DNA of 64,000 nt. Source: Umbilicaria muhlenbergii (Eukaryota > Ascomycota > Lecanoromycetes > Umbilicariales > Umbilicariaceae). Of this stretch, positions 1-64,000 are shown one piece after another (the first letter of the stretch is position 1; the number at the start of each line of letters is the position of its first letter). Position numbers and translations under genes: made by a program. The notes beneath the pieces were generated by a model, which saw nothing but the letters and a program-made list of their open reading frames with translations, searched no databases and was not told where the DNA came from. The stretch covers positions 2,204,580 to 2,268,579 of the forward strand of contig KK106984.1 in assembly GCA_000611775.1 (NCBI GenBank), given 5' to 3'.

Positions 1-2265
1 TCTTCTAATCCTCGCCGCTTCGGTCCCGTCATCGATAAGACTCTCTTTGAACCAGGGGTGTTTGAGGGCGTTCTTAGCCGTGATGCGTTGCTTGGGGTCG
101 TAGACGAAGATTTTCTTGAGTAGGTCGAGGAATTGCTTGTTGAATGCCGTGTTCGGGGGGATGATTTCCTGTAGCAAGACGAATGAGCCCGCAGCGTTTA
201 TCAATTTATCACTGGGGTTGGGCTTGGGCTTACGTTGAGATGCTTCATTGCTTTGACATACTTCTTGGAAGCCCGCGAAGTCTCGGTATTGGGGTAATCG
301 AGCTTATAGCCTCTAGGGAGGAAGTATCTACGTTCCGCCATCAGCCACAGCTATATCCAAATGGGTGAATGTCCTTACTTTGCAGCTTGGTTGCCATTGT
401 TTCCCCTCCCGCCGGACTGCACTTGTCGGACGAGCTTCGTGTCAAGCTTGCCACCACACACGCTTTCCATCATGGCCAGATGCTCCAGGTTGTCGTGCGT
501 CTGGAAGAGAGCGTCACCGGTGAAGAATTCGACGAGAATGCATCCAATACTCCAGATATCGCACGGGAAGCTCCAACCGAGGTTGAGGATGATTTCCGGC
601 GCACGGTAATGTCTCGTTGAGACCACGGAGGAGTGATACTCGTCATCGAACGTCGCCGATCCGAAATCGATAAGTCTAATCTCCGTGTCAAGCAGCACGC
701 GTCGTTGTCGAGTCTGGCGTTGTATCGTCGTCGAAGAAGATGGAATTTGGCGGTTGTAAGTGAACGTCTGATAAGAATTGCTGACGAGGAGGATATTCTC
801 CGGTTTCAAGTCCGTGTGTATGAGGTTGAGATCGTGGAGAACTGCAACCAGTACATCAGCCGTGCTCCAAGTGCATGCACTTAGTGACACTTACATGCAA
901 CACTCGTCAGGAGCTGCCTGGCAAAACTCTGTATCTGACTGCTAGGGAACGGAACGAAAGAGTTTCCTTTCAGGAAGTCAAAAACACTTTGGCCTAGTAA
1001 ATCCGTGACGATGCATATGTGGTTCCTGAAGTCGAAGCAGTCCCGGAGATGAATGCATTTATTGCGGTTATCCCGGTCATTGTGGGATAACGTTGAAAGA
1101 ACTCGTAGTTCGATACGTGATGCATCTCGATACTTCTGAACCGACCGAATGATCTTGATGGCACATCGAGTCCGCTTCCGCTTGTCATAGGCTTCTACGA
1201 CCTTTCCAAATGTGCCCTGGCCGAGTAATCTGGAGACTTGATCTAGAAGGATGTCAGTGGTCACTCAGTTACAAATTTATCGATAGCCTTTCAAGCATGC
1301 TTGGGACACAAATATTGGGACTACTCACATCGCTCGGTCAAATCTGTATCTGGGATAACAATATAGTGGCCGTCATCATCGTCCACTTTCGTTTGACTTG
1401 GCAACGTCTACAGACACACGTCAGCAAGCGGTGATCCCAAACCGAGTGCATCCAAACGTACATCTTTGAGTTGTGGTACATGAACTTCCTTCGCCTTAAT
1501 AGGCGGCCTGGGTGGTGGCACGTAAGAGCTATATGCATCACCGACAACTTCAATCTCTTTCCTCTTCTTCTCATCTGCCGTTTGTTGTCGCGTCACCCGT
1601 TTCCTTTTCTGGCCCACAACACCCTCTTCAAGGTACGACCCACTAGCCCCAGCGCTATTGTTCGAGCCTAACGACGTAGGTGCCGTGGTGTGTAACGAGG
1701 TAGTCCGATCCGTAGATATGGTGGTGGATCCGGTATCGCCGTAATTGGGAGTATTCGTCTTCGAGTATGGCTGCTGGAGGTGGACTGGATCGTAGGCAGA
1801 TGCTGGAAGAGTCTTCCGCTTCTTATTGGCATGCTCAGCATCACCATTGCCGACGACCGTTCGTGTAGTGTAATTCGGACGCTCGTTCCCACTTTTTTGA
1901 GGGGGGGGTGGAGAGTCATCGATGACGATGATCTCCTTCGGTGGCCCATTCTTGTAGAATTCGTGCCAGTCGGGTCGTCGTTCACGTTTCCTTGAGTCGT
2001 GCAAAGCTGATGAGGACTGGGATGCAGCCATGGCAGTGGATGTTGGCCGTTGGCTTGTAGATGTTGCAGAGGTCCTTGCAGTGGACATGGAAGGATTGTT
2101 ATTGGGGAAGCTGTTGTAGGAAGGTGCCAGACGGGAAGCACCGTTCAGCATGGTGTTATTGGCAGAATAAGCTGCCCCGTTCGCTTGGTAGGCTTGATGA
2201 TGTGAATATCCATAATGAGTCGGGTTTGGAGGAAGTGTTGCAGTTGCGGTTGAAGGTGCCGACAT
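1..2265 (-). CDS. LAMMER-family dual-specificity protein kinase (Kns1/Lkh1-like), 3' end outside window
   Basis: This is a LAMMER (CLK-type) kinase; the family phosphorylates SR proteins and links nutrient and stress signals to RNA metabolism. Exons I infer: 2265-1462, 1407-1329, 1242-895, 841-379, 327-234 and 168-<1, giving 652 in-frame codons. Residues 1-270 are disordered and rich in Ser, Thr and Pro. The kinase domain then shows GQGTFGKV (ATP loop), CAIKIIR (lysine), IHTDLKPEN (catalytic loop), LIDFGSA (DFG), [10 protein letters not shown] (activation segment) and the LAMMER signature as EHLAMMES. The end of the domain, with [13 protein letters not shown], is still in frame at base 1, so the true C-terminus lies upstream of base 1. 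A stretch around residue 110 reads [12 protein letters not shown], which looks like a phospho-regulated SUMO-interaction motif. Kinase identity is very secure; the exact exon edges are inferred from GT-AG signals. Confidence 0.93.
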
Positions 2266-3560
2266 GGCTCATTGGGGTGACAAAAGTATGATTTATGAGG
2301 ACTCAGCCCAGCCTCAGGCTCGGTCTTGACGCCGACGCCGCCTCTGCCCGTTAGGTCCCGACGGGCAATTCTGGGAAGTGATGCATACGGTCATCCACGA
2401 TCGAGAGGCTTCGAAGACAGGACTGTCGCTCCAGGATAGCGCCACTCGTGGGGATTGTGGCTTTGGTGGGCCTTTCCGGTCGCGTCCAGTTGGAAAGGCG
2501 GAGTGACGATTGGAGAGAATGAGATTTGTTGGCGTTCGGCTCAGAGATGGCACACGATTGACATGCTAATCGAGGGGACGACGGCAGACGTGGGCAGGGA
2601 CAGTCGGTGGAGCGGTCGGCGTGGAATTGGAGACGGCGTGTTGGACGGGTTGGATGGTCGTTGAGACATTCGCACTTCTTCGACGCTGCGTGTGCAACAG
2701 TGGCAGGAAGTTGCAGCAGTCGGCTAGAGGCCCGGACGTACTGGCTGTAGCGCAGCTTCTCCAGGCACTCCAGGCTCTCCAGGCTCTCCAGGCTCTCCAG
2801 GCTCTCCAGGCTCTCCGTCCTTCGATCACGAAGACACGCTTGCCTGCTTGGGGGCTAGTCAGGCTCTCCGCCCGTCATGGCTGGCAGACGCCCAGGCCTC
2901 CTGATTTGCCGCTTATCGAGAATGACGAGCTGGCGACCCCCTTCGCTTGGCTTGGCTCCGTTATGCAGCCGGTACGTTGTACCAGTCGAGTTTCCAGGGA
3001 TACGGCGTGCCTCATGCCCGGAGCACCAGTGTCTTCACGGATGAACGATCGGATAGAAATACAATCAACGTCGGTGGTGATAGCATCCGTGCTTGCTTAT
3101 TCACCGCCGACGTCCCATCGCAGCAGTCTCCGTCCTCGACACAGGCAGGATCCGTGTCAGCGTATCAGCGCTTACCTCGCAATCCGAGGGGGCGATCTTC
3201 GATTTGGCCGTCCAGTTCACGGCGCAGATCATCGCGCATTACTCTAATCCTGAACTGTCCTAAGGCCCGAGACCGCTCTCGGCCGGCATCAGAGTACAAC
3301 GCCTCCCAGACTTGCCAAACTACGGATCAAGCACCGAGTAACCAGAGTGTTCTAGAGTCATGTATCTTGCCTCTTCTTACGTCTGTCGACCGCGATTGCG
3401 CGGGTCAAGAAGCCCGACATTTACCTGATGGATCAAAGTACCAAATGGGAGGGACTTTCCCTTGCCGTATCTTACTTGACTCGTGCCAACTGTACCAGCT
3501 CTGCATGACCTTCTGCATCATCAGATCATGCCGCCGGCCGAACCCGTGAGACTGTTCGTT
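2266..3560. other. Intergenic, upstream of the kinase gene and downstream of YSH1
   Basis: No gene is supported here. Overlapping ORFs of up to about 200 codons occur on both strands, but they have no recognisable domain and are opened by a short tandem repeat around 2761-2817. The interval probably holds the kinase promoter and the YSH1 3' region. Confidence 0.5.
2760..2817. repeat. 9-bp tandem repeat (TCCAGGCTC)n
   Basis: Five to six near-perfect head-to-tail copies of TCCAGGCTC are visible. Because the period is a multiple of three, they give Leu-Gln-Ala repeats in one plus-strand frame and Trp-Arg-Ala repeats on the minus strand. That explains the long but otherwise featureless ORFs that span this place. 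Confidence 0.9.
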
Positions 3561-6500
3561 TCAACCTCTTCTCTGTCCCCAAAGCGGCGCCACCGTCTCC
3601 ACTGCTCTCTCCACCACTGCCTTCACCCGGTCCCTCAAGACCCCGTACGAGCACTCGACCTCGAGTGTCTCTAACCACACCTTGGCCACATGCTTGTCCA
3701 CCCGGATCTCCACCCCAGGTACTGGAATACCAACGCTATGTAACCTTTCCATCTCCTCGGCCTCAAGATCTGCCAGATCATCTTCATCCTCCTCGTCACT
3801 GGGTTCGGCTTTGATGCCGTTCTCGTCAACCGACGCTTTTGGCGGCTTGGGCGCGACCTTCGGGTGCGTGATCGGGGTTACAGATGGGCCGAATTGCGCT
3901 TCGAGGAACATACAGAGGCGAGAGAACCGTTCTTCAGGGCTGAGATAGGCGTGCGGGTTCCGCTTGTTATGCTCGTGTTTGTGGTGATGCAGTTTGGAGG
4001 ACTCTGAGCAAGCAGTCAGCGCTACAACTTGAGGGGCTCAACAACCGATCCTTACGCTTGACAGCTGCGGGGCTACTTTCTACCGTGAACAGCACCGCCA
4101 TTACAGCGTCCGCGATGCCGTCATTCAGGATGTTACCCTCCCACTCAACCTCTACTGCTCCACCGTTCTGGTATCGGACGGTAACACAGCCCATGACGAG
4201 GTACGCAACGGGATTAGGCGAATGGTCGACTTCCTCGTCCGCCATCTCTTCATCATGATTGATGCCGTTGCCGTTCGTCTCTTTCGTCCCATTCGTCACT
4301 GTTTTTGTCGTCGCTCCGATTTCCTCGATGGCACCGAATGTGCCCTCTAAAGCCCATTTAATAAGTTCAGCTCCGGCCGCGCTCAGTGTGATCTTTTGCT
4401 TGCACATGATGGTCGTAGTCGTGAGTCCAGCATATTCCCGCAGATCCTCCGGCGCCATCAGCGACATCTTGAAATCGTTCTGGACAAGTACGCCAGTAAT
4501 GAGCTGCGCGTCCTCTTGGTCAAGCCCTTTTGGAGGAGGAATCTGGGCCAGTTTCCCCACAACTTTGGCCGTCTTGTCGACTTTGAATGGAATCCGAAGT
4601 TCTTCCGTGTTGGCAGGACTGAAGATCTTGGTTTTGTGTGCCTTTTCCGCGTTGAGCGATAGAAGCTTGGACTTCAAGCGCATCATATTGTGTTTTTCTC
4701 CGTGTACAAGAATCTAGGTAGCCATCAATAAGGTGAATGCACATAGTGAAGAACAATATATCGCTTACCACCACGGGAGCAGCAATCTCTTCGATGAATT
4801 CTCGGTTTTCCTGCCCATCGACATGGGCAGCAAAGCTGTATTCCTGCACACTGCACCGTCTCGGTATCATAGCCTTCTCTGCTTCTCCGTTCGCACCAGG
4901 TCCCCTCGCCCTGGCCCCTGCACCAGCATTTCGACTCGTCATGATCGCGGGTATGCTCTCAGGCTCATTGACTATTTGCTTTGCCATCGTTCCTTCGACG
5001 CTATACCCGGTGATCACAACACCATTCCTTTCGTTTGGTGCCCATCTCTCGAGTAGTTCTCTACTAACCCCGTTCTGCAGCATTCCAGGGCTTGCCAACA
5101 TAACGCAACCGCCCACATCGTCGAATCTTTCCAGGTTTTTCAGACTTCTGACGAATCGAAGATCCCATGGCCCACCCTTGCCAACATCACCTGCTTGTTC
5201 TGCTTCGGCCATGCGTTCGCGGAAAAGGCGTTTGATGTTGTCGTTCATGGCGCCAACATATGTCTGGTAAACGACCATACATTTACGAGCTAGGTTAGAT
5301 GCATAATAAATAGGAATTTTTTGATACTCGGGATGCCGTGCCCAGTATTCGTCCAGAATAAGCAATAGTTCTTGAGCCCGTCCCAGAGCAAAGACTGGCA
5401 TTAGAACCCTGCCACCACGGTTCAGAATACCAGTAATACTCTTCATCAGGGCCGTCTCCCGCTCCACTCGTGGAATATGTGATGCGATTCCGTATGTGCT
5501 TTCGGTGATAAGTACATCAATCTTGACATTCTTGGGGACTTCGGCAGATATCAGATGACGGTCGTCTTCGCGAGAGTAGTCCCCAGTGAATAGGATCTTG
5601 AGGCCGGCAATCTCGATCAAGAACATTGCGGCACCAAGGACATGTCCGGCAGGGTATGGGGTGATACGAATGGAGGAAATGGTATGGGTAGTGTGATAAT
5701 CTATCGCTTCAATCTGGGGAAACGTAGATAGATGATCAGCTTCTGTATATGGTTGTGAACGCTGGTCGGATGAGGTATTGCTGCAGATTGAGTCAGTCTA
5801 TGTGCATATTTGACTCCTGCGGCTACCCACCCGACCCGGACACTGTCCTGAATCAACCATTTGTAGATTGCCTTTGTTGGATGTGTCATGAAAACCCGAC
5901 CTTTAAAATTCGTCTTCGCGAGCACATATGGCAGTGAGGCGGCATGATCAATATGAAAACTGGATTGTCGAGTCAGCCGGTACAAACTTCAACACGGTAC
6001 GCTCAAACACGCTCAAATGCAGAGGGCAATTGCTAGGTACAAGGCCATATTAGAACAAGGCAAAGGCTACAGGTGACTCGACCTCACGAGACGGCGTATG
6101 CAGTACGGTGAAGCATGGCAGTAGTGATGGATGTTTCATTGATTTCTGCTGTACAAACGAGTGGTAACAAGCTTTAGGAGTCTGGATAGAAAGCTCTCGT
6201 AGAATGGGCCAAGCTGGCATCTCTACTGCACTAAGCTAACCAGCTGTAGTGTATGCGAACGGGTGGATATGCTCCCAGACTCGATCCTCCATCAGTGCCT
6301 TGTCGCGCTTTCGCCTGTACAAAGCAAGTGGTGTGCCAGAGGATCCATCATTTGAAGGAGAGAGAGACAGGACATACTGGCTAATGAGCAGCACATCTAC
6401 GGTGCTGAGATCGAATTCGTCGTAATATGGAAGAGCAGCAAGACCATCATAGGCAGGATGCATTCCAGCATCAAGCTGCAATACAAGGACTATCAGCGCT

Positions 6501-6684
6501 TGTTAGGAGATGAATTCCATGCCCTTCGACATACCATCACGGTCTTCCCCTTATATTGGATGATGTGACACGACCTTCCAACCTCGTTGCCGCCTCCTAA
6601 GCAGAGAAACATGAGTTCATCTGCAGGGTCAACAGGCTCTTCCATCTCCGGCGACATGGCCGACAGCTTTCTCTTAGTGGCCAT
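3561..6684 (-). CDS. YSH1: CPSF73-type mRNA 3'-end endonuclease (Ysh1)
   Basis: This encodes the zinc-dependent endonuclease of the cleavage and polyadenylation factor, which cuts nuclear pre-mRNA before poly(A) addition. Exons: 6684-6535, 6475-6378, 5959-5831, 5780-4769, 4713-4056 and 4003-3561 (829 aa). The metallo-beta-lactamase and beta-CASP fold is clear: [13 protein letters not shown] near the start, [20 protein letters not shown] (the HxHxDH metal site, created by joining exons 2 and 3), [41 protein letters not shown] and [14 protein letters not shown]-terminal domain follows with an acidic linker ([10 protein letters not shown]). Length fits fungal Ysh1. The start at 6684 gives [14 protein letters not shown] directly before the conserved block; an in-frame Met at 6759 is less likely. 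The second intron, 5960-6377, is 418 nt, far longer than all others in the window. Confidence 0.96.
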
Positions 6685-7221
6685 ATCTTCGAGATTCCTC
6701 AAGCTGTCGATCACGCCGGGAATCCAGACTGCTCGCGTGCTGCACCTCGCAGCTAGCAAGATCTCGGTGACAGTACCAGGATTAGCGACACATCAGTGCA
6801 TATTCAGCAGTGGTTCACAGCAGCCATTCTGCTTTTTCGCCAGGCTCTGTGCTACGTACTCAAACTGCGTCGAGTATAATGAGCAGATATGAGGTTTGAG
6901 TCGTGTGTAGGAAAGGTAAAAACGTGAGAGGTGTCGAGACGCGCGAAGAACGGAAGGTGCCGTGGGCACGTGACATGATGAATTCCCCATTCAAGCTCAG
7001 CTGTGTGGCTGTCTCCCACATCCAACGACCACAACGTCTAAGTACAACACTCCAGCTGCCAAACAGTCGAAGATGCAGCGAGCTCGATAGCTCACAGTAC
7101 CTCTGGCAGTACGAGATGGATGGGATGTCGGCGCGGTGATTTGTCTTGGGCTCTCGTTCCGGATCGGAGTGCCTGTGGAAGGGGTCGCATATCATAGTGA
7201 GGGTCTGAATCAATAGCGAAG
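6685..7221. promoter_or_regulatory. Shared divergent promoter region of YSH1 and TAF4
   Basis: About 540 bp separate the start codons of two divergently transcribed, constitutive RNA-synthesis and processing genes. I see no clear TATA box and no reliable coding potential; short ORFs on both strands have no homology I recognise. Confidence 0.5.
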
Positions 7222-9064
7222 ATGGCGCAACCACAACAGCAATATCACTCACCCGCCTTCTCGCCTCCGCAGCCCACGCCCTCCTCTCACCCTGGCGCAT
7301 ACCTTCCGCCCAACAAACGGCCACGGCTATCACCTAATCCGCAATCACCTTACAGCTCACCGAGTATGGCCAACATTGCCTTACCACCTTTTAATAGTCC
7401 TTACTACGGAGGTCAGCCAGCTGGCCCTTACCACGTCATGGACCCATCAATGAATCCTCCTACCTCTGCCGGTACCCCAGTGGGTGCCATGGGACCTCCT
7501 TCACGGCCGATCGATAAGCCCACGGATATGAACGAGCTTACGGATGTCTTACTCGGTTCCGGCGTAGACTTGAAAGAAGAGGAGGCTGCTCTGGTGAATC
7601 GATACAATAACACAAGCCAGCCGCAACCTAACGCCTCTTTCCCGTCTAACCCTGCCACGTTTTTCAATTCTTCTGGGTTACAGGGCTCAAGCGCCGGTAC
7701 ATACTCCGCGAATCACAGCTTCAACACTCTATCACAGAATGTACCCGGTGACAGAAACAGTTTCTATGGTGCAGGTACATTTAACCAGCCTGCGACGCCT
7801 TACCAGTCGGCAGAAGATATAGCAGAGGAGGAGCGAAAGAAGGCTTTGCGGCGCAAGAATGAAATACGGCAGTATCACTTGAACGAACCGTTTCTTATGG
7901 CCAGTACAGTGATTAGATACCTCAACAAGCATTCTCAGAGCATGCAGGTCACAGTCCCCCAACATGGCTTATACAGTAACCCGCACAGCCAACGCGTCCA
8001 AGAGGTGGTTGTATCGGGCCCGGACAAGAATGAGGTCATGGTGGCACTGAAGAATCAAGATCTCTTGTATCTCGATTCACCGCTTGTTGAACTCTTAACC
8101 CTCCTTTCTCTTGCGACTGAAGAGCGAATGCGTACACTCGTCGAGGATTCAGCGACGTTAGCAAAAGGCAGGAGGACCGGCTCGCATGGGGTAGTACCGT
8201 CGGATTTGGTGGATCTAGCCATCGGTAGCGGAACTGCCGAGTCGGTCCCTGCGCTCCCTACACCGGGAAATAGTGCAGTGTCGCCCAAGTCCAACCCCCT
8301 AAAGCGTATGCCGTTTGTATCCCAAACTGTCCAAGGCTGTACTTACCTTCTATGTAGGGTCCTTTTCAGATTCTAACAAACTTCCTACGCCAATATCCGA
8401 AGGACCAAAGTCTCCTACAACTACTATTGCGTTTCCTAATCAGATTGTGCAAACACTCCGCAAGATTTCTCAGGCAGAACGTGCGGCCGAAGAAGCTCGA
8501 TTAGCCAAGCGTGCTCGTCGGAAAGCGAGCGGCGCCCTGTCCGCCGAAGGTGGTAGGGCGGATTCTACGTCTCTTGCGTCGTCAGCACCAGGAACGCCAA
8601 GCGGACTCTTGGGCGAACGAGCGCCTGACGTGGAAGTCAAGAAAGGTATCACAAAGAAGGAGGCCAAGCGGCAAGCAGATGCCAAAGCGACGGAAGCTCA
8701 ACAACACGCTGCCACCAACAAAACTATGAATATGGCGCTGGGCTTTGGAGGTGGGAGTCTGTTCGGCGGTAAGAAGATCTCTTGGTTGGCTGGTAAAGGC
8801 GATCAGTCAGGTAGCAATGGCTTTCCGGTACCGCCAAGAGTCAACACGAGTAACAAGGGGGAGTCGAGAAATCCCGCACAGGCTGGTAGCACAGGAGCCG
8901 GAGGCCAATTGCCATCTGGTAAAAGAAAGTTTGGGGACTTTAGAGAAGACAAGGAGACTGGCGCTGGCATTCAGTTGCGGGATCTGGTCTCTGTTCTGGA
9001 AACAGATGGGAAGGAGAAGAAGGCGCTGGCAAGAGCTTATTCAAAGCTAGGCCTTCGAGATTGA
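7222..9064 (+). CDS. TAF4: TFIID subunit TAF4
   Basis: This is a TBP-associated factor of the TFIID general transcription complex, nuclear, forming a histone-fold pair with TAF12. Exons are 7222-8305 and 8370-9064 (592 aa). The N-terminus is Pro/Ser-rich (PPNKRPRLSP). Fungal TAF4 landmarks follow: MNELTDVLLGSGVDLKEEEAAL, EEERKKALRRKNEIRQYHLN, and the C-terminal TAF4 block with LVELLTLLSLATEERMRTLVEDS. The second exon has a basic helix (AERAAEEARLAKRARRK) and ends GIQLRDLVSVLETDGKEKKALARAYSKLGLRD, the conserved C-terminal helix pattern. The intron has two in-frame acceptors 12 nt apart, TAG at 8355-8357 and CAG at 8367-8369; I chose the second. The gene is divergent to YSH1. Confidence 0.9.
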
Positions 9065-9473
9065 TATCATGGAATCGGTGTTGGGGTGAATACTTGATGT
9101 TTGGGACTTGGGACTTGCATAGCGTGGCGTTGGGGTGGAACGAGGGACTGACGTCCCATGATTGCTTCAATTGTCTATGTCTCAAAAGGACGAAGGGTGA
9201 GCCCCTCGAGTAGGACTTGGAATGGACTTAGAACGTTTATTCGAACCGTTGCATAGCAGCCCAAAATGTAAATTACGCATTTGTTGCGTCTCTATGCTCT
9301 GTGTTCGCCGAATGATGGTCTGCATCGCGTTTTATATTACATAGCTGAGGAGGCCTGGGGGTCACATTCAGCCCTACTCGTAAACTCGGTTACCCCCCCC
9401 TGTTCCCGAGCCTCCCTCTTGCACCAGAGAGAACCGCAACCATATCCACCACCCGCTCACCACCACCACCAAA
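9065..9473. other. Intergenic between TAF4 and SRP19
   Basis: About 400 bp of 3' region of TAF4 and promoter of the next gene. The last 80 bp before the SRP19 start are C-rich and CCACC-rich. No gene is supported. Confidence 0.5.
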
Positions 9474-10352
9474 ATGTCCCACCACCCGCGCATCGAAGAA
9501 ATCTCCGACTCAGACTCCGACCCCTCAGACCAAGACCCCACCGACTTCGACCCCAGCACCATAATCCAACGCGCCCCCATCCCCGCACCCACCCGCTCCT
9601 TTCCCCCTCCCCCCCCCCAACAACAGCTCCGCCCACAATTCCAAGCCCCGACCTCCACCGCCGACAACGAGCGCCACAAGCGCTGGCAATGCCTCTACCC
9701 CGTCTACTTCGACCTCAACCGCACGCGCGCCGAGGGCAGACGTGTCGGCAAAGAGTTGGCGGTGTCGAATCCGCTGGCACGAGAGATCGTGGACGCGGTG
9801 GCGGGGTTGGGGCTGAGTACGGTGTTTGAGCCGGGGAAGATGCATCCAAAGGACTGGGGGAATCCGGGGAGGGTGAGGTGTGCGCTCAAGGAAGGGGGAA
9901 GGGGGGTGGGGATGAGGGCCGGGGTGACGAATAGTGAGTCCGAGTGATTTATTTTACCTTACTTTACCGGCCCTGTTCCAGAGTTCCTGGGGTTGAGGCG
10001 AGGATGGTTACTGATGCGGAGTGGATGGCTAGAACACCACCTCTACATCCTCGTCGCCAAGCATTTACAAGCCCACCCCACAACCACGGAGTCCCCCAAG
10101 CGGCTGCGTATCGCAGGGATGGAGTTACCGAGTAAACCTACCCCGCCGCCGGCGGTACCGCGCGGGTGGAAGATCAATGCTATCCTGCCGCTGCACTCGC
10201 CCGCGTTGAGTGGAGGCGGCGTTAGCGAAAACATCTTTAAGGAGATGATGCAGGAGATGCAGAAGGAACAGGGTGGAGGGATGCCGGCGCCGCAGATCGA
10301 TGGCGCGGAGGGCGGGAAGAAAAAGAAGGAGAAGAAGAAGGGGAGGGCGTGA
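9474..10352 (+). CDS. SEC65: Signal recognition particle subunit SRP19 (Sec65)
   Basis: SRP19 binds helices 6 and 8 of SRP RNA and prepares the site for SRP54, so it serves co-translational targeting to the ER. Exons are 9474-9933 and 10033-10352 (259 aa). The join gives VTNKHHLYILVAKHL, matching the conserved SRP19 core. Upstream are a disordered acidic N-terminus (EEISDSDSDPSDQD), then the domain start WQCLYPVYFDLNRTRAEGRR and PLAREIVDAVAGLGL. The C-terminus ends in the Lys-rich tail (GGKKKKEKKKGRA) expected for RNA binding. The intron is 99 nt with GTGAGT donor and TAG acceptor. Codon use runs from strongly C-ending in the first part of exon 1 to G-rich in its second half. Confidence 0.95.
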
Positions 10353-10642
10353 GGTCTACGCTGGCGGTTTGAATTGGTGGAGAGGGATTGGTCGTTTGCA
10401 TAGCGATGGAGTCTGGGGCCGTTGGTTTGGTCTATCTAGACAGACCATAGCTTTTACTCGGAGATCTCGGGGAGGGGGGGGCCGTGTATAGAGCTTCTAC
10501 ACCAAGGCTTCATCATCATCTTGAGCTCCGATTGAAGCCACCACTACCCCTCTACAGCGTACTCGACCCCACAAAATCACATTCTCAACCCCCCTTCCTT
10601 CACCATCCTCAAGCATCCTCCACTCGAACCTCCCCACCCACC

Positions 10643-11749
10643 TCACCTCCTCAACCCCACAAACACCGGCACATGATCACTCCCCCCCCTATCCACCACA
10701 TTATCCAACATCCCCGCCCCCACCAACCCCTCCCCCTCCCCCTCATCCACCAACACCAAATCCACCCTATCAGCACTACTCCCCCACTCCCTCCCCCGCG
10801 GCCGATACGTATACCTCCTCTCCCCCGCATGCAACGCCCGAAAACTATCCACCATTCCCAACCCCCCATCCATGAACTTCCGCTCGAAATCCTCCCTGCT
10901 CTTCACATGCTCCTCCCCCATCCGCCGCCCGGGCCACCCGTCTAGTGGGCTGCGCGCTATATTCATATCCCCCGCTATGATGCATTTCCAACCCTTGGCG
11001 GCATACGCGGCGCATTCGTTGGCGAGTTGGCTGTGGAAGGCGCGTTTGCGGTCATGCCGCGTCCCCGTGACGGCCCCGGTGGCGGGCGAGCGGTAGGGGT
11101 TGGCGGTGCCGTTGACAGCGTAGACGTTCACAACCACTGTCTTCCGCACCGGCAGCTCGAGCACTAGCACCCGCCCTTCGAGGTCCCACGACGGGCGGTG
11201 GATGAAGGTATCGGCAGTGGCGGGGTCACCACAGGGGTCGAGACCTTGGGCGCGGAGGAAGTCGTGGCGGACGAGGGTGCAGACGCCGTAGATTTTGCCG
11301 GCGAAGGCGCGGGCGTTGTGGGGGTCGTGCGGGAGGTGGAAGTGCGCCGTGTAGAGGGGGCCGGCATCGTTTTCGATCGTGGGGTCGGCGTTGACGGCGC
11401 GAGTTACGGCGGCGGGGGTGAGGGGGTCGGAGGAGGCGATTTTTATCTCTTGGAGGCAGAGGATTTCGGGCCAGAGCCAGCGGCGGAGACAGGCGCGGAG
11501 GGAGGGGGTGGGTGGGGTGGAGGGGCTTGGGGGCGTGGAGGAGAAGCCGGAAGGGGCGGGTTTGGTGGGGCTGAAGTAGGTGGTTATGGGTGGTTGGAGG
11601 AAGGGGGCTATGCCGTTGATGTTCCAGGAGAAGATGCGGAGGAGCGAGGGATCTGGGAGTGCTTGGTAGGAGGAAATTGGGGGTGGGGGAATTGATGGGG
11701 GAGGAGAGAGTCGGCGCCGTTTGGTTGGAGGGGGGCTGATGTCAGGCAT
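10643..11749 (-). CDS. Exonuclease III/AP-endonuclease-like EEP-family nuclease
   Basis: This is a single-exon endonuclease/exonuclease/phosphatase-fold protein of 368 aa; an in-frame Met at 11809 would add 20 residues. Visible motifs are IFSWNINGI (Asn), LCLQEIKI (the metal-binding Glu), VNVYAVNG, FHSQLANECAAYAAKGWKCIIAGDMNIARSPLD (catalytic Asp/Asn), and a terminal SDHVPVFVGL (catalytic Asp-His). This order is that of the ExoIII/APE1 and Apn2 DNA-repair nucleases. It lacks the long C-terminal extension and GRF zinc finger of fungal Apn2, so I do not assign a symbol. The short N-terminus (KRRRLSPPP) could be a nuclear signal. It converges with SRP19 and shows a mirrored base skew. Likely roles are base-excision repair or a related phosphodiesterase activity. 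Confidence 0.85.
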   Translation of the reverse strand: MPDISPPPTKRRRLSPPPSIPPPPISSYQALPDPSLLRIFSWNINGIAPFLQPPITTYFSPTKPAPSGFSSTPPSPSTPPTPSLRACLRRWLWPEILCLQEIKIASSDPLTPAAVTRAVNADPTIENDAGPLYTAHFHLPHDPHNARAFAGKIYGVCTLVRHDFLRAQGLDPCGDPATADTFIHRPSWDLEGRVLVLELPVRKTVVVNVYAVNGTANPYRSPATGAVTGTRHDRKRAFHSQLANECAAYAAKGWKCIIAGDMNIARSPLDGWPGRRMGEEHVKSREDFERKFMDGGLGMVDSFRALHAGERRYTYRPRGREWGSSADRVDLVLVDEGEGEGLVGAGMLDNVVDRGGSDHVPVFVGLRR

Positions 11750-12330
11750 TTTGACCTTAGGGTTGGTCGGAAGGTAGCGAGGCGAGGACTGAATAAGAGC
11801 ATGTGACAATGGAGATGGTTAGTATGCTTTGAAACCCTATCGGAGGGCTCTCGTCAAGGTAGCAGGTACGTTCTCATGAACACGGTGCACAACTAGAGGA
11901 GTAGTGGTAGAGCACATTGGGCTTCCTCGGGGATGAATTTTGGTCACGTGTTAACCCCGGCTCTACAATCAGTAGGGTTAAGTGACGAGCTCGTGCGAGA
12001 ATGGTGTGTAGTAGGTACATAAGGCTATTACAATCAAGTACATCACTTTAGACCAAAGGCGTGAGTCTACACAGTGACAATTAAGTTTGTGCCTTCCGTT
12101 CTGAAAGTCGAGCAAGTAAGCTGTTCCTGCCTAGACAGCAATCCTCCCAGGAAGCCGCGAGCGTAGTTGTTCAGACAAGTAGTAGACCTCCAGATAGGGG
12201 AACCTTCCGTAGGCATCATTCAGTTCTCGTCCCTGCCCTTCGATATTCACAGACCCTCCTGGGTGAATGCGGCTTCATTGGCAACCTTGTGAAAGTGACC
12301 GTGAATCCGGCACCTCCTATCATCGGCAGC

Positions 12331-12444
12331 TATATCATCTTCCGCCTGCTCCCTATTCTTGCCCGCTGTACATCAACTTCCGCCTGCTTCCTGTTCTTGC
12401 CTGTTCTATACCATCTTCCGCCTGCTCCCTAGGGCTAGCTGCTC
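12331..12444. repeat. 38-bp tandem repeat, three copies
   Basis: Three adjacent 38-bp units start at 12331, 12369 and 12407. All share the core CTTCCGCCTGCTCCC or its one-base variant, preceded by TATATCAT, TACATCAA or TATACCAT. A fourth unit begins at 12445 (TATACCA) and decays. It lies about 470 bp upstream of the secreted-protein gene. Confidence 0.85.
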
Positions 12445-12828
12445 TATACCACTATATCGATCCACCGCAATGTCAGATAAACTTCGATACTCGGCATTCC
12501 ACTTCGACTTTGCCTCGAACTAAAGGCCGGAGGCAGTACCGATGGCCCACAACTGCGGGCCTAGCATGTCAAGCGTGTCGTCAGGTGGCCCGGCGCCCGA
12601 AGTTGGCAGCAGAGTAACTTCAAGATAAACGTTGCCAAGACTATCGTGCGCCGTGTCCCGGCCTGCGCTTTGATGACCGGTGAAACTTTGACAGCAGCTT
12701 AGGGCAGTCGTGATCATCGCTGAAGCAAGAACCTTCCAACAGTCAAAATACAAATAGCGCACAAACATGTCATTCTTCGAACAGACATCGAAAGAGCAGG
12801 TGGAGGAAATCACGCCCGGTCTTGCATC

Positions 12829-12836
12829 TATATAAA
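12829..12836 (+). promoter_or_regulatory. TATA box of the secreted-protein gene
   Basis: TATATAAA, followed by GG, lies 76-83 bp upstream of the ATG at 12912. A strong TATA box is uncommon for the housekeeping genes of this window and suits a regulated gene. Confidence 0.6.
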
Positions 12837-12911
12837 GGCTGGGAGGCCCTCCAGTACTTCTTTAACAACCACTCCACCAAAACACTCAACAACAATAACT
12901 CTCAACACAAA

Positions 12912-14399
12912 ATGAAATCTCATTCAATGCTGACGGCCCTCATGGCCATGATAATGGTCATGTAGGATCTTTCTCTCCCCACAGAAGCTCAAGGCCGTCG
13001 CTAACAGTCTGCAGCCTGGGATTCCTCCCAGTCATCAATGCCTCTCCTGCAAAGGTAATTATAGGCCGCCAGATCTCCTCAGAATCCTCCACCACATCCC
13101 AGACTGCCTGCACCACAACCAAAACGGCACCCGCTGGGAGCTATGAGTTCAGCGCCGACCCCTGGTACAATCCGCCAACGATAGTATATGCAACCACCAA
13201 AACAAGCACTCACTATGTTGCCTGCAACGGTTGTGACCTTATGGTCGTGAATCCCACCAAGACGACCGGTTACACCCGCACCTATGACGGCACCATCACC
13301 ATGCCGACGTCGTATAGCCACACCTTCCGTTGCGAACACACGCATCCCCCCGTCGCATACCCGCCTCCAAGGCCGAGCTCGATACCGGACATAACGACGA
13401 CCTCAACTACCGCAGGTCCAACGTATACCGAAACGGTTCCACCAAGCCGTTTGCGCAGAGCCCTGGACGTAGCGTCTCCGACTTGTACGACGACGGTTGT
13501 CCAATACGTCCGCAGGCCCACATACGTGCCTAATCCCACCTATACGGAGTATGCGATGACGAAAACGGTGGACCAGATAGTGGACTGCAACTGGTGTGTG
13601 CTGCAGATAGAGACGCGATATGCTGGGAAATCGATTGTCCTGCCGGTATGTCAATCTCTCCCGCCCTTAGTGAACCAACGCTGTCATCAGATCAATCTAA
13701 CTCGAACGTTGTCACTAGACTCATGAACCCGCAACGACGATATACAAGGCACTCACGACAAGTACCCAAACCGTCTGCAGCCACGGGGAGCCTGTGCACG
13801 TTTTTGACGAGACCGACGGCCTTCCACCAAGCGCGGACCGAAATGAAGACCTACTGGATCTGCCCAGAAGGCTTGAGGCGCCGTCTTGCGGACATGGGGA
13901 CTGCTACCCGGACCCCAGTCACCCGCGCGAACATCACCCCAAACCGAAGCCACTGCACAACATAGACACCAGCCACGGAATCCCGTCCAAGGCAAGCGAG
14001 GGCAAAGACCTCCTGGGTCTGCCCCGGACGACGCTTGAGCCGCCGACTTGCGGACAGGGCGAGGACTGCAAACCCACCCCCGCACCCCATCCATCTGATA
14101 CGCGCCGATCTTCTCTGCACGAACGTCAGCCCGAAGAGGAGTTCAAGGACAAGCCCAAAGACAAGTCCGAGAACAAGCCCAAAGACAAACCAAAGGACAA
14201 ACCAAAGGACGGATCCAAAGAGAAGTCCAACGGCATGACGAGAGAAAAGTGCCAACATATATGTATGGACGGATGCCACTACTCGAGTAACAGTAACGGG
14301 ATGAAACTGAGGTGCAGATGGAGGTGCAAGAACCACTGCACGAAATGTGCGAAAGGGCCTTTGTACTGTGTTTGGGCGCGGTTGGCGGCATTGTTTTAA
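12912..14399 (+). CDS. Predicted secreted Cys/Thr-rich protein with internal repeats (function unknown)
   Basis: I do not recognise a named family. Exons are 12912-12961, 13015-13645 and 13719-14399 (453 aa), with branch sites GCTAAC and TCTAAC ahead of the acceptors. The start gives a classical signal peptide (MKSHSMLTALMAMIMVILG...NAS). Two copies of a TKT-x5-V-x-C-x2-C-x-L motif follow (VACNGCDLMVV and VDCNWCVLQIE), a pattern seen in fungal Thr-rich secreted proteins. After a dibasic site (RLRR) come two tandem imperfect repeats starting DLLDLPRRLEAPSCGHG and DLLGLPRTTLEPPTCGQG. Then there is a Lys-Asp-Pro repeat tract (KDKPKDKPKD) and a compact C-terminal module with eight Cys. Secretion and disulfides are inference from these features. 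Its stop is 17 bp from the stop of the convergent sideroflexin gene. Confidence 0.75.
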
Positions 14400-14416
14400 T
14401 TCCATTACTTTCTCCA

Positions 14417-15713
14417 CTAAATGCCCCTATTGAACTCCACTTTCTCGTCTTTGCCTCCTCTTCCCCAAAACTGCTTTTCGAGACTCGACGCTTGGACTGC
14501 TTGTCGTTGGGGGAATACTGCCAGGGCCAATGGCAGGGCGAATATCGATGTTGTCAGAATTAGACCTGTGATAGTATTAATATTACCCAATATCGGGATG
14601 ATCTTTGGCATGATCCCTACCTAAATTTACCGGCAGCGTCATCCTTGGCCTCCTCTTCAGCCACTCTGTCTGCTGTAACCTCACCAGTATCAAAGGCGGT
14701 AGCACCATGATTGGCGTGGCGTTGAACACCCTACTCAAAGCCGTCTCTCCCACCGCCAACGTAGCTGCCTTCTTACTCTTACCCAAACTCGCTACCTCCG
14801 TACCCGCCTTTTCCTTTATAGCCCTCTCCTCATCGCTCAACACAGGGTACACGTCAATACCCTGCCTTATCTCCTCTCCCCGCATCAGGACCACATTCAG
14901 CGCTCCGGCCGAAGCCACAGCCGCGAAAGGTACAAGGCGCGTGAGAACGGTTCTGGTTCCTGGCGATATACTTTTTAGGCGGGGCACGATGGCGTTGAGA
15001 CCGAGGGCTACCGTGCAGGAGGCGGAGACGGCGAGGAAATAGGATTTGACCATTGTGGAGGTCGAGATGGGGGTGGATTTGTTTGCGTTGGCGTTGTTGA
15101 TGGCGACGTTGAGGGATTGGTTGGTTATTTGCCAGAGGAGTGTGCCGGTTGTCTGGAGGCTGTTAGTAATAGCGAATGTTCTAAGGGTGAGGGGCGAAGG
15201 GTACTTGGAGGCCTGGTGTGAGCATGCCCGCTGTGACTATGAGGTTGGAAATGACAAAACATGACATTCGAAATGGAAGAACGACTGGTTCGCCAGTATC
15301 TGTGTAGACGTGAGCGTGGCCAATGGCTCGGTATGGGGTTGCAGGACATACCTGGGTGCAGCGTTGAATCCACCACCTTCTTTGCCTGCCATATCTCCGG
15401 CGTCATTGACTTGATTTGCCCTTGCTTGTACGCCGAGATGAGCCTCTTCGCATTTTCCAATCCTGATGCTGAAACAAAGAGTGTTCTGTAAGGGTTGTTG
15501 ACGTTAGTAATCGGTCTTTGTACGCTGGTGAGGTAGGTTGTTGGAAATTGTGTAGCGGTATACCTACCACACCATGTCATTGGTGAGGCGGCTCCTATGG
15601 TCTCCTCACCTGGGATCTGCTATCTCTGCGGACTGCTTCACACGTCCCCAGTAGGTGCTTAGATCGTATTGCGAGGCTGGGAGGTCACGGCTACCAGGCA
15701 GTGAGGCAGACAT
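14417..15713 (-). CDS. FSF1: Sideroflexin, mitochondrial amino-acid carrier
   Basis: Sideroflexins are inner-membrane carriers; human SFXN1 moves serine into mitochondria for one-carbon metabolism. Five exons: 15713-15610, 15485-15352, 15299-15205, 15152-14621 and 14565-14417 (337 aa, the usual size). Exon 1 encodes the diagnostic N-terminus YDLSTYWGRVKQSAEIADPR, joined to TLFVSASGLENAKRLI. Later landmarks are DTGEPVVLPFRMSCFV, NQSLNVAINNANANKS, VPFAAVASAGALNVVLMR, GSRVFNATPIMVLPPL in slightly altered form (LSRVFNATPIMVLPPL) and the last-exon helix TSIFALPLALAVFPQRQAV. Acceptor sites have textbook branch points (ACTAAC ahead of exon 2). All five exon joins are in phase. The 3' end faces the secreted-protein gene with only 17 bp between stops, so the two 3' UTRs must overlap. 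Confidence 0.95.
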
Positions 15714-16706
15714 GCTGCGGGGTTGCTAACGTGGGGCTTCTCGTGGCTGGAGACTTCTGGGTCTTGGGACAGTGCTGGTAAAGACAGATGAGCCGGGGGG
15801 CAGCTAATTTAATTAAGGCATTTGTGCTTTGTGTGGAAGTGGAGGCGGTGAGGTGAACTTGTGTGCTCCGATGTCGAAGCCGAAGCCAAGCGCCAATCTT
15901 TCTCATTGTTCAGTCACAACGCAGAGATAAGGTATGCTACGCCAAGAGCAGACGTCATTATACTACCTTTAGTTTATTTTACGTTGCTGTAAGCTACAAA
16001 TACTGCATATCTATCATCTATAAAGGACTAAATAACTACACAGCCGTTAAGAACTTGTCTAAATCATGACATGATTTAAGAAAAGCACAGCGTAAATCGT
16101 CTATCCAGTCACTCTACTGCAACCATCTCTTGCTGATACCAATCCCTTCCAGATTCTCAAGCATGTGTCAATGTGGAGATAAATGTACGTTTGATCTGCA
16201 GCCAGAAGCGCTTTCCATAGGGTCCTCACCCCCGACAGTACACCCCTCCATACCAATGAAATCACCAAAAGAACCAGTCAATACACTGATGAGTCCAGAG
16301 GCCTTTACGATTGCTGTATCAGAGCCGACCTAGACAACTGCGACGACGACGTAGAGGCACATCGTAAGAACATAGTGAGTTGAGTAAAATGTTATAGATG
16401 CTGACCGGTTAGGGTTGGTGGTCAAGCAAGCTACAAGATTGCTGGCTTCCGCTTACCCCTGAGCCCCTATTCCCTCCAATGAACTGCCCCAAAATCGCAA
16501 CCTTTGACGACAGCAAGCAGTATCACTGCATTTATGTTCGAATAGACAGATCTCTAGTTGCACCTTGAATCTTTCGCTGCATAAAAATCGCTGCGACTCT
16601 TCGCTTCAACCAAAAAGTGGCTCCGTGGCTCCGATTTCAAACCCTGGGGCTCTAAGAATTTTTCATCAGCAATATTTATCTATATAGCGCCATATTTTCT
16701 TCAATC
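15714..16706. other. Intergenic, sideroflexin promoter to tRNA-Arg
   Basis: About 990 bp, AT-richer than its surroundings. Plus-strand ORFs of 60-70 codons have no features. The part next to 15713 should be the sideroflexin promoter. No TATA box of clear quality is seen. Confidence 0.45.
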
Positions 16707-16798
16707 GGTCGCGTGGCCTAATGGTTAAGGCGTTGGTTTTCGGTTCACTGGAAGCACAAACCCACCAAAGATTGGGAGTTCGAATCTCCTCGCGATCG
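16707..16798 (+). tRNA. tRNA-Arg(TCG) with a 19-nt intron
   Basis: The acceptor stem GGTCGCG pairs with CGCGATC at the 3' end, discriminator G. The D arm is GCCT-AATGGTTA-AGGC. The anticodon stem TTGGT pairs with ACCAA, and the loop is TT-TCG-G followed by an intron (16745-16763, TTCACTGG...) inserted after position 37, the canonical site. The T arm is GGGAG-TTCGAAT-CTCCT. A and B box promoters are intact. T-rich runs from about 16832 could terminate RNA polymerase III. The anticodon TCG reads CGA arginine codons. Confidence 0.93.
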
Positions 16799-17540
16799 TA
16801 TCGCCCTGCTGTTGCCGAACGGTGCCTTACAGATTATTCTTTTGGCTTTTGTTTTGGTACCTTAGGCTTCATGCTGTTGTGACATATTCTAACGTCTCCT
16901 GCGAAGGTCTTTGTGTGTGCGATTGGTTGCGTTGATGTGTTTCAGTGGACGGCGAATTTGTGCTTTCACGCAGCCGAAGCTTGTTGGGGGCCTGTGGGTT
17001 GCCTCGCAGCAACATGGCTCCGCTGAAAAGAGCTCCAGGCACGCCACCTAAAGAATAAGCAGTCAATCATTAATACTTGGAGGACCTCTTCCACAAAAAA
17101 CGTGGTGAAGAGACCCAGTTTGCGCAGAGGTTGGAAGGTACTAAAGTTCTAGAGTGATAAGTAACCCCAAACGACAAAGAAGCCGTAAACAAACAGCAGA
17201 ATATTACATGTGGATATCAGTACACCTTAGAGAATATAGGAGCAGATTACAAGAGAAATAACAGCCAACTAGCAGCGATAGTTAGTCCTAGCCAGAGGGT
17301 CCTCTGAGTCGGAAGTGCAGATATGATAGAAGACGAACATAACGATGCCTTAGCTCGCTTATCTAAGATTTAGGGCTAAGGTACTATCGACCACGCTTCA
17401 TGCCAGCCTTACATCTCTACGCATTTCTCACTGATCACGCAAACCTCAAAGCACACTCCAGATTGTGCCGAATCACCTATACCTATGACACTACCCGAAC
17501 AAGCCCAAACGGCCTCATTACTACAATCCACGTGCTTTTG
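16799..17540. other. Intergenic between tRNA-Arg and the lipase-like gene
   Basis: No supported gene. A 65-codon minus-strand ORF at 16869-17066 has a Ser/Thr/Gln-rich composition but no start context, neighbour exon or known family. The rest is AT-rich and probably the lipase gene's 3' region. Confidence 0.45.
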
Positions 17541-20279
17541 CTATTCAGCAGGATATCCCACCCCCAACCCCACCCCCCGCCTCCTCGCCTCCCCAAGCGC
17601 CACCAAACACCTCCCGACCGCCTCCAAATCCCCTAACAACCCCACATGCCCCCTCTCCGTCCTCGCCCTCCCCCCCTTACAAACCGCGTACCCCGTCGGC
17701 AACATCGCCGCTCTGGCAAGACAAACCCCGTCCCCGCTCGCAAAAGCCAACTCATCGTACGCATCCGCCCTCTTAATGCCCTCCCGGCCATCAACGCGTG
17801 CCCCATAGACAGTCGGGACCGAGGTGCCGTAAATAACCGCGAAAGGCGGATAGACATTCGCGGCGGCGTGTTCGGGCCGGAAGGAGAGCGCGCGTTTGAA
17901 CTCGAGGGTCTCGGATAGGGTGCGTTTGAGGTAGGCAAGCGCGGCGTCGAGAGGGATGGTGGATTTGGTGGCGACAGAGGCGCGGTGGGTGCCTATTTGC
18001 ATGTTGATGGTTTGGTTGGCCGGATTGCTGACTTTCTCCGCTTTGCCTGATGCGTTGGTGACGGCATCATCTAACGCTTCCGTCTTGGACGGCTCCGTAG
18101 CAGAGTCTCGCCTCCCGTGGATCGGCAATGATGCGGCCATCGAGCCCAACAAACCTTTCTTCTCTGGCCCCAGGAATGGCAATGGCGCCGCGATGCATGG
18201 TGAGAACCGATACTCTTTCCAGTGCTCGAGGTTGAAGAAGTCGACGGGGTACTCCTCCTTCGTTTCTTTATCGATAAAACACCTCCCCACCTCGGGCAAA
18301 AGAGCGAAGGTAGACCGCATGGTGAAGTTTACCTGTGCGGTCAAAACCCTGGAACTGAAAAGCACTTCATCTCCATTCCGCAGAGGGCCAAGTACGTTGA
18401 CGCAATGTTGAGGCGTTCCGGCGTAGCAGACACCTGCGAAAAGCTCCGGCCGCTGGTTTACCGCATGTCTCGTGATTAGCCCTCCAAGAGAGTGTGCTAG
18501 GACGGTAGCCCCTCTCTCCTGAAGAGGCACGTCGGCTTGATTCGATGGCAAACCTTCCAGAAATGTAATCAACTTCCGACTCAGTAGATGTGGACTCAAG
18601 CGCCAGTCGTAGCCGTAATCATGCACCCGGAGTTTTCCTTCAAGCGCATTCTTACAGGTCCGCATCCGTTTTAGAAGTCGCCGAGATATGTCAACCGGTC
18701 CGTAGTGAGTGAGCATTCCAGAAGCTATAATGGTCTCCTCCATCCTCTCCTCATCCTCGGGTTCGAGACCAACTTCGAGGTTTACTTTGCGGATATTGAG
18801 ACCAACCTTGACAGGCACCCACTGCTGCCGGTGCGGCGGTTTTGCGGATCGTAAAATCGAGCCTCGATAGCCGCCCATGACCACTACGTCGCCGGTGAGT
18901 TTCTCGAGGGCGTGATTTAGTTGAGGATGTGTGCTTTTGGGTAGTTTCTCGTGCACATTCGGCCCTTCGGTTGGGAACTGGCCGGCTTTGGCTGCTTCAG
19001 CGCTTGTATCTACTACAAGAGTACGGGGAAGGCCATTGACAGTCACATCGCTGTTCGAAGGCTGCTTCGATTCCATGGACGGTCGCTTGGTGATGAAGTC
19101 TGGCCGTAATACACTGAAATTGATGCTAGGCATATTATAGTTCTTTACAGTAGCGTCCTGAAGACTGTCCATAATGGCTTTGAATCGGTTATTGACCTGA
19201 TCTTGGACATTCTCCCAGCGGCTATCATCACCCAGAGATGACGCGTGTGATATAGCGTTACGCAGGAACAAGGAATGATCTGACGTTGCCCGGCGCAGTT
19301 GTCGCGGCTCTGACCATTGGGGCGGCTTTGACGTAGAATTTTGCGAGGGCTCCAGTGGATCAGGTCGAGTCTCGTCTTGATCCAGTTGCAAAGGCGCAGA
19401 CGCTTGCTCAGGCTCTGTTCGATCAGGGTTAGGGTCGTTTTGCTGAACCGAACCTTTCTTCTGGCGTTCGTCAGGTTCGTCAGTCCTATACCATGGAGCG
19501 GAAGGTTCATAGAGCGTGTTGTGCCTCTTAGATCGGCTGTGGATGGCCTGGCGTGGCGTTGGACTATTCTTGAGTAAACGGACCAGTGAAGGCCTATCGG
19601 AATTTCCAAACATGTCTTTGAAGCTTTGGCTCTTCGGCATCGATGGGAGACTCAAACTTGACAGAAACCGTTTAACGTTGAGATCCGCAAGTCTTCCCGT
19701 GGGTCCCGATGAAGCTCTCGCTCTACTTCCCAGACCAGTTCGATGAGATCTCGTGTCCGAATCAGACACCTCGGTTGAGTGAGAATTCGGATGCCAAGGC
19801 GGATGTATCTTAGACTGAGTCGTTTCCTGGGGCAAGTATTGCAGTGGTGGTGGCGTTGAGTCATGAATTCGTACACCCGAAGGAGTCCCCGAACTGAGTG
19901 TGTCGTATTCCATACCTTCACTCGGAACAGGATCATCGGCACCGTCAAAAAGTCTAGCACCACCAACATCATCAATCACAGCTGCCCTTTCGGCATGCGG
20001 ACATTGTGCTGAAACAACGTGGGTTTGAGCGCGGCTGATGCTAATTCCTAGAAATAAAGAAACATCATCTTGAGACAGCCTCGATCCAGTCGGAGGATTC
20101 TCATCATACGAGGGGCTTTCGTTCACAAGAATGTTGTTCGATGGGTGTGAATGAGGAGAGGCAGCGCGGCGGGGCCGAGGGCCTCCTGGGGGTGAAGCCA
20201 GCACTAAATTAGGATGGGTTATATAGCCAGCATCTGTTGTTGGACCAGCCCCCGCAGCTTGTGTGGCCTGTGTGGCCAT
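17541..20279 (-). CDS. Large alpha/beta-hydrolase, LCAT/lipase-like
   Basis: A single 912-codon exon. The first roughly 440 residues are disordered, rich in Ser, Pro and charged residues. The hydrolase half starts with LTGDVVVMGGYRGSILRS and has YDWRLSPHLLSRKLITFL, then the nucleophile elbow VLAHSLGGLITRHAV (Ser in A-H-S-L-G, where lipases usually have G-x-S-x-G), then FAGVCYAGTPQHCVNVLGPLRNGD. This arrangement, a DWR motif followed by an HSLGG elbow and an AGTP strand, resembles lecithin:cholesterol acyltransferase-like and related fungal lipases. No signal peptide is visible. Substrate is unknown; a membrane-lipid acylhydrolase or transacylase is the natural guess. The start at 20279 (MATQATQAAG) is the first Met of the open frame. 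Its 3' end is strongly G-rich on the coding strand. Confidence 0.82.
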   Translation of the reverse strand: MATQATQAAGAGPTTDAGYITHPNLVLASPPGGPRPRRAASPHSHPSNNILVNESPSYDENPPTGSRLSQDDVSLFLGISISRAQTHVVSAQCPHAERAAVIDDVGGARLFDGADDPVPSEGMEYDTLSSGTPSGVRIHDSTPPPLQYLPQETTQSKIHPPWHPNSHSTEVSDSDTRSHRTGLGSRARASSGPTGRLADLNVKRFLSSLSLPSMPKSQSFKDMFGNSDRPSLVRLLKNSPTPRQAIHSRSKRHNTLYEPSAPWYRTDEPDERQKKGSVQQNDPNPDRTEPEQASAPLQLDQDETRPDPLEPSQNSTSKPPQWSEPRQLRRATSDHSLFLRNAISHASSLGDDSRWENVQDQVNNRFKAIMDSLQDATVKNYNMPSINFSVLRPDFITKRPSMESKQPSNSDVTVNGLPRTLVVDTSAEAAKAGQFPTEGPNVHEKLPKSTHPQLNHALEKLTGDVVVMGGYRGSILRSAKPPHRQQWVPVKVGLNIRKVNLEVGLEPEDEERMEETIIASGMLTHYGPVDISRRLLKRMRTCKNALEGKLRVHDYGYDWRLSPHLLSRKLITFLEGLPSNQADVPLQERGATVLAHSLGGLITRHAVNQRPELFAGVCYAGTPQHCVNVLGPLRNGDEVLFSSRVLTAQVNFTMRSTFALLPEVGRCFIDKETKEEYPVDFFNLEHWKEYRFSPCIAAPLPFLGPEKKGLLGSMAASLPIHGRRDSATEPSKTEALDDAVTNASGKAEKVSNPANQTINMQIGTHRASVATKSTIPLDAALAYLKRTLSETLEFKRALSFRPEHAAANVYPPFAVIYGTSVPTVYGARVDGREGIKRADAYDELAFASGDGVCLARAAMLPTGYAVCKGGRARTERGHVGLLGDLEAVGRCLVALGEARRRGVGLGVGYPAE

Positions 20280-21330
20280 GCTTTAGGATCTTGTGCCACT
20301 TTGACCTGCAAGGAATCGGAGCTCGGGAGAGCTACAGGTCCAATGTGGGCGTCCGCAGCGTCCGATATATTTGATGCTGTCCACCGTGTTACCCGCTGAA
20401 GGTAGCTACGGTCCGGCACGGCGACAAGACATTGTCTCGAAGTCTGACCACGAACCATCAGCCATTGCGACTTGTGTTATTCGTAGCGGTGAGATTCAAC
20501 GTACGATTTCAAGAGAGCTAAGCCTCGGATCCTCCCGGAAGAAGAGGCAGTGCAGTGCTGTGCAGTGGATGATTGTTGGAGTTTACGTTACCGCAGAGCA
20601 ATTGGACGAGTAATCGAGGTGTGAAGGTTCAACGTCCGATGCGTAGGAAGTAAACAGAAGATACATTTTCCAAGGTGGGGAGGAAAGCTTTATGATTACG
20701 TGTGATTACGTGTGTTCAGTGGCCTGTCATACGCCCGAGGTGGTAAGGTGCTGTCACCGCGGGTCAGGATGAGGTTACCGCTCACGACGTGCTTCCCGGC
20801 ACCGCGCCGCCCAAATCCGGGGTAGAAGACGCTACGATGGCTTGTCTTGGCGCCGACATTGCCGGACACCGGGCCGTTGGTCTCCATTGACGGGAAACAC
20901 CAGGTAGACCTGGAGAGGGCGGCTTAGCGACATTGAATTACAATGGCTACCTCAATGCATGCGACATACTTTATGGTCATGGTGTTGCGTTGATACGGTC
21001 TTCATCCTATCCACAGTAATACCATTCAACTAACCACGTGAGCCGGGCTCCACAAAAGGCAGCCATGCGCCAAACGCCCCTCTGCGGCGCGAAAACCTGC
21101 GGAACTCCCCCCACCATGATGAATACATTAAAGATTACTAGATCATCTTCTTATCCACGATATAGACAAGGAGTGCCTCACCAGGACAAACACCCGGATC
21201 AAATATCCTGATAGCTGTAAAGGAAAAAGGAATCCCTGTCACGCCGGTCCAGGACGTTGCGCTGAGATCAACAATAACAGCGTGTGTGCAAGTCGAGAAA
21301 AGAAAACGAGGTTCCTCGTTGTCGGCAAGA
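20280..21330. other. Intergenic, lipase promoter and PIS1 3' region
   Basis: Just over 1 kb with no ORF that looks coding. Contains the tandem GTGATTACGTGTGATTACGTGT near 20695 and otherwise unremarkable sequence. Presumed promoter of the lipase-like gene (-). Confidence 0.45.
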
Positions 21331-22407
21331 TCACTTCTTCCTTCTAGGTAATCCTTGTGCCCTTCTCATCTGAATGTCACCTTCGGCCAACCATCGACTT
21401 GCCTTGACCAGCTGCACCACATTGATGAATTGCTTACCCGCCATGACCGGGAAAGAGACTCCGGCTATCACCCAAGGCCAGAAGCTGTCCATTTTGTTCG
21501 CGCGGGCGAGCTCCAGAGCCCCTGCACTGTAGGGGCTCGCGAAGAGCGTCGATGGATGGGGATGTAAGGGACTACCTGGCTGCGCCGATGATCCTGCTGA
21601 GTTTGGGATGGGTTGAAGAAGCGAAGGAGATAGGATTGGAGAGGAGAACGAAAGTAGATAAAGAGCGATGAAAAAGACCTCGTTAAGGGCGCAAAATGCA
21701 AAGAGGACGTTCTATACCGATTCGGTCAGCTTCGCAGATAAGGCTACAGCGGAACAAATACCTTGTTATTGTAGTACAAGTAAAGAATCCTGCTCCTACT
21801 CTGATCAATGTTCTTGTGGCTTTGACCAGATCCGGCCATGGTCAGTGTCGCATACATGTGCATGTAATGGCTGGCCAGGTCCAAACTGATGAGCCCTTGG
21901 AATAGCAATGACCACCTTGGCCATGCTGAGCTGAGGAAGACCAGTAAGCACGCCGTTGTGCATCGATCCGTGACCATATCAAGGACCGCTCCGAAACGCG
22001 TGGATTGTTCGAAGTGCCGCGCTGCTATGCCGTCCAAGGCATCTAACAGACACGAAATGCTGTACAGGAGAGAGCATGTTCGAGGATGTAATGGCATGTA
22101 ATAAAGAGAGGCGACTGCTAGGACGATACGTGAGTAGCCTATGGAAAAGTCGGAATATTAACATAGTACAAGAAAGCAATTCTTCCTCGAATTCCCCTTA
22201 CATACCAATGATGTTTGGATAGAAGAGGAAGATGTTCTCCGAAAATTCTTTGCTTGGTCTCATGGGCTCGTGCAGTTCGCCATTGCCACTGGATATAACG
22301 TCTTGCTGTGCCATCTTGCCTGCATGTGCGGCCTGCCTCCTTGTCCTCACGCCATTCATTGTCTCGATCGTCTCAGTACTTGAACGGGATCCTAACCCAA
22401 TTCTCAA
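21331..22407 (-). CDS. PIS1: CDP-diacylglycerol-inositol 3-phosphatidyltransferase (phosphatidylinositol synthase)
   Basis: PIS1 makes phosphatidylinositol from CDP-diacylglycerol and myo-inositol in the ER membrane. Exons are 22407-22206, 22138-21762 and 21711-21331 (319 aa from the first Met; in-frame Mets at 22359 and 22314 are alternative starts). The CDP-alcohol phosphotransferase signature is perfect: DG-x2-AR-x8-G-x3-D-x3-D, seen as DALDGIAARH followed by GAVLDMVTDR. Upstream is the family's ENIFLFYPNIIGYSRIV. Hydrophobic membrane helices follow, and the last exon ends in a positively charged tail (GLPRRKK). The last exon also carries a Ser/Pro-rich loop between membrane segments. All splice sites are GT-AG and in phase. 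Confidence 0.95.
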
Positions 22408-25400
22408 GAGCGAAGTACTGGTGTATAGACGTGACTATGGGCTTGAGTTGTCGTGCAAGCGTTGTTGCTGCTCAGGGGGGGGAAGGTTAGCAAGCGCACT
22501 ACTCTTGAAGCAAACGAATTGGTGGTCAGATGATAAGCATGCGGGGCATGTAACTGTGATGCACAGCTACGCGTTACATACACAATTCCAAAAATCCTAA
22601 GAGCTTGAGACTTCGCAAAGGCCAGATGTCGATGTGGGAGCGCCAGATAAGCTGTACCTGCTGGTGAGACTGATAATCCGTAGGCTGCCGCGATAAGGTG
22701 CTATCAGGGAAATGCTGGGGCAAAAGGTAGCTCCTAGCCAGTGAGCTTAAAGTCTCATAAATCGCTGAACAGATTGCAGAAAGAGATCACTCCACCTCCT
22801 GGTAAATCTAAGCTTGAAGAATATTCAGTAGTAGCTTGTTAAAGCTCGCAAATCCAACAGCTGTGCCCTCCCGAGATTTAGACAAATTTAGACAAATTAC
22901 GTCGTCGTCTGCCAAGCACACCAAGCACACCGGCACGGACAAACTCCCAACCCGCCTGTTGACGGCGAGCATCAAACTCCCCCTAAATGAGCTTCCTTAT
23001 TCATGCTGGATCATGGCACACCCGTCTGGTCAGCTACCACATTATCTTAACACCGAATACAACAGTGCCTTACTGGGAGCGCCGTCTGGGAGCTGTTTAG
23101 TCAATGTGTTCCATCATCCTCGCGTGACATCGCAACCATCCTTTGCCATCCCTCAACATATATAAGCACTCTGTTTTTTTCTCATGACCGCTAGGGTTGG
23201 AAGGGAGCTCTCCGCGCGCATAAATCATACTCGAGCTCTAACAGGATTGCTAATGCCTTCGATTCTACAGCTGACCTCTCTTCGTGGGGACCTCGTGTAA
23301 GACTTCAGCTATGTGCTGGAAAGCGGAGTCAATGTTGCCCTCCTACATGGTGACTGCAATACGCATGCAATTGGATCGGCGGCGGGAGGTCTTCTTTAAA
23401 TATCAATTACATTTCAAGCAGATTATGGCGTGAAGCTGGTTACCAGTCCGTTCATGTCAATAAGACCTATGTTGTAGCTTACATCCGCCAAATCGGCAGT
23501 CTATTTTTCTCCAGAGTCTATCAAGCAGGCCATGAAGGTAGACAACAAGGGACATACAAACGAGGTCCATTGGTTCAGTTCAATGCTTCGTTCCATGATC
23601 GATTTCCAGCCCACCAGCCGGAGACCGCTTGTAAGGTCTTCATGCGGGCGGTGTTCAACAAAGACATTGCAGCTGGGACCATCCCGCTTTCCGATAATTA
23701 CAGCACGAGCGGCCCCTGCTCAACGTAGGAAAGAGTAAAGGATTGCCGTCCCCGGAGCCGGAACGCTATGCTCTTAGCACGGACACTTGCACAGAAGAGA
23801 CATACGCACCAGTCAACAACACGACGGCCCTTATCAACGACTACAATGTTGTGGGACATCCCGACATTAAGTCTGGTAACGAGGCTGCAGATAGGATGTT
23901 CGATGACGGTTATTCCCGGGTTGAGGGTGACGAAACGGTCCTCAGGGACAGACTGCAGGGACTTGGCTGAAGATAAACAATGATCTTCCGCTGGAAAAGG
24001 CTGCCGGAGAGACATTGAAGGGGGGCCAAGAAAGGGGCTCAGCTCCTTTGAGCGTTGGAAGTATAAATTCATGAGTATCGGAGTACAATTTGAGGAAGTG
24101 TTCCGCGCTCGGAACAACTTACCCATCATCCGAGAGATTGATCTTGTCAAAAACGTGTTTGTTCCTCATGAAAAGAGCGTGGAAAGACAAGGTCGTAGTG
24201 GTGGTGGGGTGCCCCCAGTGGACGTCAGATTTCCACGAACCCACCACAATAATGATGCCTAAGGTTTAAGCAGCTCCAGCGGGCACCCTCGCTCCCTCGG
24301 TACCTAAACAGCAAAAGTTCGCTTTTTGCGGAACAAGACAGCCTCGCTTCTGGCTGGAGCTGAGCAAGCATTGCCCAACCCGGTACCCTGGATCTGCCCG
24401 TCGTCGCTCCTATGGGAAGTTCGCAGGAAGTATGACAAAAAACCCTTTCCACCAAGCCCAGCTGGCCAAAGGATACAGCTTGGCGGCCTGGCGGCTTTTG
24501 ATGGGTGGAATGGTTAAAAGGCGAGCCGCGAGCTCTGACTGGTTGTGCGGCCGCACCGTAGCAGAAACTCTACCGCCCTTCCTGTGGAGCTATGACTCTC
24601 AACGCAGCGAGGCTTCACATGAAACGAGGGGTTGGAGACGGGCCAGCTGTAAGAGAACCAACGGAAGCTGCAACAGTCATCGACATTGGGGGCAACGGAG
24701 GCAATGGAGGAATCATCGTTGTGTGAGCTGTCACAGATAACACCATTGACGACAGCAACCATTGGACCATGGGAGTCCATGTACTGCCGTGCAGTTCGGG
24801 GCTGCAGACAGACATGCAATCGATGCATCTTGCATAAGTGAACCGCCTATTAATAACGGTGTTTGGGGCAGTCGCAATTGCCTTTTGTACCTGTAGATCA
24901 ACAGCCCACCATTTTGCAGCCTACAACCGCTGGGGAGGGGCCAGGACGGAGATTACAGCGACATGCGAAAAGGCCGTCGCTCTCGCTACCCTACTAATCA
25001 GCAGTCTTGCACCCTTCCCACTGCCCTTCTCGGTTCAGGACTGCCCTGCTTCCACTTTATTGGTCCAGCGGCCTGGAGCCAGTCACCACAGGGCCGAGCC
25101 TGGCGGAACTGGAGACACTGCCGCTGTAAGGTACCCCCTCCATGAAAAGTCCCCGTCCCACGAAAGGGTTGGCAGGTACCATCTTTACCCACCGTGCCCA
25201 CCTCGCCCACCTCTTATTGCCATGTTCTCTTTGGGAAAGGCTCCCTTCGAGCCGTCAGGAATCGCTATGCTTCCCACGAACCTTCGTGCCGCTCACAAGC
25301 CGAGCTGATACCGGGATCTCATAGGAATGTAACCTGCCAACCTGGATTGCGCTCTGCCGTTCGCTGTCCTTCCTACCTCCTATGCGTGAGAAATGATCGG

Positions 25401-26117
25401 GCCTTGATGGAAATCTCCTGCGTTCATTTTGCTCGACGTCAGTAGCAGCCAAAGTGGCTGATAGCAGCAAAAAGTTATATTGGCTTTGCCGTGGTATGTT
25501 GCTCTGCACGGCAGACCACAATGAACAGCTGCCATGCTTATTTTGGGTCAATGAGCTGACAGGGAACTCTCCATTTAGCTCTCCACTATCTTGTACCGTT
25601 TTTTCACTACAGATTATATACGATACCCAGTTGTATATTCCTTGTGGAACTGTCTTCCAAGGCACACCGCTCTCCAAACCTCTACCATCACAGGCAACTT
25701 GAGTCCCAGGGCTACTACGAGTACCTACGTTACGAATTAACGAGACCTATGAATCTCCATGCCACATGCTACACTATTTTGGCGCTCGAGAAACAGTCCC
25801 AGGAACAGTCCCACCACTTGTTAGCGGGAGAAAATCCACACCTAAGCTTAAGGCCTCGGCAAGATAACCCAAGTAGCTGGTGTGGGTTTACGAGTGCATA
25901 CGGGTTTTCGTAATTGCTATGAGTTGGGATCAGCCAGTCTATAGGTAGGGAGTTCTCCGGAATGGCCCCCTTGGCTCGAGGAAGTCCACTGCTTCGAGAG
26001 CCTTTGGTGTCAAGTCACAGCCCGTTTTACCACAGCAAGGCACAATGCTCGATGATAATTTGGTACCACGAGCATCCATGAGAACTTTCATCCAAGGCCG
26101 TCGATGATCAAACGCTG
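22408..26117. other. 3.7-kb interval with no supportable gene
   Basis: This is the largest gene-free stretch of the window apart from the right edge. ORFs are short and unrelated on the two strands. The best looking are 23743-23970 (+, Asp/Glu-rich and soluble) and 23698-24150 (-, 150 codons), which overlap each other, so at most one could be real. I see no reverse transcriptase, transposase, terminal repeats or obvious repeat-induced mutation pattern. It ought to contain the PIS1 promoter on the left and, on the right, the promoter or a spliced 5' leader of the PHD-finger gene. Confidence 0.5.
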
Positions 26118-28701
26118 ATGTATAGTATTGTCTGTAGCTTCAGCTATTCAAGCGGGCAACCTCCCACACCGACTGGGACCCCAACCTCTGCAACGTTCGA
26201 GCAATCCTTCTTCTCCACACCCAAAGCAGAGTCGAGCTTCTATGACCCCCGAGTCACCTGGGATACTGCGGATCCATATGCACTCAGCCCCCAATTCTTC
26301 AGGACGCCCAAGGACTCGACCCTCAAGACTCCTATACAACGTCCTTCAACAGCCTCGGGCCCAAAGAGACCATTATCGGGGAAGGAACTCGAGGCAGAAA
26401 TATCCTCTCATGTACACCACCTCTGTCCCAACTCCAGCTTGGCCCTGCCTCCCGTAGAGCCATCACGCCAACTCTCCTCATCTCCAAACCCATCTTCGGC
26501 GAAGCGTAACTGCCTTGACGCTGCTGAACGGGTCACCGCAACTCCCAAACCTGGGTTGGCACTTGACACTGATTCGGCGATGCGCTCCGCTGGGTCAATG
26601 CAAACCCCCCCTCCGACCAGTACCTCTGCTTCGAGAAGGAGGGCACAGCAAGCTCACGTGGCCAAGCTCGTTAAGGAGTCTGCCGTCACTGGTGCAAGAC
26701 GAATGTCATCGCCTGGCTTTCCTGCCGCAAACAATGTTGAGACATTAGCTGGTTTGGCTGGAGCCTCACCGCAGCAATTTCCCAGTCTACAGTTTTCACC
26801 CGATGTGTTTGGCTTTCCCATGTCAGGGCCGGCGACTGCCCCCATCTATCCCCAGCAGAAGCTCTTCTGGGACCCAGAACAGAACGCGGATGCTATGAGC
26901 GTTGATTTTGCAGCTTTCCCCAGTGACAATTATGGCTCTGGTCACCAGACAGGCCTGGATCCTTTTATTTCAACACAACAGCAAACCCAGATGTCACAAG
27001 CGCCAGGACCGTCCTACAACGCCTTCTCTACTAGTATCAGTAACGCTCTCAATCAACAGGGACCAACAAGCTTCACAATGACGATGGCACCGTCATCCCA
27101 GGCCCAACAGACTCTTCAAACACCTTCTGTAGCGGCTAGGAAATCTATCGACCGGGCATCATTCTCTGGCCATGCTGTCAACCCAAGTTTGCTATTCAGC
27201 TCTCCCGGTCGCCAGCTCGAGATATCGCAGGCGTCAGCCTCTTCTCATGATGGCCCTGATGGCGAAACGTTTCAACCGTATGCGCATCAGATACAAGAGT
27301 CGAGAAGAGAAAGGGAGATAAGGTCTGGCCGGATGCCAAAGCCCACGCGAGCGCCCGAGGCGGATTCTCCAGCGGTTAAGGCTGCTTTGAAAACGCTACG
27401 GGAAGAAGGTGCTGCCCAACCGGGACTAAAACGAAGTGTAACAGACACTGCCTGGAGTCGACATTCCGCTTCTTTGGATCGATTCAGCCAGATTGTCTCT
27501 CAAGGATCTAATGCCGTCGAGCATCAGCTTGGGATATCATCCACCCATGAGAGATCTCGGCCGGAGGGAACTACTAGGGCGAGCAGTCTTAGATCGCGGA
27601 AGCGAACTGCTGTGACATTTTCTATCGATGCCAATGGAAGAGCTAGGACCGAGACAAGGACCATCATCGAGGGACCTGGGGCCAGACTAGACGGTACTGC
27701 TCAAATGGAGCTTGATAGTGCATCGCAAGACAGTGATAGTGACGATTCTGTGGAGGACGAGCAGCGAGCTACTGCTACAGGTCATGATCAGTCACACAGT
27801 GCCCCGCCACTTCAAGGACCAAGACAGCCCAAACTGGGTCGCTTCAGCACCGATTCAAGGGCGCATTCTCAAAAGTCGTCGTACGCTTCGACACTGGCCT
27901 CCACTGCTGACGCTGGAAGTCTGCACGGAGCTCAGATATCAAAGGCACGAGGCACACCGCATCTAACGTTAACGACCCATGATCAACACAGCAAACAAAG
28001 GCACACGTTCACTGGGACCCTTTCTTCTAGTACGCTTTCGGACCACGGAGATGGCTCCGGTGAGAACCAGGAGAGTGAGGCTGAAACAGTGCTTGAGTCC
28101 GAAGAAGGTAAGGGTGATGCACAATTCGAGCTGAAAAAGGTTTTGCAGGATCGGGCGAAGAGGAAAGTTACTGGACAACTGCCACACTCCGGACTGAGAA
28201 ATGCCGGTCAGCACAACGTCTACTCTCATTTACGAGGACAGACACATACCTACAAGCTTAACGGAGCTGCTACTCCAAGTGCTGCTCAAGCGCACAATGT
28301 CTATGAGAATAGCTTGAACAGTTCGCCGAACACGATCACAGACCCAGATCTTGCCACGCCCAGCACCGACCGGGACAGTCAGATCAACGGAAGTACTCGC
28401 TGCGTCTGTCACTCAGCCGACAGTGACGGGCAGCTCATGATTCTATGGTGAGTTGTATTGTCCCCCTTCATTCATCATCGAGAGCAACATGCTAATGGGC
28501 TGCGGTAGTGAGTCTTGCAAGAAGTGGCTGCATGTCAGATGCCTTGGGCTCAATCCTCAACGGCTGCCTGCCGTGTATCTATGCGTTTTTTGTACAGGGC
28601 AGACGCCCGCGGTCAGAGGCGGACGAATACGAGAAGCTGCGAGGGTGGGATTCGCAGCGACCAGTTCACCGTTGGCACACAAGTCGAATCGATTGCGGTA
28701 G
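26118..28701 (+). CDS. PHD-finger nuclear regulator (function unknown)
   Basis: Exons are 26118-28447 and 28509-28701 (840 aa). Most of the protein is disordered, Ser/Gln/Pro-rich. It begins with a conserved-looking block (PPTPTGTPTSATFEQSFFSTP; FYDPRVTWDTADPY) typical of filamentous-fungal transcription regulators. Near the middle is SRREREIRSGRMPKPTRAPEADS and the basic patch SLRSRKRTAV. The C-terminal zinc finger appears only after splicing: CVCHSADSDGQ, then CESCKKWLHVRCLGL, then CVFC, a C4-H-C3 PHD pattern with the aromatic Trp before the His. PHD fingers usually read histone H3 tails. The first ten residues look unlike the rest, so an upstream exon joined near 26140 is likely and the 5' end is uncertain. 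Confidence 0.8.
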
Positions 28702-29172
28702 TATAATTTAAAGGAGCAAGCAGCCTTTCGCGGTTTCGGGCGTCATCCCACTGCTAGGCCTGCATTGATGGGGAGACACATGGTTGGGCCAAGAAGTAGC
28801 ATTTGTCGGATTAGGGAGGGAATCTGGAAAAGGACATACGCATTATTATGGGTAGTAGGCCTTTAGATACCTCAGAAGTTCACTGTAGACGTGAGAGCGA
28901 TATATAAGATATTGTTTATACACAACACAAATCTTTCAGGGTACGTTGAAAGTGTTGATGAGGGAAGAGGATTGAGAAAGGCGAAGACTGCGATTGTTAT
29001 TCCCGGATCTTCCTCGCCCCAATCCGCTTCCTCCGCGCCCTCCGGATCTCCAGAGCCGAACTCACCGAAGCAGGCCAAAGCCATCCCACTCCGACCTACA
29101 GAATACGTGTGACCCATATGTACCTACCCAGGGCATCTTGCCCAAACCAAGCCTACAAGTAATGGGGGAGAC
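28702..29172. other. Intergenic between PHD gene and PP2C gene
   Basis: About 470 bp; no supported gene. Presumed 3' UTR of the PHD-finger gene and promoter of the phosphatase. Confidence 0.5.
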
Positions 29173-30999
29173 ATGAGCAGCTGGACGCTCACCACACAGC
29201 GTCATGCAACGTTTGCCGGCGCCTGTTTGCACAATACCCGCCCCACCTCTTTCCGTCACTTCCACGACTACTTCGTCACGCACCTCCCATCCTCCTCCCT
29301 GCACCCGGACTCGCGCTCCTCGAGTGGACCCCATCATCAGCTTCCCCGCTCAGCCTCAAAGCCCCATACACCAGGTGCCAAAGGGCCCTCACCTGCCCCT
29401 CTTCTCGGCTCGACAAGAGACACGACGGTCGTGCGCATCCCGCTTCGCAGCGCAAAGCACCATTTTGGCGTTTCGGTTTCGCGCGGCACAAGGCCTTATA
29501 ATGAAGATTCCTACCAAGCTGGGGTCATCGAATTGCCTGCGTTTGCGAAACGGGCACCCGTGAGTGTGACGAGAGCGCCGGCGAGTAGTCCTTTACAAGC
29601 CTATCGGGAGGGGCAGCGGAGGGAGAGGGAGAAGGCCGCGGCGGAGAAGGGAGCTGATGGCGAAGCGACAGCATCAACTGGAGCGAGTGGGGATCCGCAA
29701 GTTTTCTACTTTGGCGTTTTTGATGGGCATGGGGGTGCCGAGTGCAGTGAGTTTTTGCGGGAGAGACTGCACGAGTACGTTGAAGATGCGGCGGGGGAAT
29801 TCGAGTTGGAGTCGAGTTTGAAGGGTCGGGAGGAGAAGGCGACAGTCAGTGGAAAGCAAGAGCCTGGAACGCAGTCGGTAAAAGACGGTGAGACGGCCGA
29901 GGATGGTCGTGATGCCAATAAAGCATTGGACCGTGAGCGCATGACGAGCAAAGCATCGGACTCGAAACCAGTCCCAACCTCCCGAGACTCGAGCCCTCCA
30001 CCCCACAAAGAAACCCACCCCCCACCACCCCCCGGCTCCCCTCCCCTTCCCCAACGATCCAACAAACAGCGCTCCTCCGACCTGCAAACCTCCCTCCTCA
30101 AAGCCTGGCGCGAAACAGTCGGCGGCTACTTCCGACGCTTCCAACCCCCCGGCTTCACCCCACCCCCCCCCTCCACCACCATCTCCACCATCCTCACCTA
30201 CGCCTTCCTCCACGCCGACCTCGACTTCATTTCCGCCCAAGCGCGCAAAGCCTCCTCCGACACCGACCCCATCCTCACCGACCGCCCCCTCAACGCCTCC
30301 GACGTCCTCGGCTCCCCCGCCCACCCCTCCAGCATCCCCTCCACCATCGGCGGCCCCACCCGCTTCCGCGGCGGCTCCACCTGCTCCCTCGCCCTCATCT
30401 CCACCCCGACCCCGACCCCCTTCTGGCACCCTTCCTCCCCCGCCACCCTCGTCACCGCCCACGTCGGCGACACCCGCATCCTCCTCTGCCGCACCGCCGA
30501 CGGCGCCGCCGTGCCCCTGACGACGAACCACCACCCGAATTCCCCCGTCGAAGCGACGCGCCTCCGCCGCTACGCCACCTCCTTCGTGACCGACTCCTTC
30601 GGCCAAGAGCGCATGGCCGGTCTCGCGAATACCCGCGCGTTCGGGGATATAGCGTCGAAGCGGCTGGGCGTGAGCGCGGAGCCGGAGATCCGCCGCGTGG
30701 AGCTGGGGGCGGCCGAGGGGAGTTTTCTGGTGCTGGTGAGTGATGGGGTGAGTGGGACGGTGAGCGATCAGGAGATTGTGGATGTGGTCAAGGAGGCGAG
30801 GACGCCGGAGCAGGGGGCCAAGGATGTGGTGGCGTTTGCGACGGAGGTTAGTGCCGAGGGGGATAATGCGACCTGTCTTGTTGTGAGGTTGGGGGGGTGG
30901 GAGAGGAGGGCGGAGGGGGGTGGGGGCAGTATGGGGACGAGAGAGGGGAGGGAGTGGCGGAGGAGGGAGGCGGCGGATCCGAGGAGTAGGCGGACGTAG
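29173..30999 (+). CDS. PTC6: PP2C-type protein phosphatase, probably mitochondrial (Ptc6/Aup1-like)
   Basis: A single-exon, 608-residue Mg/Mn-dependent Ser/Thr phosphatase. PP2C motifs in order: RGTRPYNEDSY, YFGVFDGHGGAECSEFL (metal Asp), a long Ser/Glu/Pro-rich insertion, then GGSTCSLALI, VTAHVGDTRILLC, LANTRAFGDIASKR, LVLVSDGVSGTVSDQEIVDVV (metal Asp) and GDNATCLVVRL. The N-terminus (TQRHATFAGACLHNTRP...) is basic, hydroxylated and without acids, consistent with a mitochondrial presequence; yeast Ptc6 acts in the mitochondrion and in mitophagy. I infer the same role. Third codon positions are almost all C from about 30000 to 30580 and then G-rich to the stop. The C-terminal tail is low-complexity (Gly, Arg). 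Confidence 0.9.
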   Translation: MSSWTLTTQRHATFAGACLHNTRPTSFRHFHDYFVTHLPSSSLHPDSRSSSGPHHQLPRSASKPHTPGAKGPSPAPLLGSTRDTTVVRIPLRSAKHHFGVSVSRGTRPYNEDSYQAGVIELPAFAKRAPVSVTRAPASSPLQAYREGQRREREKAAAEKGADGEATASTGASGDPQVFYFGVFDGHGGAECSEFLRERLHEYVEDAAGEFELESSLKGREEKATVSGKQEPGTQSVKDGETAEDGRDANKALDRERMTSKASDSKPVPTSRDSSPPPHKETHPPPPPGSPPLPQRSNKQRSSDLQTSLLKAWRETVGGYFRRFQPPGFTPPPPSTTISTILTYAFLHADLDFISAQARKASSDTDPILTDRPLNASDVLGSPAHPSSIPSTIGGPTRFRGGSTCSLALISTPTPTPFWHPSSPATLVTAHVGDTRILLCRTADGAAVPLTTNHHPNSPVEATRLRRYATSFVTDSFGQERMAGLANTRAFGDIASKRLGVSAEPEIRRVELGAAEGSFLVLVSDGVSGTVSDQEIVDVVKEARTPEQGAKDVVAFATEVSAEGDNATCLVVRLGGWERRAEGGGGSMGTREGREWRRREAADPRSRRT

Positions 31000-31969
31000 G
31001 TGGGGGAGTGGGGTCAGGTTGTATAGGGAGGGTGTTGGATGGTGGTGGTCATGGTTGTATAGGACAGTGCACGGTTTTGGTCACGAGTGTATAGGTTGAT
31101 GAATGGTATTGGCCACGATTGTACAGGTCGTGGAATAGTCTTTAGACAGCGCGAAAGAAGAGACTTTTATGTTTATGATCAAATCTGCTCTAAGCTGCAG
31201 ACAGCGATTCGCGACAAGCGCCCGCTGCAGACTAGGGCATACCAAGCAATTGTAGAACGTAAGATGGTCACTCAGCGTTCTGCGCCTGTCCTGGTGACGG
31301 ACGCAGAGGGCCATGACAGGCGCAGAGGAATCGACATTGCGAAAGAAACTCAAGCATAATTCATTCTCGCCATGCCCAACCCACACCAGCTAATTTCAAT
31401 CCACACGAGACTGAACAACCGCAATGGAGGTATCGAAAGTAGGTACAAGAATTGAAGAGGCAGCGACATGCGGTTCTGAAGCCTTCTGGTTAAAATGGTA
31501 TCGTAATCAAAGCTACCGGTGCAGCCATCCGAAGCCCGTGGAAAAAAGTAATAATGGCCCGGTACCAGGCAGAAGAAGAGAAGAGTGGTGCCGCCGTTAC
31601 TGGAGTTGAACGTCGGGGTATCGGAGGTTGACAAGGAGTTATCGGGTGGTCTATGTACGAGCAATCAAATGTACTGATCCAGGTGTTTCAAAGTTGACGT
31701 GCGCGGCCATTGGTGTAATCGCTGGAACGCAGTGGAGCAAAGAACTAAAGCCAGTTCGAAGCAAGAACAATGAATGAAGTCACAACGGGATACAAAGCAG
31801 AGACGAATGCGTCAGGGGCGTGATGCCAGGGGAGGGAAGATTGGTCCAAAGCGGTGGAGCCAATTTCCCTCGATCCTACGACATAGCCTGTGAGTGAGTG
31901 AGTTAGCATCATTTTCGTAGTTTATTGCGATGTGACAGGATGAGAATGTTACAGGTTGGAAGCTTACCC
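31000..31969. other. Intergenic, convergent 3' regions
   Basis: About 970 bp between two convergent genes. Contains three degenerate copies of a GGTNATGGTTGTATAGG-like unit near 31015-31130. No coding potential that I can support. Confidence 0.5.
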
Positions 31970-33582
31970 CTACTGCATCAACAGTACATTTGCAAGATGT
32001 ACCGTCTTTGGGATTATCGTATCACCCATTATGTCGGTCGTCACAACCACCGGCGTTATCCCCAGTCGAACCCTCAGCTGTTGTCGCTTCCATGACTTTG
32101 GGTCTCCTTTCAAGCTTGCATCACGACTTAACATTGACGATGGCTCGAAGTACGTGTGCGGCCCCACAGTGGGATAGTCGAAGGTGACTCTAAGTGGCAG
32201 CGACAAGATCTTAAGACCGACCCGGTGAGCTTCAGCAACAAGGTACCTGAAGTCCTCCCAAGCCGTATCGGCACCGGGCGCAAGGACAGCAGAGAGCATT
32301 CGCCACATTGCAGCAGCTTTGGTATCGATCGAAGACTGTAGCCATGCGGAGAAGTCTGGTTCCTCTTGGATGTTCACCACTGTAGTCGCAACGACTTGCA
32401 TGCAAGCGCGCTGAACATGAATCTTCGCCTCTTTCTCCTGGGCCTTCTTCTTCGCTTCCCCGATTTTTTGGTCGGTTTTGGGAGAATATCCCTTCACCAG
32501 AGTGATCCGCAACAGATCGCCAGTCATCCAATTGTTGATGACCTTGGCGACCAGGAAATACCGGGTGCTGCCGGAGGAGAGCAGGCCAAAGGCAAGTTTT
32601 GGGTCCGAGAGTTTGCAGAACGCGTCGACGATGGGACCTTGCAGAGCTTTATCTCGTGCCGCGTCCGGAACATTCGCATAGTTTCGCGCCCAAGTCTCTG
32701 AGAGTTTAAAGAGCTGATTTAGCTCGGTCGGAAATTCCGCCTCTGCAGCACCTGCATTGTGCAACACCAAAGCATCCATGTTGGCGGCCAAATCATCCTG
32801 CACCGGCGGTACTGGTGCTGTGCCGAACGGGACAAGAGACTGAGACACGAAGCTCTGTTGGCGGCTCAATGTGGGTTGAGCATAATGATCTGGAGAGCTC
32901 GTGGTTGAAGCTCGGATCGCTGAGCTCTGCTGAGGAACCAGTGTTGGAGGAGCGTACGAGCTCGGTGGCTGCGTACGCCTTGGATTATAGGGGGGAGGCG
33001 GTTGAGCGTAGACTATAGCGCGGGGGTCTGGCTGGGTCGATAGCACATCTTGATGGATGAAAGGTGGAGCTGCCTGGTTGTGACGGTGAGGTGTTGTATT
33101 GTTCACCTCCGGCTTCTTCGAGATTTGCTCGCTCTGGACCTTTATGGTCTTCTCCATCTTTCCAATCTGAGCTTGCAGTCCGGCGATCTGCTCCTTCAGC
33201 CGTTCAACTTCCGCCTTTGACGCTTCGAGTCCCTGGCTGAGTTCCGCATTAGCTGCGGTAAGCTCACCCTTCTTGGCAGTCAACTCCGTGTGCTCGTTGC
33301 GGAGTGTCTTTTCTCTTTTCTCTGCGGCGGCAACAGCTTGCTCAAGTCCATTGTTTGCTTGCTGTAGCCGTCCGAACTCTTGAAAGAGTTCTTCGCGGGG
33401 CATGTCCTGCAACCTCTGCGTAAGCAGAGTGTTGTCAGCTTTGGTGAACTGATGTGTTGCGAAACAGCAAAACATACCGTCGTAGGACCTCGCCAAGGGA
33501 TATGGCTGTTGGTCTGGTTGTGGGATTGCCTTGAGACTGTGTTGTTGTCCGAACGCGGCCGCAAGCGAGACATGTCAGACAT
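31970..33582 (-). CDS. Coiled-coil protein with a conserved C-terminal domain (function unknown)
   Basis: I do not recognise the family. Exons are 33582-33478 and 33415-31970 (516 aa); the join removes a 62-nt intron with a GTATGT donor and gives RGPTTRLQDMPREEL. After a short basic head, residues 35-140 form a continuous heptad coiled coil (AAAEKREKTLRNEHTELTAK; KAEVERLKEQIAGLQAQIGK). A Pro/Ser/Gln-rich linker follows with repeated PPPYNPRRTQPPSSYAPP-like runs. From about residue 245 the chain is folded-looking: ELNQLFKLSETWARNYANVP, STRYFLVAKVINNWMTGDLLR, then FSAWLQSSIDTKAAAMWRML. The pattern suggests a cytoskeletal, polarity or scaffold adaptor; this is only a guess. No catalytic motif is visible. 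Confidence 0.78.
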
Positions 33583-34193
33583 GACAGCTGTTGAAGGATT
33601 ACTTGTGGCTGAGAGCAGAAGATAGATCAGAGGATAAGATGAGCGTAGAGAACAGAAGAAGTGACAGGTGAGGCGGTTGAAGAAGTCGCAGTGGTGATGG
33701 TCGAGGGTAGAAGCGAAGGGTTGGTGATGACGGATGGTAAATGGGGAGGCTGGTCTTCTTAGAAGCGTCGAGATGGAAAGAGTGAATTCTTTTGCCAGGC
33801 GAAGGCGGGATCCGATGAGAGCAAACGTGAATGAAGGCACAAGCAAGCAAAGATAAGCTTTGAGGTGTCGATGCCTGTATCCGCCACCAAGCATATGTGA
33901 ATCTCCCGGAGGCTGCCTGACCATACAATGAATGTTAAGAAGAGTCTTACCAAGACACTGGGAAGCTTGATAGACTGGAAAGGAGGACTATCACTGTGTT
34001 TGTGTTCCTAATTAACCCTGGAACGGACCAAGCTTAGATCTACCCGGAGTGCCTTAGCATTGTATAAATCGAAAGAAGCGTATCCTAATCAGAATACGTG
34101 ATTGATTTGTAGAATGGCTGGGCGGTGGCGGCGGCGTCCCGCAACAGGCATGCTGGTCGAGTGAATAGAGCGGAACTATCTCCACGATCAGCC
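33583..34193. promoter_or_regulatory. Promoter region of the coiled-coil gene
   Basis: No gene supported. Minus-strand ORFs over 33599-33953 are in three overlapping frames and have leader-like composition (CTTCTTC, CATCACC on the minus strand), consistent with a transcribed 5' UTR. Confidence 0.4.
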
Positions 34194-35862
34194 GGTGAGG
34201 CTCGAGTACCCCTGAAGAGGCCCCGAAGATATAGTAGGGCTGAAGATGCAAAACACTCTTGGCCATTTCTCATACCGATGTTGAACTCTCACAAACAAGA
34301 AGACCCTCCTTAATCGACTCAGTTGCATCAAGGGAATCCGAATCAGCGTCCGAGGTTGGCCAAAGAAGCTTGAAGATGGTGTGGTTCTCGGACAAATGTT
34401 GCAGCAACCCTTGCAAATGTCTTATTTCTCGTTCTGATTCGTAGTTGGGATCGTTACAATCCATCAGCATTCTGAGCAACCAAACAATTGGAGACATGCT
34501 GCGTACATCCAAAAGATCTTCGCAGATGTCGTCTCCCTAACTCACGTTAATCGTTCCATCGAGCTGTCGCCGCTGCTGGTCGACGGAAGATGTTTGGCTA
34601 AATGTTAATCTGTCGATTCGTAGGGTTCCTATACAACCGACGTATACGATCGCTCTTTCTCACTTTCGCTGCGTCAGTATGTCTATCTATACCTTGATCT
34701 CCCGGTCGTTGCACGGACCTGACTGCTCACTTCTTATGCCAGATCACCACGAGGAGGTTGGAATTGATATTCAATGTAAGCAACCGACGAAGAAGGATAA
34801 CGAATCTGAGCTTGCTGCAATATCCAAGCTGGGTACCACTGTGTAAGATCAGCACGACCGCTATGATAAGACGGCTTTTGGGAAATGCTTACAGCTATAT
34901 TGTGGAGCTTCGAGACCTTGCGCCGTGTATAGATACACCAGCTCACTGCTCAGAGTATTACATAGCTTCGCTCACCAGCTATTCTGAGGCATCATTAGAC
35001 ATCCTTATCATCCTTAATATCTGCAAAAGTTGTCATCTCAACCGCCTCTTTCTCCGAGTCTTCCAAACTTGTTGCAGCCGATGAACATATTAAAGGACGC
35101 CTCTACTCGATAGCAGAGCCGGCCTAACTTTTCACAGTTTCTAATCAATGTTGCCTCTACATACCAGAGTATCTGTTCCTTTACCTTTCTATTTCTTTAT
35201 TGGTAAGGCTTAGAAGAGTATATCTTCCTAACATCTCCTCGTGAGTGTATTTCTCCGAATCTTCCTCTCCCCGTACGGAATTCGGAGCCAAATAGGATTG
35301 TTGGAGGCTTGCAGCTTATATCTCCGGTACCCGTCGGTTTTTGTACGGATATAGGTTGCTGTGGCCTCTTTGTTTTGCTGCATAGTACAGTTCGAAAGAC
35401 GGTCCTATTACATTCGAAGCAGAGAAAGTGGGCTAATGTGATGCCCGTACTGTCGATGTAAGGTAAAGCTATCATCGAGATCTCTAAGGTCAGCATCAGA
35501 CATCTGTTCAAGGGATCAGAAGGCTAGAACGCACGTATAAGGGTCCATCAGTATCAGATGCATGAGACGCGGTGATGAGGGTGCTGACACAATATAAGAT
35601 TTTACCACCCTATTACAGCTAGTTGCCAAGGGCAGCATGACAATGCATGGTGTTGTGGACTCCGAAGCACATCTCTAACTCTGTGCATGCTTTTCAGCAC
35701 CTTCTCAAGATTGGCCTGACTGCGTCTGGGAGGAAGTCAAGCTCTCCGACCTCATTCCAGTGAAGAGAAGCCAGGCTTCGTCCAGCGGATAGTGGTCGAC
35801 CGTGTTAGAGCGATTGTCCAGCTGATCCAGGGAAGGATGATGTTTGAGACCGTCTTGTTGCT
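34194..35862 (-). pseudogene. Cluster of coding-like fragments, possible decayed or heavily spliced gene
   Basis: No family recognised. On the minus strand several non-adjacent pieces look protein-coding and end at plausible splice sites: 35862 downward (CAG acceptor, then QQDGLKHHPSLDQLDNR...), 35511 downward (an open frame of about 100 codons), about 35075-34985 (TSLEDSEKEAVEMTTF...), about 34600-34556 (STSSGDSSMERL), and 34481 to about 34275 (DCNDPNYESEREIRHLQG...). The last two join in phase across a GTGAGT...CTCAG intron, and the final piece can splice at 34274 to a short exon ending near 34194. I could not connect the rest without stops. It may be a rapidly evolving multi-exon gene or a relic; both readings remain open. 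Confidence 0.25.
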
Positions 35863-36792
35863 GTCAGTTTGGAACGGAAATGCCAATGTCCTGTTCGTGA
35901 AAATTCTCCTCTATTAGCAGGCCGCCGAGCAACTTGGCTTCACTTGATTGGACGGCTGTTCTCGATTCACTCTTGAAAAATCTCATACATTATATCATTT
36001 GGGATATGACAAATGAGAAGTGTATACGGTGGGAGGTGTTGGTCCTCTGGACCGGGGTGATCCGGTGTGTGAGGCAGGTAAAAGCTGAGGGACAACAGGC
36101 GAGATCCACGGCATCACTGAATTGGAAAATCGCAGTCACATCGATTACTAAGATTCACACATTTAAGTTAATCCATTTCAGCGGACGGCAGTACTACGGC
36201 GTAAGACTTTGTTCAACAGACGTGCTGTCACGAAGCACTTGTACGCGAGTCAAAGAGCAAGGTGCAATAAGAGAGCCAAGGCGCTTTTGTTTGAATGCTT
36301 TGTGATTGCTTCATGATTGCAAGAAGAAACCATGGGCACTTAGCAAATAAACCACCATCCACCCTCTATCTAGCTTTCGAAGAAATGAAAGCATAGACCA
36401 GTCATTGTAAGTGTCACAACGGACTGTTGATTATGAAAGTCGAACAAGTCGAATCCAAGACAACTCGATACCCTAGCACTTGCTGTCAATGAATAATATG
36501 ACGCCGTGTTTCGAACGACTAAAAAACAGAACGACCTTTGCCAACACGACTTCTGTTCGTAGGTATGCGCCGATATTTGACCGCCTGGACAGAGGGGCCA
36601 CTAAGAAAGAGCACGGTTGTGTCTAACACAACGCAAAAGTCAGAACTCTTCAAGTTCGCCCAGACCCCCTCCACATCTTCCATAAAAGGGCCAGAAAGGG
36701 GCTTAAAGGACAGTCCCCTAAGTGCCAAGTTGAAAAGCTACACACTTACCAGTATCACGATCCTAGAAGGGCTGGAAGGCTTATGTTAGCCA
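35863..36792. other. Intergenic, AT-richer, no gene seen
   Basis: A 123-codon plus-strand ORF at 35934-36305 has no compositional or domain support. The remainder holds only short ORFs. Presumed 3' flank of the RBM39-like gene. Confidence 0.4.
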
Positions 36793-38740
36793 CTAGATAG
36801 CTTTAGAAAATAAACTCCTGTAGACTGCATCTACGACTGGCTGAGCGCTGATTTGTCGACCTCCGAAGAATCTGCCGTTGAGACCCTTGATGGCATTTTC
36901 GCCGCCCTGGACCTTGTCGAACTTGAGGTATATGTCGCCCTGGGTGTTGGAATCTAATGCTATGTGAACGACGTGACCATACTTTTCTTCGCACTCAGCT
37001 CGGACGTCGTCTTCAAGTTCCTTGATCCATGCTTCTCCTTCCTCCCTGATTTGATATTAGCATGATTCCACTGCATGATGAAGATCCAACTTACTCTGCA
37101 GGGTTGAACATGTTCCGCAACAGAACGCATCTGCTTGCCATATTAACGCTGACTGGTAGAGGCTTTGTCTCCGCCTTCGGTTTGGCCATCTGACGCTTCT
37201 CGGCAGCGCCGTTGGTTTCTGGTGTGGGCTCATCTGTTCTCGCTAGCTTCCGCATCAATGCATCTCTGCTATAGTTATTGAAGTTCACACCGGCGACATC
37301 TGTGTCATCAAGGGCGCTTGCTCCTCCAGCGCCTTTGTCGTTGTCCCGGCCTCCGGCACGGTCGAAGGCGCCACCGGCTCCACCAGCCTGAGCACCTCGG
37401 CCCCCATGGCCAGAGAACGCGGATCCTTGGAACTGGCGTTGTTGCTCCTGTCCTTGGAAGCGCTGAAGAAGGTTGGCAGTCGATTCGGGGGTAAACTTAT
37501 CGTTACCAAGGCCGACTCGAATAGGACGCCCGGCAAGGTCGAATCCATTCATCTTCTCTAGAGCCTCTCTTGCCTGGTTCGGATCACGGAACCTAAACCG
37601 ACGATTAGAAACCTAGTCTGGTGAAAATTTTACAGATGTACTTACTGAACAAAGCCGTAACCCCTACTTCGCCCTTGCTCCTCTTTCTGTAGCTGCACGA
37701 ACTCAAGTTCGCCAAAAGGCTCGAATACGTTCTGCAAGTCACTTTCAGTGATGCTGAAATGGATGTTTCCTACATAAAGCCTATGAAATGGAATCTGATT
37801 CGGGTTATTGCTGGTAGCTTCCGGGTTCCGGGCTTGGCGATTCTTCTCTGCCTCCGTAAGCTGAGCGATGATGGGAATGCCTAGAAGTTTCTGGCCCGTG
37901 AGTTGAATAGCCAATGGGACAGATTCCTCCTGTTTGAATTCAACATAGCCGACCCTAGGCTGTATTAGCATAGATAGAGTGATAGAGGGAAAAGAAATGC
38001 TGTTACCCCTTGGACCGCCCACTAACTCTATCCTTGACAATCTGGGCCTCCTTTACTGGACCGACCTTCTCGAAGAATGCAATTAGCTCTTTAGTCCTCA
38101 ATCTAGCTGCTAGCTGTTGTACAAAGACGGTGCGGCGGTCACGCTCGTCCTCAGTAAGCTGTGGAGTTGGAGATTTGCTCTTGGCCCTCTTCGGGCTTGG
38201 TGTCCGCTTGCGACCTCCATTCCTCTCCCGGCGAGGGCTTCGGTCCCGCACTCGGTCATCATCCCTATCATCGCGGCGGCTTCGGCCTCCAGGGCGGTAG
38301 TATCTATCATCGTTAGGCGATCTTGATCGAGTACGTGTGCGCCCACCACCACGGTAATAGTCCCCGCCCGATCCACGCACATCATCATCGGGATCAGCAG
38401 AATCTCTGTGACGACGGGAATTACGTCTATCACTATCACGGCTCCGGCTCCTTCGTCTGCTCCGGTGGCTTCCGTTGGCACTTCCGCGCTCGCTCCTCGA
38501 GCTCTTCATCACTTCATCACCGTCCGCATTCTTATCCCTCTTGCCCCTCTCCCTACTCCTATCACGCCGCTTTCGGTCGCGATCACGGTCCCGACTACCA
38601 TCGCGATGACGGTCACGGTCTCGTCGATCACTACGATCGCTCTTGTGACGGTCTTCGCGATCTTTGGGAAGAGAACCCTTCTCGTTGGTAGTTGCGTTGG
38701 CGGTGGAATCTAAAAGTGCTTCGACGTCAAGACCTGACAT
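36793..38740 (-). CDS. RS-domain splicing factor with three RRMs (RBM39/Rsd1-like)
   Basis: This is an SR-like splicing factor that in the RBM39 family bridges U2AF and SF3b. Exons: 38740-38007, 37954-37646, 37592-37095 and 37045-36793 (597 aa). Residues 20-190 are an Arg-Ser/Arg-Asp domain ([19 protein letters not shown]...). RRM1 starts [22 protein letters not shown] and crosses the first intron at RSKGVGYVEF. RRM2 is [21 protein letters not shown] with [20 protein letters not shown] across the second intron. The third, C-terminal domain has [13 protein letters not shown] and GRFFGGRQI; its R-x-F type loop marks a U2AF-homology motif (UHM), which binds tryptophan-containing ligands rather than RNA. 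Domain order matches human RBM39 and S. pombe Rsd1. Confidence 0.95.
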
Positions 38741-39424
38741 TTTGTCGGTATTTGAAGACTCCGTAAGGTCTACTGGTTGGGGGGCCAGAAGGGGTTCTTC
38801 ACTTTGGGCTGGTCAGAGCGGTCACGGCTGTGAAAACGGTTGAGCAAACCCTTTTCAGATCTGTCCTGCGACGGGGAAAAAGCGTTACGTTTGATATGGC
38901 CGGCCGAGCTTTGGATGATCGACGCAAGTGGATAGAGGATCGTGTCCTTGGGAGTGGTGAAATTCGAAGGATGGTGGTGAGTGGGTTGAAGTTGAAGTTC
39001 GAGATGATGAAAATCGAGCTCCTTCGGCAGGGATTAAGCCGTGTGTCACGTGTTGAATTTGACTTTCCTGGTCGTGCATGTATCGGAGTAATCTCACCAA
39101 CATAAAACCTTGATCTTTCTGCTGCAAAGGATTGGAGACGACAAAGTGGTACGGGTTTTTGATTTGATTGATGCATGATGGCAGGCACTCTCGGTTCATT
39201 AGTATTATTATGTACTTTATCTATCGATCATAATCGTGAGTTTCTCCGATCAGCACGATGGTATCACGCCAAAGCGGTATCAACACAATGAGAAGTTGGG
39301 CTCGGCCATCTGTAACCCCCTTAAGAACGCCAAACGCTGCATAACGATCCTGCTCCTGTTCCAGTATGCCACACCTTTTTCGGCTTAATCCTAGCAACTA
39401 TAAACACGAAGAAGATGTATCGCT
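38741..39424. other. Intergenic between SCS7 and the RBM39-like gene
   Basis: About 680 bp. Overlapping ORFs of 80-130 codons on both strands have no recognisable features. The right part is the SCS7 3' flank and the left part the splicing-factor promoter. Confidence 0.45.
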
Positions 39425-40712
39425 TCAGGCCGCCTTTGCAGCCTTCGACGGTGCAAGCTCTGTACCAAATACTCGATCCCAAAAGCGGCTGGTGACACCA
39501 AAGCCATTCTCATAATCCGCAAAGTGGTGTTGAAGGTGGTACTTCTTGAGTTCGCGGTAATACGAGGGAAGCCTGAAGCAAATGTCAGCAGCGTTCATGT
39601 ACGGATAAGGGCGAAAAACATACGTTCGGTGGTGGAGGAAGTAATGGGTGAGGTCGTAGCATATGTATCCGAATACTCCGCCGCAGTAGACAGCAGTTGC
39701 TGCGTACCAATTGTAGAAAAAGACTGTGTGCGCCAGCTTCCAGAACGGGGCCGCAAGTACAACAAATAAAGTAGGTGGCATGACAAGTCGCAATTTGTCC
39801 ATCGGAAGGTAATGATGAATGCCGTGGAGGAGAAAGTGAGCGGTTATACCAACGCGATTATCAGGGAGATACCTAATTTCGGATCAGCATTTGGTAAAAA
39901 CGAGCCAGTGGCATGGGTACTGACTTGTCTACGTGGAACAAGCATCTATGCAGTCCATATTCCACTAACGTCCAAATACATAACCCCACACTCCAGTAGG
40001 TGGCAAGTTGAGTGAAATTCGACAGGCCTTGAAATGCCAAGTAGGTGCCGTACGACACAGGTGGTAGCCACACCATGGGAACCACCCACCATGCTGTCTT
40101 ACTTAGCGGCTCAAGAAAATTGCCAAACAGAGGAGCCGACTCGCCGCCTTTGTAATGTCGAGGTCGATGGACCTGCTCGAGGTAGAACTCCTTGCTGAAT
40201 CCACCGTTCCAGACCTGCATCAAGAGCGGTCGATTGAGGTCCAGAAACTTGTGTGTGCGGTAATCTGAGTGCGGATCTGTCTCCACGGACAAGTCTTCCG
40301 CAGACGATAGACCAGTGGTAGCATAGACCGGCTTCATGGCGACACCATTCGCAGCTCCGTTTGCTTTCAACTCTGCCATACCTGCTTTGTTGGGTGGAAG
40401 TGGTAGAATATCCATCGGGTGTTGGCTTTCCGTTGCAGTCTCCATTATCGGGTCATTTGCCACAAAGCCAATCAGATGGTCGTCCAGTATCTCATAAGCC
40501 GCCTCTGAATGTGTATGTGATATTTCGTCGCCCATTATCTCGGAAATGTCCTTGCCTCCATATTCGACAATCAGGTCCCCTCCACCAGGATGATCATCAA
40601 GGAACGGTGTGATGTCATAGACCTTGGTGCCCCTTGTAACGTAGCATGACTTGGATGTATTCCGGGACTTGACGTCTGCTTGGAGAATGGTAGGTAGCGT
40701 TCGGCCAGGCAT
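39425..40712 (-). CDS. SCS7: Sphingolipid/fatty-acid alpha-hydroxylase with cytochrome b5 domain
   Basis: Scs7 hydroxylates the very-long-chain fatty acid of ceramide at C2, in the ER membrane. Exons: 40712-39925, 39872-39624 and 39572-39425 (394 aa). The N-terminal cytochrome b5 domain has TKVYDITPFLDDHPGGGDLI (heme His) and THSEAAYEILDDHLIG (second heme His region). The di-iron hydroxylase part carries its His clusters in order: YGLHRCLFHVDK, HFLLHGIHHYLPMD, HYFLHHR and YHLQHHFADYENGFGV. Two of these are completed only by splicing: the donor at 39924 is GTCAGT, a weaker form, and the joins give DKYLPDNRVG and HHRTLPSYYREL. Hydrophobic helices between clusters (WWVVPMVWLPPVSYGTYLAF) fit a membrane enzyme. 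Confidence 0.96.
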
Positions 40713-42075
40713 TGCGGGTTGCGCTCAACACGGAGGGAGCGAGTTAGACAGAGTACCAGTAGCAGTGGCGACGATACCAATACCCGTCTCAGTTTCCAAG
40801 ATCTCAGGTACGACGGCTGAGTTCAGATATGAAGATGAAAGAAGGAGCCGTCGTAGGTAGTTTATTTCGTATGAGTTACAGATATGTATGGGATGAGTCC
40901 CGAAACCCTTTTCGGGTGGCGACGCGGATCGGGACGGCTAAGCTTCCGTTTGCCGAGATGTAGTTTGTTTTCAACGTCACCTCATCATCGACCCCTGATG
41001 ATCATCAGCGTGCTTCAACGTTCCGATATCAAGTCGGTCAAAGACTGTGTGGTCGTCCTTACGGATTCAATGGAGGAACCCTAGCCTCTGATACGCGGGC
41101 ACATCCACTATGTCTTTCTACGTTGCTAATTTGCGATATAGTTCTTTCTCAATGTGTTCTTCGAACCCTTGGTCGTCCTGCTTTGCAAAATGATGTTACG
41201 CTTTGGGTATCTTCTTTGATGTTACGTTTGAATCTCATTCTTATGAGACTACTGCATACCCTGTAATGCTTTGTGAAAGCTCAGTTTACTTGCTTTTGTC
41301 TTCGCTATGCCTAAACAGAGGAGGATTCTATCTTGCAGAGCACACGTTGGATACGCCAAGGGGTCACAAATAATGCACACTAAGTACATGGACTTCGAAA
41401 TGAATGTTGAGCTCTCCCTCGGACTCATGAAATCTAGCCAGCAACCCCGGAATCAGGCTCCTTAAATCGTTGACGTGGCCGTCATCTGGGCACATTCAAA
41501 AAAGCTAACGACGTAAACAAGGATGGGACTTCAGCATTTGTATGCTTGGACTGCCAGTGAACGTCCCAAAGCTGCACACTCTTAATTCAGGGCATCGTTT
41601 GGGTTGTCGGCCGGGGAAGTTCATGCTCATTCGAACAAGTGCTGACAGTCTTGAACATGTAGCAGTGTCATTGTAATCATAGGTTTTTGTGCCTGGCTCG
41701 TTGCAGTCCCAAAGTTGATGCCGCTTCGATACTCGCCTAATTAGCAAGCTCGTTGCGATGTTGAAGCTCAATTTCGGTTTATGCCTTCCACTCCGGATCT
41801 ACATAACACATGAGACCTACCACTGCACCTTTACACATGCACTTCCTCGACAATTAGAAGAATGCTAGCTTGTGCATACGCTGCCTTAGTAGGCTTGATC
41901 ACTATCTGCGCAGACATTGTGCTACATTCTGTGGCCGTCGTGTTATGGTGTCTTTGGGACTGGACAGTGTTCTACACTTAGAGGATCCATCATCCGTTCT
42001 CGGACAGATCGAACGCAGCGCACATTGATTGTTCACCAACAGTTCCGATATTTCCTGTGTTCAGCTCCATACGAA
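40713..42075. other. Intergenic, divergent promoters of SCS7 and the unknown large gene
   Basis: About 1.36 kb. An 88-codon minus-strand ORF at 41505-41771 has no domain or partner exon and is not called. The plus-strand frame of the next gene is open from 41917, but the first 53 codons look non-conserved. Confidence 0.45.
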
Positions 42076-45000
42076 ATGGACCAGCTGCATGAGATGGCCG
42101 CAGTAACCTTTCGTCAAGATCTTCACGATTCCCCGACAGACGAACACGGTAAGCTTTCTACACGCATGTGTCAGATAATGGATCCGGTCATTTCTAGTCA
42201 TCGGTCACCGTATGCTACTAGCAGCTTGAATGCCTCATTGCGGCAAAATTGGCCTTCTCAAGACGGAAACGACGTCGAGGTACCGGCCTCACTTTCGAGT
42301 ATCGACGGTAGTTCTCGTTCAAGATCTTCAAGTCTGATGTCATACCCGAGTCGACTTCTAGATGATCAGGTCATCGCTATGACAAATGCTTCCGGGGAGA
42401 ACATACAGCCATCTCTCTTGGCATCTACGACAATTCCTGCAGACGACCATCAATCTTCCGACTATCGCGGAACAAGCGAGCAGTACGACTTTTCTGTCGA
42501 CATGCGAACGGAAGACGGTGCAGACATTGAAGAAGATCGGGAGCATGTCGACACATTGTCAGATGGTGTATACCTACACTGTGCTGCCTCTAACAGCTTC
42601 ATTGGCGTACCACTTTCTGGCACTTCACTACCGCACGCCCCCCGTACTTCAGACTCAGGTGCAATCATAGTGATCTCTGACGACGATGATACAGAAGACG
42701 ACATATCCATACCAACGCAGACACTTCAGGCACCAGGATTATTCCATAATGTTGATGTTTTACCCTTCCAGGACACTCATGGTGCGCATGTCGATCAAAA
42801 TCAGGACCATCCAGACCACAGTTCAGCCAACCCACAGCAACCTCAAGGCTTCAGAGCTCTGAGCACACCAAACCCTGCGTTTAATGTCCAAGGTGCACCG
42901 CTTAGAACTTCTCTAAGGCAAAGCTCCGTCTTACGATATTCAAACCTCAGGGAGGGCAGAGCGAGAACCAATATCGCTGACTTTGATGTTATGGTTATCA
43001 CTCGAGAGAGTAGTACCACTATTGAATCTGCGCGGAGCTCAGCAGACCCGGAAGTTCAAAAAGAGCCTCAAGCCGACAGTGCTGCAGCTAAGATAACCGG
43101 CGTTTTTCAGAGTTGGCTTGTCGAGGCCTATGTGGCTGACGTGCAGCGGGCGGAATGGGAGGAGTTGGCCAAAAGCCAGCGTGATGACAAGAGCAGCGGC
43201 AGCGTTTGGACGAAAGACATGTTACTTAGGAACGTCAAGAGGCAAATACAGGCAAAGCTCCAAGGTAGGTATCCTGGCTGAGTTTGCACTATACCTTTGT
43301 TGATAAGAACCGTAGATGGCCATGTCTTTATCCTCCAGAAGCTGCCGCCTTCAATTTACAAAGCCAAGCCCACAACGTGCGGGCATCCTTTATGTCCTGC
43401 GCCGAAGCAACGACCATCTGTGCCACGGATACAGCCTGGAGCGTACAGATTGAGCCTGGAGCCCATGACTCATCTGAAATGGCCGGATATCCCGCTTGCT
43501 GCTATGTATACCGTTACGGATATCGAAAGATCAACCGGCAAGAAGGACTCTCTTTGCGGCAGGGGAAAAGAAGGGGTTATGTGGTATTGCCTTTCTTGTG
43601 TGGAAAACCTCTGGGACGGAGTAGGAATGCTTGAAACGGCGCCTAATAAGGAGGATTACCGACGAAAGCGCTCACGGCCACCTCGTAGCAAGGCTCCGGA
43701 TCTATCTCTTGTGGCGCCTGGTGAACCTTGTGTACTGCCGATGGGTCGTCAATCTGGCTCAGAAACCGCAGCATTCCCGCCAGCTTCAGCAACCAGAATA
43801 GTCCCACCCCCGCGAGCGAATGCAGCCTTCCTGCCCAGTTCCGCAGTGGCAGATTTGTCGCTTGTGGCAGCTGGAGAACCCTATGCATCGCCATTCGGTC
43901 GTCCTTTCGGTCCAGGAAGCGCCGCAGTCCCGCCTGCTTCACCATTGGCAGCATTTCCACGCAACTCAGCTAACGCAGTGTTTTCGCCACATGCTCACAG
44001 TGCCTTATTGCCGATTGCACCAGGCCCACTAGCAATTTCGGGCAGCGGCGGTCAAGAGAGGCGTTCCGTCGTATCAACCATTGGTGATAGACACCAACAT
44101 GGCACACTCGGCTCTCCATCTCCACACCCACGCACAGGGCCACCTCAACGCCGATTCCTGATACCTCAGAGTCGCGTCCAGCGTTTTCCCAGCAACATCG
44201 TCACCCAAGGAGACAGACCTTTAGATGATATCTCACGTGCTAGGCCCAGGGGACCCACTAGAAGCACTATTCTCGGAGCGTTTCCAACAGTAGAACAATC
44301 TCCACCATTCAAACCACACCAAAGTGCCGGCATCAACGACGCTTACTCTCCAACTTCAAACTCCCATCAAGCCGACGACGATTCCTCCCCCACTGTTCCG
44401 TCCCTCAAACCCCACAACGACTGGCCTCCTTCCATCCCGATACTAGCCTCCATCTCGCAGTTCATCTACCCCGAAACCCGTCACGATCCCACCAACACCG
44501 GCTACTACGCCCTTTCATCCCCGCAAATATACGCGCTCAGGAAATGGAAAGCCGTACACACCTATGCCGCTATCTTCGAAAACGACGCCAATCGCGAAAT
44601 GATGGAACGAGATGGCCTACATTATGACTACGAGGAAGCGGGTGGTGTTGGAGAGATCTATCAGAGTGGCGAGGAGAGGAAGACCAGAGGCATTATGGAG
44701 ATTGGAGGCTTAGTCGTTGAGGTCAAGGCGGAGGAAGTCAAGGGGAGAAAGTTGAGCGAGGTTTTGAAGGTCGTGGATAAGAGGATCGAGGAGGAGTGGG
44801 TGGAGCAGGGGTGGGTGGATCAGGGTCCGCCGGTTACGGCTTGGGGGAGGAGGAGGAAGAGATTGAGTGGGAAGGAGAGGGAGGGGGAGGGGGAGGGGAG
44901 GAAGAAGGTTAAGCTGACGTTGAAGATGGGGGTGGGGAAGAGGGAGGAGGGGAGTGCGGATGAGGCGGATTGGGAGGGGTATGGGGAGGATAGTGATGGG

Positions 45001-45093
45001 GAGGGTGAGGGCCAAGGGGGGAAGGGGGTTAAGTTGACGTTGAAGATGGGGTCTGGGAAGGGGGTTGTGGATGGGGTAGGGGGTCAATGTTAA
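42076..45093 (+). CDS. Large protein with SUMO-interaction-like motif and Cys-rich finger-like block (function unknown)
   Basis: I do not recognise a named family. Exons are 42076-43264 and 43316-45093 (988 aa; an earlier in-frame Met at 41917 would add 53). The N-terminal third is Ser-rich and acidic and carries AIIVISDDDDTEDD near residue 196, a textbook SUMO-interaction motif. A short helical block follows (SWLVEAYVADVQRAEWEELA). After the intron comes a Cys/His block: TCGHPLCPAP, IQPGAYRLSLEPM, then MWYCLSCVENLW, about 75 residues later. The spacing loosely recalls PARP-type zinc fingers but is not a clean match. After a Pro-rich linker is a folded-looking segment (ISQFIYPETRHDPTNTGYYAL...KWKAVHTYAAIFENDANREMM). 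The tail has two copies of VKLTLKMG within acidic/basic runs. A chromatin or nuclear role is inference. Confidence 0.75.
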
Positions 45094-45894
45094 AATGAAA
45101 TTCGAGGCGAAAGTCTGTGAGAGAGGGTTTGGTGGGAGAGTTGGATCGTAAGCTGGTTCTGGAGATCTGCTTCGAGGCATGCGAGAAAGTAGCGCAGCAC
45201 TTGTCGGACTTCTCTCTCCTCTCCTGCTTCATAGAAGCGCTGCCACTTACGGATTATCACGACACATCACCACTGTAGCGGTGAATCAAGGAACCGTCAT
45301 CCCATATTATCTAAGGTACTCCTCCACTCCTCACTCCGCCTCGTCGTCCTGCCCGCAACCTCGCTTGCAACTTCTGTGCGACCCCACAGCACAGCCGAGC
45401 CGCATCGCCATACATAGCCTTACCGTGGACGCCGTGCAAGCGAGGTCCTCGGAGTACAGCGCCGCACAGCCTTCGCCTCAGCCCGAGCCTTGTGAGCACC
45501 GCCTTTTGTGTAAGGATTATTCCGTAGGGGGAAATTATGCAGGGCCCTGTAGCTGTAGACCGCATGGTTGTATATACAGGGCGTTCTGATAAATGAAATA
45601 TGGTACAGCACGCCCCAGGCCGCGGGGCGTGTTTGCCTCTATAGTATGGGTGCGGGGGTTCTAGTACGGCCCGTTCGATTCAGTTCCGGCGGTCAATACA
45701 AAGGGGGTTTGCCCTCGCCCTCGCCCTCTCCTCGCCTCGCTGCTGCTTTCTGCCTTGGTGCAAAGAGTGCCTCCTCCACTGTTTCCACCTCCCCTCGGTC
45801 CGGTTGCGCACTCGCCTTCAACCGCGCACTCGATGCACACGCCCGCGCGTCCTAGGCCCTGACGCCCCCCTTGCTGCCTCCCAGGAAAGGTTCG
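45094..45894. other. Intergenic between convergent genes
   Basis: About 800 bp. A 136-codon plus-strand ORF at 45179-45589 is Cys- and Ser-rich, without signal peptide, intron or known motif, and is not called. There is a short CGCCCT repeat near 45712. Base skew flips here from G-rich to C-rich on the plus strand. Confidence 0.45.
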
Positions 45895-48800
45895 CTATTG
45901 GTGCGCCACCCCCTTTCCGACCCCATTGCTCTCCTGGTCCTTGTCCTTCCTCGCCTCCGCCTCCACCTCCCGGTCCCTCCTCTCCATCACCTTCCCATTC
46001 CCCTTCTTCCCCTTCTCCTTCGCCTGCCCCTTGCCAGCCGCCTTCCCGCCGGCTTTCGCCTTCGCCTTCGCCTCCTTTTCCACCTCGGCTATCGTGCCGA
46101 CCTTGTCGTCCATATCCGCCTGCTCATACAGCTTCAGCAGCGCGGGCGTGAACCGTTCCAGACACGCGATATCGCCGACGCGGACGCGCATGTAGTCGAA
46201 AGCGACGCCGACTGACATGTCTTTGACTGTAGATGGGGTGCTGACTACGGTGAGCTGTGGGGACGGAACGGGAGTGGGGCTTTGGCTCCGGTCTCGAAGT
46301 CGGGACTCGAGTGGTTCTGGAGGGTGGGAATCCGGAGCGTCCGACTCCACTTCCCTTTCACCAATCTCCTCATCTCCCATCCCCGCCGCCTCCGTTCCTT
46401 CCATCCCTTCCAACGCCTCCGCATCCTCCTCCTCCTCCAGCACCCCCCCCAGCCCCTCCACATTCCCCATAATCGGCATCTTCGCGTACCTCTGACTAAA
46501 ATGCGTTAAGAGCACCCTCCTCGCCCCCATCTCCACCCCCACCCCCAACGCCTCACTCGTCGTCGAATGTTTCTTCGCCCGCGCATCCCCCTTCAACTCG
46601 TCGTCAAACGTCGCTTCGTGCAACAGCACCGTCGAGCCTCTGCCGATTTCGGCGAACGCAGCAGACGGGCGACAGTCGCCGCTGTAGGAGAATTTGAAGC
46701 CGGTGGGGAAGGTCAGCGTGACGGCCATGGCGCCGCGGCAGTGGTTGACGAAGACGGCGGCGAGGGAGGAGAGGCCGGTGGAGGCGCGGAGGGCGTGGTT
46801 GCTGCGGGGGGGAGGGGTCAGTATAATGCTTTTGTGAGAACTCCAAAAGGGTGGGTTGGGAAGAGGGATTTGGTACGTACATTTTGGGTTCGTAAGTATT
46901 GAAGCCCACGATCCTGTCATTCCATCTCAAGATCGTGCTTTCGGGTAATCCGGGTCTGGCGGCCTGTACGGTCAGCGGGACGATCTTATCGAAGCCGAAG
47001 TCTTCTACCGACGAGTATTCGCGGAGCCATTGGAGCATCGCGTCTTCGGAGGCGACGAAGAGCCGTTTTTCTTGTTCTAGGATATTGCTGGGGTACAGAA
47101 GCTGTTCTGTTAGAGAACCCTTGGATACTGTTCCCTTGGCGATTTGTTCGCCATACACTTCCTGGTACCATGCTTTAATAACCGAGGTCGTTCCCAGATG
47201 GTGATCCGCGTGGAGATGACTTATCCAGATGAGTTTGAGATCGCGCAGAACCTCTGCCAGCTCGTCTGGCGGGAACACCCGCTTGAGCTGGCCTAGAGTG
47301 TTCTCGCCGCAGTCGAGAAGGTAGGATCCACAACCTGGAACTCGTAATAGGGTTGCAGAGACGTTGCGGTACTTGGATGGCAACGCAGAGCCAGTACCTA
47401 GAGTGATGATCTCGGCATCTTGACTCGGAAGATCCTGTTTCGCCATTTGCTCGCGCGTCGCATCTGAAGAGAGTTCATTTCTGGCTGTCTGGGCAAGGGC
47501 AAGGACGGGCTGAGGTGTTTCCCGCAAGACCTTTGCAGTATTCAAAGGCGGAACCACACTAGCTGTCTGAACCTCGAATGAAGGTTCCAGCTGTATCATC
47601 TGCCCACGTTGTGCCGGGATGATATTCGCCTTGGCTCCTTCGGGTAGAGCTGGTTGGCCTGGTTGAGGTAAGGTGACGTTGTCATGGACTGGTATCGGAT
47701 AGCGCATGGGATCAAGCTGGTTGAGGCGGATTGCCGCCGATGCTGAAGAGTCAAGAGATAAGTAATTCGGACAATAGTCTTGCGAAGAAACGATATGTTT
47801 CAAATGTGAGAAGTCGCTCATGAATTTGCGTAAACTTTCATCCTGACCGACACCTGGACCTAGGATCCAGATGACCGCTCCGATACCAGTCATGACCTCA
47901 GAAGCTTTCCATTCCGGTCTGTCAATTAAGTTTTGGACGTATTCTCGGGAGGGTAGTTCCACTACAGCAACGCCACCACCTTCTTTTCCCTCTCCCAGCA
48001 CCATGTCGGGTGTTACCAGCTTCCCATCCTTGGACTGTACACTTTCACCAGACGAAAGCTTAGCCCACGCCGGGCCCATCTCAACATTCAGCGCCTTTGC
48101 TGCTTCCGGTTTGAATTTTCCACGCTGAGGATGATTACGAATAAAATACGACATTGCGGTCTGTGAAGACTTCGTGGGCGGTAAATGCTGGATCAGGGCT
48201 CCCGGCCATGGCTTTCGTACAAGCACTTTGATGGGCGGCAATGCCTCTGAGCCACCAGGGAGTGGGCCTGTGTATTTCACGATCTTCCTGGTATCTGGGT
48301 CCCGCACGAACACAATTGCTGGCATGTTGACTTCATCGAGCCAGGTTTCCACGAGCGCATCGAGCCGCCAGTCGGAATCAAACATCTCTGATACCACTGC
48401 TTTACGGATCTGCTGTTCCCGATCCCTCCACTCAGCAGGAGATTCTCGAGGCTCTTTTGGTCGATCAGTAAAACTCTCCCATATGGGCAACTCGCCATTC
48501 TCAACCTCGTCGAAGCTGCGTTTGCGCGGACTTATGGCCCTTGGTGACGAGCCACCTGTGTTGCTCGATGGAGAAATCGACATGGCCCAGACCTTCACAT
48601 TCTTATCCATCCAAGTAGGCTCCCAGTGGTCTTTGAGCCTTTTCCCATCCATTTCATCCACATTGACAGGCATGCCTTTCCTGAACACAAACCTACGGCC
48701 AGTAGCAAGCGTATGCATAAGATTAAAGCCACCATGAATGTTCAATGTAGGTCTGTCGTCCTTGAATAGCTCCTCTCTGTTCTTTCCGCCTTTAAATTGT

Positions 48801-49612
48801 TTGTCAGTCGCCGCATCGCGCAGTTTATTTTCAATAGTCCTATCATTCAGAGGTCCCCCCTTCGCTTGGTCGGCGGCCGCTGCGTTGGTTACGTCTGCGA
48901 GCGTCAAGATCATGCCGATCAGACCACCAGTATTCTTCCATTCCGTTTTGCCGGTCAAGAAAATTTCCGACACTCTGGTTAACTTGACGCCCCGTTGTAT
49001 GCTTGCTCTCTGGGTGCCTTCATGTATGTTTCCGATGAGGTAACGTGTGTCGTCGAAGTGGAGCATCAGGCAAGTGCCTGGGGTGTCGGCGGTCGGAGTG
49101 GTAATGAATTGGACGTAGGACCTCATCTTGCGCCAGGCAGGAAGTTCTACAGGGGCAGAAGCGGGTGTTGTGCGGTGCGAGGCTTGAACGTATGGTTCAT
49201 AGATAACGCTGTAGTCCTTGTAGTTAATGAAACGACGTAAACCTGGAGACTGTCGAACACGTGTAGGCGGGACATCTGACGAGCTTATAGAAGTAGAACT
49301 AAAGCTATTTCTATGACCTCTATAGCTTCGCTGTTGTGTGGAGCCCTCTTCTGCCAGGCCTGGGCCATGCAGAGACCTATCGACTCTAACTTTGGTAGTC
49401 AATGACGCCCCTCTGAAGATCGACGCAGTAGAAGTATAAGACTCCAATCGGGATTGCACGAAATGACTGGACCTTCCGAGCTTCACGGAGACGCGTACGA
49501 GTCGTGAAATCGTAGACGTCGTGAGGTGAGTCACCAGGACTCTTGAGGTAGCCAATGTGGTGTTGCGCCTAGGAGTGCTTGATGTCCAAAAGAGGAACGA
49601 CGAGTCAGGCAC
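45895..49612 (-). CDS. TRZ1: Long-form tRNase Z (3' tRNA processing endonuclease)
   Basis: tRNase Z removes the 3' trailer from pre-tRNAs in nucleus and mitochondria. Exons are 49612-46881 and 46801-45895 (1212 aa). The N-terminal half is the degenerate beta-lactamase domain (MRSYVQFITTPTADTPGTCL). The catalytic C-terminal half has IITLGTGSALPSKYRNVSATLL (the PxKxRN loop), LLDCGENTLGQL, SHLHADHHLGT (HxHxDH), FKFSYSGDCRPS, VLLHEATFDDEL (HEAT motif) and VLLTHFSQRY. The tail is a Lys/Glu-rich coil (KEAKAKAKAGGKAAGKGQ). Residues 1-160 are basic and hydroxylated, presequence-like; an in-frame Met at 49126 sits right before the first conserved block, which could give the nuclear form. The 79-nt intron uses GTACGT and GCAG. 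Confidence 0.95.
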
Positions 49613-50153
49613 TCAGCACTCAGCTCTATGCAACTCTGGGATCCTATGTTGAACAGGATGACTGTCAGAGTATCCACGATAGAAAATCCGAATGGTTGGC
49701 AGAGACGGTGACTCCGATATGATTCAGGCGCAGCCTTACCAAGAGGAACAGGGTGGGTGAGATGCAATGCAGCCTAGAGCGCCACTCCCGCTCCCTGGAA
49801 TTCCAGATGCTCAGGAAAGGCTGCCTCGTTGCCTGTCGCCAACTCTCAGCCTTAGAACCTACCTCCAACGTCTAGTCTGGAGCTGAATTATGGCACATGG
49901 CGAGTTCTGAGTACGGTCCAAAGGATGACGTGAACAAATGTTGATAGACTGTCTGACAGGATGTATCTTAAATAGAGTATACAAGAATTGAAGGGGAATG
50001 ATAAACGCCAGGAAAACCTTCTATCTTAACAAACATGCAGCCTCCAAACCCTTGTGCACTCCTCATCTACCAGCATTCAAGGAAAGCTCGCAAGAAGAGA
50101 CCGCCGAAGTCTCAAATTCAATGCCCCTGCCAATTCTCGCAACTGCCAAGTCT
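49613..50153. other. Intergenic, TRZ1 promoter and vWA gene 3' region
   Basis: About 540 bp; no independent gene supported. Confidence 0.5.
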
Positions 50154-51144
50154 CTACTCTGTTCGCCCCCACTCCCGGCTATCATTCTTTCGGTCGAGCC
50201 TCCTATTAACGGCTCCAAGAACAACCTAATAGACACGGTTAGCCTCAAGCAGGTCTTTGGGGCAGGAGAAAAGAGCTTACCTTTAAGATACCTTCTCCGT
50301 TGAGCCCAGAGCCAGTGGTGCCGTTCCAAGGTACAGTATCAACCATATCTCTGATTCCGCCAGCCATGTCCGCAATCCCATCATCCAACTCCTTCAGCGC
50401 CTCTGCCGCGCCTTTCTCCTGGCCGACCTGGAAAAACTGGATACCGACTTGCCAAGCTGGGCATTCCCACTTATCAAGCTTCCGGGCAGCATTGATGATG
50501 ACACTCTCGACATCGTCGCTGGCCTGACCATCGGTGATGACAATAATATTAAGGGGCTTGACGGCATCGCTACCCTTCGCCTGCAGGTCGCGGAGATAAG
50601 GCTTGAGAATGGCGTTCAGGCGCGTCCCGGTTGGCGTTCCACCTCTGGGCTTGACGCTCTCGAAGATGCGGTCGACATCAGCGCTACGAGTGATGTTGCG
50701 ATATTCGGAACTGTCTGGAGAATTTAAAAAGTAGATGTCGATCCCATCAGCGTCGTGGGCGGTACAGATGGGGGTGATGGATTTCAGGGCGGTGGCAGTC
50801 TCTCTCCATGAGCGACCGGCCATGGAGCCAGAGTCGTCGATGAGAAAGGCGGTGTCGAAGGTGCTGAGGAATGCGTAGGGATTATCCGCTGTGGTGGTCA
50901 TGTTGCCGGTAATGATGGCGTCTGTGCTCGGCTCGGTGTATGGTGGCGGCGCTGAAGCTGGTACCTCTCCGAACGCGGGGACTGGAACGGCCGGTCTGCG
51001 AGTGGGTGGCGCAGTGGAAGAGGTGAATGGATTTGTGGAATACACGTCAGGTTTATGATCCTCAGCTAGTTTGATGCTTGATGTTCTCGATAGCAAGTCC
51101 GAATTCTTGCGAGACCTGTTCTTCAAGAAGCTGCGGAATGACAT
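50154..51144 (-). CDS. von Willebrand factor A domain protein
   Basis: Exons are 51144-50281 and 50225-50154 (311 aa). The frame is open up to a Met at 51369, but MSFRSFLKNRSRKNSDLLSR at 51144 is the likely start. A short basic/Ser-Thr head and a Pro-rich linker (APPPYTEP) precede a vWA domain: FDTAFLIDDSGSMAGRSW (MIDAS D-x-S-x-S), GIDIYFLNS, GGTPTGTRL (MIDAS Thr), LNIIVITDGQASDD (MIDAS Asp) and WQVGIQFFQVG. The small last exon, VVLGAVNRRLDRKNDSREW, continues the family's final helix and is found only after splicing. Cytosolic fungal vWA proteins of this kind are of unknown function; metal-dependent protein binding is expected. Confidence 0.9.
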
Positions 51145-52365
51145 GATGTTTGGGGAAGGTGACTGTGCGGTGGGAGATGCTTGAGAACGGCATGGCGAGG
51201 TGTCTAAGATAAATGGCATGATGACGGGTGGTGGCGCTTGGACTGTTTGTGTGAATGGATGTCTCAGGTGAAATTTCCGCGGGATCACAAAGGAGCAAGT
51301 GCGCAGTGGCTGCAACACCAAGGCTGTTTGAAAGTGTACTGTGAATGTGATGCTGTTGGCTGAAGTCAATGACTGAAGTCAATGTCCAACTTGCTTTGCA
51401 ACTTGCTTTGATAGATGTGAATTGGTGTTCTGGAAGACGAACTCCTTGCTTCTTTATAGTGAGAGAATGGGATGCCCTGACACAGGCACATTTCCCCGAA
51501 ACCCTAGCAAACACGATCGCATCGCCCCGCTGTTTTCCGCCTCGATAGAAAATGCCTCACGATCAGCAATTAATGAAGCAAGCGTCAGAATGAGCATGTT
51601 GATATGCCGGAGTAGGGCCAGTCTACATGCGGCCACAACGGCACACAAGCGGCAGGGAACTTTCCATTGTCCGGCGAGGCAGACCATTCCCTCTGGGCGT
51701 CATCATGAATCTGTGCGACACGAGACAAACACTTCTCCTTCTCATGGGAGTGAAGGTCTAAGGTGTAAGCGAAGACGGGCGGTGCTGGGAGATAAGCGCG
51801 TAGCACAGCCACGGCACCAAAAGTAACGGGAAGCTCAGCCTTGAGACAGTTACACAGTCACACAGTTGTCGGCAAACGATATGAGCTAAGGATGCTTAGG
51901 ACAAGGGCCGACCGACACAGGCCGCCTAAGCCAGCCAAGTACTCATACTCCAATACAACACATGGAGAGCGGGCCAAATGTGGGACAAAGGTGGGACAAA
52001 TGTTACAGCCTCAATACGCCAGGTGTTTGCCCTCAGGTCGTTTACATCTGTGAGCTTGAACCTCACTCGATCCGAGTACGTGATGACTGCGCAAAGCTTA
52101 TGCCCTCAGCCCGTTTACTGCAGTTGAAACCCGGCACTGCATTCAATCTTCTCCCGCGCTGTTCCTCTCAGGCAGAATTTATCGCACTTGTACACCAACG
52201 CCCATATTACTCCGGCTTAGATGTGTTCGGCATTTTGATCACATCTACTCAAGGAGGACGGCTCAGTCGTCTCACCTGCCACTTCAACGGATGACGTTGT
52301 GGCGGTGTCTGTTGTGTATGTTTTGAGGGTGTAAAGGCCGGCGTGGACGATCCAGAGACAGCGGG
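51145..52365. other. Intergenic upstream of the vWA gene
   Basis: About 1.2 kb. It probably contains a transcribed leader of the vWA gene (frame open to 51369) and its promoter. The repeated word CAAAGGTGGGACAAATGT-like near 51975-51996 and the paired TGACTGAAGTCAATG near 51360-51385 are short direct repeats. No gene supported. Confidence 0.45.
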
Positions 52366-53723
52366 CTATGGCGCGGGAGTCCATTCTCTTTCTTCGGCCG
52401 TAAACAATTCTTTAGCTGCAACATGATCCCGTCGACACGTGGATCCGGGCCTCCCGAAGTCATGTGGGACTTTGATTCGCCACTTGCCACCACTCGGGTT
52501 CTCGGCCCAGCTATGGGCTTGGCGGTCGCTTTTCCAGCACCGGAGGCAGACGCCGACCTGAGAACATAACTTCTCAAGCTGATCCAGGATCGGTAGTAGT
52601 CGTGTACGAAGTCCGCAGTGGGTGTGGTTTTGGTCAATTTGATAAGTAGGGCACTGGCGCAGAGCCGCTAGTACATCAGATGTACTGCCGGGGTAAGGCT
52701 GAGGTTCCTCATGGCATGCTAACAAGCCTTGCAGCCTTAGCGTTCCTTTGCGGGTAAAGAAGCGCACCATCTCGCCTAGCTGGAAGGAGTCGCATTGAGG
52801 AGAAGAGTCGTAGCCTAGTTTGCACTGCCTTTGCTTGGAGGTATAGAGCGTGAGAAAGTGGGTTTGAAGAGAGTTGATGGTGTCGAGGACGCACGCCCGG
52901 CGGTGTTCAAGCTCTTCTAGAAGCGATGTCAGCAGAGCTACCACTGCTCTCATTGAACAGATACCTCACCCTCCAGGCCACTAGGAAGATTCCACCATAA
53001 TGCCTCGCCTTCATCGCCTTCCGTACTGTCCCTTTGTATCCACCTTCTTGAGCCCTCAACGACCAACCGAGAGCTGTATTGCGTGACCCAAGCCTCGATA
53101 TTGAGCAGCACCCCAATCAGGATTCTCTGACGCCAGAAAGACTCCTTGTCTCCTGCTGGTATGTTCCTCTTGAACTCTTTTGCGTCTTGTTTCGGCGTAT
53201 GCCAGCCTTCCCGTTTGACATGCACAGAGATTGGCGACAACGAGGAGAACCGATCGGCAATGATAACCAGAAGAGCTATGTCGTGAGTTGTCGGAATCAC
53301 TCGACTGGTCACCGATGGAACGGTAGCATGTAATATGTCCAGGAAGCGTTTTATGATTGATCCACAGCATGCCCTTTTCGGAACTTGACCAAGATCCTCC
53401 ACTCTGATTATCGGTAGATCTGTAGCCGGCACTTGGCTGAAGTTCGAGTACTTTTCACGTAGTGTTGTAAGTCTTGCATTGACTGTAGCGCCTTCGTTGA
53501 ACTTTCGCGGATCCAGTAGGTTGTCAAAGTAGGCCGAGGCCCGGCTCAGAGACGTTGTAGAGACCCTGTACCTATGGATAGTCCTGCATCCGCTATCTGC
53601 AATTTGCAGGGTAAGATCGCCGCTGTCGACAATATCCACTATGGAGCCACCAGGTATCCTGAGGTTGCGAACGTTGCTGTGGCGTCCGCTGGCCGTCGAT
53701 AGTAGTGGATCGTCATCGTCCAT
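52366..53723 (-). CDS. BTB/POZ-like fungal protein with a Cys-rich C-terminal domain (function unknown)
   Basis: Exons are 53723-52970 and 52916-52366 (434 aa). The donor GTGAGG at 52969 is chosen over the GTATCT six bases on because it alone keeps frame, giving SGLEEELEHRRACVLDTI. The N-terminal half is a BTB-like fold: SGDLTLQIADSG, a strand/helix pair with VSTTSLSRASAYFDNLLDPRKFNEG, then DIALLVIIADRFSSL. The C-terminal half has ELEHRRACVLDTINSLQTHF, RQCKLGYDSSPQCDSFQLGEM and QIDQNHTHCGLRTRLLPILDQL, then VCLRCWKSDRQAHSW, a pattern shared by many uncharacterised ascomycete BTB proteins. The Cys and His residues may bind zinc. Such proteins could act in protein-protein assembly; no more can be said. 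Confidence 0.85.
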
Positions 53724-54475
53724 CGTTGATGACTATGGAAGGGCTTCATGTGAGAGTGTCCCGACATGCACTGTATTGCCTTGGTCATGCGCGGTGGGCA
53801 AGACCGGACACCCGATCAAAGAGCGACGAGTCCGAACTTTTTCACTTTTGTTGCTGAATATGATGATGTCCTTGATGCTCAGCTACATCTTACGTGGTAG
53901 CTGAGCTTCTGGGAGTGTTCATGGATATGGCCATGCCATGGTGCCTGATTTTGCTGCTGCGACGGGTATGATGTAGAAAAGGTGGGACGAGAGGAAAGAG
54001 GAGAGGCGCAGTTCTGTACAGTCGGCCGCGGGGGAGAGCATGAGGAGCCTGGACCAATCATGTACTCGCTTGATGGCAGTTCGTCAGCAACGCGCTAAAA
54101 TGCATCTCGATCGACATAAGAGACACCCTCTCCTTCACCAATCTCTAGCACGCCTCTGATACACTATTTACAAATCGCTTTCTCTAAGTACTTTGCTCTA
54201 TGGCAAGGCTGATGTCCAGCCATCTCCATCCCTTTCCCTTTCCCTTATCATAACTCCTCGTCATAAAGCGAGCCTGCCTATGTACAGAAAACAGCCTGGC
54301 CAGCACCCGCTATCTACAATCATAACCCGCGATTGATGACAGGAGCAGAAACACCAATTCAAACGCCAAAAGACCCAATGGCGCTGTATGCAGAAGGAAT
54401 CTCATAAATCAGATGTGCATTACCTCACAGGCTTGCACCTGGAGCGAACCACGCAGGTACCATGTATAGCGTCCT
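53724..54475. other. Intergenic, BTB gene promoter and FTR1 3' region
   Basis: About 750 bp without a supportable gene; pyrimidine-rich runs near 54200-54240 (CCCTTTCCCTTTCCC). Confidence 0.5.
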
Positions 54476-55862
54476 TCATGCGTCAATGCCCCTGACCCCG
54501 GTGGCCACGGCATCTTCGTCGTCGACTTTCGTTTGGTATTCTACTACTCGTGCCTCATAGCTGCTAGCGTCGCTACTTCTCTTTGCATCTGCAGCTTTCT
54601 TGGGCTTCATTAGCGGCCAGTGGCCCTTCCGTTCGTTGTACCGCATGGCGAGAAATCCGACTATGACGGCAATCCAGTAGAAGTTATAGGAGAGGACAGA
54701 GCCATAGGTCGCGGAGTTTTGCCACCCGAACAAAGAGTTGAAGATACCCCATCCTCCTCCGCCGTTCATCTGGGGGTTACAGCACTTTGATCACGCGTCA
54801 GCATGGTTGAGTGGGTGGCAGATTGCGGGTGCGACCGATGCTTACGTTCACGTGCCATACGCTCTTACGGATATCATACGACCCTGGGCCGGAGCCCGTC
54901 TCTGCTGCATCCCCGCCAATGGTCTTACCCCACTGCGACTCATCAGTACAGTGCTTCAAGATAGGAACTTAAAACCTACAGCGTGGATTTCAAAATCCCA
55001 TACCGCCTTGGAGAAAAGACCGGCAGCCACGAGGTACAGGAAGCAGGTTGATATGATGAGGAACGTTTGTATCTTGGCCATATTTCCACCTCTGCAATCG
55101 TCAGCAAGTTAAAAGAGACGCCAAAACAACGGTGGAGTCATTTACTTGTATATGAGGAAGCCAATCAGACAGCCAGCGCCAAGGCCAACGACGGCAGGGA
55201 TGGGGAAGGCCGTGGCAGGAAGACCCAAGCTCACACCACCAATGAAGATGACCGCCTCGAGCCCCTCACGAAGGACTGTGATGAAGGGAAGGATGAACAT
55301 CGAGTACTTCTGGCACCATATCTTGAACCGAGTCCGAGCACTCCCGCTCTTTCTGGCGCTGTCCTTGGCCTCGAGCGCCTTTGCCAACTTGACACGCCAC
55401 TTGTCCTGAAGCTTGGACACGCGGAGCAGCGCTGCACCCATTGCAGTGATGATGAGAGTAGCCAGGAGACTGAAAGTGCCTTCCCAGATGGTCTCGGTCC
55501 CCGACCAACGGTCTTTGCCAATGCCATAGAATGCCCCGATTATGCCGGCGCCGGCAACGATACAAATGAGAAGGCCTAGACCGGTTCCCCACCAAATCTA
55601 TAGACCGTGAGGCACCGCACAGGAATATCTGGGTCGAGGCACCACTCACCTGTCTTACGAGCCTCTTATAAATCGCCGGATCCCGGTCTGGACCAAGGGT
55701 TTGCTTTAGAAAGGCCAAGAGGACGGAGACGATAATACTCGTCTCCAGCGTCTCTCGGAGACAGATGAAGAAGACTGTATACCGATCTACTTAGCAGCCG
55801 AGACGATAACATTGCAAAGATATATGAGCAGACGTACCGGGTACGGCGAAGACGTTGACCAT
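54476..55862 (-). CDS. FTR1: High-affinity iron permease Ftr1
   Basis: Ftr1 carries Fe(III) through the plasma membrane, directly from the Fet3 ferroxidase. Six exons: 55862-55838 (only 25 nt), 55774-55650, 55597-55146, 55091-54980, 54932-54846 and 54784-54476 (369 aa). Iron-binding motifs are the two R-E-x-L-E sequences: [11 protein letters not shown] early and [13 protein letters not shown] in the middle. Membrane helices include [35 protein letters not shown] and [16 protein letters not shown]. The late conserved block [20 protein letters not shown], then [22 protein letters not shown], confirms exons 5 and 6. The cytosolic tail is charged. The tiny first exon (MVNVFAVP) is required to give [19 protein letters not shown], the family's N-terminus. 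It is divergent to FET3. Confidence 0.96.
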
Positions 55863-56042
55863 CTTGTCGGCTCCGACAAGGGTGTTGCTTCAATGGACTC
55901 AGACGGAACAAGTGGATAATGAGGCAAAGCGGTATTCGCTGCGGGAGAGGTGCGCAACAGAAGGAGAGGCTGAAGTACGAATTGGACTGATGACGAGGGT
56001 GTGGGCGTGGGAGGTGGAGGGTGGAGGAGGGAAGATAAGATG

Positions 56043-56051
56043 ATCTGATAA
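56043..56051 (+). promoter_or_regulatory. SreA/Fep1-type GATA site ATCTGATAA
   Basis: Perfect match to the ATCWGATAA consensus known for iron-responsive fungal GATA repressors; 181 bp upstream of the FTR1 start. Confidence 0.7.
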
Positions 56052-56263
56052 TCTCTGCAGATTTAGCGCCGGACCGGATCCCAGCGCAAGATGAGGTATT
56101 CGTCAATTCCGGTGTGGCGCGAGTCGAAAAGCAGACTAGCGGCATACGTGTGGGTGGGAAAGGAAGCTCGGCGCAAAAGAAGGCTAATGTGCGCGCCCGT
56201 AGGATTGTGGAAAGGCTGGAGGAGTGATGGCCGGTGGCCGATGGCCGATATCGGTGGGGAAAG

Positions 56264-56272
56264 ATCTGATAA
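56264..56272 (+). promoter_or_regulatory. SreA/Fep1-type GATA site ATCTGATAA
   Basis: Second perfect ATCTGATAA on the same strand, about 400 bp upstream of FTR1. Confidence 0.65.
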
Positions 56273-57147
56273 CGAATTGTGCCGCGGTGAAAGTGGAAAC
56301 GAGCGTGACGAAGGGAAAATGAAAATGGCAAGTGGCAATTGGCAAAAGGCCGCGGCGGAAAGAAGAACACGGCTTTTTTGGCGGGGAATCTAGCCAGCTT
56401 CGGTGCATGCCACTTCGCCTGCACTTCCTAGCGCGCCTTGGCCGATGAATCGTCGAAAAGTCAGTGTGGCACGAGTGAGAGAGCAGAGAGCACAGAGCAG
56501 AGAGCCCAGAGCAGAGAGCCCAGAGCAGCGAGCAACGCGCGACGTGCGACGTGCGTGCGGTCGAAGCACTTCGCCGTTCCTTTTACTCACCATTGGCCAT
56601 CAATCACCCCCTTGGCCTGCTTTCTTCTGATATCCTGGGCTTCCTTCCTGCACTCTCGCAGCCGCGATTGTATCAGGACCTAACGTATTCTCTTGGCGGT
56701 TCGGGCCTATTTCCCGCACTAGCACGAATTTTTATCTGATTGATCTAATCATCGCATCACCTCTCACCAACATTCCCTTTTCGGCCCGGCACGCATTGAG
56801 ATTGTCAGACAGCCCGCCTCCTGCCCTGTTGGCATTCGTTGGCATACTCAATTGGAACGCTGGGAGAAGGAAGACCATACCACTACTGGTGCACAATCGG
56901 TATCCCCTCATTCTAAGTAATCCCTCGGCTACGCCGTTCCCGGAGGCGGACTACGACGTCGACCTAAAGGCATTGGGATTGCCAACTGGCAAGCGAGACA
57001 GGAGAGCATGCCAAGCTGCTTGCACAGGACACTTCCTTAAGGTCGCCAACAGTCTTGGTTTCGTCGCTTCCGATATCGTCCTCTCCTTCCATCTCATTCC
57101 TTGGCTCCGTCTGGAATTGTCTATCAAGTCCGAGGCAAGCCCTGATT

Positions 57148-57180
57148 TTATCAGATCGGAACTTTATCAGATTATCAGAT
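57148..57180 (-). promoter_or_regulatory. Cluster of three SreA/Fep1-type GATA sites
   Basis: Three perfect minus-strand ATCTGATAA sites (TTATCAGAT at 57148-57156, 57164-57172 and 57172-57180), the last two sharing one base. A further CTTATC core follows at 57184. They lie 230-265 bp upstream of the FET3 ATG. Clustered sites favour cooperative binding of a two-zinc-finger GATA factor. Confidence 0.75.
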
Positions 57181-57410
57181 CATCTTATCACGACCCATCT
57201 CTGCCCAAGGAATCAGGCGTGTCCTTGTCCAAGCAGCCGGCCAACGTCACCCCGAACGAAGTGTCAGGACAGTGCCTCGACGAAGTTTTACGACGGTGGG
57301 CTTCTCCCAGCAGTTGTGTTAGCCTCTTCTCTGGTCACAACCCCAGCAGAGAATCTCGACCTAACTTCCTCAACTCCTATTGCTGAGACTTCTGTCGCCA
57401 ACTTCACATC

Positions 57411-59554
57411 ATGATGTCCGCCTCCATTCTCAAAGCACTGTTGTTTATTGTACCTTTGTTCTTGACTTCTTTCACTCAAGCCGCCATTGTCACTTACGAC
57501 TGGAACATCACGTGGGTGCGTGCTAATCCTGACGGACAACACGAGCGCCCGACGATTGGTATCAACGGTCAATGGCCGTTGCCACACCTCACCGCCACCG
57601 TGGGAGACCAGATCGTGGTCAATGTCGACAACCAACTTGGCAACCAGTCGACCAGTCTTCACTTCCACGGTCTTTACATGAACGGATCCACCCATATGGA
57701 TGGGCCAGTGGGCGTAAGTCAATGTGCTATAGCACCTGGAACGACTTTCAAGTACAATTTCACGGTATGTAACCTCTCCTCAACCATCCTCTTCGGTCTC
57801 AAAACTCACTGTTCAAGATCGACCAACCCGGCACGTATTGGTACCATTCACATGATAGTGGCCAATACCCCGATGGCCTCCGCGGACCTCTTATCGTTCA
57901 TGATCCAGATTTTCCTTATCTGTATGACGAAGAGATTGTCCTTACGTTGTCGGACTGGTATCATGATCAAATGCCGGGCCTGATCAAGAAATTCATTAGC
58001 TTTGCTAATCCAACCGGTGCTGAACCTGTCCCGAACTCAGCGTTGATGAACGATACGCAGAACCTCACCGTGGCCGTTGAGCCTGGTAAGACCTATCTTG
58101 TTCACATGGTCAACATGGGCGCTTTCGCCGGACAGTATGTCTGGTTCGAAAACCACACCATGCAAATTGTCGAGGCCGACGGCATCTACACCGAGCCCGC
58201 AGAAGCGAACATGATTTATCTTACTGCTGCACAGCGGTATAGCGTCCTGCTAACGACCAAGAATGACACCGCGTCGAACTTTGCTTTCGTTGCTAGTATG
58301 GACGAGGTATGCGCGGTAGCTTCTTCGCTTTGGCTATGTGAGCTAATACCGCAGAAAGGCTCTCTTCGACAAGATCCCGCCGAAACTGAATCCCAATGTG
58401 ACCGGCTGGCTTGTCTATGACGAGGCCAAAGACTTACCGAAACCCGCTCTCCTCGAGTCCTTTGATCCACACGATGACTTCACATTGGTCCCCACCGACC
58501 GCGAGGAGTTGTACGAAAATGTAGATCACTCTATCAAGCTCGACGTCACGATGGGCAATCTGGGCGATGGTGCCAACTAGTGAGCACTACACCTCGCACT
58601 TTTTGCGTTACCAGGACTGACTGTCACTTCAGTGCATTCTTCAACGACGTGACCTACGTCCGGCCTACAGTACCCACTCTCTACAGCTCCCTCTCAACCG
58701 GCGTCTCCGCCTCCAACGCCTCCGTCTACGGCATCAACACCAACGCCTTCATCCTCCAGAAAAACCAAGTCGTCGAAATCATCCTCAACAACAAAGACCC
58801 CGGCCGCCACCCCTTCCACCTCCACGGCCACGTCTTCCAAACAATCGTCCGCTCCCCCGACGACGCCGGCGACTTCGTCAACAACGAAACCTTTCCCAAA
58901 GTGCCCATGAAGCGAGACACCGTCCTCGTCCGTCCAAATGGAAACCTCGTTCTTCGCTTCCGTGCTGATAATCCAGATATGTCTTCTCCCTTCCTTCCTT
59001 CCTTCCTTCCTTCCTTCCTTCCTTCCTTCCTTCCCCTTCCATGCCGATGACGCTCCACTAACATCCGACTTTCACGCGTCTGGCTCTTCCACTGCCACAT
59101 CGAATGGCACGTCGCCTCCGGCCTCGTCGCCACCCTGATCGAAGCCCCCGCCCTCCTGCAATCCTCCCTCTCCATCCCCGCGGACCACCTCGCCGCCTGC
59201 GCCGGCGCGGCCGTCCCGACCGCCGGCAACGCCGCGGGGAACACGGTCGATTTCTTCGATCTCACGGGCGCGAGAATGGCGCCGGAGCCGCTGCCGGCGG
59301 GGTTTACGGCCAAGGGGGTGGTGGCCCTGGTTTTCAGTTGTGTTGCTGCGGTCGTGGGCGTGGCGGTTATTGTTTGGTATGGGGTTGGCGAGATTGGGGA
59401 GGTGGAGGCGGGGAGGCTGGAGGGGAAGATCGAGGAGGTGGCGGTGAGGGTAGGGGTAGAGGTAGAGGAGCCAGAGCGGGTAGTGCAGAGGAGGGGGGTG
59501 GGGGCGGAGGCGGGGTTGGGGTTGGGGTTGGGGTTGGGGTTGGGCGAAAAGTGA
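57411..59554 (+). CDS. FET3: Multicopper ferroxidase Fet3
   Basis: Fet3 oxidises Fe(II) outside the cell and hands Fe(III) to Ftr1. Exons: 57411-57764, 57818-58306, 58359-58579, 58633-58976 and 59076-59554 (628 aa). A signal peptide ([19 protein letters not shown]) leads into [14 protein letters not shown]. Copper ligands: [43 protein letters not shown] and [18 protein letters not shown]-terminal helix ([20 protein letters not shown]) anchors it in the plasma membrane with a cytosolic tail. The fourth intron, 58977-59075, has AT-AC ends (ATATGT...CAC): only this keeps PGVWLFHCH in frame, and no AG lies in reach. The third acceptor (AAAG at 58358) was chosen over CAG four bases upstream to keep frame. 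A Leu-Gly repeat near the C-terminus is encoded by TTGGGG repeats. Confidence 0.95.
58985..59037 (+). repeat. (CTTC)n microsatellite inside the FET3 AT-AC intron
   Basis: About a dozen head-to-tail TTCC units occupy the middle of the fourth FET3 intron, between the ATATGT 5' end and the CTAAC branch site. The tract forms an unusually long polypyrimidine run. Confidence 0.9.
59514..59548 (+). repeat. (TTGGGG)n telomere-like repeat in the FET3 3' end
   Basis: Five to six GGGGTT units encode the Leu-Gly run of the Fet3 tail. A second tract of TTGGG units follows in the 3' flank at about 59624-59648. Confidence 0.85.
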
Positions 59555-60612
59555 CGTGGTGGGATTGAGGTGTAGGAAGAGTATATATCGTTCGAGGGGC
59601 TTTTCCGTGCGGTTCGGTTGGGATGGGTTGGGTTGGGTTGGGTTGGGGGGTTTTCGGGGTGCGTTTGTAGATAGTGTGGTGCATTGCGCGGCGTCAAGGG
59701 TGGGGGAAATTTACAAAATCCTGCGTGCTCGCTGTCTTGATTAGGGCGGATGATGTCGAGCGGAGACCACTGTCCGTTTTGTATACGTGCTCAAATTCGG
59801 GGTGGCAATACTTGGTTTCAGCACTGGAGTTTGAGTGGTCGATTATAGTCCATTTTGTCCTGATGTTGAATACATATCCATCCCATGCGTGCGCGAATGG
59901 GTATTTAGTTCAATGCCTTCCTTACCTTTTGTCGTATTCGTTACTCCCGCGAGAGTCCTCGGTTTGAAGAGCGCAATCCATCTACTTTCCTTTTCCACTG
60001 CGCCTGACTGACGCTCAGCGCAGATCTGCTTGGGCGACGGGTGCTACGGGGATTGTTCCTCTTGTCGACACAACTTGTACCAGTCAGTCACATCTAAATT
60101 AAACTTATGTCCCATCTGACATCCACATCCAGAACCGCGCGCAAGGACAATGGAAATCGATGTGCCAGGGAGGGGACTTTTTCATGCATGATAATGCAGG
60201 AATGAATGGTTGGGCTGCGAAGAAGAGTTCGAATTGGACGCTCGGGGGATTGAGGAAAATCGGATTCGGTTGTGGAAGTGAAGGGATTGCGAGGACCCGA
60301 GACGAGGGGAGGAGGGTCACTAGAGAGAGGACTGATTGTCCTTGCGCACGAGCCAGCGCGGTAGAAAACGAGGGTTACTTACATGTACCTCGTATCTACC
60401 AAGGCTAGAGTGCGGCCGTCAAGGCAATTCTGACTCGGCTGGAAAGAAAAGCTCCAGGTTGCTCCAAAAGAGGGCGGAGGAGAAAGAAACGCCCCTACGA
60501 TGCCATATATTCTCTTTACGTCATAGTTCAAATATAGTTCAACGAGCAATGCCCCAGCTCGCGACCTCCCAGCCAATATCCCCCCCAAAACCCATCCCCC
60601 CAAACCCCACCT
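59555..60612. other. Intergenic between convergent FET3 and URA3
   Basis: About 1.06 kb. It starts with TTGGG repeats (3' UTR of FET3) and ends C-rich (3' end of URA3). ORFs within it lack support. Confidence 0.5.
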
Positions 60613-61937
60613 TTACCGCCCCACCCCCCTCCCCCTCTTCCCCCCCACCCTCTCCCGATAAGCCCTCCAAGCCTCCCGCCGATACCTCTCCGCCTCCCGC
60701 CTCCGATCCCTCGCCCCCAAAATCCCGCGTCCCACAATAACAACATCGCACCCCTCCCCCCCAACCACCGTCCGCGGCGTGCGATACCGCTGCCCCAGTC
60801 CATCCCCCCTCCACTTCTCATGATCCCCTCCCCCCTCTTCTTCTTCTTCTTCCTCGTCCCCTCCATCCCCGTCTTCATCCTCGCCCTCGGGCGGCAAACT
60901 CACCCCCGGCGTGAAACTGACAAACGCATCCCCCGGCCGGCTGTTCAGCGAGGTCTGGGATACAAAGCCCATGACGAAGTCCGCGTGCGAGCGCGCGGCC
61001 GCGACGCACGCGGTCGTGTACGCCGGCGTCATCAGGTTCCCCGCGCTGCTCATCTGCGCGAGCAGCAGGAGGGCGCGCGCGTGCGGGGGGTCGCCTAGCT
61101 CGGCGAGAGCAGTGGCGCGCTCCTCGGCGTCGTCGCCGCAGTCGACGGACACGGTGCGGGAGAGGCTGATGGGCGTGGGGCTGGATTCGAAGGTCTGCGA
61201 GATGGTGGTTGTGGCGGTGACGATGCTGCCCTTGCGGCCGGTGCGCTCGTGGGGTTTGAACGGTGGGTGGGAGAGGGCGGGCGCGGAGGGAGAGGATTTG
61301 GGGGAGGAGGAGGTGGATGAGGAGGAGGAGGATTCGATGGAGGAGCGAGGGGTGCCGGCGCTGATTTCGGTAGAGACGGAGGTGGTGATGGAGGCGAGGG
61401 TGGTGTGCGCGGCGCTGGAGAGGGCGGCGATTATGCTGGGGCCGGGGAGGAGGTGCGCGTTTGTGATGTGGGCCCAGTGGGCGATGCGGAGGGGGCCGGA
61501 GGTGTATTGTTTTTGGACGGTGCCTGGGGGAGGGGATGGGATTAGCGGGGTTGAAATGTGGTGAGGCGTGGATGAGGCTTGCAGCTGTTTGAACGTGGGG
61601 GGGAGGAAAGGGGATGCTTACTGCCTATGTCGCCGAACTTCCTATCCTCGAATATCAGGAACTTCTTCCGCCGACTTATTTCCTGCAGGCCGGTGATGGT
61701 GCGGTCGGAGAAGTGGTCGATGATGTCGGCGTGGGTTTTCAGCACGCATATCGAGTCGCCGACTTCTTCTGCGAGCTTCAGAAGGGCAGAGGTCGAGGTG
61801 ACGTCGGCAGAGACGCACAGATTGGAGCGCTTGATGGTGATTAGCTGGAGGAGGTAGGAGGCTAGAGGATGTGTGTTTGGCAGGTCGGCGCGGGCGGTGA
61901 ATGGTTGGGTAAGGGAGGAGTGTTGCGGCGTGGACAT
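60613..61937 (-). CDS. URA3: Orotidine-5'-phosphate decarboxylase
   Basis: This enzyme (pyrG in moulds) converts OMP to UMP, the last step of pyrimidine synthesis, in the cytosol. Exons are 61937-61622 and 61523-60613 (408 aa). Exon 1 carries PLASYLLQLITIKRSNLCVSADVTST, ICVLKTHADIIDHF and FLIFEDRKFGDIGS, the catalytic Asp-Lys-Asp motif; exon 2 continues STVQKQYTSGPLRIAHWAHITNAH. Two low-complexity insertions interrupt the barrel: a Ser/Pro/Thr-rich one typical of filamentous fungi, and an acidic Glu run (GGDEEEEEEEGGG). The barrel closes with DFVMGFVSQTSL, FVSFTPGVSLPPEG, RTPRTVVGGEGCDVVIVGRGIL and a helix ending in an unusually basic tail (GGKRGRGVGR). The start at 61937 is favoured over 62075 because MSTPQHSSLTQPFTARA leads directly into the fold. 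Confidence 0.95.
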
Positions 61938-63032
61938 GATGCGGGTTGTGGAGGATTTGGGCAGAACTTGGTCAAAGGATCCGTTGAATGCAATTGAAGC
62001 ATGGGTTGATGGCGAGAAAGAGGTCAGTTGTCGACGGCGACCCCTTTTGCCATCAGGACTGCAGCGACGTGTCACCAGGAGTACGGAAGTACGGTATGGT
62101 TCTTGGATCCGTGATTCTTGCTGGCCACTCGCCTGATGATTTCTGGGCGTTGGGGGGCATTCATTGGTCTGGCTGGAAGGGGCTGTAAGGCTGCTGGGGC
62201 GTTATCGGTACTGTAGGGCACGCGGGTACTCCCGAAAAGCTTGGCTGGACGCATGAAGCCTGCCAGTGAGAACTTAATTCCCAAAGGGGCACGGCCGGGG
62301 CGAGCGGGGTAAGGACCGGGTGTCTCTCTGGAATTACATGATCCTCCCATCAATAATTCGGACCACAGCATTGACTGACTCCCTGGAAAGAAGCCTGGTC
62401 GTCGTGATTGACAGACCGAGTCATATGCCTGTATCAGTAGCTTTAGACGGGAGCTGCAGAGTCGTCTCGTGCAGCATGCTCTCTCCCGTAGCGCGAACGT
62501 GACGAACAACAGCACGGAGAGTGAACGGTGACTATGGCACTTGTGGGTGTACTCCTACACAGTCTGCTTGGCCCGGATTGTCGTCCCATAGACTTTCCCA
62601 CGTCCCTCCGGACACGTCGCGGGACCATGTGCGTAGCTCCAGCAGTAGATGTGGTTGTGCCTGGCTTCACTGGTAGGAGCTGATGATAATCACATGAGGG
62701 GGCCCCAAGGCTGAACTGATCACTGGAATAAATAGCTACGGTCACGATCTTTCGGACTTACTGCGATCAGTGGGTTCCTACAACGAGAATGACAGCTATG
62801 TACAGAGTATAAAGAGACGGAACCTGTAACAACGGTACAAACAGACCAGGAAAGCTGGCTCCCTCCATAGACTCGCGCAAGCCCCTGAAGAAGTGTTGGC
62901 AAGGAGCGAACCTCCCACACTTGACTGTTATCCACCGACGTATCTTATCTTCCGTAGCTACAACTGCTGTCAATGAGGTGCCCCACAAAAAGTAGTTGAG
63001 CTAATAAAAATCCCTCAAGAGTAAAAAGTGAA
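61938..63032. promoter_or_regulatory. URA3 promoter and gene-free flank
   Basis: About 1.1 kb. No gene supported; ORFs of 60-150 codons overlap on both strands and have no common features. Confidence 0.4.
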
Positions 63033-63110
63033 TGGAGATGCAGGGAATCGAACCCTGGACCATTCCCAAGTTCGATGCTAAGGGAATATTATACCACTCT
63101 ATTGGATGAT
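63033..63110 (-). pseudogene. tRNA-Ala(AGC)-like relic
   Basis: On the minus strand the 3' half is intact: T arm CAGGG-TTCGATT-CCCTG with a perfect B box, then CATCTCC-A. The anticodon arm has TTCCC...GGGAA with loop TTAGCA (anticodon AGC) plus seven extra bases, either a tiny intron or an insertion. The region AGAGTGGTAT resembles an A box/D loop, but the D stem is poor and the 5' acceptor strand (about AATCATC) does not pair with CATCTCC. It is therefore a decayed or chimeric tRNA, probably not functional. Confidence 0.55.
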
Positions 63111-63540
63111 TAGCTATTTTGCGCCAAGCAGATACGAAACAAGTGAATACGTACAAACCACATCCCCGTTGAAGTTTGCCACATCTATTACACAATATAT
63201 AGCACAAAACATCACTGCTTGGTGCACAATCATCGTGTTCCGGCCCTTTCTAGCCTTCTTTGGTCTCAATTCAGGGCCATCTTTCCAATCTGCTAAATAA
63301 ATAACCAGTGTATACGATTTTTCTATTTAACACGATACAACAATAGAGAGAGATCACAAATGCCTTTCTGACATTCTCCTTTCGGCTGGTATTTTCTTCC
63401 CTTCCCACGTGAATGGCGACTTCATCGGGTCTGCCGCCGTTGGGGGTACGCGTGGCAGAGCAACCGACATCTGATATGTGGTGAATGGGGCGATTCACAT
63501 CCACGATGTGTTGTCCGCGGTTTCATCCGACTTCTCCTAT
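63111..63540. other. AT-rich spacer, no gene seen
   Basis: About 430 bp between the tRNA relic and the minisatellite. Nothing coding is supported. Confidence 0.45.
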
Positions 63541-63544
63541 AAAT

Positions 63545-64000
63545 TGGGACCTCTTCGCCTTTGTATTCTCTCCATCTTTTTGGATTCCTCCATCTCATTG
63601 GAACTTCCTCGTCTTTGGAATACCTTCGCTTAGAAGCTCTCCATCTTTGGAACCCCCTGGCCTTTGGGACATCCTCGCTTGGAAGCTCTCCACCTTTGGA
63701 ACCTCTTCGCCTTTGGTGTATCCTCGCTTGAAACCTCAGTGTTTGGAGTCTCTTCACCTTTGGGACTTCTTCGCTTGGAACCTCTCCACCTTTGGAGCCT
63801 CCTCGCCTTTGGAATATCCTCGCTTGGAACCTCTCCACCTTCCGAACCTCTTCGCTTGGAGCCTCTTCGCCTTTGGAACCTCCTCGCCTTTGGGATATCC
63901 TCGCTTAGAACCTCTCCGCCTTTGGAGCCTCCTAGCCTTTGGGACATCCTCGCTTGGAAGCTCTCCACCTTTGGAACCTCTTCGCCTTTGGTGTATCCTC
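63545..64000 (-). repeat. Complex minisatellite, 17+17+15 bp units in a 49-bp higher-order repeat
   Basis: Read on the minus strand, units such as CCAAAGGCGAGGAGGTT (17), CCAAAGGTGGAGAGGTT (17) and CCAAGCGAGGATATC (15) recur in that order, giving a 49-bp block that repeats about eight times with substitutions, one 32-bp partial block and one 47-bp block. The array decays toward 63545 and continues beyond base 64000. Because 49 is not a multiple of three, the long open frames over it (63422-63838 and 63630-63968) reflect lack of stop codons rather than conserved coding. Confidence 0.85.

Follow-up and report, generated by a model that had tools for sequence, protein, structure and literature searches.

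The question raised by this locus is whether the coding sequence of a FET3-type ferroxidase gene is interrupted by an intron with AT at its start and AC at its end, which spliceosome would remove such an intron and how old its ends are. The segment concerned occupies positions 58977-59075 of the window, that is the whole 64-kb stretch of DNA that was analysed, which is part of contig 4 of a genome of 34.8 Mb in 7 contigs, taken from its genes and short introns to be that of a fungus, probably an ascomycete. Judged from the sequence comparisons described below, this segment is in all likelihood a real spliceosomal AT-AC intron, spliced out by the major (U2-type) spliceosome, in an AT-AC state that is older than the duplication of two paralogues, here named FET3A and FET3B.

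The FET3A gene is located on the plus strand at 57411-59554, adjoining an FTR1 gene. Exon 1 (57411..57764), exon 2 (57818..58306), exon 3 (58359..58579) and exon 4 (58633..58976) were delimited by homology-guided joins and are separated by three GT-AG introns: intron 1 (57765..57817, 53 nt), whose position is shared with FET3B, intron 2 (58307..58358, 52 nt), which has no counterpart in FET3B, and intron 3 (58580..58632, 53 nt, phase 2), at the position of FET3B intron 2. The last bases of exon 4 are CAG, the consensus at positions -3 to -1, and the AT-AC intron (58977..59075, 99 nt) is followed by exon 5 (59076..59554), to which Pfam and the alignment with yeast Fet3p assign the copper ligands and which contains a C-terminal hydrophobic stretch, recognised by eye, and the stop codon. 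The spliced coding sequence of 1887 nt encodes 628 amino acids with no stop before the end and includes the Pfam domains PF07732, PF00394 and PF07731, the three Cu-oxidase domains; the best solved match is yeast Fet3p (1ZPU), with an E value of 3.6e-174 and 49.6% identity over 530 columns. By its three domains and its best match the predicted protein is assigned to the FET3 ferroxidase family, and this putative ferroxidase has in common with Fet3p the NPTGAEP stretch. Tandem repeats of GGGGTT and GGTTG are found at 59512-59544 and 59611-59647, at and just past the 3' end of the gene, the first of them being translated into a C-terminal Gly-Leu run.

Upstream of FET3A, and divergent from it, part of an FTR1 iron permease gene was recognised on the minus strand at 55142..55597 (Pfam FTR1, E 1.2e-37, the scan having covered part of the gene). 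ATCWGATAA, an SreA/HapX-type iron element, occurs six times in the 64-kb window, where 0.76 would be expected, and every one of these sites is placed between the two genes, at 56043-57180; the FTR1/FET3A pair therefore looks iron-regulated. Three of these sites fall within 33 bases, at 57148-57180. The protein family and the FTR1 partner are the same as in the reductive iron uptake of yeast Fet3p/Ftr1p, the partner being here a divergent neighbour; unlike the yeast gene, which is not known to contain introns, FET3A has introns, the AT-AC one included.

The segment 58977-59075 reads ATATGT...CTAAC...TTTCAC and interrupts, in phase 1, the Gly codon of DNPG: the exon ends in GATAATCCAG, the intron starts with ATATGTCTTC and finishes with CTAACATCCGACTTTCAC, and the coding sequence resumes with GCGTCTGG. 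An earlier note on this DNA had proposed that joining 58976 to 59076 restores DNPG and the copper-ligand block and keeps 1887 nt in frame, and this is borne out by the alignment of spliced FET3A with Fet3p (1ZPU), which is gapless across both the junction and the block. Its further statements, that the unspliced frame runs into a stop and that no AG is present between the donor area and the HCHIEWH codons, are equally correct; the stop is located at 59048-59050, and 58960-59200 contains only two AG dinucleotides, one at 58975 and one at 59143, past the HCHIEWH codons. Since AG is absent from 58976-59142, the copper ligands would be lost with any GT-AG choice. As read from the sequence, the junction could fall in three phases, of which only phase 1 gives Gly, the others leading to Arg or Asp, and the Gly of DNPG is present in 8/8 multicopper oxidase genes found (at least 8 in the genome, FET3A and FET3B being considered as spliced). 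The AT-AC intron measures 99 nt against the 52-53 nt of the ordinary introns 1-3, and its extra length is probably accounted for by a (CCTT)11.5 microsatellite at 58989..59034. This repeat is perfect and may vary in length between strains, and the intron is about twice as long as its FET3B counterpart.

A search of the genome's own DNA with the FET3A region led to a second locus on contig 2, in which the match takes in the two final intron bases and continues from there into exon 5. This locus (L020, minus strand) is the paralogue FET3B, whose protein shares 262 of 547 residues with FET3A (48%). FET3B intron 3 (L020 2346-2297, minus strand) is an AT-AC intron of 50 nt without any repeat, located at the codon and in the phase of the FET3A AT-AC intron; its signals are GACAATCCAG/ATAAGT...CTGAC...TATAC/GCATTTGG and in full it reads CCAG/ATAAGTTACCC...ATTACTGACAATTGTATAC/GCATTTGGCTC. 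The bodies of the two AT-AC introns are unalignable, with a single 7-base match in blastn-short. As for the remaining architecture, FET3B introns 1 and 2 coincide in position with FET3A introns 1 and 3, FET3A intron 2 is missing and one extra GT-AG intron is present near the 3' end. In six other multicopper oxidase genes, a number to be read as a lower bound, the codon is uninterrupted, with the Gly kept and no intron there, and the two introns found just downstream of the DNPG codon, in L022 and L023, are GT-AG. The two paralogues thus present, as far as a junction fixed by homology can tell, a coding-gene sequence that must be removed, with AT at its 5' end and AC at its 3' end. The AT-AC intron with U2-type signals described in the earlier note stands in its coordinates, ends and frame, and recurs at the same place in FET3B.

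FET3B lacks the NPTGAEP stretch of FET3A and Fet3p, and a 151-aa piece of FTR1 gave no significant match in the 8 kb of L020; because of these two features, FET3B may not be a ferroxidase. No ATCWGATAA site occurs in L020.

The donors of both AT-AC introns follow CAG and have G at +5, and their U1 match (7/9 in FET3A and 8/9 in FET3B) is the best among the eight introns of the two genes, the six GT-AG introns reaching 5-6/9. The branch-site-like CTAAC of FET3A occupies 59058..59062, and its A (59061) precedes the final base of the intron by 14 nt; the corresponding distance in FET3B is 11 nt. As had been pointed out, the FET3A donor is GTATGT with G1 changed to A and the 3' end carries a change from G to C, so that each end is one base off the common GTATGT and CAG forms. 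Donor and branch site are U2-type and not U12-type in both genes (ATATGT/CTAAC and ATAAGT/CTGAC), and U2-type recognition would be expected because both introns keep the +5 G and a good branch site.

The probability that such a motif arises by chance was evaluated in 20,000 dinucleotide shuffles per interval, with the junction free in 3 phases. An ATRNGT donor accompanied by a YAC end and a branch site was obtained in 0 shuffles for the FET3A intron and in 1 for the FET3B intron; donor and YAC without the branch site were obtained in 0 and 4, and the donor alone in 9 and 64, respectively. On both strands of the 64-kb window, AT-AC intervals of 45-120 nt with a branch site number 13, the lowest figure for any of 20 end pairs, the other 19 giving 14-49, and with 13 such intervals in the window motif counts by themselves were dropped as evidence. 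The branch-site rule misses some likely real introns, as in the case of FET3B intron 4 (GT-AG), which scores no branch-site motif. The evidence for the AT-AC intron is the homology-fixed junction together with the paralogue, and not the motif.

The first and last bases of an intron touch in the second step of splicing, and yeast suppressor work is said to have found A with C able to replace G with G. In the mechanism that we infer for FET3A, U1 would pair with CAG/ATATGT at 7/9 consensus positions and U2 around CTAAC, and the contact between the first and the last intron base would be made by A with C in place of the usual G with G, which would allow AC to serve in the second step where the region provides no AG. 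The AT-AC state would have been present before the FET3A/FET3B duplication and kept since, because a change at a single end would spoil splicing. Passages of PMC2831892 describe the contact between first and last base as non-Watson-Crick and argue that U2-type AT-AC introns are trapped, both ends having to change at once; this view is fitted by the two paralogues, which have kept the AT-AC ends and otherwise have no intron sequence in common.

Other explanations of the locus are far less probable. The earlier note regarded the intron as a paired natural substitution, by which a GT-AG intron would have turned into AT-AC in the lineage of FET3A; the ends of FET3A, each a single base from GTATGT and CAG, agree with a recent event of this kind, but a substitution peculiar to this gene or lineage is not supported in view of FET3B, which in spite of only 48% identity is AT-AC at the same codon and phase, so that two independent paired changes at one position would be needed, and this origin is accordingly improbable. 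A sequence error hiding GT and AG ends might be suspected from the CCTT microsatellite, a setting where assemblies can err, yet the repeat (58989-59034) touches neither intron end and the same AT-AC ends in the independent, repeat-free FET3B locus make such an error very unlikely; a dead gene, to which the intact 628-aa frame and all three copper-oxidase domains are opposed, deserves as little credit. A conventional splice from the GT at 58981 to the AG at 59143 would use two dinucleotides that do exist, but at the price of the copper ligands kept by Fet3p and FET3B, and is hardly conceivable.

The AT-AC ends also recall the introns of the minor spliceosome. The U12-type consensus strings are ATATCCTT for the donor and CCTTAAC for the branch site. 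Neither FET3A nor FET3B combines a ATATCCTT donor with a CCTTAAC branch site, the match of donor and branch region being 6/9 and 6/9 in FET3A, which gives the U12-type reading some ground, but only 4/9 and 5/9 in FET3B, when scored against full consensus strings whose cores are given in passages of PMC3033335 and PMC2846911. Against a U12-type intron is also the +5 G of both genes, and minor splicing is reported as absent, with no convincing case, from Ascomycota and Basidiomycota in the passages cited (PMC10639083, PMC2846911), an argument that applies in so far as this fungus, probably an ascomycete, does belong to Dikarya. Models of U11, U12, U4atac and U6atac gave 0 matches in the genome, a weak result given that 14 control genomes matched none of the models, the major snRNAs included. 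All considered, a U12-type intron is very improbable.

Among the major snRNAs, loci above the cut-off were obtained for U6 (1), U2 (2), U5 (1) and U4 (1), the U5 and U4 loci being L112 and L113 of the own-genome model search, while the U1 model gave two loci below it (40.6 and 38.1 bits versus 69.5). In both of these U1-like genes the 5' end is split, in the form ATACTT/GT...TAG/ACCTTG with a branch-site-like CTGAC or CTAAT in between, by a GT-AG insert of 56 nt in L110 (1451-1506 when the locus is reversed, stored as 1699-1644) and of 61 nt in L111 (1442-1502, plus strand). The two inserts are unlike each other by eye, and once they are removed both genes start with ATACTTACCT, an ordinary U1 5' end, and agree in 146 of the 152 bases compared up to a provisional 3' end. 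Each gene looks as if a spliceosomal intron interrupted precisely the element with which U1 recognises 5' splice sites; a precedent exists in basidiomycete yeasts, where U1, U5 and U6 genes contain introns. If the inserts are spliced, the 5' end of mature U1 would be ordinary, and no altered U1 is seen that would explain AT donors. The U1 introns also show that snRNA genes may receive low scores when they are interrupted, which makes the minor snRNA negatives weaker.

With regard to age, AT-AC ends that predate the FET3A/FET3B duplication are most simply suggested by the sequences, because FET3B is AT-AC at the identical codon and phase although the proteins are only 48% identical and the intron bodies have only one 7-base match; this dating is based on two paralogues, and convergence is unlikely. 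A tree of five rows did not resolve the order of branching among FET3A, FET3B and yeast Fet3p; it carried a long-branch warning for the two outgroup rows, and the distances in changes per site are 1.32 for FET3A-FET3B and 1.12 for FET3A-Fet3p. In a related-locus search for orthologues, the 80 relatives retained out of 165 all bore bacterial or archaeal titles, and among viral contigs 8 pattern matches were obtained, with no relative.

A bolder and rather doubtful extension would make the FET3 intron a relic of minor splicing in Dikarya, i.e., an AT-AC U12-type intron recaptured by the major spliceosome when ATATCC became ATATGT through the +5 G, followed by ATAAGT in FET3B, and from then on trapped in the FET3-type genes of ascomycetes, as changing a single end would stop splicing. 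The FET3A donor ATATGT retains the ATAT of the U12 donor, with the +5 C replaced by G, and a +4 A, as in ATAAGT of FET3B, is named as a possible later step of recapture in a passage of PMC2831892. The two donors are compatible with a U12 intron recaptured before or as Dikarya lost minor splicing, and not more than compatible, because a single base likewise separates ATATGT from the common GTATGT.

The reading preferred here, namely that the major spliceosome takes out an old AT-AC intron, has its closest likeness in sodium channel genes of animals (intron 21 of SCN4A and relatives), whose introns, according to passages of PMC2831892, share the AT-AC ends, the +5 G, the major-spliceosome signals, the conservation in paralogues and the difficulty of escape by single mutations; in section 16 of that source all the U2-type AT-AC introns of these genes have +5 G and may be trapped. 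The present case differs in that it belongs to a fungus and to a multicopper ferroxidase, in the length of 50-99 nt and in splicing that is deduced from sequence. In Caenorhabditis elegans about 42 AT-AC introns were judged real, U11, U12 and U4atac seem to be lacking and the introns are attributed to the U2 spliceosome (passage of PMC3033335); the absence of detected minor snRNAs is common to our case, while that organism is an animal, its introns were called from transcript data and conservation in paralogues does not appear in the passage. As regards fungi, in the parts of the sources cited AT-AC represents 0.019% of annotated introns (PMC7072748, Table 1) and 0.03% of SnowyOwl models (PMC4084796), is among the listed intron types of F. 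graminearum (PMC3577648), and accounts for 69/14305 RNA-seq junctions in T. longibrachiatum (PMC4324775) and for 0.09-5.19% of junctions, by species, in human fungal pathogens (PMC6176087); AT-AC introns in fungi may therefore be rarer by annotation than by RNA-seq counts. These surveys concern the same dinucleotides and, in those parts, give counts only, with no named gene in which the position is conserved between paralogues.

No published record of a FET3 AT-AC intron, or of an AT-AC position conserved between fungal paralogues, was found in the open-licence literature searched. AT-AC introns are a known, rare kind, to which the FET3 intron, most likely removed by the major spliceosome, adds a further case. 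A pair of AT-AC introns that occupy the same position, in a genome with no detected minor snRNAs, would constitute a natural test of the major spliceosome working with A as the first and C as the last intron base, and orthologues would tell whether a return to GT-AG is possible or the introns are trapped, and whether or not they descend from lost U12 introns.
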